Source: an uncultured Selenomonadales bacterium
GTDB taxonomy: Bacteria; Bacillota; Negativicutes; Acidaminococcales; Acidaminococcaceae
Assembly (NCBI GenBank): GCA_900315805.1
Contig: ONAN01000001.1
Span: 1 to 64,000 of the forward strand
Length of the DNA: 64,000 bases
Direction: 5' to 3'
In this document: positions 1 through 64,000 of the stretch, piece by piece
How positions within the stretch are numbered: position 1 is the stretch's first letter
Layout of the letters: every line of letters starts with the position of its first letter
Position numbers and translations under genes: made by a program
The notes under the pieces: generated by a model
Seen by the model: only the letters and a program-made list of their open reading frames with translations
What the model was told of the DNA's origin: nothing
Database searches by the model: none

Positions 1-90
1 CTGTTCCCATCCCGAACACAGCAGTTAAGCTCTCACGCGTCGAAAGTACTTGGGTGGAAGCGCCCTGGGAGGATAGATTGTTGCCGGTTT
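1..90 (+). rRNA. rrf: 5S ribosomal RNA, 3' part (truncated by window start)
   Basis: The first bases (TGTTCCCATCCCGAACACAG, then AGTTAAGCT) are the conserved loop B/helix III region of bacterial 5S rRNA, and the rest runs to about position 90. Roughly the first quarter of the molecule lies before the window. A strong intrinsic terminator follows at once, so this is the end of an rRNA operon read left to right. The exact 3' end is uncertain by a few bases. Confidence 0.93.
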
Positions 91-95
91 GAAAG

Positions 96-129
96 AACCC
101 CTTTACGTGAAAACGTAAAGGGGTTTTTT
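96..129 (+). terminator. Intrinsic terminator of the rRNA operon
   Basis: A perfect 13-base-pair stem (96-108 with 113-125) closes on a GAAA tetraloop and runs into six T residues. It directly follows the 5S rRNA. Confidence 0.93.
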
Positions 130-187
130 ACTGCCTGAAAACTGTAGGGACAACAGGCGGCAAGGGCTTCGGGAACTTCGCCGGCGG

Positions 188-216
188 TTGAAATTCGGGC
201 CGGAAAATAGTATAGT
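188..216 (+). promoter_or_regulatory. Promoter for the trk operon
   Basis: TTGAAA at 188-193 and TATAGT at 211-216 are separated by 17 bases. The pair lies between the rRNA terminator and trkA, about 70 bases before the start codon. Confidence 0.6.
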
Positions 217-288
217 ATATATATTGGCTGATTCTGCCTGTAAATCGAGAGTTCGCCTTATTTTCAGATATATGGATCAGGAGATAGT

Positions 289-1635
289 TTGATTATGCGA
301 ATTGTAGTAGTTGGGGTCGGAAAGACCGGTTACAGTATTGCCAAGCTGCTGGCGGACGGCGATTATGACGTCGTCGTCGTCGAACAGGACGAGGAACGCC
401 GGCAGGTCATCAAGGATTCCCTCGACGTGCTGGCCATCCGCGGCAACGGATGCAGCCCCGAGGTCCTGTCCCTGCCCGAAGTCCGCAATGCCGATGTCTT
501 CATCGCCGTGACGGACAGTGACGAAGTGAACATGGTGGCGTGCCGTCTGGCCAAGGCGTACGGCGCCAAGCATACGGTGGCCCGCATCCGCAACGAGGGG
601 TATACGGCCAAGGATCAGGAACTGCTGAGCAAGGAACTCAAGGTGGACCTGAACCTGAACCCCGAACGCATCACGGCCAATGAAATCAACCATGTCCTCA
701 TGACGCCGGCCGCGCTCGACGTCGACGATTTCGCCAACGGGAAGGTGCGTATGTTCGGCACGCGCCTGACGGAGTCCTTCCCGTATCTGAACAAGCCCCT
801 GAAGGACGTGAAGCTGCCCGAAGGCATCCTGATCGCCATGATGTTCCGCAACCATCAGATGATCATTCCCCATGGCGACGACGTCATGAAGGTCGGGGAC
901 AACGTCTACTTCATCGGCCATCAGCAGGTCATTCAGGAGTTTGCGGAAATCTTCGAAAAACGCTATGAAAAGCTGCAGCGGGTGCTCCTCATCGGAGCCG
1001 GGCGTGCAGGCCGCATGCTGGCCAACATGCTCGATAAGGAAGGTATCTTCGTCAAGGTCATCGACCAGGACGAGGAACGCTGCCGCCAGCTGTCGGAACA
1101 GCTCGACAACGGCCTCGTGCTCTGCGGCGACGGGACGGATATCGACCTGTTGACGGAAGAAGGCGTGTCGGAAGCGGACTGCATGATCTGCCTGACCGAC
1201 GACGACAAGCTGAATCTGCTGCTGGCCCTCCTGGGCAAGCACCTGGGGGCCAAGAAGACCATCGTCCGCGTGGCCCGCAGCGAATATGTGGACATCATGG
1301 AAAAGGTCGGCGTCGACATCGTACTGTCGTCCCGCCTGCTGAGCGCTGCCGAAGTCATGCGCTTCGTGCGCCGCGGCGGCGTCGTTTCGGTGGCCCTGTT
1401 GGAAGGCGCCAAGGCCGAAGCCATGGAATTGAACGTGGAACCGGGCTGCAAGGTGGCCGGCAAGAGCCTGATCAAGGCCGACCTGCCGCGGGACTGCCTG
1501 GTCTGCGGTATTGTACATCACGACGTGGCCTTCGTCCCGAACGGCCACAGCGTCATGAACAGCGGTGACAGGGTCATCGTCTTCGCCAAGAGCGAAGTCA
1601 TGCAGGATGTCATCGACTGCTTCGGTAACAAATAA
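289..1635 (+). CDS. trkA: Trk potassium uptake system peripheral protein TrkA
   Basis: This is the cytoplasmic, NAD(H)-binding regulatory subunit of the Trk K+ uptake system. The 448-residue length is normal for a full TrkA with two RCK_N/RCK_C pairs. Rossmann glycine motifs are visible near residue 10 (GVGKTG) and near residue 235 (GAGRAG), each followed by an acidic strand end typical of NAD binding. AGGAG at 279-283 precedes a TTG at 289 (spacer 5) and an in-frame ATG at 295 (spacer 11), which gives the more usual N-terminus MRIVVVG; either start is possible. Two TrkH membrane subunits follow within 25 bases each, so the three genes form one operon. Confidence 0.95.
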   Translation: MIMRIVVVGVGKTGYSIAKLLADGDYDVVVVEQDEERRQVIKDSLDVLAIRGNGCSPEVLSLPEVRNADVFIAVTDSDEVNMVACRLAKAYGAKHTVARIRNEGYTAKDQELLSKELKVDLNLNPERITANEINHVLMTPAALDVDDFANGKVRMFGTRLTESFPYLNKPLKDVKLPEGILIAMMFRNHQMIIPHGDDVMKVGDNVYFIGHQQVIQEFAEIFEKRYEKLQRVLLIGAGRAGRMLANMLDKEGIFVKVIDQDEERCRQLSEQLDNGLVLCGDGTDIDLLTEEGVSEADCMICLTDDDKLNLLLALLGKHLGAKKTIVRVARSEYVDIMEKVGVDIVLSSRLLSAAEVMRFVRRGGVVSVALLEGAKAEAMELNVEPGCKVAGKSLIKADLPRDCLVCGIVHHDVAFVPNGHSVMNSGDRVIVFAKSEVMQDVIDCFGNK

Positions 1636-1658
1636 TTCCGGAAGGATCGCAAAGTACT

Positions 1659-3119
1659 ATGCGGGATTATCCTGTTCTGCGTCTGATGGGGATCGTCTTC
1701 CTCATCCTCACGGGGGGCCTGTGTCCCTCCCTGCTTTACGCGCTGATGAATGAACCGAGGATGGTGCTTCCTTTCGCCGGTACGGCGCTGATCGGGCTGT
1801 CGTTCAGCGTCTACGCCCTCAAGTCGACGGAATATGCCAGACGCATGCGCCTGTCCGTCCGCGGGGGCATCCTCTTCATGGGGTCGGCCTGGTTCGCCAT
1901 GAGCCTCTTTTGCTGCCTGCCGTATTGGACATCGGGCCACTATACGCTCCTGCAGGCGCTGTTTGAGAGCGCGTCTGCCCTGACGACGACCGGCACCAGC
2001 TGTATACCGGACGACGTGCCGTATCCGTCCAGCCTGCTGATCTGGCATGAAATCATCCAGTGGCTGGGCTCCATGCAGGCCATGGTCCTCTTTTCCGTCA
2101 TCATGCCCCGTATGGGGGCGACGGCGGCGGCCATCTTCTCGGCGGAAGGGCAGGGGGTATCGGCGGAACGCACGCTGCCCCAGATTCACGAAATCGTCCG
2201 GCTCCTGGTCATGCTCTATGTGGGCCTGACGCTGTTCCAGACGGTCTGCCTCATCCTGACGGGGCTCGACCCCCTGACCTCGCTGCGCATGGCGGCGTGC
2301 ACGATTTCGTCGAGCGGGTTCATCCGGGACACGAATTTCCTGGAAGAACACAACAGCATCGCCATGGAAGTCGTCATCGCCTTCTTCATGCTCGTCACGG
2401 CCACGAACTACGTGCTGCTGTTCCGCCTGGTCCAGCGGCGCTATTCCGTGTTCCTGCACGACAGCGAACGCAAATGGTATGTGGCCATCGTGCTGATTAC
2501 GGCGGTGGCGGTCATTTCCAATCTGCAGTGGAACCATGTGTATGACAGCTTCGGGCAGTCCGTGCGCTACGGCCTGTTCCAGGTCATTTCCATTTTCAGT
2601 ACGTCGGGCCTGGCTTCGACGGACTACACGAACTGGCCGCCCTTTGTGCACATGCTGCTTTTTTACGCCGCCATCATCGGCGGCTGCTCGGCTTCGACGG
2701 CAGGCGGCATCAAGATTTCCCGCCTGGTCGTACTGACCAAGATCTGCATCCTCGAAGTCAAGAGGGTGCTCCATCCGAAAATGGTCAGCTCCGTCATCAT
2801 GAGCGGCAAACCGGTGGCGCAGAACACGATCATCGGCGTTACGCGCTACCTGTTCGTCTATGTGCTGCTCATGCTGATCCTGACGGCCCTGTATTCCCTG
2901 ACGGGGACGGGCATGATCGAAGCCCTTTCCACCATCGTCGTCTTTTTGAACAATGTCGGGCCGGCCTATACCGTCCTGGGGGAAACTTCCAATTTCCAGA
3001 ACCTGAGCAGTTTCGGCTACATCGTGCTCTATTTCGCGATGATCGTCGGACGTATCGAAATCGTTTCCTTCGTCATCCTGCTCCATCCGGACTTCTGGAA
3101 ACAACGCAAGGGCTGGTGA
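1659..3119 (+). CDS. TrkH-family potassium uptake membrane protein, divergent paralogue
   Basis: A 486-residue polytopic membrane protein of the TrkH/KtrB family, the K+-conducting subunit. All four P-loop glycines can be matched: TTTGT near residue 112, SSSGF near 218, STSGL near 315 and NNVGP near 433. The surrounding residues are unusual. The family's W-x-GG-x-G segment after the first P-loop reads WLGSMQAMV, and filter loops 2 and 4 are SSSG and NNVG rather than the commoner ATGG- and SxGP-like forms. It sits 23 bases after trkA and 6 bases before a more canonical TrkH. Altered ion selectivity, or a role as a heteromeric partner of the second TrkH, is inference only. Confidence 0.88.
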   Translation: MRDYPVLRLMGIVFLILTGGLCPSLLYALMNEPRMVLPFAGTALIGLSFSVYALKSTEYARRMRLSVRGGILFMGSAWFAMSLFCCLPYWTSGHYTLLQALFESASALTTTGTSCIPDDVPYPSSLLIWHEIIQWLGSMQAMVLFSVIMPRMGATAAAIFSAEGQGVSAERTLPQIHEIVRLLVMLYVGLTLFQTVCLILTGLDPLTSLRMAACTISSSGFIRDTNFLEEHNSIAMEVVIAFFMLVTATNYVLLFRLVQRRYSVFLHDSERKWYVAIVLITAVAVISNLQWNHVYDSFGQSVRYGLFQVISIFSTSGLASTDYTNWPPFVHMLLFYAAIIGGCSASTAGGIKISRLVVLTKICILEVKRVLHPKMVSSVIMSGKPVAQNTIIGVTRYLFVYVLLMLILTALYSLTGTGMIEALSTIVVFLNNVGPAYTVLGETSNFQNLSSFGYIVLYFAMIVGRIEIVSFVILLHPDFWKQRKGW

Positions 3120-3125
3120 TTCCTT

Positions 3126-4592
3126 TTGAACATTAAGATCGTCCTGTATCTGCTGGGCAAGCTCAGCTGCTTTCTGGGGGCCTTCTACACGGTGCCGTTC
3201 CTCGTCTCCCTGTATTACGGGGACGAAGGCAGGGGCATCTTCCCGGCCTGCATCGCGCTGTGCGTCCTGCTGGGGCTGCTGTTCACCAAATACGGGCATT
3301 ACAACCGGTATACGGAGCTCATCTCCAACCGCGACGGCATCCTGGTGACGGTCCTCGTCTGGATTATGGCGGCCGTGCTGGCGGCCATCCCGTACGCCGT
3401 GTCGGGCCGGCTGGACCCCGTCAGCGCCTATTTTGAGGCCATGTCGGGACTGACCACGGTCGGCGCCACGGTCATCGCCGATGTGGAAGTCTGGCCCAAG
3501 AGCCTTTTGTTCTGGCGTTTCTGGACCCACTGGCTGGGCGGCCTGGGCATCATCGTCATTTTCCTGGCCATCCTGCCGACCATCTCGGGCAGTGCCGTTC
3601 ATCTGTTCGACGCGGAGAGCACGGGCTTCGAAGAAGGCAAACTGAAACCGAAACTGAAGAGCACGGCCCAGATCCTGTTCACCATTTATGTGGGCATCAC
3701 GGTCCTGACGGCCGTCCTGCTGCTGGCCGTGGGGTTGAGTCCCTACGATGCCATCTGCCACGCCATGACGTGTATCGCCACGGGCGGCTTTTCAAACTAC
3801 AATTCCAGCGTGGCCGCCTTCCACAATCCCTGGGCGGAACTCATCCTGGGGCTGTGCATGTTCACGGCGGGCGGCAACTTCAGCCTGTACTACAATGTGT
3901 TCCGCAAGGGACCGAATCTGCTGCTGCACGATGACGAATTCCGCACCTACGCGGGCTTCATCGTCGTCATCGGGACATTGATCACGCTGAACCTGTATTT
4001 ATCCGGGTTTGACGGAAGCCTCCTGCATTCGTTCCGGGTGGCTTTCTACCAGACCACATCGTTCACTTCCACAACCGGTACCGTATCGACGGACTTCGAA
4101 CAGTGGCCGGCCTTCTCCAAACTGCTGCTGTGCCTGCTCTACATTACGGGCGGCTGCGCCGGGTCCACGGCGGGCGGCGTGAAGATGTGCCGCATCGTCG
4201 TCCTGTTCCGCGGCCTGCGCGTGGATATCCTGCATATGCTGCACCCGAAGACCATCCGCCGCGTCCATTACAACGGCAAGGTCATCCGGGGCAAGACGAT
4301 GCATATGATCCTGAGTTTTTTCACCATCTACGTGTTCACCATCGGCGTTACGTCGCTGATTGTGGCTGCCACGGGCACCGATGTACTGACGGCGCTGACG
4401 GCGTCCGCTTCGTGCATGTCCAGCGCGGGACCGGGATTCGGCTCCATCATCGGGGCCACGGGAACCTACGCGCCGCTGCCGCTGGCCGCAAAATTCGTCC
4501 TCACGTGGAACATGGTCATGGGCCGTCTGGAACTGTTCGTCGTGCTGGCGCTCCTGAACCGGAGCTTCTGGCGTGGCAACAGCCGCTGGTAA
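3126..4592 (+). CDS. trkH: TrkH-family potassium uptake membrane protein, canonical copy
   Basis: A 488-residue K+ transport membrane subunit of the Trk system. Filter loops read TTVGA (near residue 114), ATGGF (near 218), STTGT (near 318) and SSAGP (near 436), and the conserved WLGGLGIIV after loop 1 is intact. This is the best candidate for the functional pore partner of TrkA. Translation appears to start at TTG 3126, six bases after the preceding gene's stop, with no strong Shine-Dalgarno, so translational coupling to the upstream TrkH is likely. It probably pairs with TrkA and ATP/NADH sensing; membrane location is clear from the hydrophobic segments. Confidence 0.92.
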   Translation: MNIKIVLYLLGKLSCFLGAFYTVPFLVSLYYGDEGRGIFPACIALCVLLGLLFTKYGHYNRYTELISNRDGILVTVLVWIMAAVLAAIPYAVSGRLDPVSAYFEAMSGLTTVGATVIADVEVWPKSLLFWRFWTHWLGGLGIIVIFLAILPTISGSAVHLFDAESTGFEEGKLKPKLKSTAQILFTIYVGITVLTAVLLLAVGLSPYDAICHAMTCIATGGFSNYNSSVAAFHNPWAELILGLCMFTAGGNFSLYYNVFRKGPNLLLHDDEFRTYAGFIVVIGTLITLNLYLSGFDGSLLHSFRVAFYQTTSFTSTTGTVSTDFEQWPAFSKLLLCLLYITGGCAGSTAGGVKMCRIVVLFRGLRVDILHMLHPKTIRRVHYNGKVIRGKTMHMILSFFTIYVFTIGVTSLIVAATGTDVLTALTASASCMSSAGPGFGSIIGATGTYAPLPLAAKFVLTWNMVMGRLELFVVLALLNRSFWRGNSRW

Positions 4593-4663
4593 GATACAGA
4601 CAGTACGTAAGATAGAGAAATACGGCGGGAAGCCGTACATTGATTGCAGGAGGCAAGAAGAGC

Positions 4664-5971
4664 ATGAAGACCTACGAATTGGCGTATGGAAAAACCACCA
4701 TGAAGGTGGATCTGCCGGAGGAAAAAGTCATTTACGACCTGGTGGGCAAACAGGCGGCGGTGGAGGAGGACATCCCCGCTGCGGCCCTGGAAGCCCTGCG
4801 GCATCCCATTGACAGCAAACCGCTGCGGGAACTCGTCAAACCGGGCGACCACGTCGTCCTCGTCGTCAGTGACGAAACGCGCCTGTGCTATACGGACCAG
4901 TTCCTTCCGGTCATTGTGAAGGAGCTGAACGACGCCGGTATCCCGGACAAGGATATGGACGTCGTCATCGCCACGGGTACGCACCGCGCCCAGACGCCGG
5001 AAGAAGACGAACTGGTCCTGGGCAGGGAAATGGTGCGCCGCCTGCGCGTGCACCAGCACGACTGCCGCGACAAGGCGTCCCTCAAATATATGGGGACCAC
5101 GTCCCGGGGCAACAAGGTCTATATCAATAAACTGGTGGCCGAAGCCGACGTGGTCATCGCCACGGGCGCCGTCACCATCCATCCCATGGCTGGTTTCGGC
5201 GGCGGCCGCAAGGCCATCGTACCCGGCGTGGCCGGTCTGGACACGATCAACCACAACCACGTGCTGGCCCTGAATCCCGGCGCCGGCACGGGCTGCAACC
5301 CGAACGTGACCTCGGCCAACTTCAAGGACAATCCGTTCCACGAAGACCTGATGGAATGCGTGGAATTCGTCAATCCGGCTTTCCTGTTCGATGTCGTCCT
5401 GACGGCGGAAGGCAAGCTGCATGAAATCGTGGCGGGCAACTGGAAGACGGCTTTCTTCAAAGGCTGCGAAGACCTGCTGAAGATTTCCGGCATCCCCATC
5501 AAGCAGCAGGCCGACGTGGTCATCGCCTCCGGCGGCGGCTATCCGAAGGACATCAACCTGTACCAGGGGACCAAGACCCACATGAACGTCGAAAAGGCGG
5601 TCAAGGACGGCGGCATCGCCATCATCTTGCTGGAATGCCCGGACATTGTGGAACCGAAGGTGTTCACGGACTGGCTGCTCAAGGACGACCTGAAGAAGAT
5701 GGAGCAGGAAGTGCGGGACAACTTCTATATGGCCGCGTTCGTGGCCTACAAGTCCCGCTGCATCATCGACACCCATACGGTCTACCTGGTCACGCGCAAA
5801 GAGAATTTTGACTTCGTCCGCAAGACCGGCCAGATTCCGGCGGCTTCCCTGGAGGAAGCGTGGAAGATGGCCCAGGCTCAGCTGGCGAAGGAAGGCAAAA
5901 AGGATTACACGGTCACCATCATGGGCCATGCGCCTGTAACCCTGCCGATCCTGGAGGAGGAAGGCAAATGA
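4664..5971 (+). CDS. LarA-family (nickel-pincer lactate racemase-like) protein 1
   Basis: About 435 residues, the usual length of LarA (DUF2088) proteins, which use the nickel-pincer nucleotide cofactor to racemise or epimerise 2-hydroxyacids. Visible family motifs: SDETR (near residue 70, substrate arginine), ATGTHR with the active-site His near 105, and HPMAGFGGGRK near 175, whose lysine corresponds to the pincer-cofactor lysine. ATG 4664 is preferred over TTG 4640 because AGGAGG (4648-4653) sits 10 bases before it. The stop overlaps the next gene's start (ATGA). The substrate cannot be fixed from sequence: the family includes lactate, malate and other racemases. The cofactor-making genes larB, larC and larE are not in the window. 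Confidence 0.86.
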   Translation: MKTYELAYGKTTMKVDLPEEKVIYDLVGKQAAVEEDIPAAALEALRHPIDSKPLRELVKPGDHVVLVVSDETRLCYTDQFLPVIVKELNDAGIPDKDMDVVIATGTHRAQTPEEDELVLGREMVRRLRVHQHDCRDKASLKYMGTTSRGNKVYINKLVAEADVVIATGAVTIHPMAGFGGGRKAIVPGVAGLDTINHNHVLALNPGAGTGCNPNVTSANFKDNPFHEDLMECVEFVNPAFLFDVVLTAEGKLHEIVAGNWKTAFFKGCEDLLKISGIPIKQQADVVIASGGGYPKDINLYQGTKTHMNVEKAVKDGGIAIILLECPDIVEPKVFTDWLLKDDLKKMEQEVRDNFYMAAFVAYKSRCIIDTHTVYLVTRKENFDFVRKTGQIPAASLEEAWKMAQAQLAKEGKKDYTVTIMGHAPVTLPILEEEGK

Positions 5972-7263
5972 AGGTATACGAAGTTCCTTATGGCAAAGGC
6001 AGCCAGCAGGTGCTGCTGCCGGAGGAGAAGGTGTCCCAGGTGCTGCTGCCGCCGGTGACGGAGCATCCCCGCACGGTGGAGGACCTGATGCGGGACGCCC
6101 TGGACCATCCCATCGGTTCGCCGAAACTGGACGAAATCGTCCGGGCCGGCGACAAGGTGGTCCTCGTCGTGAGCGACATTACGCGCACGTGGGCCATGTT
6201 CGACAAGTTCGTGCCGATCCTGGTGGCGGAGCTGAACAAGATCGGCGTGCCCGATGACGACATCAGCGTCATCATCGCCACGGGCAAGCACCGCCTCAAC
6301 ACGGCGGCGGAAAAAGAGGAAATCCTGGGCAAGGATTTGTACCGCCGGCTCAAGGTTTACGACCACGACCCGGCGAAAGAGGCCTGCGTCTACTACGGCA
6401 CGACGAAGCGGGGTACGCCTGTTTGGATCGACAAACGGGCCGCCGCGGCCGACAAGGTGATTTTGACGGGCGGACTGTCCCCGCACATCTATGCCGGATT
6501 CGGCGGCGGCCGCAAGAGCGTGCTGCCGGGCATCGCGGCGGCGGAATCGATCAACCACAACCATAACATGGCCCTGACCGACGAAGTGGGCGGCGGCGTC
6601 AATCCCGACACGTCCATCATGCGGCACGAAGGCAACCGCGTCAGCGAGGATATGTGCGACGTGGCGGCCCTCTTCCGGCCCGATTTCCTGGTCAACGTCA
6701 TCGTCGACGCGGGCGGCAATTTCTATAAGATTGTCGCCGGCGACTGGTACAAAGCCTGGTATCAGGGCACGAAAGATGTCATGAAGCTCCAGGGCGTGGC
6801 AACGAAGCAGAAGAGCGACGTGGTCATTGTGTCCGGCGGCGGCTATCCGCACGACATCAGCCTCTACCAGGGCATGAAGTGTTACGCGCCGGGCGCGGCG
6901 GCGTTGAAGGAAGGCGGCATCCTGATCGCGGTCCTGCGCTGCCAGGACATGGAGGAACCGCCGGAATTCTTCGACAGCTTCCGCTATACGGACATGCTGG
7001 AGATGGAGAAGGCCGTGCGGGCCGATTTCACGGTGCCGTTCTACGTGGCGTTCTACATGTGCTGCCTGGCCCGTTCCTTCACCATCATCCTGGTGACGGA
7101 ACCGGAAAATTTCGCCGCGGCGAAAAAGACCGGCGTCATTCCGGCGGCCACGCTGGAAGAAGCCTGGAAGCTGGCACAGGAGAAGCTGGCAGAGCAGGGG
7201 AAACAGGACTACACCATCAACATCATGCCCTACGGCGGCGACACGCTTCCGATTTTAGGGTAA
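5968..7263 (+). CDS. LarA-family (nickel-pincer lactate racemase-like) protein 2
   Basis: A 431-residue paralogue of the preceding gene, starting at ATG 5968 inside its stop codon (ATGA overlap) with GGAGGAGG just upstream, so the two are co-translated. Motifs match: SDITR, ATGKHR, SPHIYAGFGGGRK with the cofactor lysine, and SGGGYPHDISLYQG near the C-terminal domain. The two proteins are similar over their whole length but clearly diverged, which suggests different substrates or a heteromeric enzyme. A strong terminator follows, closing the unit. Confidence 0.86.
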   Translation: MKVYEVPYGKGSQQVLLPEEKVSQVLLPPVTEHPRTVEDLMRDALDHPIGSPKLDEIVRAGDKVVLVVSDITRTWAMFDKFVPILVAELNKIGVPDDDISVIIATGKHRLNTAAEKEEILGKDLYRRLKVYDHDPAKEACVYYGTTKRGTPVWIDKRAAAADKVILTGGLSPHIYAGFGGGRKSVLPGIAAAESINHNHNMALTDEVGGGVNPDTSIMRHEGNRVSEDMCDVAALFRPDFLVNVIVDAGGNFYKIVAGDWYKAWYQGTKDVMKLQGVATKQKSDVVIVSGGGYPHDISLYQGMKCYAPGAAALKEGGILIAVLRCQDMEEPPEFFDSFRYTDMLEMEKAVRADFTVPFYVAFYMCCLARSFTIILVTEPENFAAAKKTGVIPAATLEEAWKLAQEKLAEQGKQDYTINIMPYGGDTLPILG

Positions 7264-7268
7264 ACCAT

Positions 7269-7299
7269 AAGGCCTCCGCCTCGGCGGAGGCCTTTTTTT
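7269..7299 (+). terminator. Intrinsic terminator after the larA-like pair
   Basis: An inverted repeat of AAGGCCTCCGCC (7269-7280) and GGCGGAGGCCTT (7283-7294) is followed by seven T residues. Confidence 0.93.
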
Positions 7300-7417
7300 G
7301 CCCATTAGTTAGAAATAACTAACTTTCAAGTTGATTAATCACGAATCAGCCGGGGCATGTTTGTTAATTGAATATATAAGCAAAAGGGATTTAATTACTT
7401 ATGATATAAAAATACTA

Positions 7418-7446
7418 TTGATAATTTATACTGATAGTGATATTAT
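7418..7446 (+). promoter_or_regulatory. Promoter for the SLH porin gene
   Basis: TTGATA at 7418-7423 and TATTAT at 7441-7446 have a 17-base spacer and a TGA extension before the -10 box. The surrounding 7300-7470 is strikingly AT-rich, as expected for a strong promoter of an abundant outer-membrane protein. It predicts a leader of about 135 bases. Confidence 0.72.
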
Positions 7447-7503
7447 GGGATAGAAAGTTCACAAAGATTTTAAAATGTCCTTTCTGTTGGAATGGATGCA
7501 TGA

Positions 7504-7524
7504 ACGGGAAAGGAGGGTTCCCGT
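7504..7524 (+). promoter_or_regulatory. Hairpin with SD-like loop in the porin mRNA leader
   Basis: ACGGGAA (7504-7510) pairs with TTCCCGT (7518-7524), leaving the loop AGGAGGG, a perfect Shine-Dalgarno-like sequence. It lies in the predicted 5' leader, upstream of the real SD (AGGAGG at 7574-7579). Confidence 0.45.
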
Positions 7525-7528
7525 CCGG

Positions 7529-7591
7529 ATGCAGTTTCAAAATAAGGGGAGGTACATTTTAAAGAATATTTCTAGGAGGAATCCACCATGA
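7529..7591 (+). CDS. Possible 20-codon leader peptide coupled to the porin start
   Basis: ATG 7529 opens a 20-codon reading frame (MQFQNKGRYILKNISRRNPP) whose TGA stop (7589-7591) overlaps the porin ATG as ATGA. An AGGAGG lies upstream at 7511-7516, in the loop of the hairpin described separately; the spacer of about 12 bases is long. The exact stop/start overlap is what makes it notable. It could be chance: the frame is short and its composition is not distinctive. Confidence 0.25.
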   Translation: MQFQNKGRYILKNISRRNPP

Positions 7592-8856
7592 AAAAATCTT
7601 TAGTACTGGCCATGGCTATGGCCCTGGGCGTAACGGCTTCCGCTTACGCCGCCAATCCGTTCTCCGATGTACCTGCCGGTCACTGGGCGTATGACAGCAT
7701 CGCCAAACTGGCTGCTGCCGGTGTCATCGACGGGTACGGCGACACGACCTTCAAAGGCGACCGCCTCATGACCCGTTATGAAATGGCCCAGATCGTAGCC
7801 AAGGCGATGGCAAAAGGAGCCAACGTCGATAAGCTGGCTGCTGAATTCGCTGACGAACTGGATGCCCTGGGCGTCCGCGTTGCCGCTCTGGAAAAGAAAT
7901 CCGACAACGTCAAGATCGGTGGCGAAATCCGTCTGCACTATGCTTCTTCCAACAAGAAGGGCGACTTTGATGCTGACGGCAAGAGTGAATCCGGCCTGCG
8001 TACCCGTCTGTACTTCACGGGCGCAGTCAACGACAACTGGGACTATGTAGCCCGGCTGGAAAACCAGCAGTTCTTCAATGGCAACGGCGATGGCGAAAAT
8101 TACGCTGGCGAAGATACGGACGTCAATGTCAATGTGGCTATGCTGGATGGCCGCCTGGGCGGCGTCAACATCCAGGCCGGCCGTATTGACGACGTGTTTG
8201 CCGACGGCTACATTTACGATGGCGAACACGATGCCATCCGTGCCAGCTATGGTGATAAGGTTTATGTAGCCGGTGCTTACGGCAAACCGACCGACCTGAA
8301 CGAAGATGAAGACGAGGCCCTGTTCAAGGAATTCTGGCAGGCTGAAGTAGGTACTAATACGGGTTCCTTCGTAGACGGCAAAGTCGGCTTCATGTCCTTC
8401 AAGGATTCCGACAGCACTGATTTCAAGACCGCTACGGGCGACGACAAGGACAACATCTGGTATGCCGGCCTGAACTTCAACATCGCCAAGGATACGGTCC
8501 TGAGCGGCATGTACCTGAAGTCCGACGTCGATAAGGCGGGCGACCTCGACCTGGATGACGACGGCTACGTGGTAGGCCTGTCTTACCGCGGTGCAGATCC
8601 GTCCGAACCGGGCAGCTGGGGCCTGGCTGCCAACTACTATGACCAGGGTGCCGGCACCTACACGGCCCACACGATCGATGGCTATACCGCCAACGATGGC
8701 GATGGCTGGGGCTTTAAGGGCTGGAGCGTCAACGGCAACCTGACCGTCGCCAAGAACATGGTGGCCAACGTGACCTACTATGACACCAAGGCGAAGGACG
8801 GCGATGACACGGCCAAGCACCATGTCCTGTGGTCCGAACTGAACATTTCGTTCTGA
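7588..8856 (+). CDS. SLH-domain outer-membrane porin
   Basis: 422 residues. A signal peptide (MKKSLVLAMAMALGVTASAYA) is followed by one S-layer homology domain at about residues 24-70 (FSDVPAGHWAYDSIAKLA, then YGDTTFKGDRLMTRYE), a short helical coiled coil near 80-105 and a glycine/aromatic/aspartate-rich body with alternating patterns of a beta-barrel, ending in Phe. In Negativicutes such proteins tether the outer membrane to peptidoglycan through the SLH domain while the barrel acts as a general porin. The AGGAGG spaced 8 bases from ATG 7588 is strong. Codon use is more restricted than in its neighbours, consistent with high expression. It appears to be transcribed alone. Confidence 0.93.
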   Translation: MKKSLVLAMAMALGVTASAYAANPFSDVPAGHWAYDSIAKLAAAGVIDGYGDTTFKGDRLMTRYEMAQIVAKAMAKGANVDKLAAEFADELDALGVRVAALEKKSDNVKIGGEIRLHYASSNKKGDFDADGKSESGLRTRLYFTGAVNDNWDYVARLENQQFFNGNGDGENYAGEDTDVNVNVAMLDGRLGGVNIQAGRIDDVFADGYIYDGEHDAIRASYGDKVYVAGAYGKPTDLNEDEDEALFKEFWQAEVGTNTGSFVDGKVGFMSFKDSDSTDFKTATGDDKDNIWYAGLNFNIAKDTVLSGMYLKSDVDKAGDLDLDDDGYVVGLSYRGADPSEPGSWGLAANYYDQGAGTYTAHTIDGYTANDGDGWGFKGWSVNGNLTVAKNMVANVTYYDTKAKDGDDTAKHHVLWSELNISF

Positions 8857-8879
8857 TAAGGCGGACTGGGCATATTGTG

Positions 8880-8924
8880 TACAATATTCTTGAAGCGGCA
8901 TAGCCTGTTTTCAAGAATGTTGTA
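8880..8924 (+). other. Stem-loop downstream of the porin gene
   Basis: Bases 8880-8894 and 8910-8924 form a near-perfect 15-base-pair stem with one G-T pair and a 15-base loop. There is no T-tract after it, so it may protect the 3' end of the mRNA rather than terminate. Confidence 0.5.
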
Positions 8925-8945
8925 ACGAATGTAACAGTATTGCTT

Positions 8946-8974
8946 TTGCGAAGAATCCCTGCATGATTTATAAT
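8946..8974 (+). promoter_or_regulatory. Promoter for the aminotransferase, embedded in the porin terminator
   Basis: TTGCGA at 8946-8951 and TATAAT at 8969-8974 have a 17-base spacer. The -10 box lies in the loop of the terminator hairpin at 8951-8994, so transcripts starting here would lack its left arm. Confidence 0.5.
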
Positions 8975-8998
8975 TAAGTCCTGTAGGGATTCTTTTTC
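8951..8998 (+). terminator. Intrinsic terminator for the porin transcript
   Basis: AAGAATCCCT (8951-8960) pairs perfectly with AGGGATTCTT (8985-8994) and a T-run follows. The 24-base loop is unusually long and contains the next gene's -10 box. Confidence 0.7.
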
Positions 8999-9041
8999 TA
9001 TCCCTTTGTTTTTTATATCATGCATGAGAGGGGTTTTGACT

Positions 9042-10241
9042 ATGAAATTATCGAATCGTGTACTGGGACTGACGACTTCCCCCATCCGTAAACTGACGCC
9101 TTACGCGAATGCCGCGGTCAAGGCCGGGAAAAAGATCTACCACCTGAACATCGGCCAGCCGGATATTCCGACGAGCCCGAAATTCCTGGAAGCCATCCGT
9201 TCCTTCGACACGAAGGTCATTTCCTATGGTCCGTCCCAGGGCAATCCGGAACTGCTGAAAGCCATTGCGAAATATTATCAGGACTGGGGCATGGATTACA
9301 CGGAAAAGGACATCTACGTCACCAACGGCGGCAGCGAAGCGCTGCAGTTCGCTGCCATGAGCCTCTGCGACCCCGGTGACGAAATCCTGGTCTTCGAACC
9401 CTATTATGCCAACTACAGCACGTTCGCCAAGCTGGCCAACGCGGTCATCCGCGCGGTTCCCACCCAGGCGGAGAACGGCTACCGTCTACCGGCGAAGGAA
9501 GTGGTGGAGCAATACATCACGCCGAAAACGCGTGCCATTCTGCTGACGAACCCGGGCAACCCGACGGGCGTCGTCTACACGAAGGATGAAATGAAGATGA
9601 TCGCCTCCCTGGTGCTGGAGCACGACATCGCCCTCATCGCCGACGAAGTGTACCGTGAATTCGTGTACGACGGCGAATATACGAGTTTCGGCACGTTCCC
9701 GGAACTGAAGGACAACCTGATCATCATCGATTCCGTATCCAAGCGGTACAGTGCCTGCGGCGCCCGTATCGGCTGCGTCGTGACGAAGAACGCGGAACTG
9801 TGCCAGCAGTTCAACAAACTCTGCCAGGGCCGCCTGTGCGCGCCGGAACTGGAGCAGGTCGGTGCCGCCGCCATTTACGAACACACGCCGAAATCCTATC
9901 TGGAAGAGGTCAACAAGGAATACAAGCACCGCCGCGACACCATCGCCGCCGGCCTGGCCGCCATTCCCGGCCTGATTTCGGCCCAGCCGAAGGGTGCGTT
10001 CTATGTCATGGTCAAACTGCCTGTCGATGACGCGGAGAAGTTCGCCATCTGGATGCTGCAGGACTTCGAGGACAACGGGGAGACCGTCATGATCGCCCCG
10101 GGCAACGGATTCTACGCCACGCCGGGCAAGGGCGTGGACGAAGCCCGTCTGGCCTACGTGCTCAACTGCGATGACCTGAAGCGGGCCATGGACCTGTTGG
10201 CCAAGGGCCTGAAGGCTTATCCGGGATACACCCTGAAATAA
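9042..10241 (+). CDS. Class I/II pyridoxal-phosphate aminotransferase
   Basis: 399 residues of the aspartate aminotransferase fold type I superfamily, transferring amino groups between an amino acid and a 2-oxoacid. Visible motifs: NIGQPDIPTSP at the N-terminus, YVTNGGSEAL (PLP phosphate region), LTNPGNPTG, and SVSKRYSACGARIG near residue 240, where the lysine should form the PLP aldimine. ATG 9042 is preferred over the upstream in-frame ATG at 9006 because GAGAGGGG (9026-9033) precedes it at a good distance. The substrate (aspartate, aromatic or alanine) cannot be assigned. It looks monocistronic, between its own promoter and a terminator. Confidence 0.87.
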   Translation: MKLSNRVLGLTTSPIRKLTPYANAAVKAGKKIYHLNIGQPDIPTSPKFLEAIRSFDTKVISYGPSQGNPELLKAIAKYYQDWGMDYTEKDIYVTNGGSEALQFAAMSLCDPGDEILVFEPYYANYSTFAKLANAVIRAVPTQAENGYRLPAKEVVEQYITPKTRAILLTNPGNPTGVVYTKDEMKMIASLVLEHDIALIADEVYREFVYDGEYTSFGTFPELKDNLIIIDSVSKRYSACGARIGCVVTKNAELCQQFNKLCQGRLCAPELEQVGAAAIYEHTPKSYLEEVNKEYKHRRDTIAAGLAAIPGLISAQPKGAFYVMVKLPVDDAEKFAIWMLQDFEDNGETVMIAPGNGFYATPGKGVDEARLAYVLNCDDLKRAMDLLAKGLKAYPGYTLK

Positions 10242-10257
10242 CAGGACACAGCAAAAG

Positions 10258-10295
10258 AAAACCAGGAACTGTCACGGGACGGTTCCTGGTTTTTT
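10258..10295. terminator. Bidirectional terminator between convergent genes
   Basis: AAACCAGGAAC pairs with GTTCCTGGTTT; the + strand has a T-run after it and A residues before it. It sits between the aminotransferase (+) and the pseudouridine synthase (-) and can serve both. Confidence 0.88.
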
Positions 10296-10299
10296 GCGT

Positions 10300-11046
10300 T
10301 CAGTCGGTGTGTTGTTCTTTCAGGGCGGCGACGAGGTCCGGGGGCAGCTCCGCCGTGATTTCGAGGCGGCGCCCCGTGACGGGGTGGCGGAAGCCGATCT
10401 TCCAGGCGTGGAGGCCGTGGCGGGCCTGTTCGCCCGGCGTGCCGTACAGGTGGTCGTGCCAGAGCGGGAAGCCGGCGGCGGCAAAGTGGACGCGGATCTG
10501 GTGGGTCCGGCCGGTGTAGAGGCGGCAGCGCACGAGCGACAGGGGGCCGCAGCGCCGGAGCAGCCAGTACTCCGTCCGGCAGGGTTTGCCGGCGGGGTTG
10601 ATTTCCCGTTCGATGATGCTGCCTTCCTTGCGGGCGATGGGGGCGTCGAGGATGCCGTGCGCCTGCGGCGGTGCTCCCACGGTGACGGCCAGGTATTCCT
10701 TGAGCAGGTCCTGGTGGGCGAGGGCGGCCTGCATGCGCGGCTTTTTGGCGAATACGACGAGCCCCGACGTGAAGCGGTCCAGGCGGGAGACGGGGTGAAG
10801 CCCCAGGTCCAGGCCGCGGTACGCGTAATAGCGCTTCACGTAGTTCCACAAGGTACAGCCGTCTTCCCGGGCCGTCGGATGAACCAGCATGCCCGCCGGC
10901 TTGTTGAGGACGAGGAAGGACGCGTCCTCGTAACAGATGGCGGACGGATTTTCGGCCAGTTCGGGCCAGCCTGCGATATAGGGGTTTTCCCCGGTGCCTT
11001 TCGGCGTACCGTCGGGGAAAAAGTGGATTTCCTGCATGTGTTCCAT
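10300..11046 (-). CDS. RluA/RluD-family pseudouridine synthase
   Basis: A 248-residue RNA pseudouridine synthase. The catalytic motif HPVSRLDRFTSGLVVFAK (near residue 84), with the active-site aspartate in RLDR, is unmistakable, and the later RLYTGRTHQIRVHF block is the family's second signature. No S4 RNA-binding domain is present, which places it in the shorter RluA-like group; its RNA target (23S rRNA or tRNA) is not known. It is the only gene here on the minus strand, convergent with the aminotransferase and divergent from the ABC importer. An AGGAAAGAG precedes the ATG. Confidence 0.9.
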   Translation of the reverse strand: MEHMQEIHFFPDGTPKGTGENPYIAGWPELAENPSAICYEDASFLVLNKPAGMLVHPTAREDGCTLWNYVKRYYAYRGLDLGLHPVSRLDRFTSGLVVFAKKPRMQAALAHQDLLKEYLAVTVGAPPQAHGILDAPIARKEGSIIEREINPAGKPCRTEYWLLRRCGPLSLVRCRLYTGRTHQIRVHFAAAGFPLWHDHLYGTPGEQARHGLHAWKIGFRHPVTGRRLEITAELPPDLVAALKEQHTD

Positions 11047-11070
11047 AGTCTCTTTCCTGATGGTCTTTCG

Positions 11071-11099
11071 TTGACGTTAACAGTAATTAATGCTATTAT
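11071..11099 (+). promoter_or_regulatory. Promoter for the BtuF/FecB-type importer operon
   Basis: TTGACG at 11071-11076 and TATTAT at 11094-11099 have a 17-base spacer and a TGC extension before the -10 box. It is one of the strongest promoter matches in the window. Confidence 0.72.
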
Positions 11100-11125
11100 G
11101 AATTATAGTTCAATTGTAAATCCAT

Positions 11126-11157
11126 GCTTCTCCATCCCTCCGGGGAAGCTTTTATTT
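11126..11157 (+). terminator. Possible attenuator in the importer leader
   Basis: GCTTCTCC (11126-11133) pairs with GGGGAAGC (11142-11149), with one G-T pair and an 8-base loop, and is followed by TTTTATTTT. It lies about 20 bases after the predicted start site and 80 bases before the first gene, so it would stop transcription before the operon unless regulated. I see no B12 box here. Confidence 0.45.
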
Positions 11158-11236
11158 TGTCTCCAGTATACCTTGCTGAAAAAGGGAACGCAAGGCATGC
11201 CGGCGGCGTATCCTGTAATTGAAAGGAAGGATTTTC

Positions 11237-12199
11237 ATGAAACCTGTCCGCTATATATTGCTGCTGCTTTGCACCGTTTTGTTCCTGGTTTCCGGCTGCC
11301 AGCCGAAGAACGCGGCCACGACCGGCCAGTCCGCTGACACAGGGAAGGGGTACGCCGTCGTGACCGACGGGGCGGGCCGCAAGGTCACGCTGGCCAAAAA
11401 GCCGGAGCGGGTCGTCGTGCTTTCCCCGTCCCTCATGGAAATGGTGGACGCCGCCGGCGGTACCGTCGTCGGCCGGCCTGATGCCAAAAAGGAACAGATT
11501 CCGGAAGCGATGCGCAAGGTGGAAAGCGTGGGCCACGTCTACAACGTGAATATCGAAAAGGTGGTCGGCTTGAAACCGGATCTGGTCATCGGCAACGTGA
11601 AGCAGCATGAAAAGTTCCGCGATATCCTGGAATCGAACCACATTCCCGTGATTTACCTGCAGCCGAAGACGTATGACGAAGTCAAGGCTTGCTTCGCCGT
11701 CATCGGCCAGGTCTACGGCAAGAAAGATGTCGTGGACAAGAAGATTGCCGAAATGGACCGTTCCATTGACGAAATCCGCTCCAAACTGCCGAAAACGCAG
11801 GAGAAGGTCGTCATCCTCCATGCCACGCCTTCCACGGTATCCGTGGAACTGGAAAACAGCATTGCCGGCTGCGTGGCCAAGATGCTGGGCTTCACCAACG
11901 TGGCTTCGGGCAGCAAGGCCATCGACGGGAAACCGGACAAGACGCCTTACAGCATGGAAGCCCTGGTGGAAAAGGATCCCGATGTCCTGTTCATCACGTC
12001 CATGGGCGAACATTCGAAAATCGAGGCACGCCTGAAGAAGGACGTCCAGGGGAATCCGGCCTGGAATTCCCTGCGGGCTGTTAAAACCGGCAAAGTCTAT
12101 GTCCTGCCGGAAAACCTGTTCCTGCTGAACCCCGGCCTGAAATATCCGGAAGCCGTACGGTTCATGGCGAAAGACATCTTCCCGGAGGCAGTGAAATAA
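11237..12199 (+). CDS. ABC importer substrate-binding lipoprotein (BtuF/FecB type)
   Basis: 320 residues with a lipoprotein signal sequence ending in the lipobox LVSGC (Cys near residue 21), so it is membrane-anchored in the periplasm. The body matches the class III periplasmic-binding fold of BtuF/FhuD/FecB: VVVLSPSLMEMVDAAGG at the N-lobe, GLKPDLVIGN, and a long linking helix near residues 155-185. It belongs to an operon with FecCD-type permease and ATPase genes. Substrates of this group are cobalamin, haem or ferric siderophores, and sequence alone does not decide. The ATG at 11237 follows AAGGAAGG with a spacer of 6. Confidence 0.88.
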   Translation: MKPVRYILLLLCTVLFLVSGCQPKNAATTGQSADTGKGYAVVTDGAGRKVTLAKKPERVVVLSPSLMEMVDAAGGTVVGRPDAKKEQIPEAMRKVESVGHVYNVNIEKVVGLKPDLVIGNVKQHEKFRDILESNHIPVIYLQPKTYDEVKACFAVIGQVYGKKDVVDKKIAEMDRSIDEIRSKLPKTQEKVVILHATPSTVSVELENSIAGCVAKMLGFTNVASGSKAIDGKPDKTPYSMEALVEKDPDVLFITSMGEHSKIEARLKKDVQGNPAWNSLRAVKTGKVYVLPENLFLLNPGLKYPEAVRFMAKDIFPEAVK

Positions 12200-12200
12200 C

Positions 12201-13241
12201 ATGGAAACGAAGAAACAAGGAGGGCTGCCAGACCTGTCCGAAGAAGTGACGCGGTTCGGCATGAAGCGCGGCGCCTGGCGGGCCCTCATGCTGGCCGTCT
12301 TCGCCTTTCTGGCCCTGACGGGCCTGTTCCTGTCCATCGCCAAAGGGGCGGCGGACATTTCCCTGGCCCAGGTCTGGCAGATCCTGACGAATCCCCAGGC
12401 CGCCCCGGCGGACCAGATCATCTGGAACATCCGCCTGCCCCGGACCATCGTAGGCGCCCTGGTAGGCGTGAACCTGGCCTTGTCGGGCGCCATCCTGCAG
12501 GCCATTATGCGCAACCCCCTGGCAGACCCGCACATCATCGGCATTTCGTCCGGCGCGGGCCTGGCCGGCATCGCCATCATGATCCTGTTCCCGACTTTGG
12601 AATACCTGATTACGCCCGTGGCGTTCTGCGGTGCCATGGCGGCGGCCGTGGCCATCTACATCCTGGCCTGGAAGAACGGCATCAAGCCGGTGCGCGTCAT
12701 CCTGGCCGGCGTGGCCGTGTCCGCTTTCCTGAGCGCCGGCATTTCCGGCCTGCTGATTTTTTACAGCGACCGCGTCAACGGCGCCCTCATGTGGATGGTC
12801 GGCGGTCTGGCTGCGCGCAGCTGGCCCCATGTGACCATCATCGTGCCCTACGCCGTCGTCGGCCTGATCCTGGCTGTCTGCAGCGCCCATTACCTGAACA
12901 TCCTCGCTTTGGGCGATGAAATGGCCAAGGGCCTGGGCGTCAACGTCGAAGTGACCCGCATCATCCTGACGGCCATTGCGGCCCTGCTGGCGGCCAGCGC
13001 GGTCAGCGTCGTCGGCCTGCTGGGCTTCGTCGGCCTCGTGGTGCCCCACATGTCCCGCCTCATCCTGGGCTCCGATTACCGCTTCCTCGTACCCGGCGCG
13101 GCCCTCCTCGGCGTGGCCATCGTCACCTTGAGCGATACTTTCGCGCGGACCATCTTTGCGCCTGTGGAGCTGCCCGTGGGCATCATCATGGCGTTTATCG
13201 GCGCGCCTTTCTTCTTGTTCCTGTTAAGGAGGGAGATCTGA
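12201..13241 (+). CDS. FecCD/BtuC-family ABC importer permease
   Basis: 346 residues with about ten hydrophobic membrane segments. Family hallmarks include WNIRLPRTIVGALVGVNLALSGAILQ (coupling region) and GLLGFVGLVVPHMSRLILG towards the C-terminus, both diagnostic of the FecCD/BtuC permeases that form homodimers. It starts one base after the binding-protein stop and its stop overlaps the ATPase start (TGATG), so the three genes are tightly coupled. Confidence 0.92.
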   Translation: METKKQGGLPDLSEEVTRFGMKRGAWRALMLAVFAFLALTGLFLSIAKGAADISLAQVWQILTNPQAAPADQIIWNIRLPRTIVGALVGVNLALSGAILQAIMRNPLADPHIIGISSGAGLAGIAIMILFPTLEYLITPVAFCGAMAAAVAIYILAWKNGIKPVRVILAGVAVSAFLSAGISGLLIFYSDRVNGALMWMVGGLAARSWPHVTIIVPYAVVGLILAVCSAHYLNILALGDEMAKGLGVNVEVTRIILTAIAALLAASAVSVVGLLGFVGLVVPHMSRLILGSDYRFLVPGAALLGVAIVTLSDTFARTIFAPVELPVGIIMAFIGAPFFLFLLRREI

Positions 13242-14062
13242 TGAACGGCACACCGGAAACCATGAGACAAAACAAGACGGGGGAGGCCATGATCGAAGTC
13301 CGCGGCCTGTCCGTCGTGCTGAATAAAAAACCCATCGTCCACGATGTATCCTTCACGGCAGAGCAGGGAAAGATCACGGCCATCATCGGCCCGAACGGCT
13401 GCGGCAAGAGCACGACGCTCAAAGCCATCTGCCGGATCAATCCCATTTCGGCCGGGACCATCACCCTGCTGGGGCGCGATGTGCGGGATTACGGGTACAA
13501 GGAATTCGCCCGCAAACTGGCCATCCTGACCCAGTCCCCGCAGGCGCCGGCGGATCTGACGGTCCGCGACCTGGTCGCCATGGGGCGCTTCCCGTACCGT
13601 TCCTTTTTCGGGAAGGCTACGGCGGAGGATAAGGAATTCATCGAATGGGCCCTGGCGGAAACGAACCTGGAACAGTACCAGCACCGCATCCTTTCCACGC
13701 TGTCCGGCGGCGAGCGGCAGCGTGCCTGGATCGCCATGGCGCTGGCCCAGAACCCGCAGGTCCTGCTCCTGGACGAACCGACCACCTACCTGGACATCTG
13801 CCACCAGCTGGAAGTCATGAAGCTGTTGTACCGGCTGAACAAGGAACTGGGCCTGACGGTGGTGCTTGTTTTGCACGACCTGAACCAGGCCGTCCAGTTC
13901 GCCCACCACGTCGTCGTCCTGAAGAAGGGCACCCTGGTCACCGCCGGCTATCCGCGGGACATCATCAACGTGGACCTGCTGCGCGACGTGTTCCGCGTCC
14001 GGGCCGAAGAGGTCGTGAGTCCGTCCGGCGTGCGCGCCCTGCTGCCGCTGGACCTGTATTGA
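13241..14062 (+). CDS. ABC importer ATP-binding protein (BtuD/FecE type)
   Basis: 273 residues. Walker A GPNGCGKS (near residue 50), signature LSGGERQR (near 156), Walker B LLLDEPTTYLDI (near 173) and the switch histidine in LVLHDLNQA are all intact. The match to FecE/FhuC/BtuD ATPases is strong. The ATG at 13241 follows AAGGAGGG at a spacer of about 7. An in-frame ATG at 13289 would remove a 16-residue N-terminal tail that is not part of the domain. Together with the two upstream genes it makes a complete metal-chelate importer. Confidence 0.92.
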   Translation: MNGTPETMRQNKTGEAMIEVRGLSVVLNKKPIVHDVSFTAEQGKITAIIGPNGCGKSTTLKAICRINPISAGTITLLGRDVRDYGYKEFARKLAILTQSPQAPADLTVRDLVAMGRFPYRSFFGKATAEDKEFIEWALAETNLEQYQHRILSTLSGGERQRAWIAMALAQNPQVLLLDEPTTYLDICHQLEVMKLLYRLNKELGLTVVLVLHDLNQAVQFAHHVVVLKKGTLVTAGYPRDIINVDLLRDVFRVRAEEVVSPSGVRALLPLDLY

Positions 14063-14107
14063 ACCGGCGTTGGCCGGAAATAACTCCATTCACAGGAGTA
14101 TCTGCGT

Positions 14108-15826
14108 ATGATAAAAGCGTTTCTACACTACTACAAACCATATAGGGTCATGGTGCTCCTGGTCATCCTGGGCTCGTTCCTGACGAGCGCCCTGGACCTG
14201 GTGTTCCCCATGATCGTCCGCAAAATCATCAACGATGCCTTGCCGACAGGAGATATGCGGCTCCTGCTTTCGCTGTCGGCCCTGCTGCTCGTGCTCTACA
14301 TCATCAGCTACGCGGCCATGTACTGGGTCAATTACAAGGGCCGTGCCATGAGCATCAACATGGAGAACGACATGCGGCGCGACCTGTTCGCCCATCTCCA
14401 GGACATGTCCTTCCGCTTCTTCGACAACACGAAGACGGGCCAGCTGCTGGCGCGCCTGACCGGCGATATCCAGGAAATCGGGGAACTGGCCTTCCGGCTG
14501 CCGCATGATGCCGTCGTCTGCGGGTTCACCATGGTGGGTACCATCTTCATGCTGCTCTACCTGAACCTGCCCCTGGGCCTTTTGATCACGGCGCTGCTCT
14601 TGCTCAAGACCTGGCATGCCGTGGCCATCAACCGCAAAATGAAGGCCGCCTTCCGGGAAAACCGGCGGCGCAACGGCGAACTGACGGCCCAGACTTCGGA
14701 AGCCCTGAGCGGCATCCGTATCGTCAAGGCCTTTGCCCAGGAAGATGTCGAACAGGAACGGTTCATGAAAGGGGCCCGCGACCTGGCCGCCATCCGCAAG
14801 AAATCTTACCGGCTGCTGGCGCGCTTCACCAGTTCGGTCAACTTCTTCACGAACATCACGAACCTGGCCGTCCTCGTGTCGGGCGGCTTCATGATTTATG
14901 CCGGGCGCATCACGCTGAGCGACTTCATCGCCTATCTGCTGTATGTGAACCTCTTCATGCGGCCCCTGTACCGCCTGACGGTCCTGTTGGAAATGGGCCT
15001 GCGCGGCATGGCCGGGTTCACGCGCTTCGAGGAAATGATGGCCCTTCAGCCGGATATCACGGACGCGCCCGATGCCCTGCCGTGCCCGGAATTCAAGGGG
15101 GAAATCGAGTTCCGCCGCGTTTCGTTCAGCTATACGCCGGAACATCCGGTGCTGCAGAACCTTGATTTCACGGTGCGGCCCGGAGAAACGGTGGCGTTCG
15201 TCGGGGAGACCGGGGCAGGGAAGACGACCGTGTCGAGCCTGCTCCTGCGCTTTTACGAGCCCCAGTCCGGGGCCATCCTGATTGACGGCACGGATATCCG
15301 CCGTTTCCGCCAGAAGGAACTGCGCAGCCGCTTCGGCGTGGTGCAGCAGGATGTCTTCCTCTTTTCCGACTCCGTCCGCGAAAACATCGCCTACGGCGTG
15401 CCGGGGGCGACGGACGCGCAGATCCGGCAGGCCGCGGAACTGGCGGCGGCGGACGAATTCATCCGGAACCTGCCTGACGGCTATGACACGCAGATCGGGG
15501 AACGGGGCGTCAAACTGTCCGGGGGACAGAAACAGCGCCTGGCCATTGCCCGCGTCTTTTTAAAGAACCCGCCCATCGTCATCTTCGACGAGGCCACGTC
15601 GGCGCTGGACAACAAGACGGAGGCCATGGTGCAGGAATCGCTGGAGAAACTGGCGCGGAACCGTACGACCCTGGTCATCGCGCACCGCCTGTCCACGGTG
15701 CGGAACGCCGACCGGATCATCGTCATGAGCGGCGGCCGCGTGGCCGAGTCCGGTTCCCATGCCGAACTGATGGCGCGCAAGGGAACGTATTACCGCCTTT
15801 ACACGGCACAGCAGAACCTCGTCTGA
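14108..15826 (+). CDS. ABC exporter half-transporter (MsbA/LmrA-like)
   Basis: 572 residues. An N-terminal six-helix ABC_membrane domain (about 1-300) is fused to an ATPase domain with Walker A GETGAGKTT (near 368), LSGGQKQR (near 467), Walker B IVIFDEATSALD and H-loop VIAHRLSTV. It should act as a homodimer exporting lipids, drugs or peptides; the substrate is unknown. The gene lies 45 bases after the importer ATPase, with AGGAGT before its ATG, and may be read with that operon. The riboswitch promoter follows it. Confidence 0.92.
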   Translation: MIKAFLHYYKPYRVMVLLVILGSFLTSALDLVFPMIVRKIINDALPTGDMRLLLSLSALLLVLYIISYAAMYWVNYKGRAMSINMENDMRRDLFAHLQDMSFRFFDNTKTGQLLARLTGDIQEIGELAFRLPHDAVVCGFTMVGTIFMLLYLNLPLGLLITALLLLKTWHAVAINRKMKAAFRENRRRNGELTAQTSEALSGIRIVKAFAQEDVEQERFMKGARDLAAIRKKSYRLLARFTSSVNFFTNITNLAVLVSGGFMIYAGRITLSDFIAYLLYVNLFMRPLYRLTVLLEMGLRGMAGFTRFEEMMALQPDITDAPDALPCPEFKGEIEFRRVSFSYTPEHPVLQNLDFTVRPGETVAFVGETGAGKTTVSSLLLRFYEPQSGAILIDGTDIRRFRQKELRSRFGVVQQDVFLFSDSVRENIAYGVPGATDAQIRQAAELAAADEFIRNLPDGYDTQIGERGVKLSGGQKQRLAIARVFLKNPPIVIFDEATSALDNKTEAMVQESLEKLARNRTTLVIAHRLSTVRNADRIIVMSGGRVAESGSHAELMARKGTYYRLYTAQQNLV

Positions 15827-15877
15827 AAAAGGCGGGGTTCATCATTTGAAAAGAAGGCCGTGTCATGGCATTTCCTG

Positions 15878-15906
15878 TTGTCTGAAACGGGGATTTATGC
15901 TATAAT
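15878..15906 (+). promoter_or_regulatory. Promoter of the cobalamin operon
   Basis: TTGTCT at 15878-15883 and TATAAT at 15901-15906 have a 17-base spacer and a TGC extension. It lies about 35 bases before the riboswitch closing stem. Confidence 0.72.
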
Positions 15907-15941
15907 TTCTACGTAAATTTTTACAACTGATATATCGAGGG

Positions 15942-16143
15942 TCCGGGTATTCGAAAAATTTGAATGGCAAGGCGGTGCAACGCCGCCACGATCCCGTCAC
16001 TGTGATAAACGGAGGGCGTACAGCGCGTTTCCGTTTTAAGTCAGATACCAGCCCGGATGTGCTGTACCGTAATCCACGAGCGATGGAAATGGCGTAAAGC
16101 AGGGCGCAGTGTGACCACAAAGCTGCGGCCTGGGATTTTTATG
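15942..16143 (+). ncRNA. Cobalamin riboswitch (variant), leader of the cbi operon
   Basis: The core has the hallmarks of a cobalamin aptamer: GCCGCCACGATCCCGTCACTG (the CCGCCACTG-like region, near 15990-16010) and a B12-box-like AAGTCAGATACCAGCCC at 16038-16054. A closing helix is visible: TCCGGGT (15942-15948) pairs with GCCCGGA (16051-16057). The B12 box differs from the commoner AGCCAGGAGACCTGCC seen in the second riboswitch. About 85 more structured bases (including a CGCAG/CTGCG hairpin near 16110-16130) lead to the terminator at 16144. It should switch off the operon when cobalamin is plentiful. Confidence 0.82.
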
Positions 16144-16178
16144 AAGATTTCTGCGGGTTACGGCAGAAATCTTTTTTT
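16144..16178 (+). terminator. Riboswitch expression-platform terminator before cbiD
   Basis: AAGATTTCTGC (16144-16154) pairs perfectly with GCAGAAATCTT (16163-16173), followed by a T-run to 16178. It ends 21 bases before the cbiD ATG, so control is by premature termination. Confidence 0.92.
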
Positions 16179-16199
16179 GTGTATGTATGAGGTGATTGC

Positions 16200-17402
16200 A
16201 TGGAAGACGAACTGACCGTGTCGCAGGGCAAGCTCATGCGCCGCGGTTACACGACGGGCAGCTGCGCGGCAGCGGCGGCCAAGGCGGCTGCGGCCATGCT
16301 CCTGTCCGGCGAGGAGTTCCGCCAGGTGAAGCTCGATACGCCCAAAGGCATCGCGCTGACCCTGGACGTGCTCGATATCTGCCGTGCGCCGGGATTCGTG
16401 TCGTGCGCCATCCGCAAGGACAGCGGCGACGACCCGGACGATACGCACGGCGCCCTGGTCTATGCCACGGTGAGCCGGCCGGACGCGGAACCGCCGGCAG
16501 AGGAACATATGCGTCCCCTGACGGCTTCGGTGGAGCAGCTCGACCCAGGCGTGGAAATCTGGGGCGGCCTGGGAGTCGGCAAGGTGACGAAACCCGGCCT
16601 GGCGCCCAAACCGGGCGGACCGGCCATCAACCCCGTCCCGCGCCGCATGATCACCAAAGAGGTCCAGGCCGTGAAGGCCCGGTACGGTTATGACGGCACG
16701 CTCCGCGTCGTCATTTCCATCCCGGCGGGCACGGACATCGCGCCGAAAACGTTCAACCCGCGCCTCGGCATCGTCGGCGGTCTGTCCGTCCTGGGGACGA
16801 GCGGCATTGTGGAACCCATGAGCGACCGCGCCCTCATCGAGACGATGTACGCTGAAATGGACTCGCGCAAAGCCAACGGATTCGAGGACCTGCTCGTCTT
16901 TTTCGGCAACTACGGCACGGACTTCGCCCGGGACGAGATGCACCTGGACGTGTCCCAGGCGGTCACCTGCAGCAACTTCGTGGGCGAACTGCTGGACTAC
17001 GCCGTGCTCAAAGGCTTCCGCAGCCTGCTGCTCATCGGCCATTCGGGCAAGCTGATCAAGCTGGCCCAGGGGGTCATGAACACCCATTCCAAATACGCGG
17101 ACTGCCGCAGCGAGTTCCTGGCCCTGCAGGCCCTGTTCGCCGGCGCTCCCGTGTCCGTGGGCAAGGAAATCTACGGCTGCAACACGACGGACGAAATGAC
17201 GAAGATCCTGAAACGGGAGGGATTGTTCGAACCCGTTATGGCGAAGGCGATGGAAAAAATCGATTTCTACATGCAGAAACGCGTCCATGGCCGCCTGCAG
17301 ACCGGCGCCATCCTCTTCTCGAATGTCTACGGCATCCTGGGGAAGACGGAACAGGCGCAGGAACTGCTGGAACGGCTGCGGCGCAATGACGCAAGGAAAT
17401 GA
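16200..17402 (+). CDS. cbiD: Cobalt-precorrin-5B C1-methyltransferase CbiD
   Basis: 400 residues. CbiD methylates C-1 of the corrin ring in the oxygen-independent cobalamin pathway, using S-adenosylmethionine. The N-terminal signature RRGYTTGSCAAAAAKAA is diagnostic, and TSGIVEPMSDRALIETM and GNYGTDFARD blocks follow. cbiD exists only in the anaerobic route, so it fixes the pathway type. It is the first gene behind the riboswitch terminator, with TGAGGTG before the ATG, and is followed by cbiL after about 35 bases. Confidence 0.96.
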   Translation: MEDELTVSQGKLMRRGYTTGSCAAAAAKAAAAMLLSGEEFRQVKLDTPKGIALTLDVLDICRAPGFVSCAIRKDSGDDPDDTHGALVYATVSRPDAEPPAEEHMRPLTASVEQLDPGVEIWGGLGVGKVTKPGLAPKPGGPAINPVPRRMITKEVQAVKARYGYDGTLRVVISIPAGTDIAPKTFNPRLGIVGGLSVLGTSGIVEPMSDRALIETMYAEMDSRKANGFEDLLVFFGNYGTDFARDEMHLDVSQAVTCSNFVGELLDYAVLKGFRSLLLIGHSGKLIKLAQGVMNTHSKYADCRSEFLALQALFAGAPVSVGKEIYGCNTTDEMTKILKREGLFEPVMAKAMEKIDFYMQKRVHGRLQTGAILFSNVYGILGKTEQAQELLERLRRNDARK

Positions 17403-17437
17403 TAAGGATACAGACGAAGAAAGGGGTATCATCGAAT

Positions 17438-18133
17438 ATGAAAGGTAAACTGTACAGCGTGGGCGTAGGCCCCGGCGATCCGGAACTGATGACGGCGAAG
17501 GCCATCCGCCTGATCAAGGAATGCGATGTCCTCGCCATTCCGCAGGGCGACAGCGACGTGCTCGTCGCGAAGAACATCGTGACCGGCCTCATCGACATCT
17601 CGAAGAAGGAACAGCTCATCGTCTACATGCCCATGGTCAAGGACCATGACGTCATCACCAAGGCGCACCGCAAGGGCGCTGACGATATCGAGAAGTACCT
17701 GGACGAAGGCAAGAACGTGGTCTTCATCACCCTGGGCTGCCCGACCGTGTATGCAACGTGCATCTACGTGCACAAACTGGTAGGGAAGGACGGCTACGAG
17801 ACGGAACTGGTTCCGGGCGTGACGAGCTTCTGCGCCGTGGCGGCGAAACTGAACACGTCGCTCTGCGAGAAGGCGGAACCCCTGACGATCCTGCCCGGCA
17901 GCTACAAGGAATCGGACCGGTTCCTGGATATGCCCGGCAACAAGATCCTCATGAAATCGGCTTCGGAAATCGGCCGTGTCCGTGACGAAGTGCTCAAGCG
18001 CGGCCTGCACGCGCAAATGATTGAAAACTGCGGCCTGCCCGGCGAAAAGATCTACAAGGACCTTCGCGACGTCGATGACAAGAGCAGCTATTTCTCGGTG
18101 ATTCTGGTTAAGGAAAAGGAGTTTGAAGACTGA
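17438..18133 (+). CDS. cbiL: Cobalt-precorrin-2 C20-methyltransferase CbiL
   Basis: 231 residues of the tetrapyrrole methylase fold: GVGPGDPELMTAKAIRLI at the N-terminus (the SAM-binding loop), GCPTVYATC, and VPGVTSFCAVAAKLN near residue 125, all as in CbiL/CobI. It adds the C-20 methyl group to cobalt-precorrin-2, the first ring methylation in this operon. ATG 17438 is preferred over an upstream extension because the Rossmann-like strand begins right after it; AAGGGG lies 11 bases before. The stop overlaps the cbiF start (TGATG). Confidence 0.94.
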   Translation: MKGKLYSVGVGPGDPELMTAKAIRLIKECDVLAIPQGDSDVLVAKNIVTGLIDISKKEQLIVYMPMVKDHDVITKAHRKGADDIEKYLDEGKNVVFITLGCPTVYATCIYVHKLVGKDGYETELVPGVTSFCAVAAKLNTSLCEKAEPLTILPGSYKESDRFLDMPGNKILMKSASEIGRVRDEVLKRGLHAQMIENCGLPGEKIYKDLRDVDDKSSYFSVILVKEKEFED

Positions 18134-18900
18134 TGATTTACTTTATCGGCGCCGGCCCCGGCGCGGCTGATCTGATTACCGTACGCGGCAAGGAACTGCT
18201 GGAAAAGGCAGACCTCATCATTTATGCCGGTTCCCTGGTCAATCCGGAACTGCTGCAATACGCGAAACCGGGCTGCAAGATCATGAACAGTGCCGTCATG
18301 ACGCTGGAAGAAGTCATTGCCGCCATGGTTCCCGCCGCCCAGCGCGGCGAACTGGTGGTGCGCCTGCATACGGGCGACCCCAGTGTCTACGGTGCCCACC
18401 GCGAACAGATGGACATGCTGAACAGCTACAACCTGGACTACGAAGTCGTACCGGGCGTAAGCTCCTTCTGCGCGGCAGCCGCCGCCCTGAAGGCGGAATA
18501 TACGCTGCCCGACGTCAGCCAGTCCGTCATCATCACCCGCATGGAAGGCCGCACGGGCGTGCCGCCGAAACAGAAGATCGTCGATTATGCCAAACACCAT
18601 GCCACCATGGTCATCTTCCTGAGCGCCGGCATGCTGGAGAAGCTGCAGAAGGAACTGATGGCCGGCGGCTACAAGGCCGACGAACCGGCCGCCATCGTCT
18701 ACAAGGCTTCCTGGCCGGACCAGAAGGTGTTCCGCTGCACCGTCGGCACCATTGCCGAAACGGCAGCCAAAAACAACATCCACAACCTGGCCCTCATCAC
18801 CGTGGGCGGGTTCCTGGGCACGGCTTACGAACGCAGCGAACTGTACAACCCGACCTTTGAGACGGGCTTCCGCAAGGCCGACGCCAGCAAGTGCATGTAA
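18133..18900 (+). CDS. cbiF: Cobalt-precorrin-4 C11-methyltransferase CbiF
   Basis: 255 residues. It begins MIYFIGAGPGAADLITVRG, the typical CbiF/CobM N-terminus, followed by LIIYAGSLVNPEL, LHTGDPSVYGA and VPGVSSFCAAAAAL. It methylates C-11 of cobalt-precorrin-4. It overlaps cbiL by one base and is followed by cbiG after 70 bases. Confidence 0.96.
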   Translation: MIYFIGAGPGAADLITVRGKELLEKADLIIYAGSLVNPELLQYAKPGCKIMNSAVMTLEEVIAAMVPAAQRGELVVRLHTGDPSVYGAHREQMDMLNSYNLDYEVVPGVSSFCAAAAALKAEYTLPDVSQSVIITRMEGRTGVPPKQKIVDYAKHHATMVIFLSAGMLEKLQKELMAGGYKADEPAAIVYKASWPDQKVFRCTVGTIAETAAKNNIHNLALITVGGFLGTAYERSELYNPTFETGFRKADASKCM

Positions 18901-18970
18901 AACCGGAAACGAAGTAAGATGCTGCCGGCCCGGCGGCCGGCACGGAAGAGAGATACAGAAGGATGGTACC

Positions 18971-20017
18971 ATGAACGCGCTAATCTTTTCCTTTACGAGG
19001 AACGGGGCGAAAATCAGCGTCCGGCTGGAAAAATACCTGGAAACCTGCGGCTTCGAGACGGAAATGTACACCATGCGCCGTTACGCCGACCCGCAGGCCG
19101 GCCTGAAGGTCATTGCGCCGTCCCTGAAGGAATTGTGCGGCATGGCGTTCCAGACCTGCCGCCTCATCATCTTCATCGGGGCCACGGGTATCGCCATCCG
19201 GACCATCGCACCCTTCATCCGCAGCAAGGTGAAGGACCCGGCCATCGTCTCCATTGACGAGCAGGGCCGCTTCGTCATCCCGCTGCTGTCGGGCCATATC
19301 GGCGGTGCCAACGCCCTGGCCGCGGGCATTGCGGAATTTCTCAAGGCCGTTCCCGTCATCACGACGGCGACGGACATCAATGACCTGTTTGCCGTGGACG
19401 AATGGGCGGCCCGCCACAATATGGCCATTTCCAACCTGCCCAGCGCCAAAACCTTCGCGTCCTATCTGGTGGACTGCAAGAAGGTGGGCGTCAAGAGCGA
19501 TTTCCCCATCCGGGGACCGCTGCCGAAGGGCCTGGTCCTGGCGGAGGAGGGGCCGGTCGGCATGGCCATTTCCCTGCACAAGTCCGTGCAGCCCTTCGTG
19601 GAAACGGTGGTCCTGCGGCCCCGCATCCTGCACCTGGGCATCGGCTGCCGCAAGGGGACGACCATGGACGCCATCGAGGAACTGGTCATCCGGGAGCTGA
19701 CCCGGCTGCGCGTCACCCTGAGCGTCGTGACGGGGCTGGCCTCCATCGACGTGAAAAAGGACGAACCGGGCCTCCTGTCCTTTGCCCGGGAGTACGCCCT
19801 GCCCATCCATTTCTACACGGCGGCGGAACTGCAGGCCGTGGAGGGCGATTTCACACCGTCCGCCTTCGTGGCACAGACCGTCGGCGTGGACAACGTGTGT
19901 GAACGGGCAGCCGTACTGGACAGCCGCGGCGGCAGCCTGCTGCTGCGCAAAACCAGCGCCAAGGGCGTGACCCTGGCCGTGGCCATGGAAGATTTCACCG
20001 TGGATTTCAATAAATGA
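18971..20017 (+). CDS. cbiG: Cobalt-precorrin-5A hydrolase CbiG
   Basis: 348 residues. CbiG opens the ring-A delta-lactone of cobalt-precorrin-5A and releases acetaldehyde, a step specific to the anaerobic pathway. Visible blocks: FIGATGIAIRTIAPFI (near residue 65), PLLSGHIGGANALA (near 100), ITTATDINDLFAVDEWA, and the C-terminal-domain start LHLGIGCRKGTTMDAIE. The full N-terminal, central and C-terminal architecture is present, unfused to cbiH. AGAAGGA lies before ATG 18971. Confidence 0.95.
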   Translation: MNALIFSFTRNGAKISVRLEKYLETCGFETEMYTMRRYADPQAGLKVIAPSLKELCGMAFQTCRLIIFIGATGIAIRTIAPFIRSKVKDPAIVSIDEQGRFVIPLLSGHIGGANALAAGIAEFLKAVPVITTATDINDLFAVDEWAARHNMAISNLPSAKTFASYLVDCKKVGVKSDFPIRGPLPKGLVLAEEGPVGMAISLHKSVQPFVETVVLRPRILHLGIGCRKGTTMDAIEELVIRELTRLRVTLSVVTGLASIDVKKDEPGLLSFAREYALPIHFYTAAELQAVEGDFTPSAFVAQTVGVDNVCERAAVLDSRGGSLLLRKTSAKGVTLAVAMEDFTVDFNK

Positions 20018-20060
20018 TTTGCAGGCACGGGACGCGTCCTGTGCAGAAGGAGTTAGTGAC

Positions 20061-20795
20061 ATGAGCAAAATTTACGTAGTCAGCCTGGGACCGGGCGGGA
20101 AGGAACAGATGACCTACCGGGCCGTCAAAGCCCTGGAATCCTGCGATGTCATTCTGGGTTACAACGTCTATATCGACCTGATCAAAGATGATTTTCCGGG
20201 CAAAAAGTTCCTCAAGAACGGCATGCGCAAGGAAGTGGACCGCTGCAAGGCCACGCTGGACGAAGCCCTGAAGGGCCAGACCGTCGCCATCGTCAGCAGC
20301 GGCGACGCCGGCGTATACGGCATGGCGGGCATCATGCACGAAGTAGCCGCCGGTCATCCGGAAGTGGAAATCGAAGTCATTCCGGGCATCACGGCAGCCT
20401 GCTCCGGGGCGGCTGTCCTGGGCGCGCCGCTCATCTGCGACTTCTGCCTCATTTCCCTGAGCGACCTGCTGACGCCGTGGGAAAAGATTGAAAAACGCCT
20501 GGACTGCGCCGCCCAGGGCGATTTCTGCATCGCCATCTACAATCCGCGCAGCCACAAGCGTGCCGATTACCTGCAGAAGGCCTGCGATATCCTGCTGCGC
20601 CATCAGCGCGGCGACGTTCCCGCCGGCATTGTGCACAACATCGGCCGCAACGGCGAATGCTGCGAAGTGACGACGTTGAAGGAACTGCGCGACCACACGG
20701 AAGGCGTCGATATGTTCAGCACCGTCTTCATCGGCAATTCCCAGAGCAAAGTGATCAACGGCAAGATTGTGACGCCGAGAGGATATCATTTATGA
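20061..20795 (+). CDS. cbiH: Cobalt-precorrin-3 C17-methyltransferase CbiH
   Basis: 244 residues. MSKIYVVSLGPGGKEQMTYRA at the N-terminus, GYNVYIDLI, VSSGDAGVYGMAGI and YNPRSHKRADYL are the CbiH/CobJ signatures. It methylates C-17 and drives ring contraction. AGAAGGAG precedes the ATG, and the stop overlaps the cbiJ ATG (ATGA). Confidence 0.95.
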   Translation: MSKIYVVSLGPGGKEQMTYRAVKALESCDVILGYNVYIDLIKDDFPGKKFLKNGMRKEVDRCKATLDEALKGQTVAIVSSGDAGVYGMAGIMHEVAAGHPEVEIEVIPGITAACSGAAVLGAPLICDFCLISLSDLLTPWEKIEKRLDCAAQGDFCIAIYNPRSHKRADYLQKACDILLRHQRGDVPAGIVHNIGRNGECCEVTTLKELRDHTEGVDMFSTVFIGNSQSKVINGKIVTPRGYHL

Positions 20796-21553
20796 AACGG
20801 GTTGTCTGGCTGATTGCGGGGACCAGCGAAGGCCGGAAACTGGCGGAAGCCTTGTCGGACCTGGATGTGCGCGTCCTCGTCACGGTGGCGACGGAATACG
20901 GCGCCTCCCTGTATCCGGAAAAGGAGAATGTCGAGGTCTATGCCAAGCGCATGACCTATGACGACATGTGCGCGTTTTTGCGGGAAAAGGATCCCGAACT
21001 GGTCGTGGACGCGTCGCACCCGTACGCGAAGATCGTGACGGAGACCGTGAGCCGCGCCTGCCGCGACCTGGGGTACGAATACCTGCGTATGCTGCGCCCG
21101 GCCACGCCGCATCCGGACTGCATCGACGTCCACAATTTCGACGAGGCCGTGGAAGTGCTCAGCGGCACGGAAGGTCCCGTCTTCCTGACGACGGGAAGCA
21201 AGAACCTCGTCGATTTCACGAAGCTCCCGGACTACAAGGAGCGCGTCACATGCCGCATCCTGCCGCTGCGGGGATCTCTGGACAACGCCCTGAACCTGGG
21301 CTATCAGCCTTCCCACATCATCTGTATGCAAGGGCCTTTTTCCAAAGAGCTGAACGTGGCCATGTTCCACCAGTGCGGCGCCCGATACGTCGTATCCAAG
21401 GACTCGGGCAAGGCCGGCGGCTTTGAGGACAAACTGGCCGCTGCCGCCGAAGTGGGGGCGAAACTCGTCCTCATCGACCGCATCCCCGAAACGGGGGATG
21501 ACCTGGAACGGGTCCTGGAAATTTTACGGCAGCGCTTCGGAAAAGGGGCTTAA
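20792..21553 (+). CDS. cbiJ: Cobalt-precorrin-6A reductase CbiJ
   Basis: 253 residues. WLIAGTSEGRKLAEAL (nucleotide-binding N-terminus) and VVDASHPYA near residue 75 are the family signatures of CbiJ/CobK, which reduces the macrocycle of precorrin-6A with a pyridine nucleotide. ATGA overlap with cbiH. SKDSGKAGGFEDKLAAA is the conserved C-terminal block. Confidence 0.94.
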   Translation: MKRVVWLIAGTSEGRKLAEALSDLDVRVLVTVATEYGASLYPEKENVEVYAKRMTYDDMCAFLREKDPELVVDASHPYAKIVTETVSRACRDLGYEYLRMLRPATPHPDCIDVHNFDEAVEVLSGTEGPVFLTTGSKNLVDFTKLPDYKERVTCRILPLRGSLDNALNLGYQPSHIICMQGPFSKELNVAMFHQCGARYVVSKDSGKAGGFEDKLAAAAEVGAKLVLIDRIPETGDDLERVLEILRQRFGKGA

Positions 21554-21565
21554 AAGGAGTTCATT

Positions 21566-22780
21566 ATGCTGAAAGTCAATGTCATCGGCATCGGCCCGGG
21601 CAATCCGGACCTGTTGACGGGCGAAGCCCGCAACGCCATCGCGGAAAGCACGATCCTGGCCGGCGATAAGCGCATGGTGGCCCAGTTCGGCGAAGGGAAG
21701 AAGGTCTATACGACCTTCCGCACGAACGAGCTGGCGGCCATCGCGGCCCAGGCGGACCCCGAAAAGGACGTACTGGGCATCCTGGTTTCCGGCGACGTCG
21801 GATTCTTCAGCCTCGCCCAGACCATCACGGGCAAGCTGCCGGATTGCGATGTCCGCCGTTATTGCGGCATCAGCAGCCTCGTCTATTTCGCGGCGAAACT
21901 GCAGATGAGCTGGAACGACGCGGCCATCGTCAGCATGCACGGCCGCAACCAGCACCTGGCCGCGGCGGTCTTCGAACACGCGAAGGTCTTTTCCCTGACG
22001 GGCGGCGACAACCTGCCCCAGGTCCTGTGCCGCCAGCTGTGTGACACGGGCCTCGGCTATGTGACGGTCTACGTGGGCTCCAATCTGTCCTATGAAAATG
22101 AAAAGATCGTGAAGGGGACGGCGGAAGAGATCGCCCAGGGCGATTTTCCCTCCCTCTCGGTCATGATGATCCTGAACGATAAGGCGGGACAGCCTGTCCG
22201 CCGGGGCGTGCACGGCCTCGACGACAGCCTCTTCCTGCGCGGCAAGGCGCCCATGACGAAACAGGAAGTGCGTTCCGTGTCCATTTCGAAACTGCAGCCC
22301 CGGGCGACGGATGTCATTTACGACATCGGCGCCGGCACGGGTTCCTGCTCGGTCGAACTGGCCCTGCAGGCCCCGCTGGGTTCCGTCTATGCCTTCGAGC
22401 AGAAGGAAGAGGCCCTGGAGCTGCTGGCCCGGAACAAGGAAAAGTTCCGCTGTGACAACCTCATCATCGTGCCCGGCGAAGCGTCGGAGCACCTGGCGGA
22501 AGCCCCTGCTCCGGACTGCGTCTTCATCGGCGGCAGCGGCGGCAAAATGGGTAAGATGCTGGATGACATTTACGGCCGCAACCCCGCGTGCCGCATCGTC
22601 ATCAACGTCATCGCCCTGGAGACGCTGTGCGCCGTGGTGGAATATTACAAAGCAAAACCCGGTTACAGCCTGGACATCGTCAACGTGTCCACGGCCTACA
22701 ACCGCAAACTGGGCCGCTACAACCTGATGATGGCCCAGAATCCGATTTATGTCATTACGGCCGTCCAGACGGCGGAATGA
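21566..22780 (+). CDS. cbiET: Cobalt-precorrin-7 C5/C15-methyltransferase, CbiE-CbiT fusion
   Basis: 404 residues, a natural fusion. Residues about 1-205 are CbiE (GIGPGNPDLLTGEA, VSGDVGFFSLA, SMHGRN) and about 215-404 are CbiT, a class I SAM methyltransferase (VIYDIGAGTGSCSVELA, then VFIGGSGGKMGKML). Together they methylate C-5 and C-15 and decarboxylate the C-12 acetate. The same arrangement is called CobL in aerobic producers. It follows cbiJ by 12 bases. Confidence 0.95.
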   Translation: MLKVNVIGIGPGNPDLLTGEARNAIAESTILAGDKRMVAQFGEGKKVYTTFRTNELAAIAAQADPEKDVLGILVSGDVGFFSLAQTITGKLPDCDVRRYCGISSLVYFAAKLQMSWNDAAIVSMHGRNQHLAAAVFEHAKVFSLTGGDNLPQVLCRQLCDTGLGYVTVYVGSNLSYENEKIVKGTAEEIAQGDFPSLSVMMILNDKAGQPVRRGVHGLDDSLFLRGKAPMTKQEVRSVSISKLQPRATDVIYDIGAGTGSCSVELALQAPLGSVYAFEQKEEALELLARNKEKFRCDNLIIVPGEASEHLAEAPAPDCVFIGGSGGKMGKMLDDIYGRNPACRIVINVIALETLCAVVEYYKAKPGYSLDIVNVSTAYNRKLGRYNLMMAQNPIYVITAVQTAE

Positions 22781-22843
22781 CCCGTGCCGGTTCCGGACGT
22801 TCCTGTTCCGGTGCCGGCCGATGTATATCAGGAGATGATCGCC

Positions 22844-24223
22844 ATGACAGCTATTGAGACCCTCCGCGTACCGCGCCTTCTGCTGGCGGCGGCACAGAGC
22901 GGCAGCGGCAAGACGACCCTGTTCTGCGGCATCCTGCGTGCCCTGTTGAACAAGGGCCTGCGGGCCGCCGCGTTCAAGAGCGGCCCCGACTATATCGACC
23001 CCATGTTCCATACGCGCGTCATCGGAGCTCCTTCCCGCAACCTGGACATTTTCCTGACGGGGAAGGAGAACGTGAAGCGCCTGCTGGCGAAAAACGCCGC
23101 GGACAAGGACATGGCCCTCCTGGAGGGTGCCATGGGGTATTACGACGGCATGGCCAACTCCTGCGACGGCAGCGCCTATGACCTGGCACGGACCGTGGGC
23201 GCGCCGGTGGTGCTCATCGTCAACGGCAAAGGTGCCGCCCTCTCCATGGCGGCCATCGTGAAGGGCTTCAAGGATTTCCGTCCGGACAGCAATATCCGCG
23301 GCGTCATCCTGAACAATGTGACGGAAATGACGTACCGCTTCTACAAGGACACGCTGGAAAAGGAAACGGGTGTCCGCTTTTACGGCTTTTTCCCCCATAT
23401 GGCGGACTGCAGCCTGGAAAGCCGCCATCTCGGCCTCGTGACGGCCGGGGAGGTAGGGAACCTGGAGACGATCGTGCAGAAACTGGCGGACCAGGCGGCC
23501 CGATCCATCGACCTGGACGGCCTGGTGGAACTGGCCCGTTCCGCGGCGCCCCTGTCTTACGAACCGCTGGATATCCGGCCCCTGGGACACGTGCGCATCG
23601 CCGTGGCCCGCGACAAGGCCTTCTGTTTCTATTACCAGGATGCCCTGGACCTGCTGGCGGAAATGGGGGCGGAGATCGTGGAGTTTTCCCCGCTGACCGA
23701 CAACGTATTGCCGGACTGTGACGGCCTCTACATGGGCGGCGGTTATCCGGAACTCTATGCCCGGCAGCTGACGGACAACGAGACCATGCGCCGCGACATA
23801 AAGGAGAAGCTGGCCGGCGGGCTGCCCTGCTATGCCGAGTGCGGCGGCTTCATGTACCTGATGGAGGGCTTCAAGGCGGACGACGGCTTTTATCCCTGGG
23901 TCGGCGCTGTAGAGGGACGGTGCTGGATGACGAAACGCCTCGTGCGCTTCGGGTACGTCAACCTGACGGCCCACGTGGACAATGTCCTCTGCAAGGCCGG
24001 CGGGTCCATTCCGGCCCATGAGTTCCATTATTCCGACAGCGACCAGAACGGGACCGCCTTTACGGCCGTGAAGGCCCTGCGCACGTTGTCCTGGCCCTGC
24101 GCCCAGGCGACGGAAACCATGTATGCCGGGTATCCCCATATCCATCTGTGGGGCAATCCGGAATTCGCTGAAAACTTCGTGCGCGCCTGCGTACGTTACC
24201 AAAAGAAGGGTGCTTCCAAATGA
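22844..24223 (+). CDS. cbiA: Cobyrinate a,c-diamide synthase CbiA
   Basis: 459 residues. It amidates the a and c side chains of (cobalt) cobyrinic acid, using ATP and glutamine. The N-terminal ATPase domain shows AQSGSGKTT and FKSGPDYIDPMFH; the C-terminal glutamine amidotransferase domain shows MGGGYPELYA and the nucleophile cysteine in YAECGGFMYLM (near residue 335). ATG 22844, with CAGGAG 9 bases before it, is better than the GTG at 22784, whose extra residues are a low-complexity Pro/Val stretch. The stop overlaps cbiB (ATGA). Confidence 0.94.
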   Translation: MTAIETLRVPRLLLAAAQSGSGKTTLFCGILRALLNKGLRAAAFKSGPDYIDPMFHTRVIGAPSRNLDIFLTGKENVKRLLAKNAADKDMALLEGAMGYYDGMANSCDGSAYDLARTVGAPVVLIVNGKGAALSMAAIVKGFKDFRPDSNIRGVILNNVTEMTYRFYKDTLEKETGVRFYGFFPHMADCSLESRHLGLVTAGEVGNLETIVQKLADQAARSIDLDGLVELARSAAPLSYEPLDIRPLGHVRIAVARDKAFCFYYQDALDLLAEMGAEIVEFSPLTDNVLPDCDGLYMGGGYPELYARQLTDNETMRRDIKEKLAGGLPCYAECGGFMYLMEGFKADDGFYPWVGAVEGRCWMTKRLVRFGYVNLTAHVDNVLCKAGGSIPAHEFHYSDSDQNGTAFTAVKALRTLSWPCAQATETMYAGYPHIHLWGNPEFAENFVRACVRYQKKGASK

Positions 24224-25197
24224 TGCTTCTGGGTTCGATTGTCTGCGGGTTCATCCTGGACCTGCTCATAGGAGATCCCCACGGCTGGCCGCATCCGATC
24301 TGCCTCATCGGCAACCTCATCGGCTGGCTGGAAAAAAGGGTGCGGGCCGTGGCCGGGGAAAATCCCCGGGGCCTGCTGTGCGGCGGGTTCGTCATCGTCG
24401 TGGTGACCTGCTTTTTGTCCTTCACCGTGCCGTACGTCATCCTGAAGGCGGCGGAACGGTTCCATCCGTGGCTCCGCTTCGTGCTGGAGACCATCATGTG
24501 TTACCAGATCTTCTGCACGCGCTCCCTGCGCGACGAGAGCATGAAGGTCTATACGGCGCTGGAGGCGGGTGACCTGCCCCTGGGCCGCAAGATGCTTTCC
24601 TGGATCGTGGGCCGCGATACCCAGGACCTGAGCGCGGAAGAGGTCATCAAGGGCGCCGTGGAGACCGTGGCGGAAAACACGGCCGACGGCATCCTGGCCC
24701 CCATGCTCTACATGTTCCTCGGCGGCGCGCCCCTGGCGTTCCTGTACAAAGGCATCAACACGATGGATTCCATGATTGCGTACCGGGACCCGAAATACCT
24801 GTATATCGGCCGGGTGGCAGCCCACCTGGACGACGTGGCCAACTTCGTACCAGCCCGCGTCTGTGCCTTCTGCATGCTGGCGGCGGCCTTTTTCACGGGA
24901 CTCGACGTGCGCCGGGCCTGGAAGACCTTCGTCCGCGACCGTTACCATCACCTGAGCCCCAATTCGGCCCAGACCGAATCCGTGGCGGCCGGCGCCCTGC
25001 ACCTTATGCTGGGCGGGGACCATTACTATTTCGGCAAGCTGGTCCATAAACAGACCATCGGCGATGACCTGATGCCGCCCAAAGCATGGCACATCAAACA
25101 GATGAACGTGCTCATGTATTTCACGGCCATCACGGGCCTGTTGGTCTTCAGCCTCATCCGGGCCCTGTGGGTCTTCCACAGCGCGAGCCTTATGTAA
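24220..25197 (+). CDS. cbiB: Adenosylcobinamide-phosphate synthase CbiB
   Basis: 325 residues, a polytopic membrane protein that joins adenosylcobyric acid to (R)-1-aminopropan-2-ol phosphate. Family blocks: DLLIGDPHGWPHPICLIG at the N-terminus, ETVAENTADGILAPMLY near residue 150, and NTMDSMIAYRDPKYLYIG. It starts inside the cbiA stop and ends 14 bases before cobD, whose product supplies its aminopropanol substrate. Confidence 0.95.
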   Translation: MMLLGSIVCGFILDLLIGDPHGWPHPICLIGNLIGWLEKRVRAVAGENPRGLLCGGFVIVVVTCFLSFTVPYVILKAAERFHPWLRFVLETIMCYQIFCTRSLRDESMKVYTALEAGDLPLGRKMLSWIVGRDTQDLSAEEVIKGAVETVAENTADGILAPMLYMFLGGAPLAFLYKGINTMDSMIAYRDPKYLYIGRVAAHLDDVANFVPARVCAFCMLAAAFFTGLDVRRAWKTFVRDRYHHLSPNSAQTESVAAGALHLMLGGDHYYFGKLVHKQTIGDDLMPPKAWHIKQMNVLMYFTAITGLLVFSLIRALWVFHSASLM

Positions 25198-25211
25198 GGA
25201 GCTGGAATGCG

Positions 25212-26300
25212 ATGTATCAATATGTTCACGGCGGCGATATCTACGGAGCGGACGGCCTTCCGCAAAAGAAGGTGCTCCTCGATTTTTCCGCCAATATCAA
25301 TCCCCTCGGGATTCCCTCGGGCGTACGCCAGGCAATCCGCGACGCCATCGCGGGCTGCGTCAATTATCCCGACCCCTTCTGCCGGCGCCTGCGCGCCAGG
25401 CTGGCAGAGCGGCTGGGCGTGCCGGCGGAACGGATTTACTGCGGGAACGGCGCTTCCGACGTGCTGTTCCGTCTCGCCTTTTCCATCCGGCCGAAGCGCA
25501 CGCTCGTGCTGGCTCCCACCTTCGCCGATTACGAACGGGCGGCCACGGCGGCAGGCAGTAAGATGGACTATTTCGTCCTGCGCAAAGAGGACGGCTTCCG
25601 CGTGACGCCGGACCTGGTGCAGGCCATTACGAAACGGACGGGAATGGTCATCCTCTGCAACCCGAACAACCCGACGGGGCAGCTGACGGAGAAGTCCCTG
25701 CTCCAAAAGGTGCTGCAGAAATGCGCGGACCTGGACATTCCCCTTATCATCGATGAATGTTTCCTTGATTTTCTGGCGGACCCTGCAGCCTGGTCCCTGC
25801 TGGACCTGACGGGCCGCTATCCCAACCTGGTGATCCTGAAGGCCTTTACGAAGAGCCACGCCATCCCCGGTGTCCGTCTCGGCTACTGCGTGACGGGCAA
25901 TGCGGACCTGCTCGACCGGCTCTACGCCTGCGGCCCGGACTGGAATGTGTCCGGACTGGCCCAGGCGGCCGGTGTCGCGGCCCTGGAGGACGAGTCCTAC
26001 ATGGAAGCGACGCGGCAGCTGATGGCGCGGGAGCGGGAGTACATGACGACGCAGCTCCGCCGGCTGGGCCTGACGGTCTACGACGGCGCGGCGGATTACC
26101 TGTTCTTTTACGCGCCGCAGGACCCGGGCTGGGGCGCCCTTTTGCGGGAGCGCGGCATCCTTATCCGGGACTGCTCCAATTACCACGGCCTCGGCAAAGG
26201 GTATTACCGCGTGGCCGTGAAACAGCGCCGGCAGAACCGGCAGCTGATTAAGGAAATGAAGGAAATTAAGAAGCATGCGTTCATTACTGATCTTGATTGA
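25212..26300 (+). CDS. cobD: L-threonine-O-3-phosphate decarboxylase CobD
   Basis: 362 residues, a PLP enzyme related to histidinol-phosphate aminotransferase. The opening MYQYVHGGDIYG and LDFSANINPLG are specific to CobD; CGNGASDVLFRLAF, CNPNNPTGQL and KAFTKSHAIPGVRLG (with the PLP lysine) follow. It makes aminopropanol phosphate from threonine phosphate for CbiB. ATG 25212 has AAGGAGC 8 bases upstream. The 3' end overlaps the next gene by 26 bases. Confidence 0.93.
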   Translation: MYQYVHGGDIYGADGLPQKKVLLDFSANINPLGIPSGVRQAIRDAIAGCVNYPDPFCRRLRARLAERLGVPAERIYCGNGASDVLFRLAFSIRPKRTLVLAPTFADYERAATAAGSKMDYFVLRKEDGFRVTPDLVQAITKRTGMVILCNPNNPTGQLTEKSLLQKVLQKCADLDIPLIIDECFLDFLADPAAWSLLDLTGRYPNLVILKAFTKSHAIPGVRLGYCVTGNADLLDRLYACGPDWNVSGLAQAAGVAALEDESYMEATRQLMAREREYMTTQLRRLGLTVYDGAADYLFFYAPQDPGWGALLRERGILIRDCSNYHGLGKGYYRVAVKQRRQNRQLIKEMKEIKKHAFITDLD

Positions 26301-27411
26301 CGGGCTGGGGGACGACCCCATTCCTGCCTGGAACGGCCTGACGCCGTTCGAGCGGGCCTCCCATCCCCATATGGACCGCCTGGCGGCGCGGGGGAGGACG
26401 GACGCGGTGAGCATCTGCGAAGCCGATGTCGTGCCGGGCAGCCTGACCTGCATCCTGCGGCTCCTGGGTGTCCCAAAAGAGGATTTTCCCGCCAACCGGG
26501 CGTACCTGGAACTGTTGGCCCAGGACCGCGATGTCTCGGAGTACGAGATGGTCCTGCGCTGCAACGTGATCTCCCAGGACAGCGCCGGCCGCCTCGTGTC
26601 GTTCAACGGCATGGGCCTGTCGGGGCGGGAGCTGGAAGAGATTGCCGGCCTGTTCAACCACTTTGCCCACACCATCGAGTTTCTACATCTTTCCGATTAC
26701 CGCAACCTGCTGATCATGAACCGCAAGGACGCGGTGCTGCAGGTCCAGACGGCGCCGCCCCACGAAAGCATGGGCATGCCGGTGGACGAACTGCTGGCGG
26801 AACTCAAGGATGCGTCGCTGGAAATGAAGGTCTTCACGGAGAAGGCGGACCACCTGCTGGAACGCTACAACCGCAACGGCCTCACGTACCGGCTGTATCC
26901 CTGGGGCGCGTCGTGCCGCACGGAGATTCCGTCGTTCCGGTCGCTTCACGGACTGGACGGCGCCATCGTGGCACAGACGGAGATCGTGCGGGGTATCGGC
27001 AAGGCCCTCCGGATGGAGGTGCCGCCCCTTTCGTACTGCACGGCCGATATCGACACGGATGTGCGGGAAAAACTGGCGGTCACGTGCCGCATGCTGCACC
27101 GCTATCCCTTCGTCATGACCCATTTCAACGGGACGGACGAGGCGGCGCACCGCCACGACTATGAGGGCAAGGCCCGGTTCATTTCAAGGATAGACAAGGA
27201 GTTTCTGGGACCGCTGCTGGAACATGTGACGGAACCGCTGCGGATCCTGATCTGCGGCGACCATGTCACGAGCAGCGTGACCGGCCGCCACACGCGGGGC
27301 AAAGGCCCGGTGCTGACGGCTATAGCCGGCGGGGAGGGGTCCGTACCCTCCATCCGCAATTATCACGATATCATTGAATTTTTAAGGAAGGCGGTCGATG
27401 AAAATGACTAA
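26275..27411 (+). CDS. ApgM-like (cofactor-independent phosphoglycerate mutase family) protein in the cobalamin operon
   Basis: 378 residues of the alkaline-phosphatase superfamily, closest in layout to archaeal-type phosphoglycerate mutase ApgM. LILIDGLGDDP at the N-terminus carries metal aspartates, VPGSLTCILRLLG matches the catalytic-serine PGS region (near residue 63), and THFNGTDEAAHRHDYEGK and CGDHVTSS carry the second metal site. It overlaps cobD by 26 bases and cbiP by 14, so a cobalamin role is likely. Candidate roles, both inferred, are threonine kinase (ApgM relatives have been proposed as homoserine kinases) or alpha-ribazole-phosphate phosphatase. A plain glycolytic mutase is less likely in this context. 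Confidence 0.8.
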   Translation: MRSLLILIDGLGDDPIPAWNGLTPFERASHPHMDRLAARGRTDAVSICEADVVPGSLTCILRLLGVPKEDFPANRAYLELLAQDRDVSEYEMVLRCNVISQDSAGRLVSFNGMGLSGRELEEIAGLFNHFAHTIEFLHLSDYRNLLIMNRKDAVLQVQTAPPHESMGMPVDELLAELKDASLEMKVFTEKADHLLERYNRNGLTYRLYPWGASCRTEIPSFRSLHGLDGAIVAQTEIVRGIGKALRMEVPPLSYCTADIDTDVREKLAVTCRMLHRYPFVMTHFNGTDEAAHRHDYEGKARFISRIDKEFLGPLLEHVTEPLRILICGDHVTSSVTGRHTRGKGPVLTAIAGGEGSVPSIRNYHDIIEFLRKAVDEND

Positions 27412-28936
27412 AGCGATCATGGTGCAAGGGACGATGTCCAATGCAGGGAAGAGCCTGGTCACGGCCGGTTTGTGCCGTATTTTCCATCAGGACGGGTACA
27501 AGGTGGCGCCGTTCAAATCCCAGAACATGGCGCTCAACTCGTTCATTACGGCCAAAGGCGCCGAAATGGGCCGGGCCCAGGTCGTGCAGGCCGAGGCGGC
27601 GGGCATCGAACCGGATGTGCGCATGAACCCCATCCTGCTGAAACCGACCAGCGACAGCGGGTCCCAGGTCATCGTCAACGGCAAGGCCATCGGTACCATG
27701 CCGGCGGTGGAATATTACAAATACAAGAAGAACCTCGTGCCGGACATCATGGAAGCTTTCAATTCCCTGTCCGCGGAGAACGATGTCATCGTCATCGAAG
27801 GCGCCGGCAGCCCGGCGGAAATCAACCTGAAGGACCAGGATATCGTCAACATGGGCATGGCCCGCATGGCCAAGGCGCCGGTCCTGCTCGTGGCCGATAT
27901 CGACCGCGGCGGCGTGTTCGCCTCCATTTACGGCACGCTCATGCTGCTGGAGCCGGAAGAGCGGGCCATGGTGAAGGGCGTCATCATCAACAAGTTCCGC
28001 GGCGACGTGAAGATCCTCAAGCCGGGCCTGGACATGCTCGAAGCGAAGACGGGCATTCCCGTCATCGGCGTGCTGCCCATGCTGCATGTGGACATCGAGG
28101 ACGAGGACAGCCTGTCGGACCGCCTGACCCAGGAAAAGGACAAGAATGCCCTCATCGACATCGCCGTCATCCAGGTGCCCCGCATGTCGAACTATACGGA
28201 TTTCAACGCCCTCGAACTCATTGACGGCGTGTCCGTCCGCTACGTCCGCTCCGTCGAAGAGCTGGGCGAACCGGATATGATCGTGCTGCCGGGCACGAAG
28301 AACACCATCGACGATTTGAAATGGATGCGCCAGAACGGCCTGGAAGCGTCCATCATCCACAAGGCCAGCAACGGGACGGTCCTGTTCGGCATCTGCGGCG
28401 GGTACCAGATGCTGGGCCGGAGCCTGGCGGACCCCTTCGGCTTCGATTCGGGCCACAAGGGCAGCGTCACGGCGGGCATGGGCCTGCTGGACACGACGAC
28501 GGAATTCATTGAAAACAAGCGCACCATCCAGATGAAGGGGCGTTTCAACGAAGTGAAGGGCATCTTCCACGGCCTCACGGGCAAGGAATTCTACGGCTAC
28601 GAGATCCACAGCGGCGTGACCCACCTGGATCCGGCCAAGGCCCTGACGACGGCGGAACCGGTCAACGAAAAGGGCGAAGCCTTCCCCGAAGGCAGCCAGA
28701 ACGTGCACGACGAAGTCAACATTTACGGCACGTACATGCACGGCATCTTTGACGCCGAAGGCGTGGCGGCCACGGTCGTCGAAGCCCTGCTGGCGAAGAA
28801 GGGCCTGTCGCTGGACGATGTCAAGGTCATCGACTACAAGGCGTACAAGGAACACCAGTACGACATCCTGGCCCAGAGCCTCCGGGAAAACCTGGATATG
28901 AAGAAGATCAACGAAATCCTGCAGGCAGGTCTGTGA
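27398..28936 (+). CDS. cbiP: Adenosylcobyric acid synthase CbiP
   Basis: 512 residues. It amidates the b, d, e and g side chains of adenosylcobyrinate a,c-diamide. Visible: VQGTMSNAGKSLVTAGLCRIF (P-loop domain), PFKSQNMALNS, VADIDRGGVFAS, and the amidotransferase nucleophile in GICGGYQMLG (near residue 330). Start ATG 27398 follows AAGGAAGG; an in-frame ATG at 27404 is an alternative. It overlaps the ApgM-like gene by 14 bases. Confidence 0.95.
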   Translation: MKMTKAIMVQGTMSNAGKSLVTAGLCRIFHQDGYKVAPFKSQNMALNSFITAKGAEMGRAQVVQAEAAGIEPDVRMNPILLKPTSDSGSQVIVNGKAIGTMPAVEYYKYKKNLVPDIMEAFNSLSAENDVIVIEGAGSPAEINLKDQDIVNMGMARMAKAPVLLVADIDRGGVFASIYGTLMLLEPEERAMVKGVIINKFRGDVKILKPGLDMLEAKTGIPVIGVLPMLHVDIEDEDSLSDRLTQEKDKNALIDIAVIQVPRMSNYTDFNALELIDGVSVRYVRSVEELGEPDMIVLPGTKNTIDDLKWMRQNGLEASIIHKASNGTVLFGICGGYQMLGRSLADPFGFDSGHKGSVTAGMGLLDTTTEFIENKRTIQMKGRFNEVKGIFHGLTGKEFYGYEIHSGVTHLDPAKALTTAEPVNEKGEAFPEGSQNVHDEVNIYGTYMHGIFDAEGVAATVVEALLAKKGLSLDDVKVIDYKAYKEHQYDILAQSLRENLDMKKINEILQAGL

Positions 28937-28957
28937 CTGCCGGAAAGGGAGAACAAG

Positions 28958-29506
28958 ATGACGGAAGCGGAAATGAAGGAAAAACTGGGCCTCGTCCACA
29001 TCTATACCGGGGACGGGAAGGGCAAGACGACGGCGGCCATGGGACTGATCCTGCGGGCCAGCGGCCGGGGACTGCACGTGATTCTGCTGCAGTTCATGAA
29101 GGGCCGCGGCACAGGGGAACTGAACACGCTGCGGCTGCTGCCGGGCGTGCAGGTCTTCCGGGCCAAGGAGATGACGAAGTTCTCCTTCCAGATGACCGAC
29201 GCCGAAAAGGCGGACGTCCGCGCCCGTCATAACGCGCTCCTGCAGGACGTGATTGCAAAATGCCGCGCCGAAGGGACGGACCTGCTGGTTCTGGACGAAG
29301 CGCTCGGCGCCGTCGGCACGCACCTGCTGGACGAAGCACCGCTGCTCCAATTCCTGGACACGAAACCGGCCCACCTGGAAGTGGTCCTGACGGGACGCAA
29401 CCCGTCGCAGGCCCTGCTGGAGCGGGCGGATTACGTGACGGAAATGGTGAAACGCAAACATCCTTTTGACAAAGGCATTCCCGCCCGGGACGGCATTGAA
29501 AAATAA
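28958..29506 (+). CDS. cobA: Cob(I)yrinic acid a,c-diamide adenosyltransferase, CobA/BtuR type
   Basis: 182 residues. The N-terminal P-loop GDGKGKTTAAMG (near residue 20), LLQFMKGRGTGE, and LLVLDEALGAVG (near 110) are the CobA/CobO/BtuR signatures. It attaches the adenosyl group from ATP to the Co(I) corrinoid. This is one of two unrelated adenosyltransferases in the window; the other is PduO type at 61308. It is within the operon, 22 bases after cbiP. Confidence 0.95.
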   Translation: MTEAEMKEKLGLVHIYTGDGKGKTTAAMGLILRASGRGLHVILLQFMKGRGTGELNTLRLLPGVQVFRAKEMTKFSFQMTDAEKADVRARHNALLQDVIAKCRAEGTDLLVLDEALGAVGTHLLDEAPLLQFLDTKPAHLEVVLTGRNPSQALLERADYVTEMVKRKHPFDKGIPARDGIEK

Positions 29507-29565
29507 GACGACCGGCGCCGCAGGCAGTCTGCGGAACCGGTCCCACGGAAGAAAGAGGTAACGAC

Positions 29566-30219
29566 ATGAATCTGGAAAACGTACTTCCCATGGATATCGA
29601 GAAAAGAAGTTTTGAAATCATCACGGAAGAGCTGGGCCAGCTGAAGCTGGATCCGGAAAAGGAGAGCATCATCAAGCGCGTCATCCACACTTCCGCCGAT
29701 TTTGATTATGCCCGCAACCTGCGCTTCAGCGACCACGTCGTCGAAGATACGCTCGCCGTCCTGAAAAAGGGCGGATTCACCATTGTGACGGACACGAAGA
29801 TGGCCAACGTGGGCATCAACAAGACGGCCCTGGCCAAATTGGGCGGTACGGCGGTCTGCTTCATGTCCGACCCCGATGTGGCCGCCCGTGCCAAGGAAGC
29901 GCACAGCACCCGCGCGGCAGCCTGCATGGAAAAGGCCTGCACCCTCGAAGGACCGGTCATCATCGCCGTGGGCAATGCGCCGACGGCCCTCGTCCGCCTC
30001 GATGAACTGATCCGCGAAGGCAAGATCAAACCGGCCCTGGTCATCGGCGTGCCGGTGGGCTTCGTCAACGTGGTCCAGTCCAAGGAGATCATCATGCAGA
30101 GCGGCGTGCCGTACATCGTCGCCGTGGGCCGCAAAGGCGGCAGCAACGTGGCCGCGTCCATCTGCAACGCCCTCATGTACAAACTGACGGCGACAAAGGA
30201 ACAGACGAACAGGAAATGA
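29566..30219 (+). CDS. cbiC: Cobalt-precorrin-8 methylmutase CbiC
   Basis: 217 residues. It moves the C-11 methyl to C-12 to give cobyrinic acid. VIHTSADFDYARNLRFS (with the catalytic histidine), TDTKMANVGIN, and GNAPTALVRL with GVPVGFVNVVQSK are the CbiC/CobH hallmarks. It is the last gene of the operon; a terminator follows 28 bases later. Confidence 0.96.
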   Translation: MNLENVLPMDIEKRSFEIITEELGQLKLDPEKESIIKRVIHTSADFDYARNLRFSDHVVEDTLAVLKKGGFTIVTDTKMANVGINKTALAKLGGTAVCFMSDPDVAARAKEAHSTRAAACMEKACTLEGPVIIAVGNAPTALVRLDELIREGKIKPALVIGVPVGFVNVVQSKEIIMQSGVPYIVAVGRKGGSNVAASICNALMYKLTATKEQTNRK

Positions 30220-30247
30220 TTCCGTCCCGGCCGGACCGGGGCGCGCA

Positions 30248-30275
30248 AAGGGGAACCGGAAGGTTCCTCTTTTTT
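30248..30275 (+). terminator. Terminator of the cobalamin operon
   Basis: AAGGGGAACC (30248-30257) pairs with GGTTCCTCTT (30262-30271) around a GGAA loop, with one G-T pair, then a T-run. Confidence 0.9.
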
Positions 30276-30299
30276 ATTTCTTTTTCCGGCCTGCTGTTA

Positions 30300-30305
30300 T
30301 ATAAT
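30300..30305 (+). promoter_or_regulatory. -10 box of a probable promoter for the TerB/BrxD/helicase operon
   Basis: TATAAT lies between the cobalamin terminator and the TerB-domain gene. The -35 region (TTTCTT at 30277-30282, 17-base spacer) is poor, so expression may be weak or need an activator. Confidence 0.45.
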
Positions 30306-30392
30306 GAAAACGAAAGCATGTTTGTTTTACGGCCGGGTACGATGTCCCGGCCTGCAAGGTCCGCAAAAGAGACGAAGGGCAGGTGACGGTTC

Positions 30393-31934
30393 ATGGGCGG
30401 GTACAGGGACGGGGAAGACCTGTTCGCCATCCTGCGCAAGGAGTATGAACCGGAACCCATCCGCCGGCGGCGGCCCCGCGCGGCGCTGCCGGAACCTTTG
30501 CAGCGCCTGCGGGAACTGGAAGCGTCCCCGGCGGCCTACGAATCGCGGTCGAAACTGTTCTATGAACAGGCCCGCCTGGCGGCGCAATACGAAGACGATG
30601 CGGCTTTTAAAGGGGCGTGCCATTATTTCGCCCCCACGTACGAGGATCTGTCGGACGAGGAACTGCGGGGGTACTTCGGCTGGCGGACGAGGCTGCGCCG
30701 GGGCCGCTGGGAAACGGCGCCGGACGCCTTCATCTTCCTCTATGTGTTCGAACTGATCAACGGCATCGGCACGGCGTCGCCGGAAGATGGATACGCGAAA
30801 CTGGAAGCCGTGGCGGCCCACTACGGGCCGGAAGATTCCGATTTGCAGCGCAGCCTGCGCGCCTGGATGCGCGATTACCGGATTTACTACGACCTGCCTC
30901 CGGCCGGCGCGGGACAGGATGCCTTGCCGGAAGGTGAAGATGAGACAGCGTCCGATCCCTCTTTCCAAGTGCTGCTCCAGGGCGGGGAAGCGGCCGACGG
31001 GAATCTGTTTGACGCGTTGAACCGGTTTTCCTCGTACCGCCTCGACAATTCCCGCCTCTACAAAGCCGACCCGGCCTTCTGCACGGCCCTGGTGGCGGAA
31101 TTCTACCGCCAGCTGCAGGCATCGTACCAGACGTTATGCCCCGGCCGGAACCTGCTGGAAGATTATGTTCTCGAAAAAGACAGCGAACCGGTGCGGCTGT
31201 TCCGCAACAGCCGGTTCTGGTTCCGGCCGGACGACCGTTCCTTCACGGTCCGCCTGGGGCCGTATGACCGGTACGAGGACGACCACGGGCAGTGGTCGCG
31301 CATCCGTTACCTGTTTTCGCCGATGCGGCAGCGGCGCCTGGGCGACCTGCTCAAGTCCGTCGATGCCATGGCGCGCCGTCTGCGGAAACTGCCGGCCATC
31401 CGGCAGCCCCTGGATGAGGCGTGGCTGGCACCGCTGTTTCGGCAGACGCTGGCGGCCCTGTCCCGCAAGGAGACGGAAGCGCGGCGCCGCAGCGTCCGCA
31501 TTGATTTTTCGCGCCTGTCCGGCATCCGCAGCGATGCGGCCGTCACAGGGGAGAAACTGATGACGGAAGAGGAGCGGTGGAACGGGCCGGAGGCAGCGGC
31601 AGAACCGGCGGCAATACCGGAACCGGAGCGGCCCGGTGAAGCGGAACCGGCCCCGGACGAAGCGGAGCCTGCCCCGGGCGAAGCGGCTGCCGAAGTATCA
31701 GCGGCGGAGCTGCCGGCCGGCCTGACGCCGGACGAGTACCGCCTCGTGCAGTGCCTCCTGTACGGCCGGGACTGGCACTGGGCGGAAGCGGGCGGCCGCA
31801 TGGTGTCCCTCCTGGTGGACGCCGTCAATGAGAAACTGTATGACGAAATCGGGGACGCGGTCCTGACGGAAGGGGACGGACCGGAACTGGTGCCCGACTA
31901 TATAGACGATTTGAAAGGATTCATTAAGCCATGA
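30393..31934 (+). CDS. TerB_N/TerB_C domain protein
   Basis: 513 residues. Residues about 40-170 match the TerB_N domain: FAPTYEDLSDEELRGYFGW, RTRLRRGRWE, FIFLYVFELINGIG and WMRDYRIYYDLP are its conserved blocks. Residues about 440-513 look like TerB_C (LLYGRDWHWAEAG, VDAVNEKLYDEIGD, then YIDDLKGF). Between them lies a charged middle region and a Pro/Glu/Ala-rich linker at about 395-440. No signal peptide or enzyme motif is visible. The stop overlaps the next gene's ATG (ATGA), so it is co-translated with a BrxD-like ATPase. TerB-type domains recur in tellurite-resistance and stress or phage-defence gene sets; its own role is unknown. Confidence 0.82.
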   Translation: MGGYRDGEDLFAILRKEYEPEPIRRRRPRAALPEPLQRLRELEASPAAYESRSKLFYEQARLAAQYEDDAAFKGACHYFAPTYEDLSDEELRGYFGWRTRLRRGRWETAPDAFIFLYVFELINGIGTASPEDGYAKLEAVAAHYGPEDSDLQRSLRAWMRDYRIYYDLPPAGAGQDALPEGEDETASDPSFQVLLQGGEAADGNLFDALNRFSSYRLDNSRLYKADPAFCTALVAEFYRQLQASYQTLCPGRNLLEDYVLEKDSEPVRLFRNSRFWFRPDDRSFTVRLGPYDRYEDDHGQWSRIRYLFSPMRQRRLGDLLKSVDAMARRLRKLPAIRQPLDEAWLAPLFRQTLAALSRKETEARRRSVRIDFSRLSGIRSDAAVTGEKLMTEEERWNGPEAAAEPAAIPEPERPGEAEPAPDEAEPAPGEAAAEVSAAELPAGLTPDEYRLVQCLLYGRDWHWAEAGGRMVSLLVDAVNEKLYDEIGDAVLTEGDGPELVPDYIDDLKGFIKP

Positions 31935-33244
31935 AGATACCGAAACGCATCGCGCGGACCGTCATCGGCTCCCTGAAAGGGGGCGTCGTGCCCCGCATCG
32001 GCCTGCCTTACATCACGGTGGGACGCAAACGGGAGATTGATGCCTTGCTGCACGATGTGGAGATCATTGCCGACGGGGGCGCCTCGTTCCGTTTCATTGT
32101 AGGGCGCTATGGCAGCGGCAAGAGTTTCCTGCTGCAGACCATCCGCAATTACGTGCTGGAACGGAATTTCGTCGTCGTCGACGCGGACCTGTCGCCGGAA
32201 CGGCGGCTGCAGGGCACCCACGGACAGGGCCTGGCCACGTACCGCGAACTGGTGCAGAACATGTCGACGAAGACCAAGCCCGAAGGCGGGGCCCTGACGC
32301 TCATCCTGGACCGCTGGATCGCCAAGATCCAGCACGATGTGATGGCCGAAAAGGGGCTCGGCGTCCTGGACGCCGGCCTGGAACCGCTGGTGGAGCAGAA
32401 GATTTCCGATGTCATCTACCATTTGAACGAAATGGTCCACGGCTTCGACTTTGCGCGGCTCCTGTCCCTGTATTACCAGGCGTACCGCAACCAGGACGCG
32501 GACCTGAAGGCCCGCGTGGCCAAATGGTTCCGCGGCGAGTACCACACGAAGACGGAGGCCCGGCAGGACCTGGGTGTGAACGTCATCATCAGCGACGACG
32601 ACTGGTACGAGTACCTGAAACTGTTCGCCAGTTTCCTGAACCAGGCGGGCTACAACGGGCTCTTCATCCTGATCGACGAGCTCGTCAACATCTATAAGAT
32701 TCCCAACGCCATCACGCGGCAATACAACTACGAGAAGATCCTGACCATGTTCAACGACACCCTGCAGGGCAAGGCCCACCACCTGGGCATCGTCATGGGC
32801 GGCACGCCGCAGTGCATCGAAGACCCGCGGCGCGGCGTCTACAGCTACGAGGCCCTGCGGTCGCGCCTGGCTTCCGGCCATTTCAGCGACGGGTACAAGG
32901 ACCTGCTGGCGCCGGTCATCTACCTGCAGCCCCTGACGCCGGAAGAGATGCTGGTCCTGACGGAAAAGCTGCGGGACATCCACAGCGAACTGTACGGTTA
33001 CGCGAGCACCGTGACGGACGACGACCTGGCGGCATTCATCCGCATCGAGTTCGCCCGCGTCGGTGCCGATTCCCATATCACGCCGCGCGAAATCATCCGC
33101 GACTTCATCGAGCTGCTGGACCTGGTCTACCAGAATCCGGACAAGACCATGGGGGAATTCATGCAGTCCGATTCCTTCACCTACGCCCAAAACGAGGTGG
33201 AAGAAGAGAAGGTGGACAAGGAATTCGCGGAGTTCACGCTGTAA
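31931..33244 (+). CDS. BrxC/BrxD-family P-loop ATPase (DUF2791)
   Basis: 437 residues. The N-terminal ATPase shows Walker A GRYGSGKS (near residue 58-65) and Walker B GLFILIDELVNIYK (near 240-250), with the conserved VGRKREI lead-in and the MGGTPQCIEDPRRGVYSYEALRSRL block typical of the BrxC/BrxD family formerly called DUF2791. In type 2 BREX phage defence a BrxD protein of this size is encoded next to a BrxHI helicase, exactly as here. No BREX methylase (PglX), PglZ or PglW is present in the window. ATGA overlap with the TerB gene; 15 bases before the helicase. Confidence 0.8.
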   Translation: MKIPKRIARTVIGSLKGGVVPRIGLPYITVGRKREIDALLHDVEIIADGGASFRFIVGRYGSGKSFLLQTIRNYVLERNFVVVDADLSPERRLQGTHGQGLATYRELVQNMSTKTKPEGGALTLILDRWIAKIQHDVMAEKGLGVLDAGLEPLVEQKISDVIYHLNEMVHGFDFARLLSLYYQAYRNQDADLKARVAKWFRGEYHTKTEARQDLGVNVIISDDDWYEYLKLFASFLNQAGYNGLFILIDELVNIYKIPNAITRQYNYEKILTMFNDTLQGKAHHLGIVMGGTPQCIEDPRRGVYSYEALRSRLASGHFSDGYKDLLAPVIYLQPLTPEEMLVLTEKLRDIHSELYGYASTVTDDDLAAFIRIEFARVGADSHITPREIIRDFIELLDLVYQNPDKTMGEFMQSDSFTYAQNEVEEEKVDKEFAEFTL

Positions 33245-33259
33245 GGCGAAACGAGGTTC

Positions 33260-35542
33260 ATGATGGCCATTTTTGATGAATTTGCGCCCTTCGTACAGGA
33301 CTTCATCTACCGCCACCGCTGGGAGGACCTGCGTCCGATCCAGGTGGCGGCAGGCGATGTGATCCTGCACACGGACGAAAACCTGCTGCTGACGGCGTCG
33401 ACGGCTTCGGGCAAGACGGAGGCCGCCTTTTTCCCGATCCTGAGCCAGTTTTCCCAGGATCCGCCGCAGTCGGTGGGCTGCCTCTATATAGGCCCCCTGA
33501 AGGCCCTCATCAACGACCAGTTCCTGCGTCTGCAGGAGCTGTGCGACGAAGGCGGCATCCCGGTGTGGCACTGGCACGGCGACGTGTCGCAGTCCCACAA
33601 GGCGAAACTGATGCGCCATCCTTCGGGAATCCTGCAGATTACGCCGGAATCGCTGGAAGCCATGCTGCTGCACAAGCACATGGCCATTCCGAAACTGTTC
33701 GGCGACCTGCGCTACATAGTCATCGACGAGGTCCATTCCCTGCTGCGGGGCGACCGGGGCGGCCAGACCCTGTGCCTCATCGAACGGCTGGGGCGCCTGG
33801 CCGGGGTCAACCCGCGCCGCATCGGCCTGTCGGCGACCATGGGGGACCCGGAAAAGACGGGTGCTTTCCTGTCCCTGGGCACGGGGCGCAGGACCCTCAT
33901 CCCGCAGGTGAAGGCACCGGGCGTGAAATGGCGCCTTTCCCTGGAACATTTCTATGTGAAGGACACCCAAGCGGGGGACGGCCGCACGGATATCGAGGCC
34001 AGCCCCGTGCTGGACGCGAAGACGGATTCCGCCCCGCTGCAGGCGGATCCGGGCCTGGGTTACATTTTTGAACATACGCGCGGCAAAAAATGCCTCGTCT
34101 TCGTCAATTCCCGGGAAGAGTGCGAAGGCGTGACGACGACGCTGCGCCAGTATTGCGAACTGCGGCACGAGCCGGACCGCTTTTTGATCCACCACGGCAA
34201 CCTGTCCGCGTCGTACCGGGAAAGCGCGGAAGAACTCATGAAGGACGAGGCCCACAACCTGACCGTCGTGACGACGGCCACGCTGGAGCTGGGCATCGAC
34301 ATCGGCCGCCTCGAGCGGGCCTTCCAGATCGACGCACCCTGGATGGTGTCGTCCTTCCTGCAGCGCCTCGGCCGGACGGGACGGCGCGACCTGCCGCCGG
34401 AAATGTGGTTCGTCATCCGCGAGGACGAGCCGGAAATCCGGGCCATGCTGCCGGCGACCATTCCCTGGAAACTGCTCCAGGCCATCGCCCTGGTCCAGCT
34501 CTATCTGGAGGAGCGCTGGGTGGAGCCGCCGCGCCTGGACCGGCTGCCTTACAGCCTGCTGTACCACCAGACCATGAGCATCCTCGCCTCGTGCGGCGAA
34601 ATGTCGCCCCAGGCCCTGGCGGAACGGGTCCTGTCCCTGCACTATTTCCACCGCGTCACGCAGGACGATTACCGCGTCCTGCTGCGTCACCTGCTGCAGC
34701 AGGACCATATCCAGCAGACGGAGCGGGGCGGCCTCATCGTGGGGCTGGCCGGCGAACGGATCATCAACTCCTTCAAGTTTTACGGCGTGTTCCAGGAAAG
34801 CGAGGAATACACGGTACGCAACGAATCCCAGGAACTGGGGACCGTCGTGGCACCCCCGCCGCCGGGTGAGAAAATCGCCCTGGCCGGCCACGTGTGGCGC
34901 GTCCTCGAGGTGGACCGCAAACGCCACCTGATTTACTGCGAACTGGTCAAGGGCAAGGTGCCGGCCTATTTCGGCGAATGCCCGGGCGACCTCCACACCC
35001 GCGTCCTGGAACGCATGCGCCAGGTCCTGAAGGAAGACCGGTCCTACCCGTATCTGATGAAGAACGCCGTCGCGCGCCTGCAGCAGGCCCGCTATACGGC
35101 GCGGCAGTCCGGGGCGGCGGACGATGTCCTGATCTTCCTGGGCGGCAAAATGTGGTGCCTCCTGCCGTGGCTCGGCACCTACGGCTTCCTGGCCATGGAG
35201 CGCTTCCTGAACCTGAAGTGCGCCGACCGCCTGGGCCTGAAGAATCTCGATCCTTTCCGGCCGTTCTTTATGCAGTTCACCATGGAGGCCGACGCAGAAA
35301 CCTTCTTCCGCGTCCTGGCCGAAGAAGGGGAGAAGCTCACGGATCCCATGGACCTGGTCTATCCGAACGAAGTGCCGGTGTTCAACAAATACGACGAATA
35401 CGTACCGCCCGAACTGGTACGCAAAGGCTTCGCCTATGGCGTCCTGAATATGGAAGAAGTCAAACAGAGGGTGCGCGCGTGGGCAGCAGCGTATCTCCCG
35501 GAAAATAAGCAAGGGGGCAATGCAAAGGAGGGATTGTCATGA
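33260..35542 (+). CDS. Lhr-like superfamily 2 DEVH helicase (BrxHI-like)
   Basis: 760 residues. Motif I ASTASGKTEAAFF (near residue 46), GPLKALINDQ (Ia), TPESLEAML, VIDEVHSLL (motif II, near 153), LSATMGDP (III), TTATLELGIDIG (V) and QRLGRTGRR (VI, near 372) are all intact, so it should be an ATP-driven nucleic-acid helicase. About 350 residues follow the core, as in Lhr and BrxHI proteins. It is the third gene of the cassette and its stop overlaps the start of an exported protein (ATGA). Confidence 0.88.
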   Translation: MMAIFDEFAPFVQDFIYRHRWEDLRPIQVAAGDVILHTDENLLLTASTASGKTEAAFFPILSQFSQDPPQSVGCLYIGPLKALINDQFLRLQELCDEGGIPVWHWHGDVSQSHKAKLMRHPSGILQITPESLEAMLLHKHMAIPKLFGDLRYIVIDEVHSLLRGDRGGQTLCLIERLGRLAGVNPRRIGLSATMGDPEKTGAFLSLGTGRRTLIPQVKAPGVKWRLSLEHFYVKDTQAGDGRTDIEASPVLDAKTDSAPLQADPGLGYIFEHTRGKKCLVFVNSREECEGVTTTLRQYCELRHEPDRFLIHHGNLSASYRESAEELMKDEAHNLTVVTTATLELGIDIGRLERAFQIDAPWMVSSFLQRLGRTGRRDLPPEMWFVIREDEPEIRAMLPATIPWKLLQAIALVQLYLEERWVEPPRLDRLPYSLLYHQTMSILASCGEMSPQALAERVLSLHYFHRVTQDDYRVLLRHLLQQDHIQQTERGGLIVGLAGERIINSFKFYGVFQESEEYTVRNESQELGTVVAPPPPGEKIALAGHVWRVLEVDRKRHLIYCELVKGKVPAYFGECPGDLHTRVLERMRQVLKEDRSYPYLMKNAVARLQQARYTARQSGAADDVLIFLGGKMWCLLPWLGTYGFLAMERFLNLKCADRLGLKNLDPFRPFFMQFTMEADAETFFRVLAEEGEKLTDPMDLVYPNEVPVFNKYDEYVPPELVRKGFAYGVLNMEEVKQRVRAWAAAYLPENKQGGNAKEGLS

Positions 35543-36342
35543 AGAAACGGATGTTTTTACAGGGAATCGCCACGGCGCTCTTGTGCCTGGTCATGGCGGT
35601 GCCGGCCCTGGCGGCCGACCAGGAGGAAATCACGCGGCGGCTGCAGGGGACCTGGTACGATGTGCAGGATCCGGCCATCACCCTGCAGGTCGACGGGGAC
35701 ATGCTTACAGGCGGGACCATCGGAAAGGCCCCCATCGAGACCATCTATAACGTGGCGGGCGGCGACGCCACCTTCGGCGCCGGCCTGATGCTGGGAACCG
35801 GCCGCAGCCAGGAATTGAAGGAGGTCCGTTTCGGCGCCGTCAACCTGACCCGGAACGGCAGCCGGAAACACACGTACCTGTTCCTGGACGGCGCCGTGTA
35901 CCGTACCACCCGCGAGCCATATTACAATGAATCCGTGCAGGGCATCTACCTGGGCATGGCCCAAAAGGATGCGGCCGAAGTGCTGGGCGGCCCCGGCAAG
36001 CAGGTGCCGCAGAAGTATCCCGGCACGTACCCGGAATATGAGTACCGCGGCCTGGGCATCCGCTTCACCGTGCAGGACGGCATGATCATCAGCATCACCC
36101 TGTTCAATCCGGACGGCCGCACCTGCCCGTCGCACTTTGAGAATTCGGGCCTGAACTGCAACGATCCGCTTTCGGCGTACGCGGCCAAATACGGCCTGCA
36201 GGATGCAGCGGCCGACCACGCCAATGCCATCGGCGGGCGGGAATACCTGTGGTTCAACATGGACGGCAGCAACACCGTCACCCTCTCGCTGCAGGGCGAC
36301 GGAGAGGAGGACGGCGAGTCCCTTCCTGCCGCCGTGGGCTAA
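35539..36342 (+). CDS. Exported protein of unknown function, SmpA/OmlA-like segment
   Basis: 267 residues. A clear Sec signal peptide (MKKRMFLQGIATALLCLVMAVPALA, cleavage before ADQEE) precedes a mature domain with two parts: about 26-125 (GTWYDVQDPAITLQVDGDML) looks like a small beta-barrel, and about 133-205 (YLGMAQKDAAEVLGGPGK, then YRGLGIRFTVQDGMI) resembles SmpA/OmlA-type repeats that bind outer-membrane proteins or peptidoglycan partners. No lipobox. It starts inside the helicase stop codon with AAGGAGG upstream, so it is co-translated with a cytoplasmic helicase, an odd pairing. Function is unknown. Confidence 0.8.
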   Translation: MKKRMFLQGIATALLCLVMAVPALAADQEEITRRLQGTWYDVQDPAITLQVDGDMLTGGTIGKAPIETIYNVAGGDATFGAGLMLGTGRSQELKEVRFGAVNLTRNGSRKHTYLFLDGAVYRTTREPYYNESVQGIYLGMAQKDAAEVLGGPGKQVPQKYPGTYPEYEYRGLGIRFTVQDGMIISITLFNPDGRTCPSHFENSGLNCNDPLSAYAAKYGLQDAAADHANAIGGREYLWFNMDGSNTVTLSLQGDGEEDGESLPAAVG

Positions 36343-36349
36343 AAAATGG

Positions 36350-36378
36350 TTCATTATATAGGCCGGATGTGTTATAAT
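36350..36378 (+). promoter_or_regulatory. Promoter for the ferredoxin-nitroreductase gene
   Basis: TATAAT at 36373-36378 has a TGT extension and a weak -35 (TTCATT at 36350-36355) 17 bases upstream. Confidence 0.5.
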
Positions 36379-36464
36379 ACCTTTAACTATATACTAAAAT
36401 AAATCGTGATTTTCAGGAAAGAGGGGGCTCCGTAAGGCAAGCCCTGCATTAGGAGGAAAAGAAG

Positions 36465-37286
36465 TTGCCGGTATTGGATTTGATTACCGTTGACAAGGAC
36501 AAGTGCGTGAAGTGCGGCCTCTGCGTCGCCGATTGCCCAGCCTGTATTCTGGACATGGGACCCGAAGGCCCCGAATGCCACGTGGACCGCGGCTGCATGA
36601 GCTGCGGCCATTGCGTCGCCATCTGCCCGACAGGCGCCATGAACAACAAATATACGCCGCGGTCGGAAATGGTTCCTGTACCGGAGCACAAGCTGTCCGA
36701 GCAGGAAGCCTACGATTTCCTGCGTTCGCGCCGCAGCGTGCGCCAGTTCCGCAAGGAGGCGCCCAGCGACGAAGACATGCTGAAGTTGCTCAATATGTGC
36801 CGCTATGCACCGACGGCCGGGAACAGCCAGGGCATGTACTTCACGGTCATCCGCAATCCGGAAACGATCGCGGCCATCCGCAAAGCCACGGCGGAGTGGA
36901 TGCAGGCCGAAGTCGACGCCGGCACGGTCAACAAGCGGTACTTCAAGGCCGTGCTGCATACATACAATGAAAAACACGTGGACATCATCACGCGCAACGC
37001 GCCGGCCCTCGTGTTCCTGTCTGCACGCCGCCTGAACATCACGGGCGTGAGCAACAGCGAACAGACCGTGGCCTACGCGGAATTGTTCGCCCCTGCCATC
37101 GGGCTCGGCACGACCATCGCCGGCTTCGTGCAGGCCTGCGGCATCGCGGGGTACCAGCCGCTGCTCGACCTGGTCGGCGTACCGCCGAAGCAGAAACTCG
37201 TCGGCTGCCTGATGGTCGGCTATCCGCGTGTCAAATACAAACTGATGCCGGAACGGCAGCACCTGAAATACGTATTCAAAGATTGA
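36465..37286 (+). CDS. Nitroreductase-family protein with N-terminal 2[4Fe-4S] ferredoxin domain
   Basis: 273 residues. Residues about 10-60 hold two CxxCxxCxxxC ferredoxin clusters (CVKCGLCVADCP and CMSCGHCVAICP); residues about 78-273 are an FMN-binding nitroreductase domain (RRSVRQFRKEAPSDEDM, YAPTAGNSQG, FVQACGIAGYQP). It should pass electrons from the clusters to FMN and on to an unknown acceptor. TTG 36465 is the start, with AGGAGG 8 bases before it; no ATG fits. It is followed by an FMN 2-hydroxyacid oxidoreductase. Confidence 0.88.
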   Translation: MPVLDLITVDKDKCVKCGLCVADCPACILDMGPEGPECHVDRGCMSCGHCVAICPTGAMNNKYTPRSEMVPVPEHKLSEQEAYDFLRSRRSVRQFRKEAPSDEDMLKLLNMCRYAPTAGNSQGMYFTVIRNPETIAAIRKATAEWMQAEVDAGTVNKRYFKAVLHTYNEKHVDIITRNAPALVFLSARRLNITGVSNSEQTVAYAELFAPAIGLGTTIAGFVQACGIAGYQPLLDLVGVPPKQKLVGCLMVGYPRVKYKLMPERQHLKYVFKD

Positions 37287-37292
37287 TGAATT

Positions 37293-37321
37293 GGCGCGTC
37301 CCCAGGGGCGCGCCTTTCTTT
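37293..37321 (+). terminator. Weak intrinsic terminator
   Basis: GGCGCGTCCCC and its near-complement GGGGCGCGCC form a GC-rich stem followed by TTTCTTT. It lies between two genes that may still be co-transcribed. Confidence 0.55.
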
Positions 37322-37334
37322 AAGGAGGAGCACC

Positions 37335-38357
37335 ATGGATTACAACGATGTACTGGCTTCGGCGCGCGGCAAAGTGGGAGACGTATGCAAGGCCTGCGCC
37401 GTCTGCAACGGCAGGGCCTGCGGCAGCCGCATGCCCGGGCCGGGCTGCAAGGGGACGGGGGATACGGCGCCCCGCAACTACGACAAGTGGAAGGAAATCC
37501 GCCTGAACATGGACACCCTGACGGCAAAAGCCCCCGTCGACATGTCGACGGAACTCTTCGGCAAGCGCCTGCGCTATCCTATCCTGGCCGGTCCCGTCGG
37601 CCTGGTGCAGCTCCATTACAGCGACGCCTACACGGACCTTTCCTATAACGACACCCTCGTGAAGGCCTGCGCCGCAGCGGGCATCGTCGCCATGACGGGC
37701 GACGGGGCCGACGACGCGGTCGTGCCGGGGGCCTGCGCGGCCATCAAGGCCGCCGGCGGCATGGGCATTCCCACCATCAAACCCTGGGGGGAGGAAACGC
37801 TGCGGGAAAAGTTCCGCTATGTCCATGATTCCGGGGCCTTCGCCTGCGCCATGGACGTGGACGGGGCCGGGCTGCCCTTCCTCAAGAAACTGCATACGTC
37901 GGCCGGTACGAAGTCAGCGGCCGAACTGGCGGAAATCATCCGCATGGCCGGCCTGCCCTTCATCGTGAAAGGCATCATGACCGTCCGCGGCGCCCTGAAG
38001 GCGAAAGAAGCCGGGGCGGCGGCCATCCTCGTTTCCAATCACGGCGGCCGCGTGCTGGACCAGTGCCCTGCCACGGCCGAAGTGCTGCCGGAAATCGTCG
38101 ATGCCGTGGGCAAGGACATGAAGATCATCGTCGACGGCGGCATCCGCAGCGGCACGGACATCTTCAAGGCCCTCGCCATCGGTGCCGACTGCGTGGCCAT
38201 CGCGCGGCCTTTCGTCGTTTCCGTCTACGGCGGCGGTGCGGAAGGCGTGCGGCTCTATGTGGAGAAACTGGCGGCCGAACTGGAGGACACGATGGAGATG
38301 TGCGGCGCCCACAGCCTGTCGGAAATCACGCGCGACATGGTACGGCTGCCCCGGTGA
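37335..38357 (+). CDS. FMN-dependent alpha-hydroxyacid dehydrogenase/oxidase-family protein
   Basis: 340 residues with the TIM-barrel FMN fold of lactate/glycolate oxidases. SNHGGRVLDQCPA (near residue 235) holds the catalytic histidine and arginine, and IIVDGGIRSGTDIFKALAIGADCVAIARPF is the phosphate-binding end. Residues about 15-40 carry a cysteine cluster (CKACAVCNGRAC, then GCKG), found in a subgroup of anaerobe homologues, possibly metal-binding. The substrate is not known; lactate or another 2-hydroxyacid is the natural guess, given the LarA-like genes earlier in the window. Confidence 0.84.
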   Translation: MDYNDVLASARGKVGDVCKACAVCNGRACGSRMPGPGCKGTGDTAPRNYDKWKEIRLNMDTLTAKAPVDMSTELFGKRLRYPILAGPVGLVQLHYSDAYTDLSYNDTLVKACAAAGIVAMTGDGADDAVVPGACAAIKAAGGMGIPTIKPWGEETLREKFRYVHDSGAFACAMDVDGAGLPFLKKLHTSAGTKSAAELAEIIRMAGLPFIVKGIMTVRGALKAKEAGAAAILVSNHGGRVLDQCPATAEVLPEIVDAVGKDMKIIVDGGIRSGTDIFKALAIGADCVAIARPFVVSVYGGGAEGVRLYVEKLAAELEDTMEMCGAHSLSEITRDMVRLPR

Positions 38358-38433
38358 CAGGACGGACCGGCGCCATGTATCCAGTATATTTTCCTTTCCG
38401 GCCCCTGCGGGTAAGGAAAAAATCCTTCAATCC

Positions 38434-38442
38434 TGCTATAAT
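38434..38442 (+). promoter_or_regulatory. Extended -10 promoter element
   Basis: TGCTATAAT lies about 70 bases before the coiled-coil protein gene; no convincing -35 box is seen. Confidence 0.5.
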
Positions 38443-38509
38443 GTAGGAAGAAACTCCATGCAAGAGAAATTCCGCACGCAGGTGCGGGGAATAAAGGGAG
38501 GCACGATTC

Positions 38510-39019
38510 ATGCAGAATCAGACGAAACAGGAACTGGAACTGGTGGAACAGGAAATCCAGACGTTGTCGGAGGAATTGGACAAGATGGCGAACAGCCTCG
38601 AAGTCATCCGCCGCCGCCTGCATAATGCGAAAGTCATCGAAAAAGCGCTGGACAAGGACGAGGAAGCGCCCAAGTCCGGCTGGGAACCGGCACCGGTGGA
38701 CATCATCCACTGCGCGCCCTACCTGCATAAGGACGGCACGGTCGTCTTCGAACGGGGCGGCAAGCTGATCATCGTTCCGTCCACGGTGGTGCAGAAAGCC
38801 ATGGCGGCCACCACCCTGGTCGGCTTCTTCAAGGCCTTCGGCCTCGACGTGGAAGACAAGCGCGCCAAGGAAGGCGCCCTGTGGCTGCACGGCAACAAGG
38901 AAATGATTTATCCTTTCGTCGAAATGGCGGAGGGCAAGTTCGGCATCGAAGGCTGGTACACGAACCGCGGCCTGTCCATCGGCTATAACGACGGCTGGTT
39001 CACGAACAGCAGCAAATAA
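38510..39019 (+). CDS. Hypothetical protein with N-terminal coiled coil
   Basis: 169 residues, not recognised. Residues about 3-45 are a Glu/Lys/Leu-rich helix with heptad pattern (ELELVEQEIQTLSEELDKM). The rest is a compact alpha/beta domain with IIHCAPYLHKDGTVVFERGG, LVGFFKAFGLDVEDK and a Trp/Tyr/Gly-rich C-terminus (IEGWYTNRGLSIGYNDGWF). No signal peptide or enzyme motif is seen, so it is probably cytoplasmic. It may be transcribed with the nitroreductase that follows after 48 bases. GGGAGG precedes its ATG. Confidence 0.75.
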   Translation: MQNQTKQELELVEQEIQTLSEELDKMANSLEVIRRRLHNAKVIEKALDKDEEAPKSGWEPAPVDIIHCAPYLHKDGTVVFERGGKLIIVPSTVVQKAMAATTLVGFFKAFGLDVEDKRAKEGALWLHGNKEMIYPFVEMAEGKFGIEGWYTNRGLSIGYNDGWFTNSSK

Positions 39020-39067
39020 GCGGACCCCGCGAGGGGGAGGACGGACATAAAAAGGAGGGCATGACCA

Positions 39068-39664
39068 TTGGAAGCGTTGGACTTGATCCGTACGAGGCAC
39101 AGCTGCCGTAAATTCACGGCCAGGCCGGTGGAACCGGAAAAGGTGGAACAGGTGGTGGAGGCCGGGCGTTACGCGCCGAGCGGCGGAAACAACCAGTATA
39201 CCCATTTCCTCGTCATCAGCGACCGGGCGGTCCTGAACGAGGTGGCACGCGTCGCGCGGGAAGAGTTCGCCAAAATGGAAGTGACCTCGGACACATACCA
39301 GTCCCTGGCCAACAGTATCCGTTTCAGCAAGAAAGGGGACTACATCTTCCACTATAACGCGCCGGTCCTGATCCTGACGGCCAACCGTGCGGATTACGGC
39401 AACGCCATGGCGGACTGCTGCTGCGCCGTGGAGAACATGCTCCTCATGGCCAACGCGCTCGATCTGGGAAGCTGCTACATCAACCAGCTGAAATGGCTGA
39501 ATGAGAATCCCGTCATGACGGAATACCTGCGCACCCTGGGTCTCAAGGAGGGGGAAAAGGTCTTTGCCTCCCTCGTCCTGGGCTATCCCGATACGAGGGA
39601 CGGCCAGCCGTTCCGCCGGGTCGTGGCCCGCAAGGGGAACCCCGTCACCTGGATTGGAAAGTAA
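39068..39664 (+). CDS. Nitroreductase-family flavoprotein
   Basis: 198 residues, the single-domain nitroreductase fold. RTRHSCRKFTARPVEPEKVEQ (FMN phosphate site), YAPSGGNNQYTHF, and the ALDLGSCYINQL segment are typical. Substrate and electron donor are unknown. TTG 39068 is the start, with AAGGAGG at 39052-39058 (spacer 9). A strong terminator follows. Confidence 0.86.
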   Translation: MEALDLIRTRHSCRKFTARPVEPEKVEQVVEAGRYAPSGGNNQYTHFLVISDRAVLNEVARVAREEFAKMEVTSDTYQSLANSIRFSKKGDYIFHYNAPVLILTANRADYGNAMADCCCAVENMLLMANALDLGSCYINQLKWLNENPVMTEYLRTLGLKEGEKVFASLVLGYPDTRDGQPFRRVVARKGNPVTWIGK

Positions 39665-39682
39665 AAACCGTTGAAAACATGC

Positions 39683-39725
39683 GCCCCTGCCGGGAAACTT
39701 CCACTGGTTTCCGGCAGGGGCTTTT
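39683..39725 (+). terminator. Intrinsic terminator after the nitroreductase
   Basis: GCCCCTGCCGGGAAAC and GTTTCCGGCAGGGGC form a 15-base-pair stem with one bulged G, followed by TTTT. Confidence 0.9.
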
Positions 39726-39750
39726 CCATGCCTTTTTTCCGTCAGGACGG

Positions 39751-39779
39751 TTGAGATTAGGGGGAAAGGGTGCTATAAT
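39751..39779 (+). promoter_or_regulatory. Promoter of the iron-type ABC importer operon
   Basis: TTGAGA at 39751-39756 and TATAAT at 39774-39779 have a 17-base spacer and a TGC extension. An AT-rich leader of about 90 bases follows. Confidence 0.75.
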
Positions 39780-39792
39780 GTGATATAGCGAA

Positions 39793-39860
39793 TTTACACA
39801 AAATTTGCAAATATGAAACAAATTTTTCTAAAGTTTTACGAAAACTTTACACAAATTTTA
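39793..39860 (+). promoter_or_regulatory. Repeat-rich operator candidate in the importer leader
   Basis: A perfect palindrome AAAGTTTT-ACG-AAAACTTT spans 39830-39848. It is flanked by direct repeats TTTACACAAAATTT (39793-39806) and TTTACACAAATTTTA (39846-39860). The cluster sits just downstream of the promoter, where a metal-responsive repressor could bind, but it does not clearly match a Fur box. Confidence 0.4.
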
Positions 39861-39877
39861 CATGGAGGCGAGGAAAG

Positions 39878-40927
39878 ATGATGAAGAAATCCCTGATGCT
39901 GGCAGCGGGCACGCTGCTTTCCCTGGCCGCGGTACTGGGCGGCTGCGGCGGCGGTGGTGACAAGAAACAGGCTGCCAAGACGGACAGCGGCAAGGAACTG
40001 ACGGTCTACACGGCCCGCAGCGAAAGCCTGAACAACGCCGTCATCCAGAACTTCGAAAAGGATACGGGCATCAAGGTCAACGTCGTGGTTGCCGGCACGG
40101 GTGAAGTCGTGAAGCGTGTCGCTTCCGAAAAGAACAACCCCCTGGGCGATGTGCTCTGGGCAGGCAGTGAAGCCATGCTGGCTTCCAAGCAGGACCTGTT
40201 TGAAAAGTACGTTTCCAAGGAAAATGACAAGATGATGCCGGAATTCCGGAATTCGACGGGCTACTTTACGCCGGCCTTCTCGGATCCGACGGTCTTCATC
40301 GTCAACAAGAAACTGAAAGGCAACATGAAGATCGAGGGCTTCGCGGACCTGCTGAACCCGGCCCTGAAAGGCAAGATCTCCTTCGGCGATCCTGTCAACT
40401 CCTCGTCCGCCTTCCAGTCCCTGGTCTGCATGCTCTATGACATGGGCAACGGCGATCCGTTCAGCAGCAGCGCCTGGGATTACACGGACAAGTTCTTAAA
40501 ACAGCTGAACGGCAAAATGGCCAACAGCTCCAGCCAGGTCTTCAAAGGCGTGGCCGGCGGGGAATATGTCGTAGGCCTGACCTGGGAAGATCCGGCAGCG
40601 AACCTCGTAAAGAGCGGTGCTGACGTGGAAGTCGTATTCCCGAAGGAAGGCGCCCTCTACGCTCCGCAGTCCGTACAGATCATCAAGAACTGCAAACACC
40701 TGGAAAATGCCAAGAAGTTCATCGACTACATGCTGTCTGAAAAGATCCAGAACCTCGTAGGCACGACGCTTACGGTACGTCCGCTGCGCCAGGGTGCGAA
40801 ACTGGCTGATTACATGACGCCGGCCAGCAAGATCAAATTGGCTCCGAAGTACGATGAAAAGTGGGTTTCCCAGAATAAGGATAAATTCACGAAGACCTTC
40901 ACGGAACATCTGGAAAAGAGCCTGTAA
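39878..40927 (+). CDS. Fe(III)-type ABC importer substrate-binding lipoprotein
   Basis: 349 residues. A lipoprotein signal sequence ends in LGGC (near residue 23), so it is membrane-anchored. The mature part is an extracellular solute-binding protein family 1 fold as in FutA/AfuA/FbpA: ELTVYTARSESLNNAVIQNFEKDTGIKVN at the start and FPKEGALYAPQSVQIIKN near residue 260. Phosphonate and spermidine binders share the fold, so iron is the likely but not proven ligand. ATG 39878 and 39881 are both possible. The ATPase and permease follow. Confidence 0.82.
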   Translation: MMKKSLMLAAGTLLSLAAVLGGCGGGGDKKQAAKTDSGKELTVYTARSESLNNAVIQNFEKDTGIKVNVVVAGTGEVVKRVASEKNNPLGDVLWAGSEAMLASKQDLFEKYVSKENDKMMPEFRNSTGYFTPAFSDPTVFIVNKKLKGNMKIEGFADLLNPALKGKISFGDPVNSSSAFQSLVCMLYDMGNGDPFSSSAWDYTDKFLKQLNGKMANSSSQVFKGVAGGEYVVGLTWEDPAANLVKSGADVEVVFPKEGALYAPQSVQIIKNCKHLENAKKFIDYMLSEKIQNLVGTTLTVRPLRQGAKLADYMTPASKIKLAPKYDEKWVSQNKDKFTKTFTEHLEKSL

Positions 40928-40955
40928 TCTGTCAGAATCCCTGATTTGATTTTCC

Positions 40956-40987
40956 ATAGCGCCAATCCTTTTGGCGCTATTTTTTTC
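40956..40987 (+). terminator. Internal terminator between binding protein and ATPase genes
   Basis: ATAGCGCCAA (40956-40965) pairs perfectly with TTGGCGCTAT (40971-40980), followed by seven T residues. Partial termination here would give more binding protein than transporter, as is common for such operons. Confidence 0.92.
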
Positions 40988-41026
40988 GAATCCCAAAACT
41001 AGCAACAAACCGGAGGAGTAGGAAGT

Positions 41027-42154
41027 ATGAGTGTTTCAATCAATATCGACAATGTCGTCAAAAAGTACGGGGACAACACCGTCATCAAGGGGCTGTCCCT
41101 GCATATCCGGCCCGGCGAGTTCTTTACGCTGCTGGGGCCGTCCGGCTGCGGGAAGACGACCCTGCTGCGCATGATCATCGGATTCAACTCCATCGAAGGG
41201 GGTACCATCAAGGTCGATGACACGGTCATCAACGATATCCCCGTCAACAAACGGAATATGGGCATGGTGTTCCAGAACTACGCCATTTTCCCGCATATGT
41301 CCGTCGCGCAGAATGTCGCCTTCGGTCTGAAGCAGCGTAACGTTCCCAAAGACAAGATCGACGGGATGGTCGATGAAATCCTGAAGGTCGTCAAGATCGA
41401 CCACCTGAAGAAACGCATGCCGACCCAGCTTTCGGGCGGCCAGCAGCAGCGCGTGGCCCTGGCCCGCGCCATCGTCATCCACCCCCAGGTGCTGCTCATG
41501 GACGAACCTTTGTCCAACCTGGACGCCAAGCTGCGCGTGGAAATGCGCAACGCCATCAAGCATATCCAGCAGCAGATCGGCATCACGACGGTCTACGTAA
41601 CCCATGACCAGGAAGAAGCCCTGGCCGTTTCGGACCGCATTGCCGTCATGCACGACGGCGTCATCCAGCAGGTAGGGTCGCCGAAGTTCATTTACCAGCG
41701 CCCTGCCAACCGGTTCGTTTCCAACTTCATCGGCCTGTCCAACTTCTTCAAGGCCACCCTGCGCAATGCAGGCGGCCGGCCGGCTGTGGATTTCGGTTCC
41801 TACAGCGAAGCCATGGACAACCTGGACCTGTCCGCCCTCGGCAAAGCGTCCGCCGCGGAAGCGGACGGCTCCGCCGTGACGGTCGCCGTCCGGCCGGAAG
41901 AGTTCTTCATCCGCCCGCAGGACGGGGAAGGCATGGACGCGGTCGTACAGAGCTCCGTGTTCCTCGGCATCGCCATTCATTATTTCATGACCACGGCCGA
42001 CGGGCAGGAAGTGGAAGTCATCAAGCCGTCCGATACGGAACGCATCATCCCGAACGGCACGGCGGTCAAACTCGGCGTCGACCCGGCCCGTATCAATGTG
42101 TTCACGGAAGACGGGATGAAGACGCTGATCCGTTCGGAGGGTGGTGAAGCGTAA
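41027..42154 (+). CDS. Fe(III)-type ABC importer ATP-binding protein
   Basis: 375 residues. Walker A GPSGCGKTT (near residue 37), signature LSGGQQQRVALARAI, Walker B VLLMDEPLSNLDAKL and H-loop VTHDQEEALAVSD are intact. The extra C-terminal TOBE-like region (about 240-375) is typical of FbpC/PotA/CysA ATPases. It is the family partner of the two-domain permease that overlaps it (TAATG). Confidence 0.9.
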   Translation: MSVSINIDNVVKKYGDNTVIKGLSLHIRPGEFFTLLGPSGCGKTTLLRMIIGFNSIEGGTIKVDDTVINDIPVNKRNMGMVFQNYAIFPHMSVAQNVAFGLKQRNVPKDKIDGMVDEILKVVKIDHLKKRMPTQLSGGQQQRVALARAIVIHPQVLLMDEPLSNLDAKLRVEMRNAIKHIQQQIGITTVYVTHDQEEALAVSDRIAVMHDGVIQQVGSPKFIYQRPANRFVSNFIGLSNFFKATLRNAGGRPAVDFGSYSEAMDNLDLSALGKASAAEADGSAVTVAVRPEEFFIRPQDGEGMDAVVQSSVFLGIAIHYFMTTADGQEVEVIKPSDTERIIPNGTAVKLGVDPARINVFTEDGMKTLIRSEGGEA

Positions 42155-43809
42155 TGAAGAACAGGAAGTTTTCCCTCTGGACCATCTTCACGCTGGCCAT
42201 TCTGGCGTTCTTTGTGCTCTTCGTGGTCTACCCGCTCTTTCTGATCATGTACCAGAGCGTCATCGACCCGGTCAACCACCAGCTGACGCTGGACTATTTC
42301 ACGAAATTCTTCGGCCGCAAGTTCTACTGGATCACCCTGGTGCACAGCTTTGCCGTCACCATCTGCGCGACCCTGGTGGCCGCCATCCTGGGACTGCCCA
42401 TGGCCTATCTGCTGCGGAGCTACAAGGTGCCCTTCAGCAAATATGTGAACATCCTCATCGTCATTTCCTATCTGTCGCCGCCTTTCATCGGCGCCTATGC
42501 CTGGATTCAGCTCCTGGGGCGTAACGGCTTCTTCACCAAGATCGTGAACAGCCTGTTCGACCTGCACTTCGGCGGCATCTACGGCTTTTCCGGCATCGTG
42601 CTGGTCTTCTCGCTGCAGTCCTTCCCGCTGATCTACATGTACGTGTCCGGTGCCCTGAAGAATCTGGACAATTCCTTGAACGAAGCGGCGGAAAGCCTGG
42701 GCTGCAATGCCTTCCAGCGCGTGACGCAGATCATCCTGCCGCTCGTCATGCCGTCCCTTCTGGCAAGCTCCCTGCTCGTGTTCATGCGCGTCTTCTCCGA
42801 TTTCGGTACTCCCATGTTGATCGGCGAAGGCTACAAGACCTTCCCGGTCTTGATTTACACGCAGTTCATGGGCGAAGTGAGCACGGACGACCATTTTGCC
42901 GCCTCGTTGTGCGTCATCGTCGTCGTCATCACCCTGTTCCTGTTCTTCCTGCAGCGCATGCTGGCCCGTCATTATTCCTACGCCATGACGGCCCTGAAAC
43001 CCATGCAGCAGGTACAGGCGAAGGGTTCGAAGAAGTTCTTCTCGTACCTGTTCGTCTACGGCGTGTGCTTCATCGCCATGCTGCCGCAGCTGACGGTCAT
43101 CTTCACATCGTTCTTGGAAACGGTGGGCGGCGCGGTCTACACGGGCCGGTTCTCCCTCATGAACTATGAAAACACGCTGCTGTCGAAGGATAACCTGTCC
43201 ATCTTCAACACCTACGCTTATGGCATCTGCGCCATCATCCTGGTCGTGGTCCTGGGCATCCTCATTTCCTACCTGACGCAGCGCAAGCCGTCCGTTTTGA
43301 CCAACATCCTCGATACGCTGACCATGTTCCCGTACATCATTCCGGGTTCCGTCCTCGGTATCGCGCTCCTGTCCAGCTTCAACTCCGGCGTGCTCGTATT
43401 GAGCGGCACGGCGCTCATCATCATCATTTCCCTGACGATCCGCCGTATGCCGTACACGATTCGTTCCAGCACGGCCATCATCTCGCAGATCAGTCCGAGC
43501 GTGGAAGAAGCAGCCATCAGCCTGGGTGCCAGCGAATTCAAGACCTTCCGCAAAATCATGGTCCCCATGATGCTGCCGGGCGTTATGGCCGGTGCCATCA
43601 TGAGCTGGATCACCCTGATCAGCGAATTGAGTTCCAGCATCATCCTGTACACGACGCACACCATGACGCTGACCGTCGCGATTTACGCGGAAGTCATCCG
43701 CAGCAACTTCGGCAATGCCGCGGCCTATTCCACCATCCTGACGCTTACGTCCATCGTGTCGCTGCTGATTTTCTTCCGTGTTACGCACAGCGAAGACATC
43801 AGTGTGTGA
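42154..43809 (+). CDS. Fe(III)-type ABC importer permease, two fused domains
   Basis: 551 residues with about twelve membrane segments. Two binding-protein-dependent transport domains are visible, each with the EAA loop: NEAAESLGCNAFQRVTQIILP (near residue 175) and EEAAISLGASEFKTFRKIMVP (near 452). This fused layout is that of FbpB/AfuB. The ATG overlaps the ATPase stop by one base. With the two upstream genes it forms a complete importer. Confidence 0.9.
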   Translation: MKNRKFSLWTIFTLAILAFFVLFVVYPLFLIMYQSVIDPVNHQLTLDYFTKFFGRKFYWITLVHSFAVTICATLVAAILGLPMAYLLRSYKVPFSKYVNILIVISYLSPPFIGAYAWIQLLGRNGFFTKIVNSLFDLHFGGIYGFSGIVLVFSLQSFPLIYMYVSGALKNLDNSLNEAAESLGCNAFQRVTQIILPLVMPSLLASSLLVFMRVFSDFGTPMLIGEGYKTFPVLIYTQFMGEVSTDDHFAASLCVIVVVITLFLFFLQRMLARHYSYAMTALKPMQQVQAKGSKKFFSYLFVYGVCFIAMLPQLTVIFTSFLETVGGAVYTGRFSLMNYENTLLSKDNLSIFNTYAYGICAIILVVVLGILISYLTQRKPSVLTNILDTLTMFPYIIPGSVLGIALLSSFNSGVLVLSGTALIIIISLTIRRMPYTIRSSTAIISQISPSVEEAAISLGASEFKTFRKIMVPMMLPGVMAGAIMSWITLISELSSSIILYTTHTMTLTVAIYAEVIRSNFGNAAAYSTILTLTSIVSLLIFFRVTHSEDISV

Positions 43810-43839
43810 TTTTGGTCACACGTTGGCGCCCTTATGGGG

Positions 43840-43845
43840 TATAAT
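43840..43845 (+). promoter_or_regulatory. -10 box before the repeat protein gene
   Basis: GGTATAATGGAAT lies between the permease and the small exported protein. No matching -35 box is seen at 16-18 bases. Confidence 0.4.
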
Positions 43846-43961
43846 GGAATAAAGAAAATCAGACAGACCGGGCCGGAGGTGCACGCGCGCCTCCGTACCG
43901 GTCCTCGTTGTACCCGGAACCTGCGCGTTATCCGGCGATTGGCAGAAGGGAGTGGGATAGG

Positions 43962-44432
43962 ATGCGTGGCTTGGAAAAAATCGGTAACAAGATGGCGGCG
44001 GCCTTTCTGGCACTGGCGCTGGCCGCCGGCGCGACGGCCTTCGCGGCTGCCGGCGGAAATACGGTGCCCGGGGAGCAGGCAATGCTGCCGCTGGGCCTGA
44101 AGGCGGCCCTGCACGGCGGCCAGGTGCTGCCGGAACCGGGCGGGCTGCTCACGCCCAACCGGCAGACCCTGAGTTCGGCTGTTTCGGCGGCCGGTTACTA
44201 CAAAGGCATCCGGCTGGCCGGCAAGGTCCGCGTGGTGGAACACTTTCCGGACATCAAGGTCAAGGTCGTCAACAACTTTCCGGACCTGCGGGTCAAGGTC
44301 GTCAACAATTTCCCCGACGAAATCGGGGAGTGGCAGTTCGTGGAACACTTTGAGGATTTCTCCATCCAGTACGTCGACAGCTTCGAGGACATCCGGGTCC
44401 AGTTCGTCACTTCGTTCCCCGGTGTTCCCTAA
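43962..44432 (+). CDS. Small exported protein with six 11-residue repeats
   Basis: 156 residues. A signal peptide (hydrophobic AAAFLALALAAGATAFA, residues about 12-28) precedes a low-complexity Gly/Pro/Leu region to about 87. Residues 88-155 are six tandem units of about 11: KVRVVEHFPDI, KVKVVNNFPDL, RVKVVNNFPDE, then after a short insertion WQFVEHFEDF, SIQYVDSFEDI and RVQFVTSFPGV. The consensus is x-V-x-[VFY]-V-x-x-F-[PE]-D-[ILF], alternating hydrophobic and polar, as in short beta-strands joined by FPD turns. I do not recognise a characterised family. ATG 43962 follows AAGGGA with a spacer near 10. It may be read with the acyl-CoA ligase. Confidence 0.78.
   Translation: MRGLEKIGNKMAAAFLALALAAGATAFAAAGGNTVPGEQAMLPLGLKAALHGGQVLPEPGGLLTPNRQTLSSAVSAAGYYKGIRLAGKVRVVEHFPDIKVKVVNNFPDLRVKVVNNFPDEIGEWQFVEHFEDFSIQYVDSFEDIRVQFVTSFPGVP
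44223..44426 (+). repeat. Tandem 33-base repeat region inside the exported protein gene
   Basis: Six in-frame units of about 33 bases encode the 11-residue protein repeats. Units 2 and 3 are almost identical at the DNA level (GTCAAGGTCGTCAACAA shared), so at least one duplication looks recent; units 4-6 have drifted. Confidence 0.85.
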
Positions 44433-44444
44433 TCGTCCGGAAAC

Positions 44445-44453
44445 TGGTATAAT
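44445..44453 (+). promoter_or_regulatory. Extended -10 element before the acyl-CoA ligase
   Basis: TGGTATAAT lies 50 bases before the GTG start of the ligase; the -35 region (TTCCCT at 44425) is poor. Confidence 0.45.
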
Positions 44454-44503
44454 GGAATTCATCAGATGACGACAGCAAGTGTTGGACGAAACGGAGAGAG
44501 GAA

Positions 44504-45997
44504 GTGGAGCATTTGTATTTGAACGATATCGTGAAGGACCACCCGGCGGAAAAGGCGGCCTTCATTTTCAAGGACCAGGTCACGACGTACGGCCAGTTCC
44601 GGCAGAACGTGGAAGCCAAGGCGGCCTTCCTGCAGTCCCGGGGTATCCGGGAAGGGGACCGCGTCGGCCTCATCAGCAAGAACTGCCCGCAGTTCGTCGA
44701 GACCTATTTTGCCTGCGCGCTGGCAGGGGCCATCGTGGTGCCCATCAATTTCCAGCTCGTGGCGGCGGAAATCGCCTATATCTGCCAGGATACGGGCATG
44801 AAGGTGCTCATTGCCCAGAAGCCGATTGAACTGGCGGACGCCCTGGCTGAGCTGGGCGTGGAAAAGTCGCCGGAACAGTTCACCTTCGAGGAAATGGTTC
44901 CGCCTGCGGGAACGTCGTTCCACGCCGTGAACCGCAAACCGGAAGAGGCCGTGGCCATCATCTACACGTCGGGCACGACGGGCCGCCCCAAGGGCGCCGT
45001 CTTGTCCCAGAGCGGCATCGTGGCCAACACCATCGGCATTTCCAAACGCGTCAACATGCATGAAGAGGATATCTCCCTGTGCGTGCTGCCCATGTACCAC
45101 TGCTTCGCCTGGGTCACGTCGGTCTGCGGCAACCTGTATTTCGGCGCCACCATCGTCGTGCAGGAGACCTTCCATTACGGCGATGCCATGAAACTCATCC
45201 ACAAATACCATATCAACGCCATGTACGGCGTGCCGACCATGTTCCAGCTCTTTGTGAACAGCGCCGACCCGGCGGAACTGGCGCATTTCCGTTATTTCGT
45301 CAGCGGCGGTGCCGCGCTGCCGCGCGTCCTGTACGACGAATTCGCGAAAAAGTTCGGCCAGCATGTGCAGGAAGGGTACGGCCTGTCCGAGGCCAGCCCC
45401 GTCGTGACCTGCTGCCCGACGGGCAAACCGCGGCAGAGCTCCATCGGCGTGCCCATCTTCAACGTGGAGGTACAGATCCAGGACGAAGAGGGCAGGGAAG
45501 TGCTCGTGGGCGAAGTCGGCGAATTGTGCACCAAGGGCCCGAACGTCATGCTGGGCTACTGGAACCGGCCCAAGGAAACGGCCTACGCGCTGCGCGGCGG
45601 CTGGCTCCATACGGAAGATCTGGCCTACCGTGACGAAGACGGATACATCTATATCGTGGACCGCCTTAAGGACATGATCATTTCCAGCGGCGAAAACGTC
45701 TACCCCCGCGAAGTCGAAGAAGTGTTGACGGCTCATCCGGACATCAGGGAAGCCGCCGTCATCGGCATTCCGGACAAACTGCGCGGCCAGGCCATCTGCG
45801 CCTACGTGGTGCCCGAAGAAGGGGCGAACCTGACGAAGCGCATGCTGCGCAAGTACCTGCTGGGGAAGATCGCCCAGTACAAGGTACCCCGCGAATTCAT
45901 CCTCTGCAACGAACTGCCGCGCAACAATACGGGCAAAGTGCTGAAGAAGGTCCTGCGGGAGAAATCCATCGTCGACCTGGTGCATCGCTTAAAGTAA
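44504..45997 (+). CDS. AMP-forming acyl-CoA synthetase (fatty-acid or related CoA ligase)
   Basis: 497 residues of the ANL superfamily, activating a carboxylic acid with ATP and then CoA. Motifs: IIYTSGTTGRPKGAVLS (near residue 152), EGYGLSEASPV (near 290), GWLHTEDLAYRDEDGYIYIVDR (near 365), GENVYPREVEEVL, and the catalytic lysine in NNTGKVLKK near the C-terminus. The substrate chain is not evident. The GTG at 44504 follows GAGAGAGG closely; no earlier start has a better site. A bidirectional terminator follows. Confidence 0.9.
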   Translation: MEHLYLNDIVKDHPAEKAAFIFKDQVTTYGQFRQNVEAKAAFLQSRGIREGDRVGLISKNCPQFVETYFACALAGAIVVPINFQLVAAEIAYICQDTGMKVLIAQKPIELADALAELGVEKSPEQFTFEEMVPPAGTSFHAVNRKPEEAVAIIYTSGTTGRPKGAVLSQSGIVANTIGISKRVNMHEEDISLCVLPMYHCFAWVTSVCGNLYFGATIVVQETFHYGDAMKLIHKYHINAMYGVPTMFQLFVNSADPAELAHFRYFVSGGAALPRVLYDEFAKKFGQHVQEGYGLSEASPVVTCCPTGKPRQSSIGVPIFNVEVQIQDEEGREVLVGEVGELCTKGPNVMLGYWNRPKETAYALRGGWLHTEDLAYRDEDGYIYIVDRLKDMIISSGENVYPREVEEVLTAHPDIREAAVIGIPDKLRGQAICAYVVPEEGANLTKRMLRKYLLGKIAQYKVPREFILCNELPRNNTGKVLKKVLREKSIVDLVHRLK

Positions 45998-46006
45998 ATG
46001 GCATAC

Positions 46007-46040
46007 AAAAAAAGGAGAGCTGCAAAGCTCTCCTTTTTGT
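46007..46040. terminator. Bidirectional terminator between convergent genes
   Basis: A perfect 13-base-pair stem (AAAAAGGAGAGCT with AGCTCTCCTTTTT) around a GCAA loop, A-rich on the left and T-rich on the right. It ends both the ligase (+) and the symporter (-). Confidence 0.93.
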
Positions 46041-46058
46041 TTGGCGGAACCGCTTGTA

Positions 46059-47285
46059 TTATTTGATGACCTGTGCATTTTCGGTGGTAACCCGTTTCCG
46101 TTCGGCGCGGTCGACCACGGAGGCAACGGCCACGTCGCCGGTGATGTTGACGGTCGTACGGAACATATCGAGGACACGGTCGATGCCGGCAACCAGGGCC
46201 AGGCCTTCCAGCGGCAGCTGTACGGACTGGAGCACCATGGCCAGCATGATCAGGCCGGCGCCGGGAACACCGGCGGTACCGATGGAGGCCAGCGTACCGG
46301 TGAAGATGACCATGACGATGTCGGACATGGACAGGTTGACGCCGAAGACGTTCGCGATGAACAGGGTGCAGACGCCCATGTAGATGGCCGTGCCGTCCAT
46401 GTTGATCGTAGCGCCCAGAGGCAGTACGAAGGACGTGACTTCACGGGACAGGCCTAATTTTTCCTGGGCGTTCTTCATGTTGACCGGCAGCGTACCGGAC
46501 GAAGAGCAGGTCGTGAAGGCCAGCATCATGGCTTCGGACATGCCGCGGAAGAACTTGACCGGCGAAATGCCGCCGCCGAAGGAAGCCAGGGAAGAATAAA
46601 CGAAGACGCAGTGCAGGATGCTGCCGATGGCCGCGCAGGCGATGACGGACAGCAGCGGGAGCAGCACTTTGGGGCCGTTCTTGCAGACGACGGGCAGCAG
46701 CAGGGCGAACACGCCGAAGGGAGCAAAGCGCATGACCATGGTGATGACCTTGTAGCAGACTTCTGCGCAGGCATCAAAGAAGTTCATGAGCAGCTTGCCG
46801 CGTTCGTCGATCTTCGTGATGGCGACGCCGACGAAGAGCGAGAAGATGATGACCGGCAGGATGTCGGCTTTGGCCATGGAAGCGACGGGGTTCGTCGGAA
46901 CCATGTTGACCAGGACCTGCATGAAGGTCGGGGCGGCCTTCACTTTGGGCGCAGCCTTGCCGACCGCTTCCAGACCCATACCGGGCTGGATGACGCCGGC
47001 AACGGCGAAACCGATGATGATGGCGATGGCCGTGGTGACCAGATACAGGGCGATGGTGCGGGCACTGATGCGGCCCAGTTTCTTGCTGTCGCCGCCGAGG
47101 CTCGTGACGCCGACGATCAGGGAGCAGAAGACGACGGGCACGATCATCATCTTGATCAGGTTGATGAAGATGGTGCCGATCGGGGCAATCCACTTCGTGA
47201 TGAAGGGCAGGTTGTCGGGGCCGGCCAGGAGGCCGCACACGACGGACAGGATCAGGGCTGCGAAAATTTGAATGGACAGGTTCAT
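46059..47285 (-). CDS. Dicarboxylate/amino acid:cation symporter (DAACS family)
   Basis: 408 residues, an integral membrane symporter of the GltP/DctA/GltT family. The helical-hairpin motif CSSSGTLPVN (near residue 272) and the NMDGT motif in ATINMDGTAIYMG (near 310) mark the substrate and cation sites, and GVPGAGLIML lies in hairpin 2. It takes up glutamate, aspartate or C4-dicarboxylates with Na+ or H+; which one is not clear. It is transcribed leftwards from a promoter region that contains a large palindrome (47387-47412), described separately. Confidence 0.92.
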   Translation of the reverse strand: MNLSIQIFAALILSVVCGLLAGPDNLPFITKWIAPIGTIFINLIKMMIVPVVFCSLIVGVTSLGGDSKKLGRISARTIALYLVTTAIAIIIGFAVAGVIQPGMGLEAVGKAAPKVKAAPTFMQVLVNMVPTNPVASMAKADILPVIIFSLFVGVAITKIDERGKLLMNFFDACAEVCYKVITMVMRFAPFGVFALLLPVVCKNGPKVLLPLLSVIACAAIGSILHCVFVYSSLASFGGGISPVKFFRGMSEAMMLAFTTCSSSGTLPVNMKNAQEKLGLSREVTSFVLPLGATINMDGTAIYMGVCTLFIANVFGVNLSMSDIVMVIFTGTLASIGTAGVPGAGLIMLAMVLQSVQLPLEGLALVAGIDRVLDMFRTTVNITGDVAVASVVDRAERKRVTTENAQVIK

Positions 47286-47386
47286 ACAGATTCCTCTTTC
47301 CTCTTTCCGCGGGACAAAGGTGTCCCCCGGGGTAATGTTTCTACCATTTTAACACTTTTTTGCCAAAATTTATCGTTTTTGACGAA

Positions 47387-47412
47387 AAGTATACATGTAT
47401 ACATGTATACTT
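47387..47412. promoter_or_regulatory. Perfect 26-base palindrome, operator candidate
   Basis: The sequence consists of two overlapping GTATACATGTATAC units sharing a central GTATAC, flanked by AA and TT; the whole is perfectly self-complementary. It lies about 100 bases upstream of the symporter start and 150 bases upstream of miaB, in the only divergent intergenic region here besides that of the 11046/11237 gene pair. The shape fits a GntR-type or similar dimeric repressor site, with two adjacent dimers possible. Confidence 0.6.
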
Positions 47413-47507
47413 GTGGCTATTTGGCCGGGGGAGCCTTCCGGCGGGCTCCTGTATTTGAAAACAACTTGTGACACGGGAGCTGTTTTTTAGGCATTCTCTA
47501 CAAAATA

Positions 47508-47516
47508 TGGTATAAT
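47508..47516 (+). promoter_or_regulatory. Extended -10 promoter for the miaB-mutSL block
   Basis: TGGTATAAT ends 47 bases before the miaB ATG; the -35 (TAGGCA at 47488, 17-base spacer) is weak. Confidence 0.5.
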
Positions 47517-47563
47517 TAACTATTCTGAATGATACAAGAGAACAGATTGAATGGAGAGAAGAA

Positions 47564-48967
47564 ATGACCGCAGAACTGAAATATTACCACGTCCTGAACT
47601 ACGGCTGCCAGATGAACGAGAGCGACTCCGAACATTACGCGGGCCAGCTCGAGGAGATGGGCTACGCGCCGACGGATTCCCCCGCGGCGGCGGACGTGAT
47701 TGTTGTGAACACGTGCTGCGTCCGGGAGAGCGCGGAACTGCGCATCCTCGGCAAAATCGGCGAACTGAAACGCGTCAAGGCGCAGCATCCGGGGCAGATC
47801 CTCTGCGTGGCCGGCTGCATGGCCCAGAAGGACGGCGAGTCCCTCATGCGCAAGTATCCCCAGATCGACCTGCTCCTGGGAACTTCCTATGTGAATTCCT
47901 TTAAAAAGGTGCTGCAGGACTACCTGAACGCCCACAAGAAGGGCGTCTACACGAGCCTGGAAGTGCAGAGCAGCGAATTCGAGGGCACGCGCGTCCGCGA
48001 AAGCGGGTTCAGCGCCTGGATCCCCATCATGTACGGCTGCAACAATTTCTGCACGTACTGCATCGTCCCGTATGTGCGGGGCCGGGAGCGGAGCCGCAGC
48101 ATCGCGAACATCCTGGACGAGGTGCGGGGCGCCGTGGCCAAAGGCTACACGGAAATCACCCTGCTGGGGCAGAACGTCGACTCCTACGGGAAGGACTTTC
48201 TGCGCGACGGGGCCTATGACAAGCTCGGCGTGACGGATGCCTCCGAAGCCCGGGAACCCTTTGCCGCTCTGCTGCGTGCCGTCGACCAGGTGCCCGGCAT
48301 CGAACGGGTGCATTTCATGACGAGCCATCCCCGCGACATGTCGGAAGAAGTCATCCGCACCGTGGCGGAAGGGACCCATCTGTGCGAACAGTTCCATGTG
48401 GCCCTCCAGTCGGGCAGCAACCGCATCCTGAAGGCCATGAACCGCGGCTATACGCGGGAACGCTTCCTGGAGCTCGTGGCGACCATCCGCCGCTACATTC
48501 CCGACGCGGCCATCACGACGGACATCATCGTCGGGTTCCCCGGCGAAACGGACGAGGATTTCGAAGATACGTGCCGCCTCGTGGAAGAGGCCGGATTCGA
48601 TTCGGCCTATACGTTCATCTATTCGCGGCGCAGCGGCACGCCGGCCGCCCGGATGACGAACCAGGTACCGGACGATGTCAAGCACGCCCGGCTGCAAAAG
48701 CTCATGGACGTGCAGAATGCCCGCTCCCTGTGTATCAATCGCGCCTTCCAGGACCGCACGGTCGAAGTCATGGCCGAAGGGCCGACGGAAAAGGATCCGG
48801 CGGTCTGGTCCGGCCGCACGCGGACGAACAAACTGGTTCTGTGGCCCCAGAATGGAACGGTCCGGACACCCGAAGGCAGCGACCTGCCGGTCCAACCCGG
48901 CCGGCTGGTGCACGTCAAGGTCACGGCACCGCAGACCTGGCTCCTGAAAGGTGTCCGCACCGACTGA
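47564..48967 (+). CDS. miaB: tRNA-2-methylthio-N6-dimethylallyladenosine synthase MiaB
   Basis: 467 residues. MiaB adds the methylthio group to i6A37 in tRNA by radical SAM chemistry. N-terminal domain cysteines (GCQMNESD, NTCCVRE, AGCMAQKDG) bind the auxiliary 4Fe-4S cluster; CNNFCTYCIVPYVRGRERSR (near residue 155) is the radical SAM CxxxCxxC site; a TRAM domain ends the protein. MiaA, which makes its substrate, is encoded 7 kb downstream in the same block. Confidence 0.95.
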   Translation: MTAELKYYHVLNYGCQMNESDSEHYAGQLEEMGYAPTDSPAAADVIVVNTCCVRESAELRILGKIGELKRVKAQHPGQILCVAGCMAQKDGESLMRKYPQIDLLLGTSYVNSFKKVLQDYLNAHKKGVYTSLEVQSSEFEGTRVRESGFSAWIPIMYGCNNFCTYCIVPYVRGRERSRSIANILDEVRGAVAKGYTEITLLGQNVDSYGKDFLRDGAYDKLGVTDASEAREPFAALLRAVDQVPGIERVHFMTSHPRDMSEEVIRTVAEGTHLCEQFHVALQSGSNRILKAMNRGYTRERFLELVATIRRYIPDAAITTDIIVGFPGETDEDFEDTCRLVEEAGFDSAYTFIYSRRSGTPAARMTNQVPDDVKHARLQKLMDVQNARSLCINRAFQDRTVEVMAEGPTEKDPAVWSGRTRTNKLVLWPQNGTVRTPEGSDLPVQPGRLVHVKVTAPQTWLLKGVRTD

Positions 48968-49000
48968 CAACAGTCCGCAGAGGCGGACGGAGGATAAGAT

Positions 49001-51598
49001 ATGGCAAATTCACTGACGCCGATGATGCAGCAGTACATGGAGTACAAGAACGAGCATCAGGATGAACTGCTCTTTTACCGCATCGGCGACTTTTTTGAGA
49101 TGTTCTTTGACGACGCCAAGACGGCGTCGCGGGAACTGGGCCTGACCCTGACCGGCCGGGACGGCGGCCTGGACGAACGCATCCCCATGTGCGGCGTGCC
49201 GTACCATGCCGTGGACGGCTATATCGCCAAGCTGATCAAGAAGGGCTACCGCGTCGCCGTGTGCGACCAGATCGAGGACCCGAAGCTGGCGAAAGGCCTC
49301 GTGAAACGGGCCATCGTGAAGATTGTGACGCCCGGCACGGCCCTGAACGAATCCTTATTGGAAGATGCGCGGAACCGCTTCCTCGTCAACCTGGAGGAAG
49401 ACGACGGTGTCCTGTGCCTGGCCCTGGCCGACGTGTCCACCGGCGAGTGCCGCTGGTTCACGGCGAACGGCAGCGAACGGCTCCTGGCCCTGGAAGAGCA
49501 GCTTTTCCGCCTGCAGCCTTCGGAAATCATCTACAAGACGGGCATTCCCGAATGGGAAGAACTGGACGGCTGGCTGAAGAACAAACTGCCGGGCTGCGTC
49601 TGCGCTTCTTACGAATTGCCGGCCGATGCGCCGGATTTTGTGAAGCAGCATTTCGGGGACATCGGGCTGGATCCGCTGGTGCGGGAAACGGTGCAGGGGC
49701 TGCTGGCCTACCTGCATGCCACGGTCATGGCGGACCTGTCCCAGATCAACCGGCTGGAGCGGATTTCGACGGAACAATACATGAACCTCGATGCCACGGC
49801 CATCCGCAACCTGGAACTCATCCGGAACATGCGGGACGGCGGCAAGAAGGGGACGCTCCTCGACGTGCTCGATTTCACGTCCACGTCCATGGGTTCGCGC
49901 TGCCTGCGCAACTGGATCGAGTGCCCCATCCTGGACATCGTCAAGATCCGGGAGCGGCAGGACGCCGTGGAAGAGCTGGCGGGCAATCCGGAACTGCGGG
50001 ACGCCATCCAGGACCACCTGAAGGAAGTCTTCGACCTGGAGCGCATCCTGTCGCGCCTCGAGGTGGGCAGTGCCAATGCGCGGGACCTGGTGAGCCTGCG
50101 CGCCTCCCTGAACGCGCTGCCGCCTTTGAAGGAACGCCTGCAGGAAGCGAAGGCCGGGCTGCTGCAGAAACTGTCGGGTTCCATCCAGCTGCACCAGAAG
50201 ATCCGGGACACGCTGGCGGCGGCCATTGTGGACGACCCGCCCTTCACCATCCGCGAAGGCGGCATGATCCGCGACGGCTACGACCTGGAACTGGACGAAC
50301 TGCACAACATCGCCCGGAATAATTCGGCCTGGATGGCCGATTTCGAGCAGAAGACCAAGGCCGCTACGGGCATCAAGAACCTGAAGGTTGGCTATAACAA
50401 GGTCTTCGGCTACTACATCGAAGTCAGCAAGGGACAGACGAGCCAGGTGCCGCCGGAGTTCGTGCGCAAGCAGACCCTGGTCAACGCCGAACGGTATATC
50501 GTGCCGGAGCTGAAGGACTTTGAAAACAAGATCCTGAGCGCCAAGGAAAAGATCGAGTCCCTGGAATACTACATCTTCAACCAGATCCGCAAAGAGATCC
50601 GGGAAGAGATTCCGGAAATCCAGGATACGGCCCACGCCCTGGCCAGACTCGACGTGCTGGCGTCCCTCGCGACGGCGGCCTGCAAATACGACTACCACCG
50701 CCCGGAACTGAACACGCGCGGCGAAATCCGCATCCTGGACGGACGGCATCCTGTCGTGGAACGGCTGCTGGACAAGGAAATCTTCGTGCCGAACAATGTC
50801 ACCATGAACAGCACGGACGAGCGCATGATCATCCTGACGGGGCCGAACATGGCCGGCAAATCGACGTACATGCGGCAGGTGGCCCTGCTGGTGCTCATGA
50901 CCCAGATGGGCAGCTTCATTCCGGCCCGCAGCGCCGACGTCTGCATGGTGGACCGCATCTTTACGCGCGTCGGTGCCAGCGATGACCTGGCGACGGGGCA
51001 GAGCACCTTTATGGTGGAAATGAACGAAGTGGCGCAGATCCTCAAATACGCCACGCGGAACTCCCTCATCATCCTCGACGAGGTGGGCCGCGGCACCAGC
51101 ACGTACGACGGCATGGCCATCGCCCGCGCCGTCATGGAATACATTCAGGCCCACATCAAGGCCAAGACCCTGTTCGCGACCCATTACCACGAACTCATCG
51201 GGATGGAAAATGTCATGGAAGGCATTAAGAACTACTCCGTGGCCATCAAGGAACGGGGCAATGACATCGTGTTCCTGCGCCGCATCGTGCGCGGCGGCAC
51301 GGACCGCAGTTACGGCGTCCACGTGGCACGCCTGGCGGGCCTGCCGAAGAAGGTCCTGGAACGGGCGGACGAACTGCTCCAGGAATATGACAGCCATAAG
51401 GGGGAAGCGGCAGAAGCCGCACCGGCACAGGCCGTGGCGGAACAGCCGGCCGCCGGGGACGACGGCATGGGCTCCCTGTTCGCCTCGTCCCTGACGGACG
51501 AACTGCTGGGCCTGGACGTTATGAGCATGACGCCCATCGAAGCCATGAACGCCCTCTTCAAGCTGCAGCAGGAAGCCAAGAAGGAAAAGGGTATGTAA
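49001..51598 (+). CDS. mutS: DNA mismatch repair ATPase MutS
   Basis: 865 residues, normal full length. MMQQYMEYKNEH and RIGDFFEMFFDDA at the N-terminus include the mismatch-contacting Phe-x-Glu (FFEMF), and the C-terminal ATPase has Walker A GPNMAGKST (near residue 613), VGASDDLATGQSTFMVEM, and Walker B LIILDEVGRGTSTYDG. It follows miaB by 33 bases with GGAGG before the ATG and is followed by mutL. Confidence 0.97.
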   Translation: MANSLTPMMQQYMEYKNEHQDELLFYRIGDFFEMFFDDAKTASRELGLTLTGRDGGLDERIPMCGVPYHAVDGYIAKLIKKGYRVAVCDQIEDPKLAKGLVKRAIVKIVTPGTALNESLLEDARNRFLVNLEEDDGVLCLALADVSTGECRWFTANGSERLLALEEQLFRLQPSEIIYKTGIPEWEELDGWLKNKLPGCVCASYELPADAPDFVKQHFGDIGLDPLVRETVQGLLAYLHATVMADLSQINRLERISTEQYMNLDATAIRNLELIRNMRDGGKKGTLLDVLDFTSTSMGSRCLRNWIECPILDIVKIRERQDAVEELAGNPELRDAIQDHLKEVFDLERILSRLEVGSANARDLVSLRASLNALPPLKERLQEAKAGLLQKLSGSIQLHQKIRDTLAAAIVDDPPFTIREGGMIRDGYDLELDELHNIARNNSAWMADFEQKTKAATGIKNLKVGYNKVFGYYIEVSKGQTSQVPPEFVRKQTLVNAERYIVPELKDFENKILSAKEKIESLEYYIFNQIRKEIREEIPEIQDTAHALARLDVLASLATAACKYDYHRPELNTRGEIRILDGRHPVVERLLDKEIFVPNNVTMNSTDERMIILTGPNMAGKSTYMRQVALLVLMTQMGSFIPARSADVCMVDRIFTRVGASDDLATGQSTFMVEMNEVAQILKYATRNSLIILDEVGRGTSTYDGMAIARAVMEYIQAHIKAKTLFATHYHELIGMENVMEGIKNYSVAIKERGNDIVFLRRIVRGGTDRSYGVHVARLAGLPKKVLERADELLQEYDSHKGEAAEAAPAQAVAEQPAAGDDGMGSLFASSLTDELLGLDVMSMTPIEAMNALFKLQQEAKKEKGM

Positions 51599-51616
51599 AG
51601 AAGAGGTATCGTCATC

Positions 51617-53587
51617 ATGCAGGAAGCAGAAGTACGCCTTCTGGATACGAACACGTCGAACCAGATCGCTGCCGGCGAGGTGGTGGAAAAACCGGCCTCC
51701 GTCGTCAAGGAGCTGGTGGAAAATTCCCTGGACGCCGGCGCGGACAGCATCGACGTGACGATTTTCGAAGGCGGGACGGAATATATCCGCGTGGCCGACA
51801 ACGGGTCGGGCATGAGCGAAAGCAATGCCCGGCTGGCCCTGAAACGGCACGCGACGAGCAAGATCCGGGCGGCGGAAGACCTGACCCGGCTGCACACGCT
51901 GGGCTTCCGCGGCGAAGCGCTGCCCAGTATCGCCTCCGTGTCGGAGTTCGAGCTGCTGACCCGCACGGCAGGGCAGGATATGGCGACGTCCCTCCGCGTG
52001 AGCGGCGGCAAGGAGGAAGAATGCCTCCAGACCGGCGGTCCCGTGGGGACGACGGTCATCGTCAAGGACCTGTTCTTCAACGTGCCGGCACGGCGTAAGT
52101 TCCTGAAGACCGTGTCCACGGAAGGACGCTATATCAGCGAAATCATGACGCGCATCGCCCTCGCGCGGCCCGATGTGCGTTTCAAACTGACGAACAATGA
52201 CAAGGAAGTCCTGGTCACGCCGGGCAACGGCAGCCTGAAGGACACCATTGCGGCCCTCTACGGCAAAAGCGTGGCCGGGGACCTGCTGCCGGTCAACCTG
52301 AACGGCACCGACGTGTCCGTCCACGGCTATATCGGCAAGCCGACGCTGCTGAAGGGCAACCGGAGCTGGCAGACGCTGCTCGTCAACGGGCGCAGCATCC
52401 AGAGCCCCATGCTCGGCAAGGCCATTGAGCATGCCTACCAGTCCCAGATCCCGAAACGGGGCTTCGCTTTTGCGGTCCTCGACATCCGCGTCGCGCCGGA
52501 CAAGGTCGATGTGAATGTCCATCCGCAAAAAAGCGAGGTCAAGTTCAGCGACGAAGGGTCGGTCTACAAGGCGGTCTACAAGGCCCTGGCCGACGCTCTG
52601 ACGCGGCCTATGCACGCGGATAAGGAAAACGGGGCCAATGCCGCCTTGATGCCTGCTCCGGGAGCAAAGCCGGACGGATTGCCTGGTACGGCGGCGCCCT
52701 TTGCGGGCGGAACGGGCCGTACTTCGTTCCGTCCCGAGGAGCCGGCCCTGCAGGGGTTCGGCGGTTTTACGAAACCGTCGTTCCACGGCGGCAGCGGCCC
52801 GCGGCAGGAGGAAGGGCGGCCCAGCATCTGGCGGCAGCCTGGCGCGGATTACGGGGAAACGGCTCCCAAGGAGCCGGTCTACACGATCGGTGAAACGCGG
52901 GACAAGCTGGCCGAGCAGGAAAACCTGGCCGGCGGCAACGCCATCGCCATGCAGGAGCCGGGTGAGGACGGCGTGCTGGAAACCATCTGGCCCATCGGGC
53001 AGGTGGACCGGACCTTCATCATCGCCCAGTCGGAGGACACGCTGTATTTAATCGACCAGCACGCGGCCCATGAGCGCATCCTCTACGACAAGCTGGTCCT
53101 TTCGCACCAGGATATCCCGGCGCAGCAGCTCCTGATCCCGTTGTACATCAATCTGCAGGCCGACGAGGTGGACCTGCTGGAGAAATATCACGACGCCTTT
53201 TACAAGCTGGGCGTCGACGTCACGCCGGCCGGCGACACGTCGGTCCGGGTGGACAGCCTGCCGGCGGATATCCCGGCGGAAGAGGCGGAGGAGTTCATCC
53301 GGGAAATCGGGCAGTATCTGCAGGAACACCGCACGCCGAACGCGGCGGAAATGCGCCAGGACGTGCTCCATATGGCGGCCTGCCGCGCGGCCATCAAGGC
53401 GGGACAGCTGCTCAACATGCGGCAGATGCGGCAGCTCATCATCGAGCTCTGCAACACGACGCATCCCTTTACGTGCCCCCACGGCAGACCCTGCATGATC
53501 GCCGTGTCTTCGGACGAGCTGTACAAGATGTTCAAGCGGACAGGGTTCGACCTGCCTTCGCGGAATGCGAAACCTTATGACAAATAA
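51617..53587 (+). CDS. mutL: DNA mismatch repair protein MutL (endonuclease type)
   Basis: 656 residues. N-terminal GHKL ATPase: IAAGEVVEKPASVVKELVENSLDAG, DNGSGM, TLGFRGEALPSI. A Gly/Pro-rich linker at about 330-440 leads to the C-terminal domain with DQHAAHERILYD (near residue 478) and TCPHGRPCM, the metal-binding sites of the nicking endonuclease. The last position of the usual DQHAx2Ex4E motif is D, not E. It overlaps the next gene. Confidence 0.95.
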   Translation: MQEAEVRLLDTNTSNQIAAGEVVEKPASVVKELVENSLDAGADSIDVTIFEGGTEYIRVADNGSGMSESNARLALKRHATSKIRAAEDLTRLHTLGFRGEALPSIASVSEFELLTRTAGQDMATSLRVSGGKEEECLQTGGPVGTTVIVKDLFFNVPARRKFLKTVSTEGRYISEIMTRIALARPDVRFKLTNNDKEVLVTPGNGSLKDTIAALYGKSVAGDLLPVNLNGTDVSVHGYIGKPTLLKGNRSWQTLLVNGRSIQSPMLGKAIEHAYQSQIPKRGFAFAVLDIRVAPDKVDVNVHPQKSEVKFSDEGSVYKAVYKALADALTRPMHADKENGANAALMPAPGAKPDGLPGTAAPFAGGTGRTSFRPEEPALQGFGGFTKPSFHGGSGPRQEEGRPSIWRQPGADYGETAPKEPVYTIGETRDKLAEQENLAGGNAIAMQEPGEDGVLETIWPIGQVDRTFIIAQSEDTLYLIDQHAAHERILYDKLVLSHQDIPAQQLLIPLYINLQADEVDLLEKYHDAFYKLGVDVTPAGDTSVRVDSLPADIPAEEAEEFIREIGQYLQEHRTPNAAEMRQDVLHMAACRAAIKAGQLLNMRQMRQLIIELCNTTHPFTCPHGRPCMIAVSSDELYKMFKRTGFDLPSRNAKPYDK

Positions 53588-54401
53588 TGAAACGGGCACG
53601 GGCGCGGTGGCTTTCGCCGTCACGACCAGTGCCAAGGAAGACAATGCGGCCCTGGCCGCGACGGCCCGCCGGTGGGCGGAAGAGCTGGGGACGCGCTATG
53701 TGCCCCGCGAGAAGGGGCAGACCCTGCCGGCCATGCTGGAACGCTACGGCCTGGCGGCGCTGCTCATTGCCGCGGAAACGGGCCCCCGGGTCTATACGCC
53801 GGAGGGGACGATGTTCTATCATCCCGGCTTGGGAACGGTACGGTGGCAGCGCGTGGCCGTAAAAGGGGAAGGGGACAACTTTCTCCGGGCCCTCGACGTG
53901 CGCCCCGGCCAGAAGGTGCTCGATGCCACGCTGGGACTGGCAGCCGACGCGCTGCTGGCGTCCCACGCGGTGGGGCCCGCAGGCCGGGTGACGGGGCTGG
54001 AAGCGTCGCCGCTCCTTTATTTTCTGACGAGCCGCGGCGTGCGGACCTACGAGGGCAAGTTCCCGGAACTGACACAGGACCTGCGCCGCATCGAGGTCGT
54101 CCGGGCCGAGGCATCGGCCTATTTGAAACAGCTGCCGGCGGACAGCTACGACGTGGTCTATTTCGACCCCATGTTCCGCCATCCCGTCCGGCGTTCGTCG
54201 GCCATGCAGCCCCTGCGGCCCCTGGCCTGGAGCAGGCCGTTAGCCCCGGAGACGGTGGCGGAGGCCCTGCGCGTGGCACCGCGGGTCGTCATCAAGGAAC
54301 GGACGGAAGAGATCCTGCGGGAGTACGGCTGCCGCACCTTTACGGGCACCCGTTACAGCGGTGTCCGCTTCGGCATCCGCACCCGCGAAGATAAACGGTA
54401 A
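53577..54401 (+). CDS. RsmJ-like class I SAM-dependent methyltransferase
   Basis: About 274 residues. VLDATLGLAADALLAS (near residue 112) is the SAM-binding loop and DVVYFDPMFRHP (near 196) is the catalytic-loop motif, as in RsmJ (UPF0341), which methylates G1516 of 16S rRNA in enterobacteria. The C-terminal RYSGVRFGI block is ordinary. ATG 53577 and ATG 53565 are both in frame and both overlap the mutL end; neither has a clear Shine-Dalgarno, so translation is probably coupled. The RNA target here is inferred. Confidence 0.82.
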   Translation: MTNNETGTGAVAFAVTTSAKEDNAALAATARRWAEELGTRYVPREKGQTLPAMLERYGLAALLIAAETGPRVYTPEGTMFYHPGLGTVRWQRVAVKGEGDNFLRALDVRPGQKVLDATLGLAADALLASHAVGPAGRVTGLEASPLLYFLTSRGVRTYEGKFPELTQDLRRIEVVRAEASAYLKQLPADSYDVVYFDPMFRHPVRRSSAMQPLRPLAWSRPLAPETVAEALRVAPRVVIKERTEEILREYGCRTFTGTRYSGVRFGIRTREDKR

Positions 54402-54445
54402 GAAATTCAGCAGGAATTTCAGGAGAGGGAAAGGAGGGGAATCCG

Positions 54446-55375
54446 GTGCAGGAAAAACTGGTCGTCATCCTGGGGCCGACCGCCACCGGCAAGAGCCATT
54501 GCGGCATCGAGCTGGCGAAACGGTTCGGCGGGGAAATCATCTCCGGGGACAGCATGCTCGTCTACCGGGACATGGATATCGGCACGGCGAAACCGACGCC
54601 GGAAGAACTGGCCTGTGTCCCTCATCATCTGGTGAATATCCTGCCTCCTGACGCGGATTTCAGCGTCGTCGATTTCCGGGAGCAGGCGGCAGCCCTCATT
54701 GCCGACATTACGGCGCGGGGCCGGCTGCCCATCCTCGTCGGTGGAACGGGACTCTACATCAGGGCCCTGCTGGAGGACTATCAATTCAGCACGGTGGACA
54801 GCGATCCCGCGCTGCGCCGTCACTGGGAACGGTATGCGGCGGAACACGGCCCGGAAGCGCTCCACGAGGAACTCCGGCGCGTGGATCCGGCCGCGGCGGC
54901 TCGGCTTCATCCCCACGATGTGCGCCGCGTCGTGCGGGCCCTGGAAACGGCGGCGGGCGGCGGCAGCGTGTCGCAGGAGCGGGCGCCGGAACCGGTGTAC
55001 GATGCCCTGGTCTTCGGCCTGACCATGAACCGGGACTACCTGTACGAGCGGATCAATGAACGCGTGGACCACATGCTGGCCGCCGGCCTGGAAGACGAAG
55101 TGCGCCGCCTGCTGGACGCGGGCGTGCGGCCGGACTGCCTTTCCATGAAGAGCCTCGGCTACCGGCAGATGGCGGACTATCTGACGGGGCGCAGCAGCTT
55201 TGAGGCGGCGGTGGACGAAATCAAGAAGGGGACGCGCCATTTCGCCAAACGGCAGTTCACGTGGTACCGGCGCATGCCCTACGTGCACTGGCTGCACCTG
55301 GACCGGCCGCCAAATTACGAACAATGTGTGACCACCATGGCCGCTCTACTTGTAGAATGGCTGGAAAAGAGTTAA
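54446..55375 (+). CDS. miaA: tRNA dimethylallyltransferase MiaA
   Basis: 309 residues. P-loop GPTATGKSHCGIELAK at the N-terminus, SGDSMLVYRDMDIGTAKPT, GGTGLYIRALLEDY, and KSLGYRQMADYLTG with KRQFTWYRR near the C-terminus are the MiaA signatures. It prenylates A37 of tRNAs reading UNN codons, the step before MiaB. GTG start at 54446 with AAGGAGGG upstream. Confidence 0.96.
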   Translation: MQEKLVVILGPTATGKSHCGIELAKRFGGEIISGDSMLVYRDMDIGTAKPTPEELACVPHHLVNILPPDADFSVVDFREQAAALIADITARGRLPILVGGTGLYIRALLEDYQFSTVDSDPALRRHWERYAAEHGPEALHEELRRVDPAAAARLHPHDVRRVVRALETAAGGGSVSQERAPEPVYDALVFGLTMNRDYLYERINERVDHMLAAGLEDEVRRLLDAGVRPDCLSMKSLGYRQMADYLTGRSSFEAAVDEIKKGTRHFAKRQFTWYRRMPYVHWLHLDRPPNYEQCVTTMAALLVEWLEKS

Positions 55376-55466
55376 TATTAAACTGAACACCGGTATGAAA
55401 AATAAGAAGAAACCCCGGTTGCAGTGAATTTTGAATTATTTATTTAGGTTGAGAGGGTGGAAGAGT

Positions 55467-55718
55467 ATGAACAACAATGGTACAAAGACGACAATGAACC
55501 TGCAGGACAGCTTTCTGAACCACGTGCGCAAGGAGAACCTGCCCGTGGTCATCTATCTCGTGAACGGCTTCCAGATCCGCGGCATGGTCCGCGGTTTTGA
55601 CAACTTCACGGTCATCATCGAAAACGACGGCAAGCAGCAGCTGGTTTACAAGCATGCTGTTTCCACCATTTCCCCGGTTGCGAACATCACGATCATGCAG
55701 CCGGAAAAGAGGGACTGA
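55467..55718 (+). CDS. hfq: RNA chaperone Hfq
   Basis: 83 residues. Sm1 ([40 protein letters not shown]) and Sm2 ([12 protein letters not shown]) motifs are complete, including the YKHxxST proximal-face residues. It forms a hexamer that pairs small RNAs with mRNAs. miaA-hfq is a classic neighbour pair. ATG 55467 is chosen because the Sm fold begins nine residues after it; the region upstream in the same frame lacks family homology. Confidence 0.96.
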
Positions 55719-55725
55719 GTCCCTC
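55709..55725 (+). other. Hairpin around the hfq stop codon
   Basis: GAGGGAC (55709-55715) and GTCCCTC (55719-55725) are perfectly complementary and the three-base loop is the TGA stop itself. No T-run follows; the true terminator is 40 bases downstream. Confidence 0.6.
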
Positions 55726-55760
55726 ATGGCGTAAGGGACAGTTCCATAGGGTACGGACGG

Positions 55761-55798
55761 AAAGAGAAAACGGCGCCGACGCGTTGTTTTCTCTTTTT
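55761..55798 (+). terminator. Intrinsic terminator after hfq
   Basis: AAAGAGAAAAC pairs with GTTTTCTCTTT, enclosing a GC-rich loop, followed by a T-run. Confidence 0.85.
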
Positions 55799-55842
55799 CC
55801 CAATCCTGTGGGAAAATTGACAGGCCGGGGCAGGGAGCGCAT

Positions 55843-56730
55843 ATGGATTATCTGGAACTGTTTTTGGAATACCTTCAGGTCGAACTGGGCCTGTCCGAAA
55901 ATACCCAGCTTTCCTACCTGCGGGACCTGCGCCTGTTCTGCAAGGCCTTCGGGCTGCAGGAAAAGGACCTGGCCGCGGTGGAGCGGCAGCAGATCGTGCG
56001 CTACGTGACGGACCTGAAGATGAAGGGCCGCGCGGCGGCGACGATTGCCCGCAAACTGGCGGCCTTGAAGGCTTTCTACCGCTTCATGGTCCAGGAGGAC
56101 TACATGCCTTCGGACCCGGCGGAAGCGGTGGAGGCAGGCACCAAGGGAACCCATCTGCCGAAGGTCCTGACGGAGGACGAAGTGGAAGCCCTCTTGTCGG
56201 CGCCGGACCTGACCACGGCCGAAGGGCTGCGGGACCGGGCCCTGCTGGAAATGCTGTACGCGACGGGTATGCGCGTATCCGAAATCGTGAACCTGAAAGT
56301 GGAAAACGTCAATCTGGAGATGAAGTACGTCCTCGTCTTCGGCAAAGGTTCCAAGGAGCGCATCGTACCGCTGGGCAGCGTGGCGGCCGGGTATCTGGAA
56401 CGCTATCTGAAGGAAGCGCGCCCGACCTTCTTCGTGAAGGACGAAGAGGACCCGCAGACGGTCTTCATCGGCCTGGGCGGCCAGGGCCTGACGCGGCAGC
56501 GCGTCTGGGAACTGATCGGCCAGTACGGCCGGAACGCGGGCATCCTGAAACACATTTCGCCCCATATGCTGCGCCATTCCTTCGCCACGCACCTGCTGGA
56601 CAACGGGGCGGACCTGCGCAGCGTCCAGGAAATGCTGGGGCACGCAGACATTTCCACAACCCAGATTTATACACATCTTACGAACAAAAGGCTCCGGGCG
56701 GTTTACGAGAAGGCGCACCCGCGCAAGTGA
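55843..56730 (+). CDS. xerD: Tyrosine recombinase XerD-like
   Basis: 295 residues, the length of XerC/XerD. An N-terminal SAM-like core-binding domain is followed by the catalytic domain with all key residues: Arg in ATGMRVSE (near 146), Lys in GKGSKER, HMLRHSFATHLL (His and Arg), GHADISTTQIYTH with the final His and the nucleophile Tyr. It probably resolves chromosome dimers; no dif site was found in the window. XerC versus XerD cannot be settled firmly without alignment; the MDYLELFLEYLQVELGLSENT start favours XerD. Confidence 0.9.
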   Translation: MDYLELFLEYLQVELGLSENTQLSYLRDLRLFCKAFGLQEKDLAAVERQQIVRYVTDLKMKGRAAATIARKLAALKAFYRFMVQEDYMPSDPAEAVEAGTKGTHLPKVLTEDEVEALLSAPDLTTAEGLRDRALLEMLYATGMRVSEIVNLKVENVNLEMKYVLVFGKGSKERIVPLGSVAAGYLERYLKEARPTFFVKDEEDPQTVFIGLGGQGLTRQRVWELIGQYGRNAGILKHISPHMLRHSFATHLLDNGADLRSVQEMLGHADISTTQIYTHLTNKRLRAVYEKAHPRK

Positions 56731-56775
56731 GGGCGCCGGAACCGGACCGGAAATATGCATGGAGGAGGTCGGACC

Positions 56776-58038
56776 ATGTCCGATAGAAAAAAGAAGAGCG
56801 GCGGCCTGGGGCCATTCATCCTGGTCGTCGTCGCGGCGCTGCTGATTGCCGGCGCGGCAGGCATGTTTTATGCATCCCAGAAGAGCAAACCGAAAGATTT
56901 GTCCACGGCGGACAAGAATGAGGCCTTCGACCTGATGGAGGAATCAAAGTCGGCCCACCATACGCTGGACGAGATCCTCATGAAGCATAAGGACACGTGG
57001 CAGCTGCAGGACACGGACCGCAAGGAAAAGGCGGAAAAGATGCCTTCGACGGGCGTGGAAGTCCATTACACGCAGCGCGAGGTGGATATCGGCGTACCGC
57101 CCACGACGGAACTGAAGGGCGCCGCTGCCTGGCTGAAAGAGCAGCTGCAGGGCAGCAAGGTCCTGCATGTCCTGGATGAGCGGAAGGCCAAGTACAACGG
57201 GTACGAGGCATACCGCATGGACCTGGGCATCCGGGTCAAGGCGGGCAAGACCGAGACGAAGACCTTCGTGACCGATACGGTCTACTTTTTCCATAACCGC
57301 AACCTGACCAAGAAGGACAAGGACATCCCCAAGGTGACGGGCGAGGCGAAGGTACCGCCGGACGGCGTGAAGCACCACGGCAGAATGGCCGTGGTCATTG
57401 ACGACTGCGGGTACGACAACGCATCCCTGCGCAAACTGCTGGCGACGAACCTGCCCTTCAGTTACGCGGTCATTCCCTATAAGGGCGGCAGCAGCGAAGC
57501 CCTGCGCCTCATCAAGGCGTCAGGGCGTACGGCCATGCTCCATATGCCGATGGAACCGATGAACCGGGGACAGATGTCCGAGCCGGGCCGCACCATTACG
57601 GTGGATATGTCGGCGTCCCAGATCCAGAACATGCTGACGGCCGCCCTGGACAGCCTGCCGGGCGTCGAAGGCATCAACAATCATCAGGGCTCCCGCGCGA
57701 CCAGCAATGCGGAAACCATGCGGGTGGTCATGAAAACCTTGAAAAACCGGGGACTTTTCTTCGTGGACAGCCGCACGAGTTCCAGCTCCGTCGGGCTGAG
57801 CACGGCCCGGCAGTACGGGGTGCCGTCCGTCATGAACAGTCTCTTTCTGGACAACAGGGCTTCGGCCAGCGCCATTTACGGCATGATCCGCGAGGCCATG
57901 AACCGGGCTGACGCGAACGGCAGCATCGTCGTCATCTGCCATGCCCGTCCGGCGACGGCGGAAGCGTGGACGACGTATCTGAACGACATTCAGGCAACGG
58001 GCATCCGCATCGTGCCTGTGACGAGCCTGCTGCGGTAA
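56776..58038 (+). CDS. Divergent polysaccharide deacetylase family protein (YibQ-like)
   Basis: 420 residues. One N-terminal membrane anchor (about 15-36) precedes a Lys-rich, extracytoplasmic region and, from about 200, a divergent polysaccharide deacetylase domain: MAVVIDDCGYDN (metal aspartates), MLHMPMEP, INNHQGSRAT (His) and ICHARPAT. Its substrate in the envelope is unknown. ATG 56776 follows AGGAGGT with a spacer near 6; an upstream ATG at 56755 has none. It lies 45 bases after xerD. Confidence 0.85.
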   Translation: MSDRKKKSGGLGPFILVVVAALLIAGAAGMFYASQKSKPKDLSTADKNEAFDLMEESKSAHHTLDEILMKHKDTWQLQDTDRKEKAEKMPSTGVEVHYTQREVDIGVPPTTELKGAAAWLKEQLQGSKVLHVLDERKAKYNGYEAYRMDLGIRVKAGKTETKTFVTDTVYFFHNRNLTKKDKDIPKVTGEAKVPPDGVKHHGRMAVVIDDCGYDNASLRKLLATNLPFSYAVIPYKGGSSEALRLIKASGRTAMLHMPMEPMNRGQMSEPGRTITVDMSASQIQNMLTAALDSLPGVEGINNHQGSRATSNAETMRVVMKTLKNRGLFFVDSRTSSSSVGLSTARQYGVPSVMNSLFLDNRASASAIYGMIREAMNRADANGSIVVICHARPATAEAWTTYLNDIQATGIRIVPVTSLLR

Positions 58039-58078
58039 CGCGGCACGCGATTTTACGGACGTAAGGGAGGAATGTGGC

Positions 58079-59320
58079 ATGACACCGGAAGAAGTCATGA
58101 CAAAATACGAAAAATACATCAATCCTGCGGCAACGCGCCTGTTCCGCTTCATGGGCCTTTCCAGCGTGGAAGGCAGCGCGGAAGGCTGGACCGTGACGGA
58201 TACGGAAGGGAACAGCTTCATCGACTGCCTCGGCGGGTACGGCATGTTCGCCCTGGGCCACCGCCATCCGAAAGTGGTGGAAGCCATTGAAAAACAGCTC
58301 CACGGCATGCCCATGAGCGGCAAAGTCATGTTCAACGAACCCATGGCCGAACTGGCGGAAAAACTGGCGGCCATCACGCCGGGCAGGCTGCAGTACAGCT
58401 TTTTCTGCAACAGCGGCACGGAAGCGGTGGAAGGATGCCTCAAAATGGCGCGCCTGGCTACGCACCGCACGGAAATCGTGGCGACGGAGAACGCCTTCCA
58501 CGGCAAGACCTTCGGCTCCCTGACGGCGACGGGACGCGACCTTTACCGCGACCCCTTCAAGCCGCTGGTGCCCGGTTTCCTGCACGTGCCTTTCGGCGAC
58601 ATCCACGCCCTGGAACAGGTCGTGACGGACAAGACGGCAGCGGTCATCGTGGAACCCATCCAGGGGGAAGGCGGCATCATTGTACCGCCCGACGGCTACC
58701 TGAAGCAGGTGGAGGAACTGTGCCACGCCAAAGGGGCCCTGTTCATCGCCGACGAAGTGCAGACCGGCATCGGCCGTACGGGCCGGTGGTTCGGCTGCGA
58801 CCATGACGGCGCCAAGCCGGACCTGATGGCTGTTTCCAAAGCCCTGGGCGGCGGCATCATGCCCGTCGGTGCCTTTATCGGGACGGAACAGGCCTGGGCC
58901 GGCTTCATCGAAGCGCCCTTCGTCCACACGTCGACCTTCGGCGGCGGCGAAATGGCCTGCGCGGCCGGTGTGGCCACCCTGAACGTGATTGAGGAAGAAG
59001 GCCTGCTGCAGCAGAGCGCGGAAAACGGCGCCTACTTCAAGGCCGGCCTGGAAAAGATCGCCGCCGAATTCCCGAAGGTGATCCGCGAAGTCCGCGGGCG
59101 CGGCATGATGATGGGCCTCGAACTGACGAAGGAAGGGGCCGGCGGCATGCTCATGGCCCTGATGATCGCCCAGCATGTGCTCGTGGCCTATACGCTGAAC
59201 AATCCGAAAGTCATCCGCATCGAGCCGCCGCTGATCATGCCGGCCGGCGTCATCGACAAGGTGCTCGCCATCCTGCATGACGCGGTGAAACAGGTGGACG
59301 ATGTAGTGGACGAACTGTAA
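58079..59320 (+). CDS. Class III aminotransferase (putrescine/acetylornithine aminotransferase-like)
   Basis: 413 residues, PLP fold type I. CNSGTEAVEGCLKMAR, NAFHGKTFGSLTATG, EPIQGEGGIIVPP, ADEVQTGIGRTG and the PLP lysine in SKALGGGIMPVGA are all conserved. The overall sequence resembles putrescine aminotransferase (YgjG/PatA) and acetylornithine aminotransferases; no neighbouring arginine or polyamine gene helps decide. It is followed by a START-like protein 19 bases later. Confidence 0.87.
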   Translation: MTPEEVMTKYEKYINPAATRLFRFMGLSSVEGSAEGWTVTDTEGNSFIDCLGGYGMFALGHRHPKVVEAIEKQLHGMPMSGKVMFNEPMAELAEKLAAITPGRLQYSFFCNSGTEAVEGCLKMARLATHRTEIVATENAFHGKTFGSLTATGRDLYRDPFKPLVPGFLHVPFGDIHALEQVVTDKTAAVIVEPIQGEGGIIVPPDGYLKQVEELCHAKGALFIADEVQTGIGRTGRWFGCDHDGAKPDLMAVSKALGGGIMPVGAFIGTEQAWAGFIEAPFVHTSTFGGGEMACAAGVATLNVIEEEGLLQQSAENGAYFKAGLEKIAAEFPKVIREVRGRGMMMGLELTKEGAGGMLMALMIAQHVLVAYTLNNPKVIRIEPPLIMPAGVIDKVLAILHDAVKQVDDVVDEL

Positions 59321-59339
59321 GCAAAGAGAGGGAACAGAA

Positions 59340-59777
59340 ATGCCATTTGTAAAGACGGACATCGTGATTCGCGGCGACAAGCAGGCGATCTACGATGTCA
59401 TTAAAGATATGGTTTCGTATCCGAAATTCATGAAGAACCTGGTCAGCGTCGAAGTGCTCGAACAGCACGGCGACACGGACGTGACCCACTGGGTTTCCGA
59501 CGTGGACGGCCGCAAGATCGTCTGGACGGAGAAGGATTTCTTCTATCCGGCGGAACACCGCATCACGTACAGCCAGACCGAAGGGGACCTGAAGAAGATG
59601 GAAGGCGCCTGGGAGATGGAAGATGTTCCCGAAGGGGTCAGGGTGTCCCTGTCCGTGGACTTCGAGTTCGGCATCCCCATGATTGCCGGCCTCCTGAACC
59701 CCATCCTGGTGCGCAAGGTGAAGGAAAACAGCAATGCCATGCTGGAAGCCGTCAAGTCGCAGATTGAAAAGGCCTGA
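59340..59777 (+). CDS. SRPBCC/START-like (RatA/COQ10-type) protein
   Basis: 145 residues of the polyketide-cyclase/COQ10 helix-grip fold. MVSYPKFMKNLVSVEVLEQ and the alternating beta segments that follow (GDTDVTHWVSDVDGRK, ERRITYSQ-like strand) fit the family, which binds hydrophobic ligands. No catalytic residue can be named. Some members are called RatA toxin, but no antitoxin gene sits beside it here, so a lipid- or quinone-binding role is more likely. Confidence 0.78.
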   Translation: MPFVKTDIVIRGDKQAIYDVIKDMVSYPKFMKNLVSVEVLEQHGDTDVTHWVSDVDGRKIVWTEKDFFYPAEHRITYSQTEGDLKKMEGAWEMEDVPEGVRVSLSVDFEFGIPMIAGLLNPILVRKVKENSNAMLEAVKSQIEKA

Positions 59778-59800
59778 TGGGGCAGGCTCCGGACGGCAAA

Positions 59801-59829
59801 TTGTCAAAAAGTGTAAAAATTGTTATAAT
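59801..59829 (+). promoter_or_regulatory. Promoter for htpX
   Basis: TTGTCA at 59801-59806 and TATAAT at 59824-59829 have a 17-base spacer and a TGT extension. Confidence 0.78.
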
Positions 59830-59889
59830 GATTTGAAGACTGCAGCATAAATCCGGCCGAAGGGCCGGTTACTGAAGGAGATAAGGAGA

Positions 59890-60747
59890 ATGAAGACTGC
59901 CTTTTTAATGACCCTGCTGACGGTACTGCTCGTCCTCGTGGGCGACTATATCGGCGGCGGCCAGGGCATGGTGTTTATGCTCATCCTCTCTGTCGCCATG
60001 AATTTCTTTTCCTACTGGTACAGCGACAAGATGGTGCTGGCCCAATACCGGGCCCGTGCCGTGGATGAAAACAGCGCCCCCGCCCTGTACGGCATCGTGA
60101 AGCGCCTGGCGGAACGCGCCGGCCTGCCCATGCCGAAAGTCTATATCATCGATGACCAGGTCCCGAACGCCTTTGCGACAGGCCGCAATCCGGAACACGC
60201 GGCGGTCGCCGTGACGACGGGCCTCATGAATTATCTGTCCCCGAAGGAGATCGAAGGGGTCCTGGGCCACGAAATGACCCATGTCCGCAACCGCGACATC
60301 CTGATCGGTTCCGTGGCGGCCACCATGGCCGGCCTCATTACGACCATCACGCGGTTCGCCTTCTGGTTCGGCGGCGGACGGGACAATGAAGACCGCAACC
60401 CCGTGGCAGCCATCCTGCTGCTGGTCCTGGCGCCCATTGCGGCAGCCATCATCCAGCTGGCCGTATCGCGCAGCCGCGAGTACAAGGCCGACGAAGGCGG
60501 CGGCCGCCTGTGCGGCAACCCCGATTACCTGGCCGATGCCCTGGAAAAGATTTCCGGTGTGTCGACGCGCCGTTCCATGGCCCACGCCACGGAAGCCACG
60601 GCCCACATGTTCATCGTGTGTCCCTTCAGCAAACGGGATATGTCGACCCTGTTCAGCACCCATCCCGCCACGTCGGAACGCATCCAGCTCCTGCGTAAGC
60701 AGGCGGCGGAAATGAGGGCCCGCGGAGAAATCGACAGCAACACTTGA
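59890..60747 (+). CDS. htpX: Membrane zinc metalloprotease HtpX
   Basis: 285 residues, an M48 peptidase. The zinc motif GHEMTHVRN (near residue 125) has the HExxH consensus, and SREYKADEGGGRL carries the third ligand. Two N-terminal and two central hydrophobic segments anchor it in the cytoplasmic membrane, where it degrades misfolded membrane proteins. Its own sigma-70-type promoter precedes it. Confidence 0.94.
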   Translation: MKTAFLMTLLTVLLVLVGDYIGGGQGMVFMLILSVAMNFFSYWYSDKMVLAQYRARAVDENSAPALYGIVKRLAERAGLPMPKVYIIDDQVPNAFATGRNPEHAAVAVTTGLMNYLSPKEIEGVLGHEMTHVRNRDILIGSVAATMAGLITTITRFAFWFGGGRDNEDRNPVAAILLLVLAPIAAAIIQLAVSRSREYKADEGGGRLCGNPDYLADALEKISGVSTRRSMAHATEATAHMFIVCPFSKRDMSTLFSTHPATSERIQLLRKQAAEMRARGEIDSNT

Positions 60748-60823
60748 TTTTGGTTCGTCCCCGATGTAAAATTCTGTATCGGGATCTATATCAATCTATT
60801 TTAATTTAAAAGGAGACTAAAAC

Positions 60824-61240
60824 ATGGATCAGAAATCTTTGGTACTGGTAAAACCGGACGGAGTCCGCAAACACCTGATTGGCGAAATCATCAGCCGCTT
60901 CGAACGCCGCGGCCTGAAGATCTGCGCCCTGAAAATGCTGGTTATGACCAAGGCACAGGCTGAATATCATTATGCAGAACATGTAGGCAAACCGTTCTTC
61001 CCTGAACTGGAAGCCTTCATCACCGGCGGCCCGCTGGTTGCCATGGTTGTGGAAGGCCCGAACGCCATCAAGGCAATCCGCACGATGATGGGCGTGACCG
61101 ACCCGATCGAATCCACCCCGGGTTCCATCCGCGGTGACTTCGCCCTGGACAAAGGCGAAAACGTAATTCATGGCAGTGACAGCCCCGAAGCCGCTGAACG
61201 TGAAATCAAGAACTTCTTCAAACCCGAAGAAATCTACTAA
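60824..61240 (+). CDS. ndk: Nucleoside diphosphate kinase
   Basis: 138 residues. It balances nucleoside triphosphates by phosphotransfer through a histidine, which is in [16 protein letters not shown] (His near 116). [13 protein letters not shown] and [17 protein letters not shown] are conserved. AAAAGGAG precedes ATG 60824. A small hairpin lies upstream at 60760-60783. Confidence 0.97.
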
Positions 61241-61248
61241 GAACCACC

Positions 61249-61281
61249 GGCTCAGACGGCACCGCCGCCTGGGCCTTTTTT
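61249..61281 (+). terminator. Intrinsic terminator after ndk
   Basis: GGCTCAG (61249-61255) pairs with CTGGGCC (61269-61275) and an inner CGGC/GCCG extends the stem, followed by TTTTTT. Confidence 0.85.
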
Positions 61282-61307
61282 AACATCCCCTGAAGGAGGT
61301 AAGGAAT

Positions 61308-61826
61308 ATGAAGAAAGCTGCAGTCTATACCCGTACGGGTGACAAAGGCACGACGGGACTCTACACGGGCGAACGCGTTTCCAAGTGCTCCCCCCGCGTC
61401 GAAGCCTACGGCACGCTGGACGAAATCACGTCGGCCCTGGGCCTGGCCCGTTCCCTCGTCAAACGGGACGATGTGCGGGAAACGATTTTCGAAGTCCAGA
61501 AACTGATGATGTCCATGATGGCCGATGTGGCCAGCCTGAACCTGCCGCAGCCCTATATCACGGAAGAGCACGTCAAAAAGTTCGAAGAAACCATCGACAA
61601 GTATGACGCCCTGCTCCAGCCGCTGAGCCATTTCCTGATCCCCGGCGGCAACCCCGGCGCCGCGGCCCTCGATATGGCACGCACGACGACGCGCCGCGCC
61701 GAACGGCAGCTGCTCCGCCTGAATGAGGAAGAGCCGGTCAACCCGCAGCTCCTCATCTGCGTGAACCGTCTGTCCGACCTGTGCTTCATTCTGTCCCGCG
61801 TGGAAACGGAAGTAGGGGCGAAGTAA
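61308..61826 (+). CDS. Cob(I)alamin adenosyltransferase, PduO type
   Basis: 172 residues. YTRTGDKGTTGLYTGERVSK at the N-terminus, ARTTTRRAERQL (near 126) and CVNRLSDLCFILSR at the C-terminus are the PduO/ACA family signatures for ATP and corrinoid binding. It is unrelated in fold to the CobA-type enzyme at 28958. It sits just before the second cobalamin riboswitch, so it may serve coenzyme B12 salvage or repair of cob(II)alamin for enzymes. GAAGGAGGT lies upstream of the ATG. Confidence 0.93.
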   Translation: MKKAAVYTRTGDKGTTGLYTGERVSKCSPRVEAYGTLDEITSALGLARSLVKRDDVRETIFEVQKLMMSMMADVASLNLPQPYITEEHVKKFEETIDKYDALLQPLSHFLIPGGNPGAAALDMARTTTRRAERQLLRLNEEEPVNPQLLICVNRLSDLCFILSRVETEVGAK

Positions 61827-61848
61827 CCCCGTTTTTTCAGTAAAAAAG

Positions 61849-61902
61849 GACTCCCTGTGGAACTGGTGCGTTTTGTACCGCGTTGTTCCGCAGGGAGTCT
61901 TT
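61849..61902 (+). terminator. Long hairpin after the pduO-type gene, possible terminator
   Basis: GACTCCCTGTGGAAC pairs with GTTCCGCAGGGAGTC (one G-T pair), and an inner GGTGC/GTACC helix extends it. Only three T residues follow, so termination may be incomplete. Confidence 0.5.
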
Positions 61903-61927
61903 GACGTTGCGGAACAGCCGGCCCGGA

Positions 61928-61956
61928 TTGTCATGAACCCGGTTTTATAGTATAAT
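61928..61956 (+). promoter_or_regulatory. Promoter of the cobU-cobT operon
   Basis: TTGTCA at 61928-61933 and TATAAT at 61951-61956 have a 17-base spacer. The transcript would start just before the riboswitch. Confidence 0.78.
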
Positions 61957-61974
61957 GGGCATTGGAAATGTTTT

Positions 61975-62184
61975 ACCAGGTGTGGCCGATGCGTCGGCCG
62001 CTTAATAGGGAATACCGGTGTGAATCCGGAGCAGTCCCGCTACTGTAACAGGGAGCCTGCCGCAATCTGCCATTGGGAAACCGAGAAGGCGCGGCAAGGC
62101 GGTGAACTGAAGCCAGGAGACCTGCCTGAAAGAGGGAACCATCGTACCTACGGGAGATAGGGAAGTGGCTGTTCAGGCAGATAC
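61975..62184 (+). ncRNA. Cobalamin riboswitch (canonical), leader of cobU-cobT
   Basis: The canonical B12 box AGCCAGGAGACCTGCC is at 62111-62126, and upstream are AATAGGGAATACCGGTGTGAATCCGG and GTCCCGCTACTGTAACAGGG, the standard conserved cores of the cobalamin aptamer. The 3' part of the box, CTGCCTGAA (62122-62130), is perfectly complementary to TTCAGGCAG at 62172-62180, and ACCTGC (62120-62125) to GCAGGT in the terminator's left arm. That gives a readable antiterminator: free aptamer allows readthrough, ligand-bound aptamer frees the terminator. Confidence 0.95.
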
Positions 62185-62220
62185 GCAGGTTGTCTCTTTG
62201 TGAGACGGCCTGCTTTTTTT
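62185..62220 (+). terminator. Riboswitch expression-platform terminator before cobU
   Basis: GCAGG and GTCTC on the left pair with GAGAC and CCTGC on the right (62185-62213), followed by seven T residues. It ends 45 bases before the cobU ATG. Confidence 0.92.
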
Positions 62221-62264
62221 ACTGCCGGGCTGAAACCGTTCACCCGGGAAAGGAGTCACAACGC

Positions 62265-62852
62265 ATGGGAGCGAAAGCCGAAATCGTATTGGTATTGGGA
62301 GGCGCCCGCAGCGGCAAAAGCGAGTTCGCCGAGACCTATGTCCTCCATGCCGGGGCCTGCTGCGGCTATGTCGCCACGGCGGAAATCCTGGACGAGGAGA
62401 TGCGCGAACGGGTGCGCCTGCACCGGGAACGGCGCGGCAAACGCTGGCTGACCTTCGAGGCACCGTACCACGCGGAAAAGGTGCTGCCCGAGGCGGGGCA
62501 GCGGACCGACGCCATCCTTTTCGATGACATCACGATCTATCTGTCCAACCTGCTGTACGGCAAGGAGGCGCTGCAGGGGACGACGACGGAAAAGGCGGCC
62601 GCCGCGGCCCGGCGGATCGGGACCCTGCTCGAGGCGGCGCGCGCCACGGAACGGACGGTCGTCTTCGTCTCCAACGACGTGGGCGCCGGCATCGTGCCGG
62701 ACAACGCCATGGCCCGGGAGTACCGGGACATTGCGGGCTGGGTGAACCAGCAGATCGGGGCGGCGGCGGACAAGGTCTTCTATGTCATCGCCGGCCAGGC
62801 CGTGGACATCAAGCGCCTGGCGTTCCGTTTCGATGAGACGGCAAAGCCCTGA
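62265..62852 (+). CDS. cobU: Adenosylcobinamide kinase / adenosylcobinamide-phosphate guanylyltransferase CobU
   Basis: 195 residues. P-loop LGGARSGKSEFAE near residue 11, YVATAEILDEEMRERVRLHRERR (with the guanylylated histidine region), and FVSNDVGAGIVPDNAMAREYRDIAGWVNQ are the CobU hallmarks. It activates adenosylcobinamide for nucleotide-loop assembly. ATG 62265 has AAAGGAG 9 bases upstream; the same frame reaches back into the riboswitch and is not coding there. Confidence 0.95.
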   Translation: MGAKAEIVLVLGGARSGKSEFAETYVLHAGACCGYVATAEILDEEMRERVRLHRERRGKRWLTFEAPYHAEKVLPEAGQRTDAILFDDITIYLSNLLYGKEALQGTTTEKAAAAARRIGTLLEAARATERTVVFVSNDVGAGIVPDNAMAREYRDIAGWVNQQIGAAADKVFYVIAGQAVDIKRLAFRFDETAKP

Positions 62853-62902
62853 CGGGCCTGCCGCGGATTCACTGGGAAAATCAGATAAGGAAGGAATCAA
62901 TC

Positions 62903-63919
62903 ATGCTGGATGAATTACAGATTGCAAAACCCGATGAGGCCATCCGCCGCCATGTGCTGGCGGAATGGCGGCGGGTCCTGCCGGAAGGCGAGGAGCTGGG
63001 GGACCTGGAAACCATGACGGCCGATTACCTGGCCATGACGGACGGCAAAGGCCTGCGCGGACTGCGGCCGGTCATGCTGCTCATGTGCGGGGACCACGGC
63101 ATCGCCAAATACGGTGTCAGCGCTTTCCCCCAGGAAGTGACCCTGCAGATGATCAACGGCTACGGCCGCGGCACGGCGGGGGCGAACGTCATGGCGCGCC
63201 ACGCCGGGGCGGATGTGGTCGTCGTGGACGCCGGCACCAACTTCGACCTGTCCGCGTACAAGCATGTGCGGCAGTGCAAAGTGGCCTGGGGCACGGACGA
63301 TTTCACGCAGGGACCGGCCATGACGGCGGCGCAGGCGGAACAGGCCCTGCGCGTCGGCATGAAGATTGCCAACGAAGCCATCGACGGTGGCTGCAATATA
63401 TTGGAAACAGGGGAAATGGGCATTGCCAACACGACCTCGACGGCGGCCATCGCCGCCGCCTTCCTCGGCCTGACGCCCGAAGAGACGACGGGCCGCGGCA
63501 GCGGCATCAATGACGAGCGCCTGCGGATCAAGACGGACGTCGTCCGCAAGGGCCTGGCCGTGAACAAACCCGTCCGCGGCGACGGCTTCGACATCCTCTG
63601 CAAAGTCGGCGGCTACGACCACGCGGGCCTGGCGGGCATGATCCTCGCCGGGGCGGCCCGCCACGTACCGACCATGGTGGACGGCGTCAATGCCACGGCG
63701 GCAGCCCTGCTGGCCTACGGCATCAACCCGGCCTGCGCCGGCTACCTGCTCTGTTCCCACCTGTCTTCCGACCTGAGCCACCGGAAGATGCTCGAAGTGC
63801 TGGGCCTCAAACCGATTGTGGACGCCGGTATGCGCCTGGGCGAAGGAACGGGCGCCAATGTGGCCATGAGCATCCTGCGCACGGCCCTCAACACATACCG
63901 GACCCTGACGCAGGCTTGA
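62903..63919 (+). CDS. cobT: Nicotinate-nucleotide--dimethylbenzimidazole phosphoribosyltransferase CobT
   Basis: 338 residues. CGDHGIAKYGVSAFPQEVTLQM (near residue 58), ETGEMGIANTTSTAAIAA, GRGSGINDERLRIK and the C-terminal RLGEGTGANVAM, whose glutamate is the catalytic base in CobT, are all intact. It builds the alpha-ribotide of the lower ligand. Negativicutes are known for phenolic lower ligands made by ArsAB, which are CobT homologues in tandem; only this one copy is visible before the window ends. CobT versus Ars type is not decided by the motifs I can see. Confidence 0.92.
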   Translation: MLDELQIAKPDEAIRRHVLAEWRRVLPEGEELGDLETMTADYLAMTDGKGLRGLRPVMLLMCGDHGIAKYGVSAFPQEVTLQMINGYGRGTAGANVMARHAGADVVVVDAGTNFDLSAYKHVRQCKVAWGTDDFTQGPAMTAAQAEQALRVGMKIANEAIDGGCNILETGEMGIANTTSTAAIAAAFLGLTPEETTGRGSGINDERLRIKTDVVRKGLAVNKPVRGDGFDILCKVGGYDHAGLAGMILAGAARHVPTMVDGVNATAAALLAYGINPACAGYLLCSHLSSDLSHRKMLEVLGLKPIVDAGMRLGEGTGANVAMSILRTALNTYRTLTQA

Positions 63920-63929
63920 AGGTGAACGT

Positions 63930-64000
63930 ATGGAAGACGCAACGAAACAGGAAACCAAACCGGAGGACCTGAAGAAGAAGGGCACGGAAGTGGAAGAGGA
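63930..64000 (+). CDS. Start of an unidentified gene (truncated by window end)
   Basis: ATG 63930, eleven bases after cobT, opens MEDATKQETKPEDLKKKGTE, a highly charged Lys/Glu-rich N-terminus running off the window. It follows cobU and cobT in the same direction, so a cobamide gene such as cobS is plausible, but the visible residues do not resemble a CobS N-terminus (a membrane protein). Nothing more can be said. Confidence 0.5.
   Translation, partial: MEDATKQETKPEDLKKKGTEVEE

Follow-up and report, generated by a model that had tools for sequence, protein, structure and literature searches.

The 156-amino-acid protein P0001, encoded on a 64,000-nucleotide stretch of contig ONAN01000001.1 from an uncultured Selenomonadales bacterium (this whole stretch is referred to below as the window), adds an exported member to an already known and very unusual fold family, that of the Ureaplasma protein Q9PR55 (UU089.1). 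No protein knot more complex than 7_1 is known to have been confirmed, and its discussion has centred on two proteins to which no role is assigned. The Q9PR55 family is much wider than described: it now extends over at least seven bacterial lineages as well as phages, with a fixed number of repeats and a cysteine pair that is gained or lost as a unit. The identity of the window protein is well supported; as for its function, our best guess is a very stable binding protein of the envelope that has been spread partly by phages and has no conserved catalytic site.

The gene occupies positions 43962–44432 of the plus strand (ATG start, TAA stop codon included), a reading frame that is backed by homologues and is under purifying selection, with dN/dS ratios of 0.14–0.17 (0.045/0.31 against the homologue L002 and 0.18/1.10 against L003). 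An antisense ORF of 245 amino acids (43725–44462) was considered as a gene and rejected, since conservation follows the plus frame. Residues 1–28 (43962–44045, plus strand; MRGLEKIGNKMAAAFLALALAAGATAFA) form a probable signal peptide, judged by eye from a charged n-region, a hydrophobic h-region and an AxA-like site, and signal-peptide-like N-termini are also present in homologues. The initial annotation placed the repeats after a signal peptide; export stands, and the repeats do not adjoin the signal peptide, as about 58 residues (29–85; 44046–44216, plus strand) intervene. This stretch is lineage-specific in alignments A1, A2 and A6 and ends in AGYYKGIRLAG, the start of the conserved domain; the same alignments place a cysteine at this boundary in many other lineages.

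The gene is flanked by an operon of three ABC transporter genes (for the solute-binding protein, the ATPase and the permease) and by a gene for an AMP-binding ligase. No phage genes surround it: the window copy is chromosomal and lies outside any prophage. A scan for promoters and terminators gave nothing above background. The string TATAATGGAAT is found at window positions 43840–43850 and 44448–44458, upstream of the repeat gene and of the AMP-binding ligase gene, and may be a shared −10 region; the promoter scan called no sigma-70 site there at its threshold.

The six repeat units initially read from the sequence are real, and all six have been located on the plus strand by sequence and by predicted AF2 strands. 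The first triplet comprises VRVVEHFPD (44226–44252) and two copies of VKVVNNFPD (44259–44285 and 44292–44318); past the EIGE loop (44319–44330, plus strand, assigned by alignment) the second triplet continues with WQFVEHFED (44331–44357), IQYVDSFED (44364–44390) and VQFVTSFPG (44397–44423). The common pattern is VxxF[PE][DG], with its anchors spaced 11, 11, 13, 11 and 11 residues apart; given the 13-residue step in the middle, the domain is to be seen as two triplets split by the EIGE insert and not as six uniform units. Self-identity at an offset of 11 amounts to 26 residues compared with a shuffle maximum of 15, and none of the 20,000 shuffles comes up to 26 at offsets of 4 to 24: chance does not account for the 11-residue periodicity. 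Units 2 and 3 are indeed nearly identical in DNA (24/27 nucleotides, all three changes synonymous; 9/9 residues in the protein). Since the 3+3 plan is also found in other phyla, there is no fresh duplication in the window gene. In relatives that contain cysteines the EIGE loop is the second cysteine site (DCGEW), and the window protein has I at that position.

A phmmer search of the PDB sequences with the window protein returns one significant match, Q9PR55 (8iwa, E=2.3e-8; further entries of the same protein are 8iwb, 8iwc, 8jrm and 8w68). Profiles of 17 and 30 relatives match Q9PR55 at 1.3e-15 and 4.9e-15, respectively, and on these sequence comparisons homology between the domain of about 85 residues and Q9PR55 is well supported. 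We used AF2 to model the 86-residue window domain together with 37 relatives (38 sequences). The resulting model is ordered, not disordered (pLDDT 90.1, pTM 0.75), and has six strands at domain residues 17–21, 28–32, 39–43, 53–56, 63–67 and 74–78, one in each repeat, in agreement with the earlier proposal that every repeat supplies a single short strand and an FPD turn. A model of the mature protein, N-terminal region included, from a 17-row alignment reaches a pLDDT of only 37.

Q9PR55 was predicted to form a 7_1 knot with a core at residues 27–83, and its homologue P73136 a 5_1 knot, a difference ascribed to one extra winding (Brems et al. 2022, PMC9278004); the knot of Q9PR55 has been confirmed by crystal structure (PMC13352647, PMC11223836). 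In Foldseek searches with the AF2 model, entries of Q9PR55 alone fall below E 0.001 (TM 0.52–0.63, rmsd 3.3–3.6, 38% identity), its crystal chains scoring at E 2e-5, probability 1.00 and TM 0.57–0.63; a BFVD search with the model gave no match. VIA-align superimposes model residues 2–85 on chain residues 13–84 (Z 6.9, 70 residues, 3.3 Å), a span that takes in the published knotted core. A VIA-align Z below 8 is weak alone; here, an independent and strong match by sequence agrees with it. The combination of this Z and rmsd implies that the end strands of the window domain may differ from those of Q9PR55.

The initial annotation envisaged a small beta-solenoid or stacked sheet with a number of repeats that may change between strains. 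The AF2 model, in which every repeat has a single strand and a single turn, as well as the perfect 11-residue periodicity inside each triplet, are what such a protein would show, and yet we consider an unknotted solenoid of this kind very unlikely. The sole credible fold match of the window protein, independently backed by sequence, is the 7_1-knotted Q9PR55, and the central G-x-W loop is fixed. Moreover, solenoids usually vary in coil number, but none of the 84 distinct domains (modal length 82–83, maximum 88) has gained a repeat; some copies are truncated at one end, and copy-number change in any other form is not seen among them. Foldseek and VIA-align returned no solved solenoid among their matches, although absence from such a list is not proof.

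A torus knot in the window protein itself is what its kinship with Q9PR55 would predict. The knot type is another matter: against assigning it by homology stands the fact that homologues within the family are reported with different knots (5_1 and 7_1). At the C-terminus, precisely the part in which 5_1 and 7_1 could differ, the sequence and structural alignments to Q9PR55 are out of step by about one repeat, and in the sequence alignment the last repeat of the window protein extends past the end of Q9PR55. As the two knots differ by one winding, both 5_1 and 7_1 are possible.

How far does the family reach? With the window protein as query, homologues turn up in 37 of 100 genomes (its own genome counted), including 12 of the 13 other genomes of the window's genus, meaning that the repeat pattern is conserved in related genomes. 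In the Bacillota sample they are confined to the window's class (6/398 genomes overall, with 14 of that class sampled; 0/384 of the others), while 13/194 cyanobacteriotal and 9/247 bacteroidotal genomes carry one; further homologues come from Desulfovibrio, Succinatimonas, Myxococcota, Leptospira and Burkholderia. The lineages with relatives are accordingly Negativicutes, Bacteroidota, Cyanobacteriota, Pseudomonadota, Myxococcota, Desulfovibrio and Leptospira, from a sampling in which Actinomycetota were left out. Cyanobacterial members have the 3+3 plan; L033 and L034, both cyanobacterial, are 59–61% identical to the window domain. Desulfovibrio has two tandem copies of the gene (L032:316–918). 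The members found belong to two-membrane bacteria, with the exception of the wall-less Ureaplasma, and most have signal peptides, which indicates an envelope location.

Comparison of gene neighbourhoods across lineages uncovered no recurrent chromosomal partner gene. At one locus (L083:452–6389), downstream of a Negativicutes member, lie DUF3841, a GmrSD-type gene (PF03235) and an apparent type I restriction methylase gene, an arrangement like that of a defence island; at another (L064) a GmrSD-like gene adjoins a truncated family copy.

Two cysteines, at domain columns 8 and 51, are either both present (35 of the 84 domains) or both missing (49), and never single (0). This strict co-occurrence suggests a bond between them: in many lineages the pair is probably a disulfide that would tie the domain's N-terminal end to its central loop. 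In the window lineage the pair is absent. Apart from the cysteines, the conserved positions of the domain are core valines, turn Asp/Gly and one Lys, and only V22, D27, V33, V57, V68 and D73 are invariant in alignment A6. With no polar active-site set among them, an enzyme is unlikely. A secreted enzyme with an active site built by the repeats could make use of the Asp and Lys that are conserved at the turns, and enzymes make up most of the knotted proteins known (PMC13352647); we give this reading hardly any credence, because what is conserved comes back from repeat to repeat, as turn positions and core valines, no Ser/His/Cys set is shared by the members, and neither Pfam nor NCBIfam yields a match to an enzyme family. 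These two databases hold no family for the window protein, and weak matches among other members are to scattered, unrelated families. The initial annotation linked the protein to no characterised function, and this holds for the members found here.

The phage copies, most of which have signal peptides, come from IMG/VR contigs and were found by alignment queries; searches of annotated phage records and a viral scan with the single protein gave no match. PHROG 6462, a phage family of unknown function, matches the window protein at 7.4e-30 over profile positions 10–103 of 103, and matches 38/38 of the aligned members (best 5.7e-45). In three contigs (L085, L089 and L098) the gene is directly beside baseplate-hub genes, on the opposite strand and between PHROG 4930 and PHROG 5233 genes, the latter being DUF6046 in L085 and L089. 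The baseplate-hub neighbour is Phage_GPD in L091 and PHROG 196 in L096, and in L132 gene order alone makes such a neighbour probable. In L093 the gene adjoins a minor tail gene and is on the opposite strand; in L088 it has a lysozyme gene nearby, and in L087 the gene of the terminase small subunit. A plasmid of Leptospira weilii carries it inside an operon of tail genes, together with those for tail protein X, DUF6046 and baseplate J. The tail/baseplate-hub placement is observed repeatedly, and we count it as a positional association, not as an enrichment test. In the tree, which rests on 87 columns, copies from phages and from chromosomes are intermixed, with five changes between them, at least two of which are forced by supported branches. 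On a Bacteroidota viral contig, a family member is preceded by a gene for an exported lipoprotein-like protein with short CxGYGYxVxYTIRG repeats (L090:6363–6707), another small-repeat envelope protein.

These observations lend some weight to a phage-derived lysogenic-conversion factor: an exported moron of a temperate-phage tail/baseplate cluster, domesticated in the window's genus, that would protect the lysogen, with superinfection exclusion at the envelope as one conceivable way. The adjacency to baseplate-hub and other tail genes, the mixing of phage and chromosomal copies, the uniform match to PHROG 6462, and the signal peptides of the opposite-strand copies in L085, L089, L098 and L093 all agree with it. 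On the other hand, the window copy is without surrounding phage genes and the gene is kept in nearly all congeneric genomes, a search with the PADLOC defence models gave 0 families, and two phage copies (L086:4895–5143 and L091:5769–6002) lack the signal peptide that most members have. In Leptospira the copies share the strand of the tail genes, an arrangement that would suit a part of the virion as well. We regard this account of the window protein as rather unlikely, and would hold with still more reserve the general proposition that the torus-knotted proteins are exported envelope proteins spread by phages, which would carry them as morons next to the baseplate hub, where they alter how phages infect the lysogen; the window copy and other chromosomal ones would be domesticated descendants. 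If the phage-spread envelope reading were true, it would provide the first biological role for the most complex protein knot. In any case, carriage by phages and the recurring place beside baseplate genes are new, and constitute a first concrete hint as to where a function might be sought.

The explanation we consider probable is that of an exported Q9PR55-family member with a torus-knotted beta domain (5_1 or 7_1), acting as a stable, non-enzymatic binding or protective protein of the envelope. Each 11-residue unit would contribute one short strand and an FPD/FED turn, and the two strand triplets, parted by the G-x-W loop, would most likely interwind into a compact torus-knotted domain. The knot may render this domain unusually stable and protease-resistant, and the protein most likely works in the cell envelope, by binding or by protecting, and not as an enzyme. 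The initial annotation thus captured the feature, its export, its strand-and-turn build and its order; solenoid and copy variation fell away, and the link to the Q9PR55 family had been missed. For folding studies the family offers many natural variants, with and without the putative disulfide and possibly 5_1 versus 7_1.

Among the systems compared, DUF6150 (PF19647) is similar to the window protein in being exported, about 95 amino acids long and built of 3+3 strand-like repeats around a G-x-W loop; its repeats are of 13 residues (YxSQADLK), as opposed to 11. PF19647, which databases may have renamed as a 7_1 knot domain, was considered as the family of the window protein and rejected: in the Pfam version searched it is DUF6150, hmmscan gives no match to the window protein above the curated cut-off, and a search of the window's own genome with PF19647 came back empty. 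Aligned by hhalign, DUF6150 and the window family meet in the correct register at E 0.011 and a probability of 4%, and periodic shuffles can score higher. DUF6150 proteins occur in Bacteroidota, and those at loci L143–L147 are a possible sister knot family. PHROG 6462 is a family of phages, whereas the window copy is chromosomal. The Knotted Solenoid fold (3_1; 9RDS, 9QIX, 9SOJ) is likewise a small knotted bacterial beta protein of repeated coils; unlike the window protein, it has pentapeptide-repeat relatives, triangular coils and a trefoil knot (PMC13123833). It is absent from the matches of our sequence and fold searches with the window protein. P73136 (112 amino acids), which we take to be a Synechocystis protein, is a reported homologue of Q9PR55 and resembles the window protein through the 3+3 repeats of cyanobacterial members. 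Closest is Q9PR55 itself, alike in homologous sequence, in short-strand VxxFPD repeats and in fold, as the sole PDB match. Its N-terminus is different and its sequence can be aligned only through about the fifth repeat, whereas the window protein is exported, carries an N-terminal extension and has a complete sixth repeat at its C-terminus.
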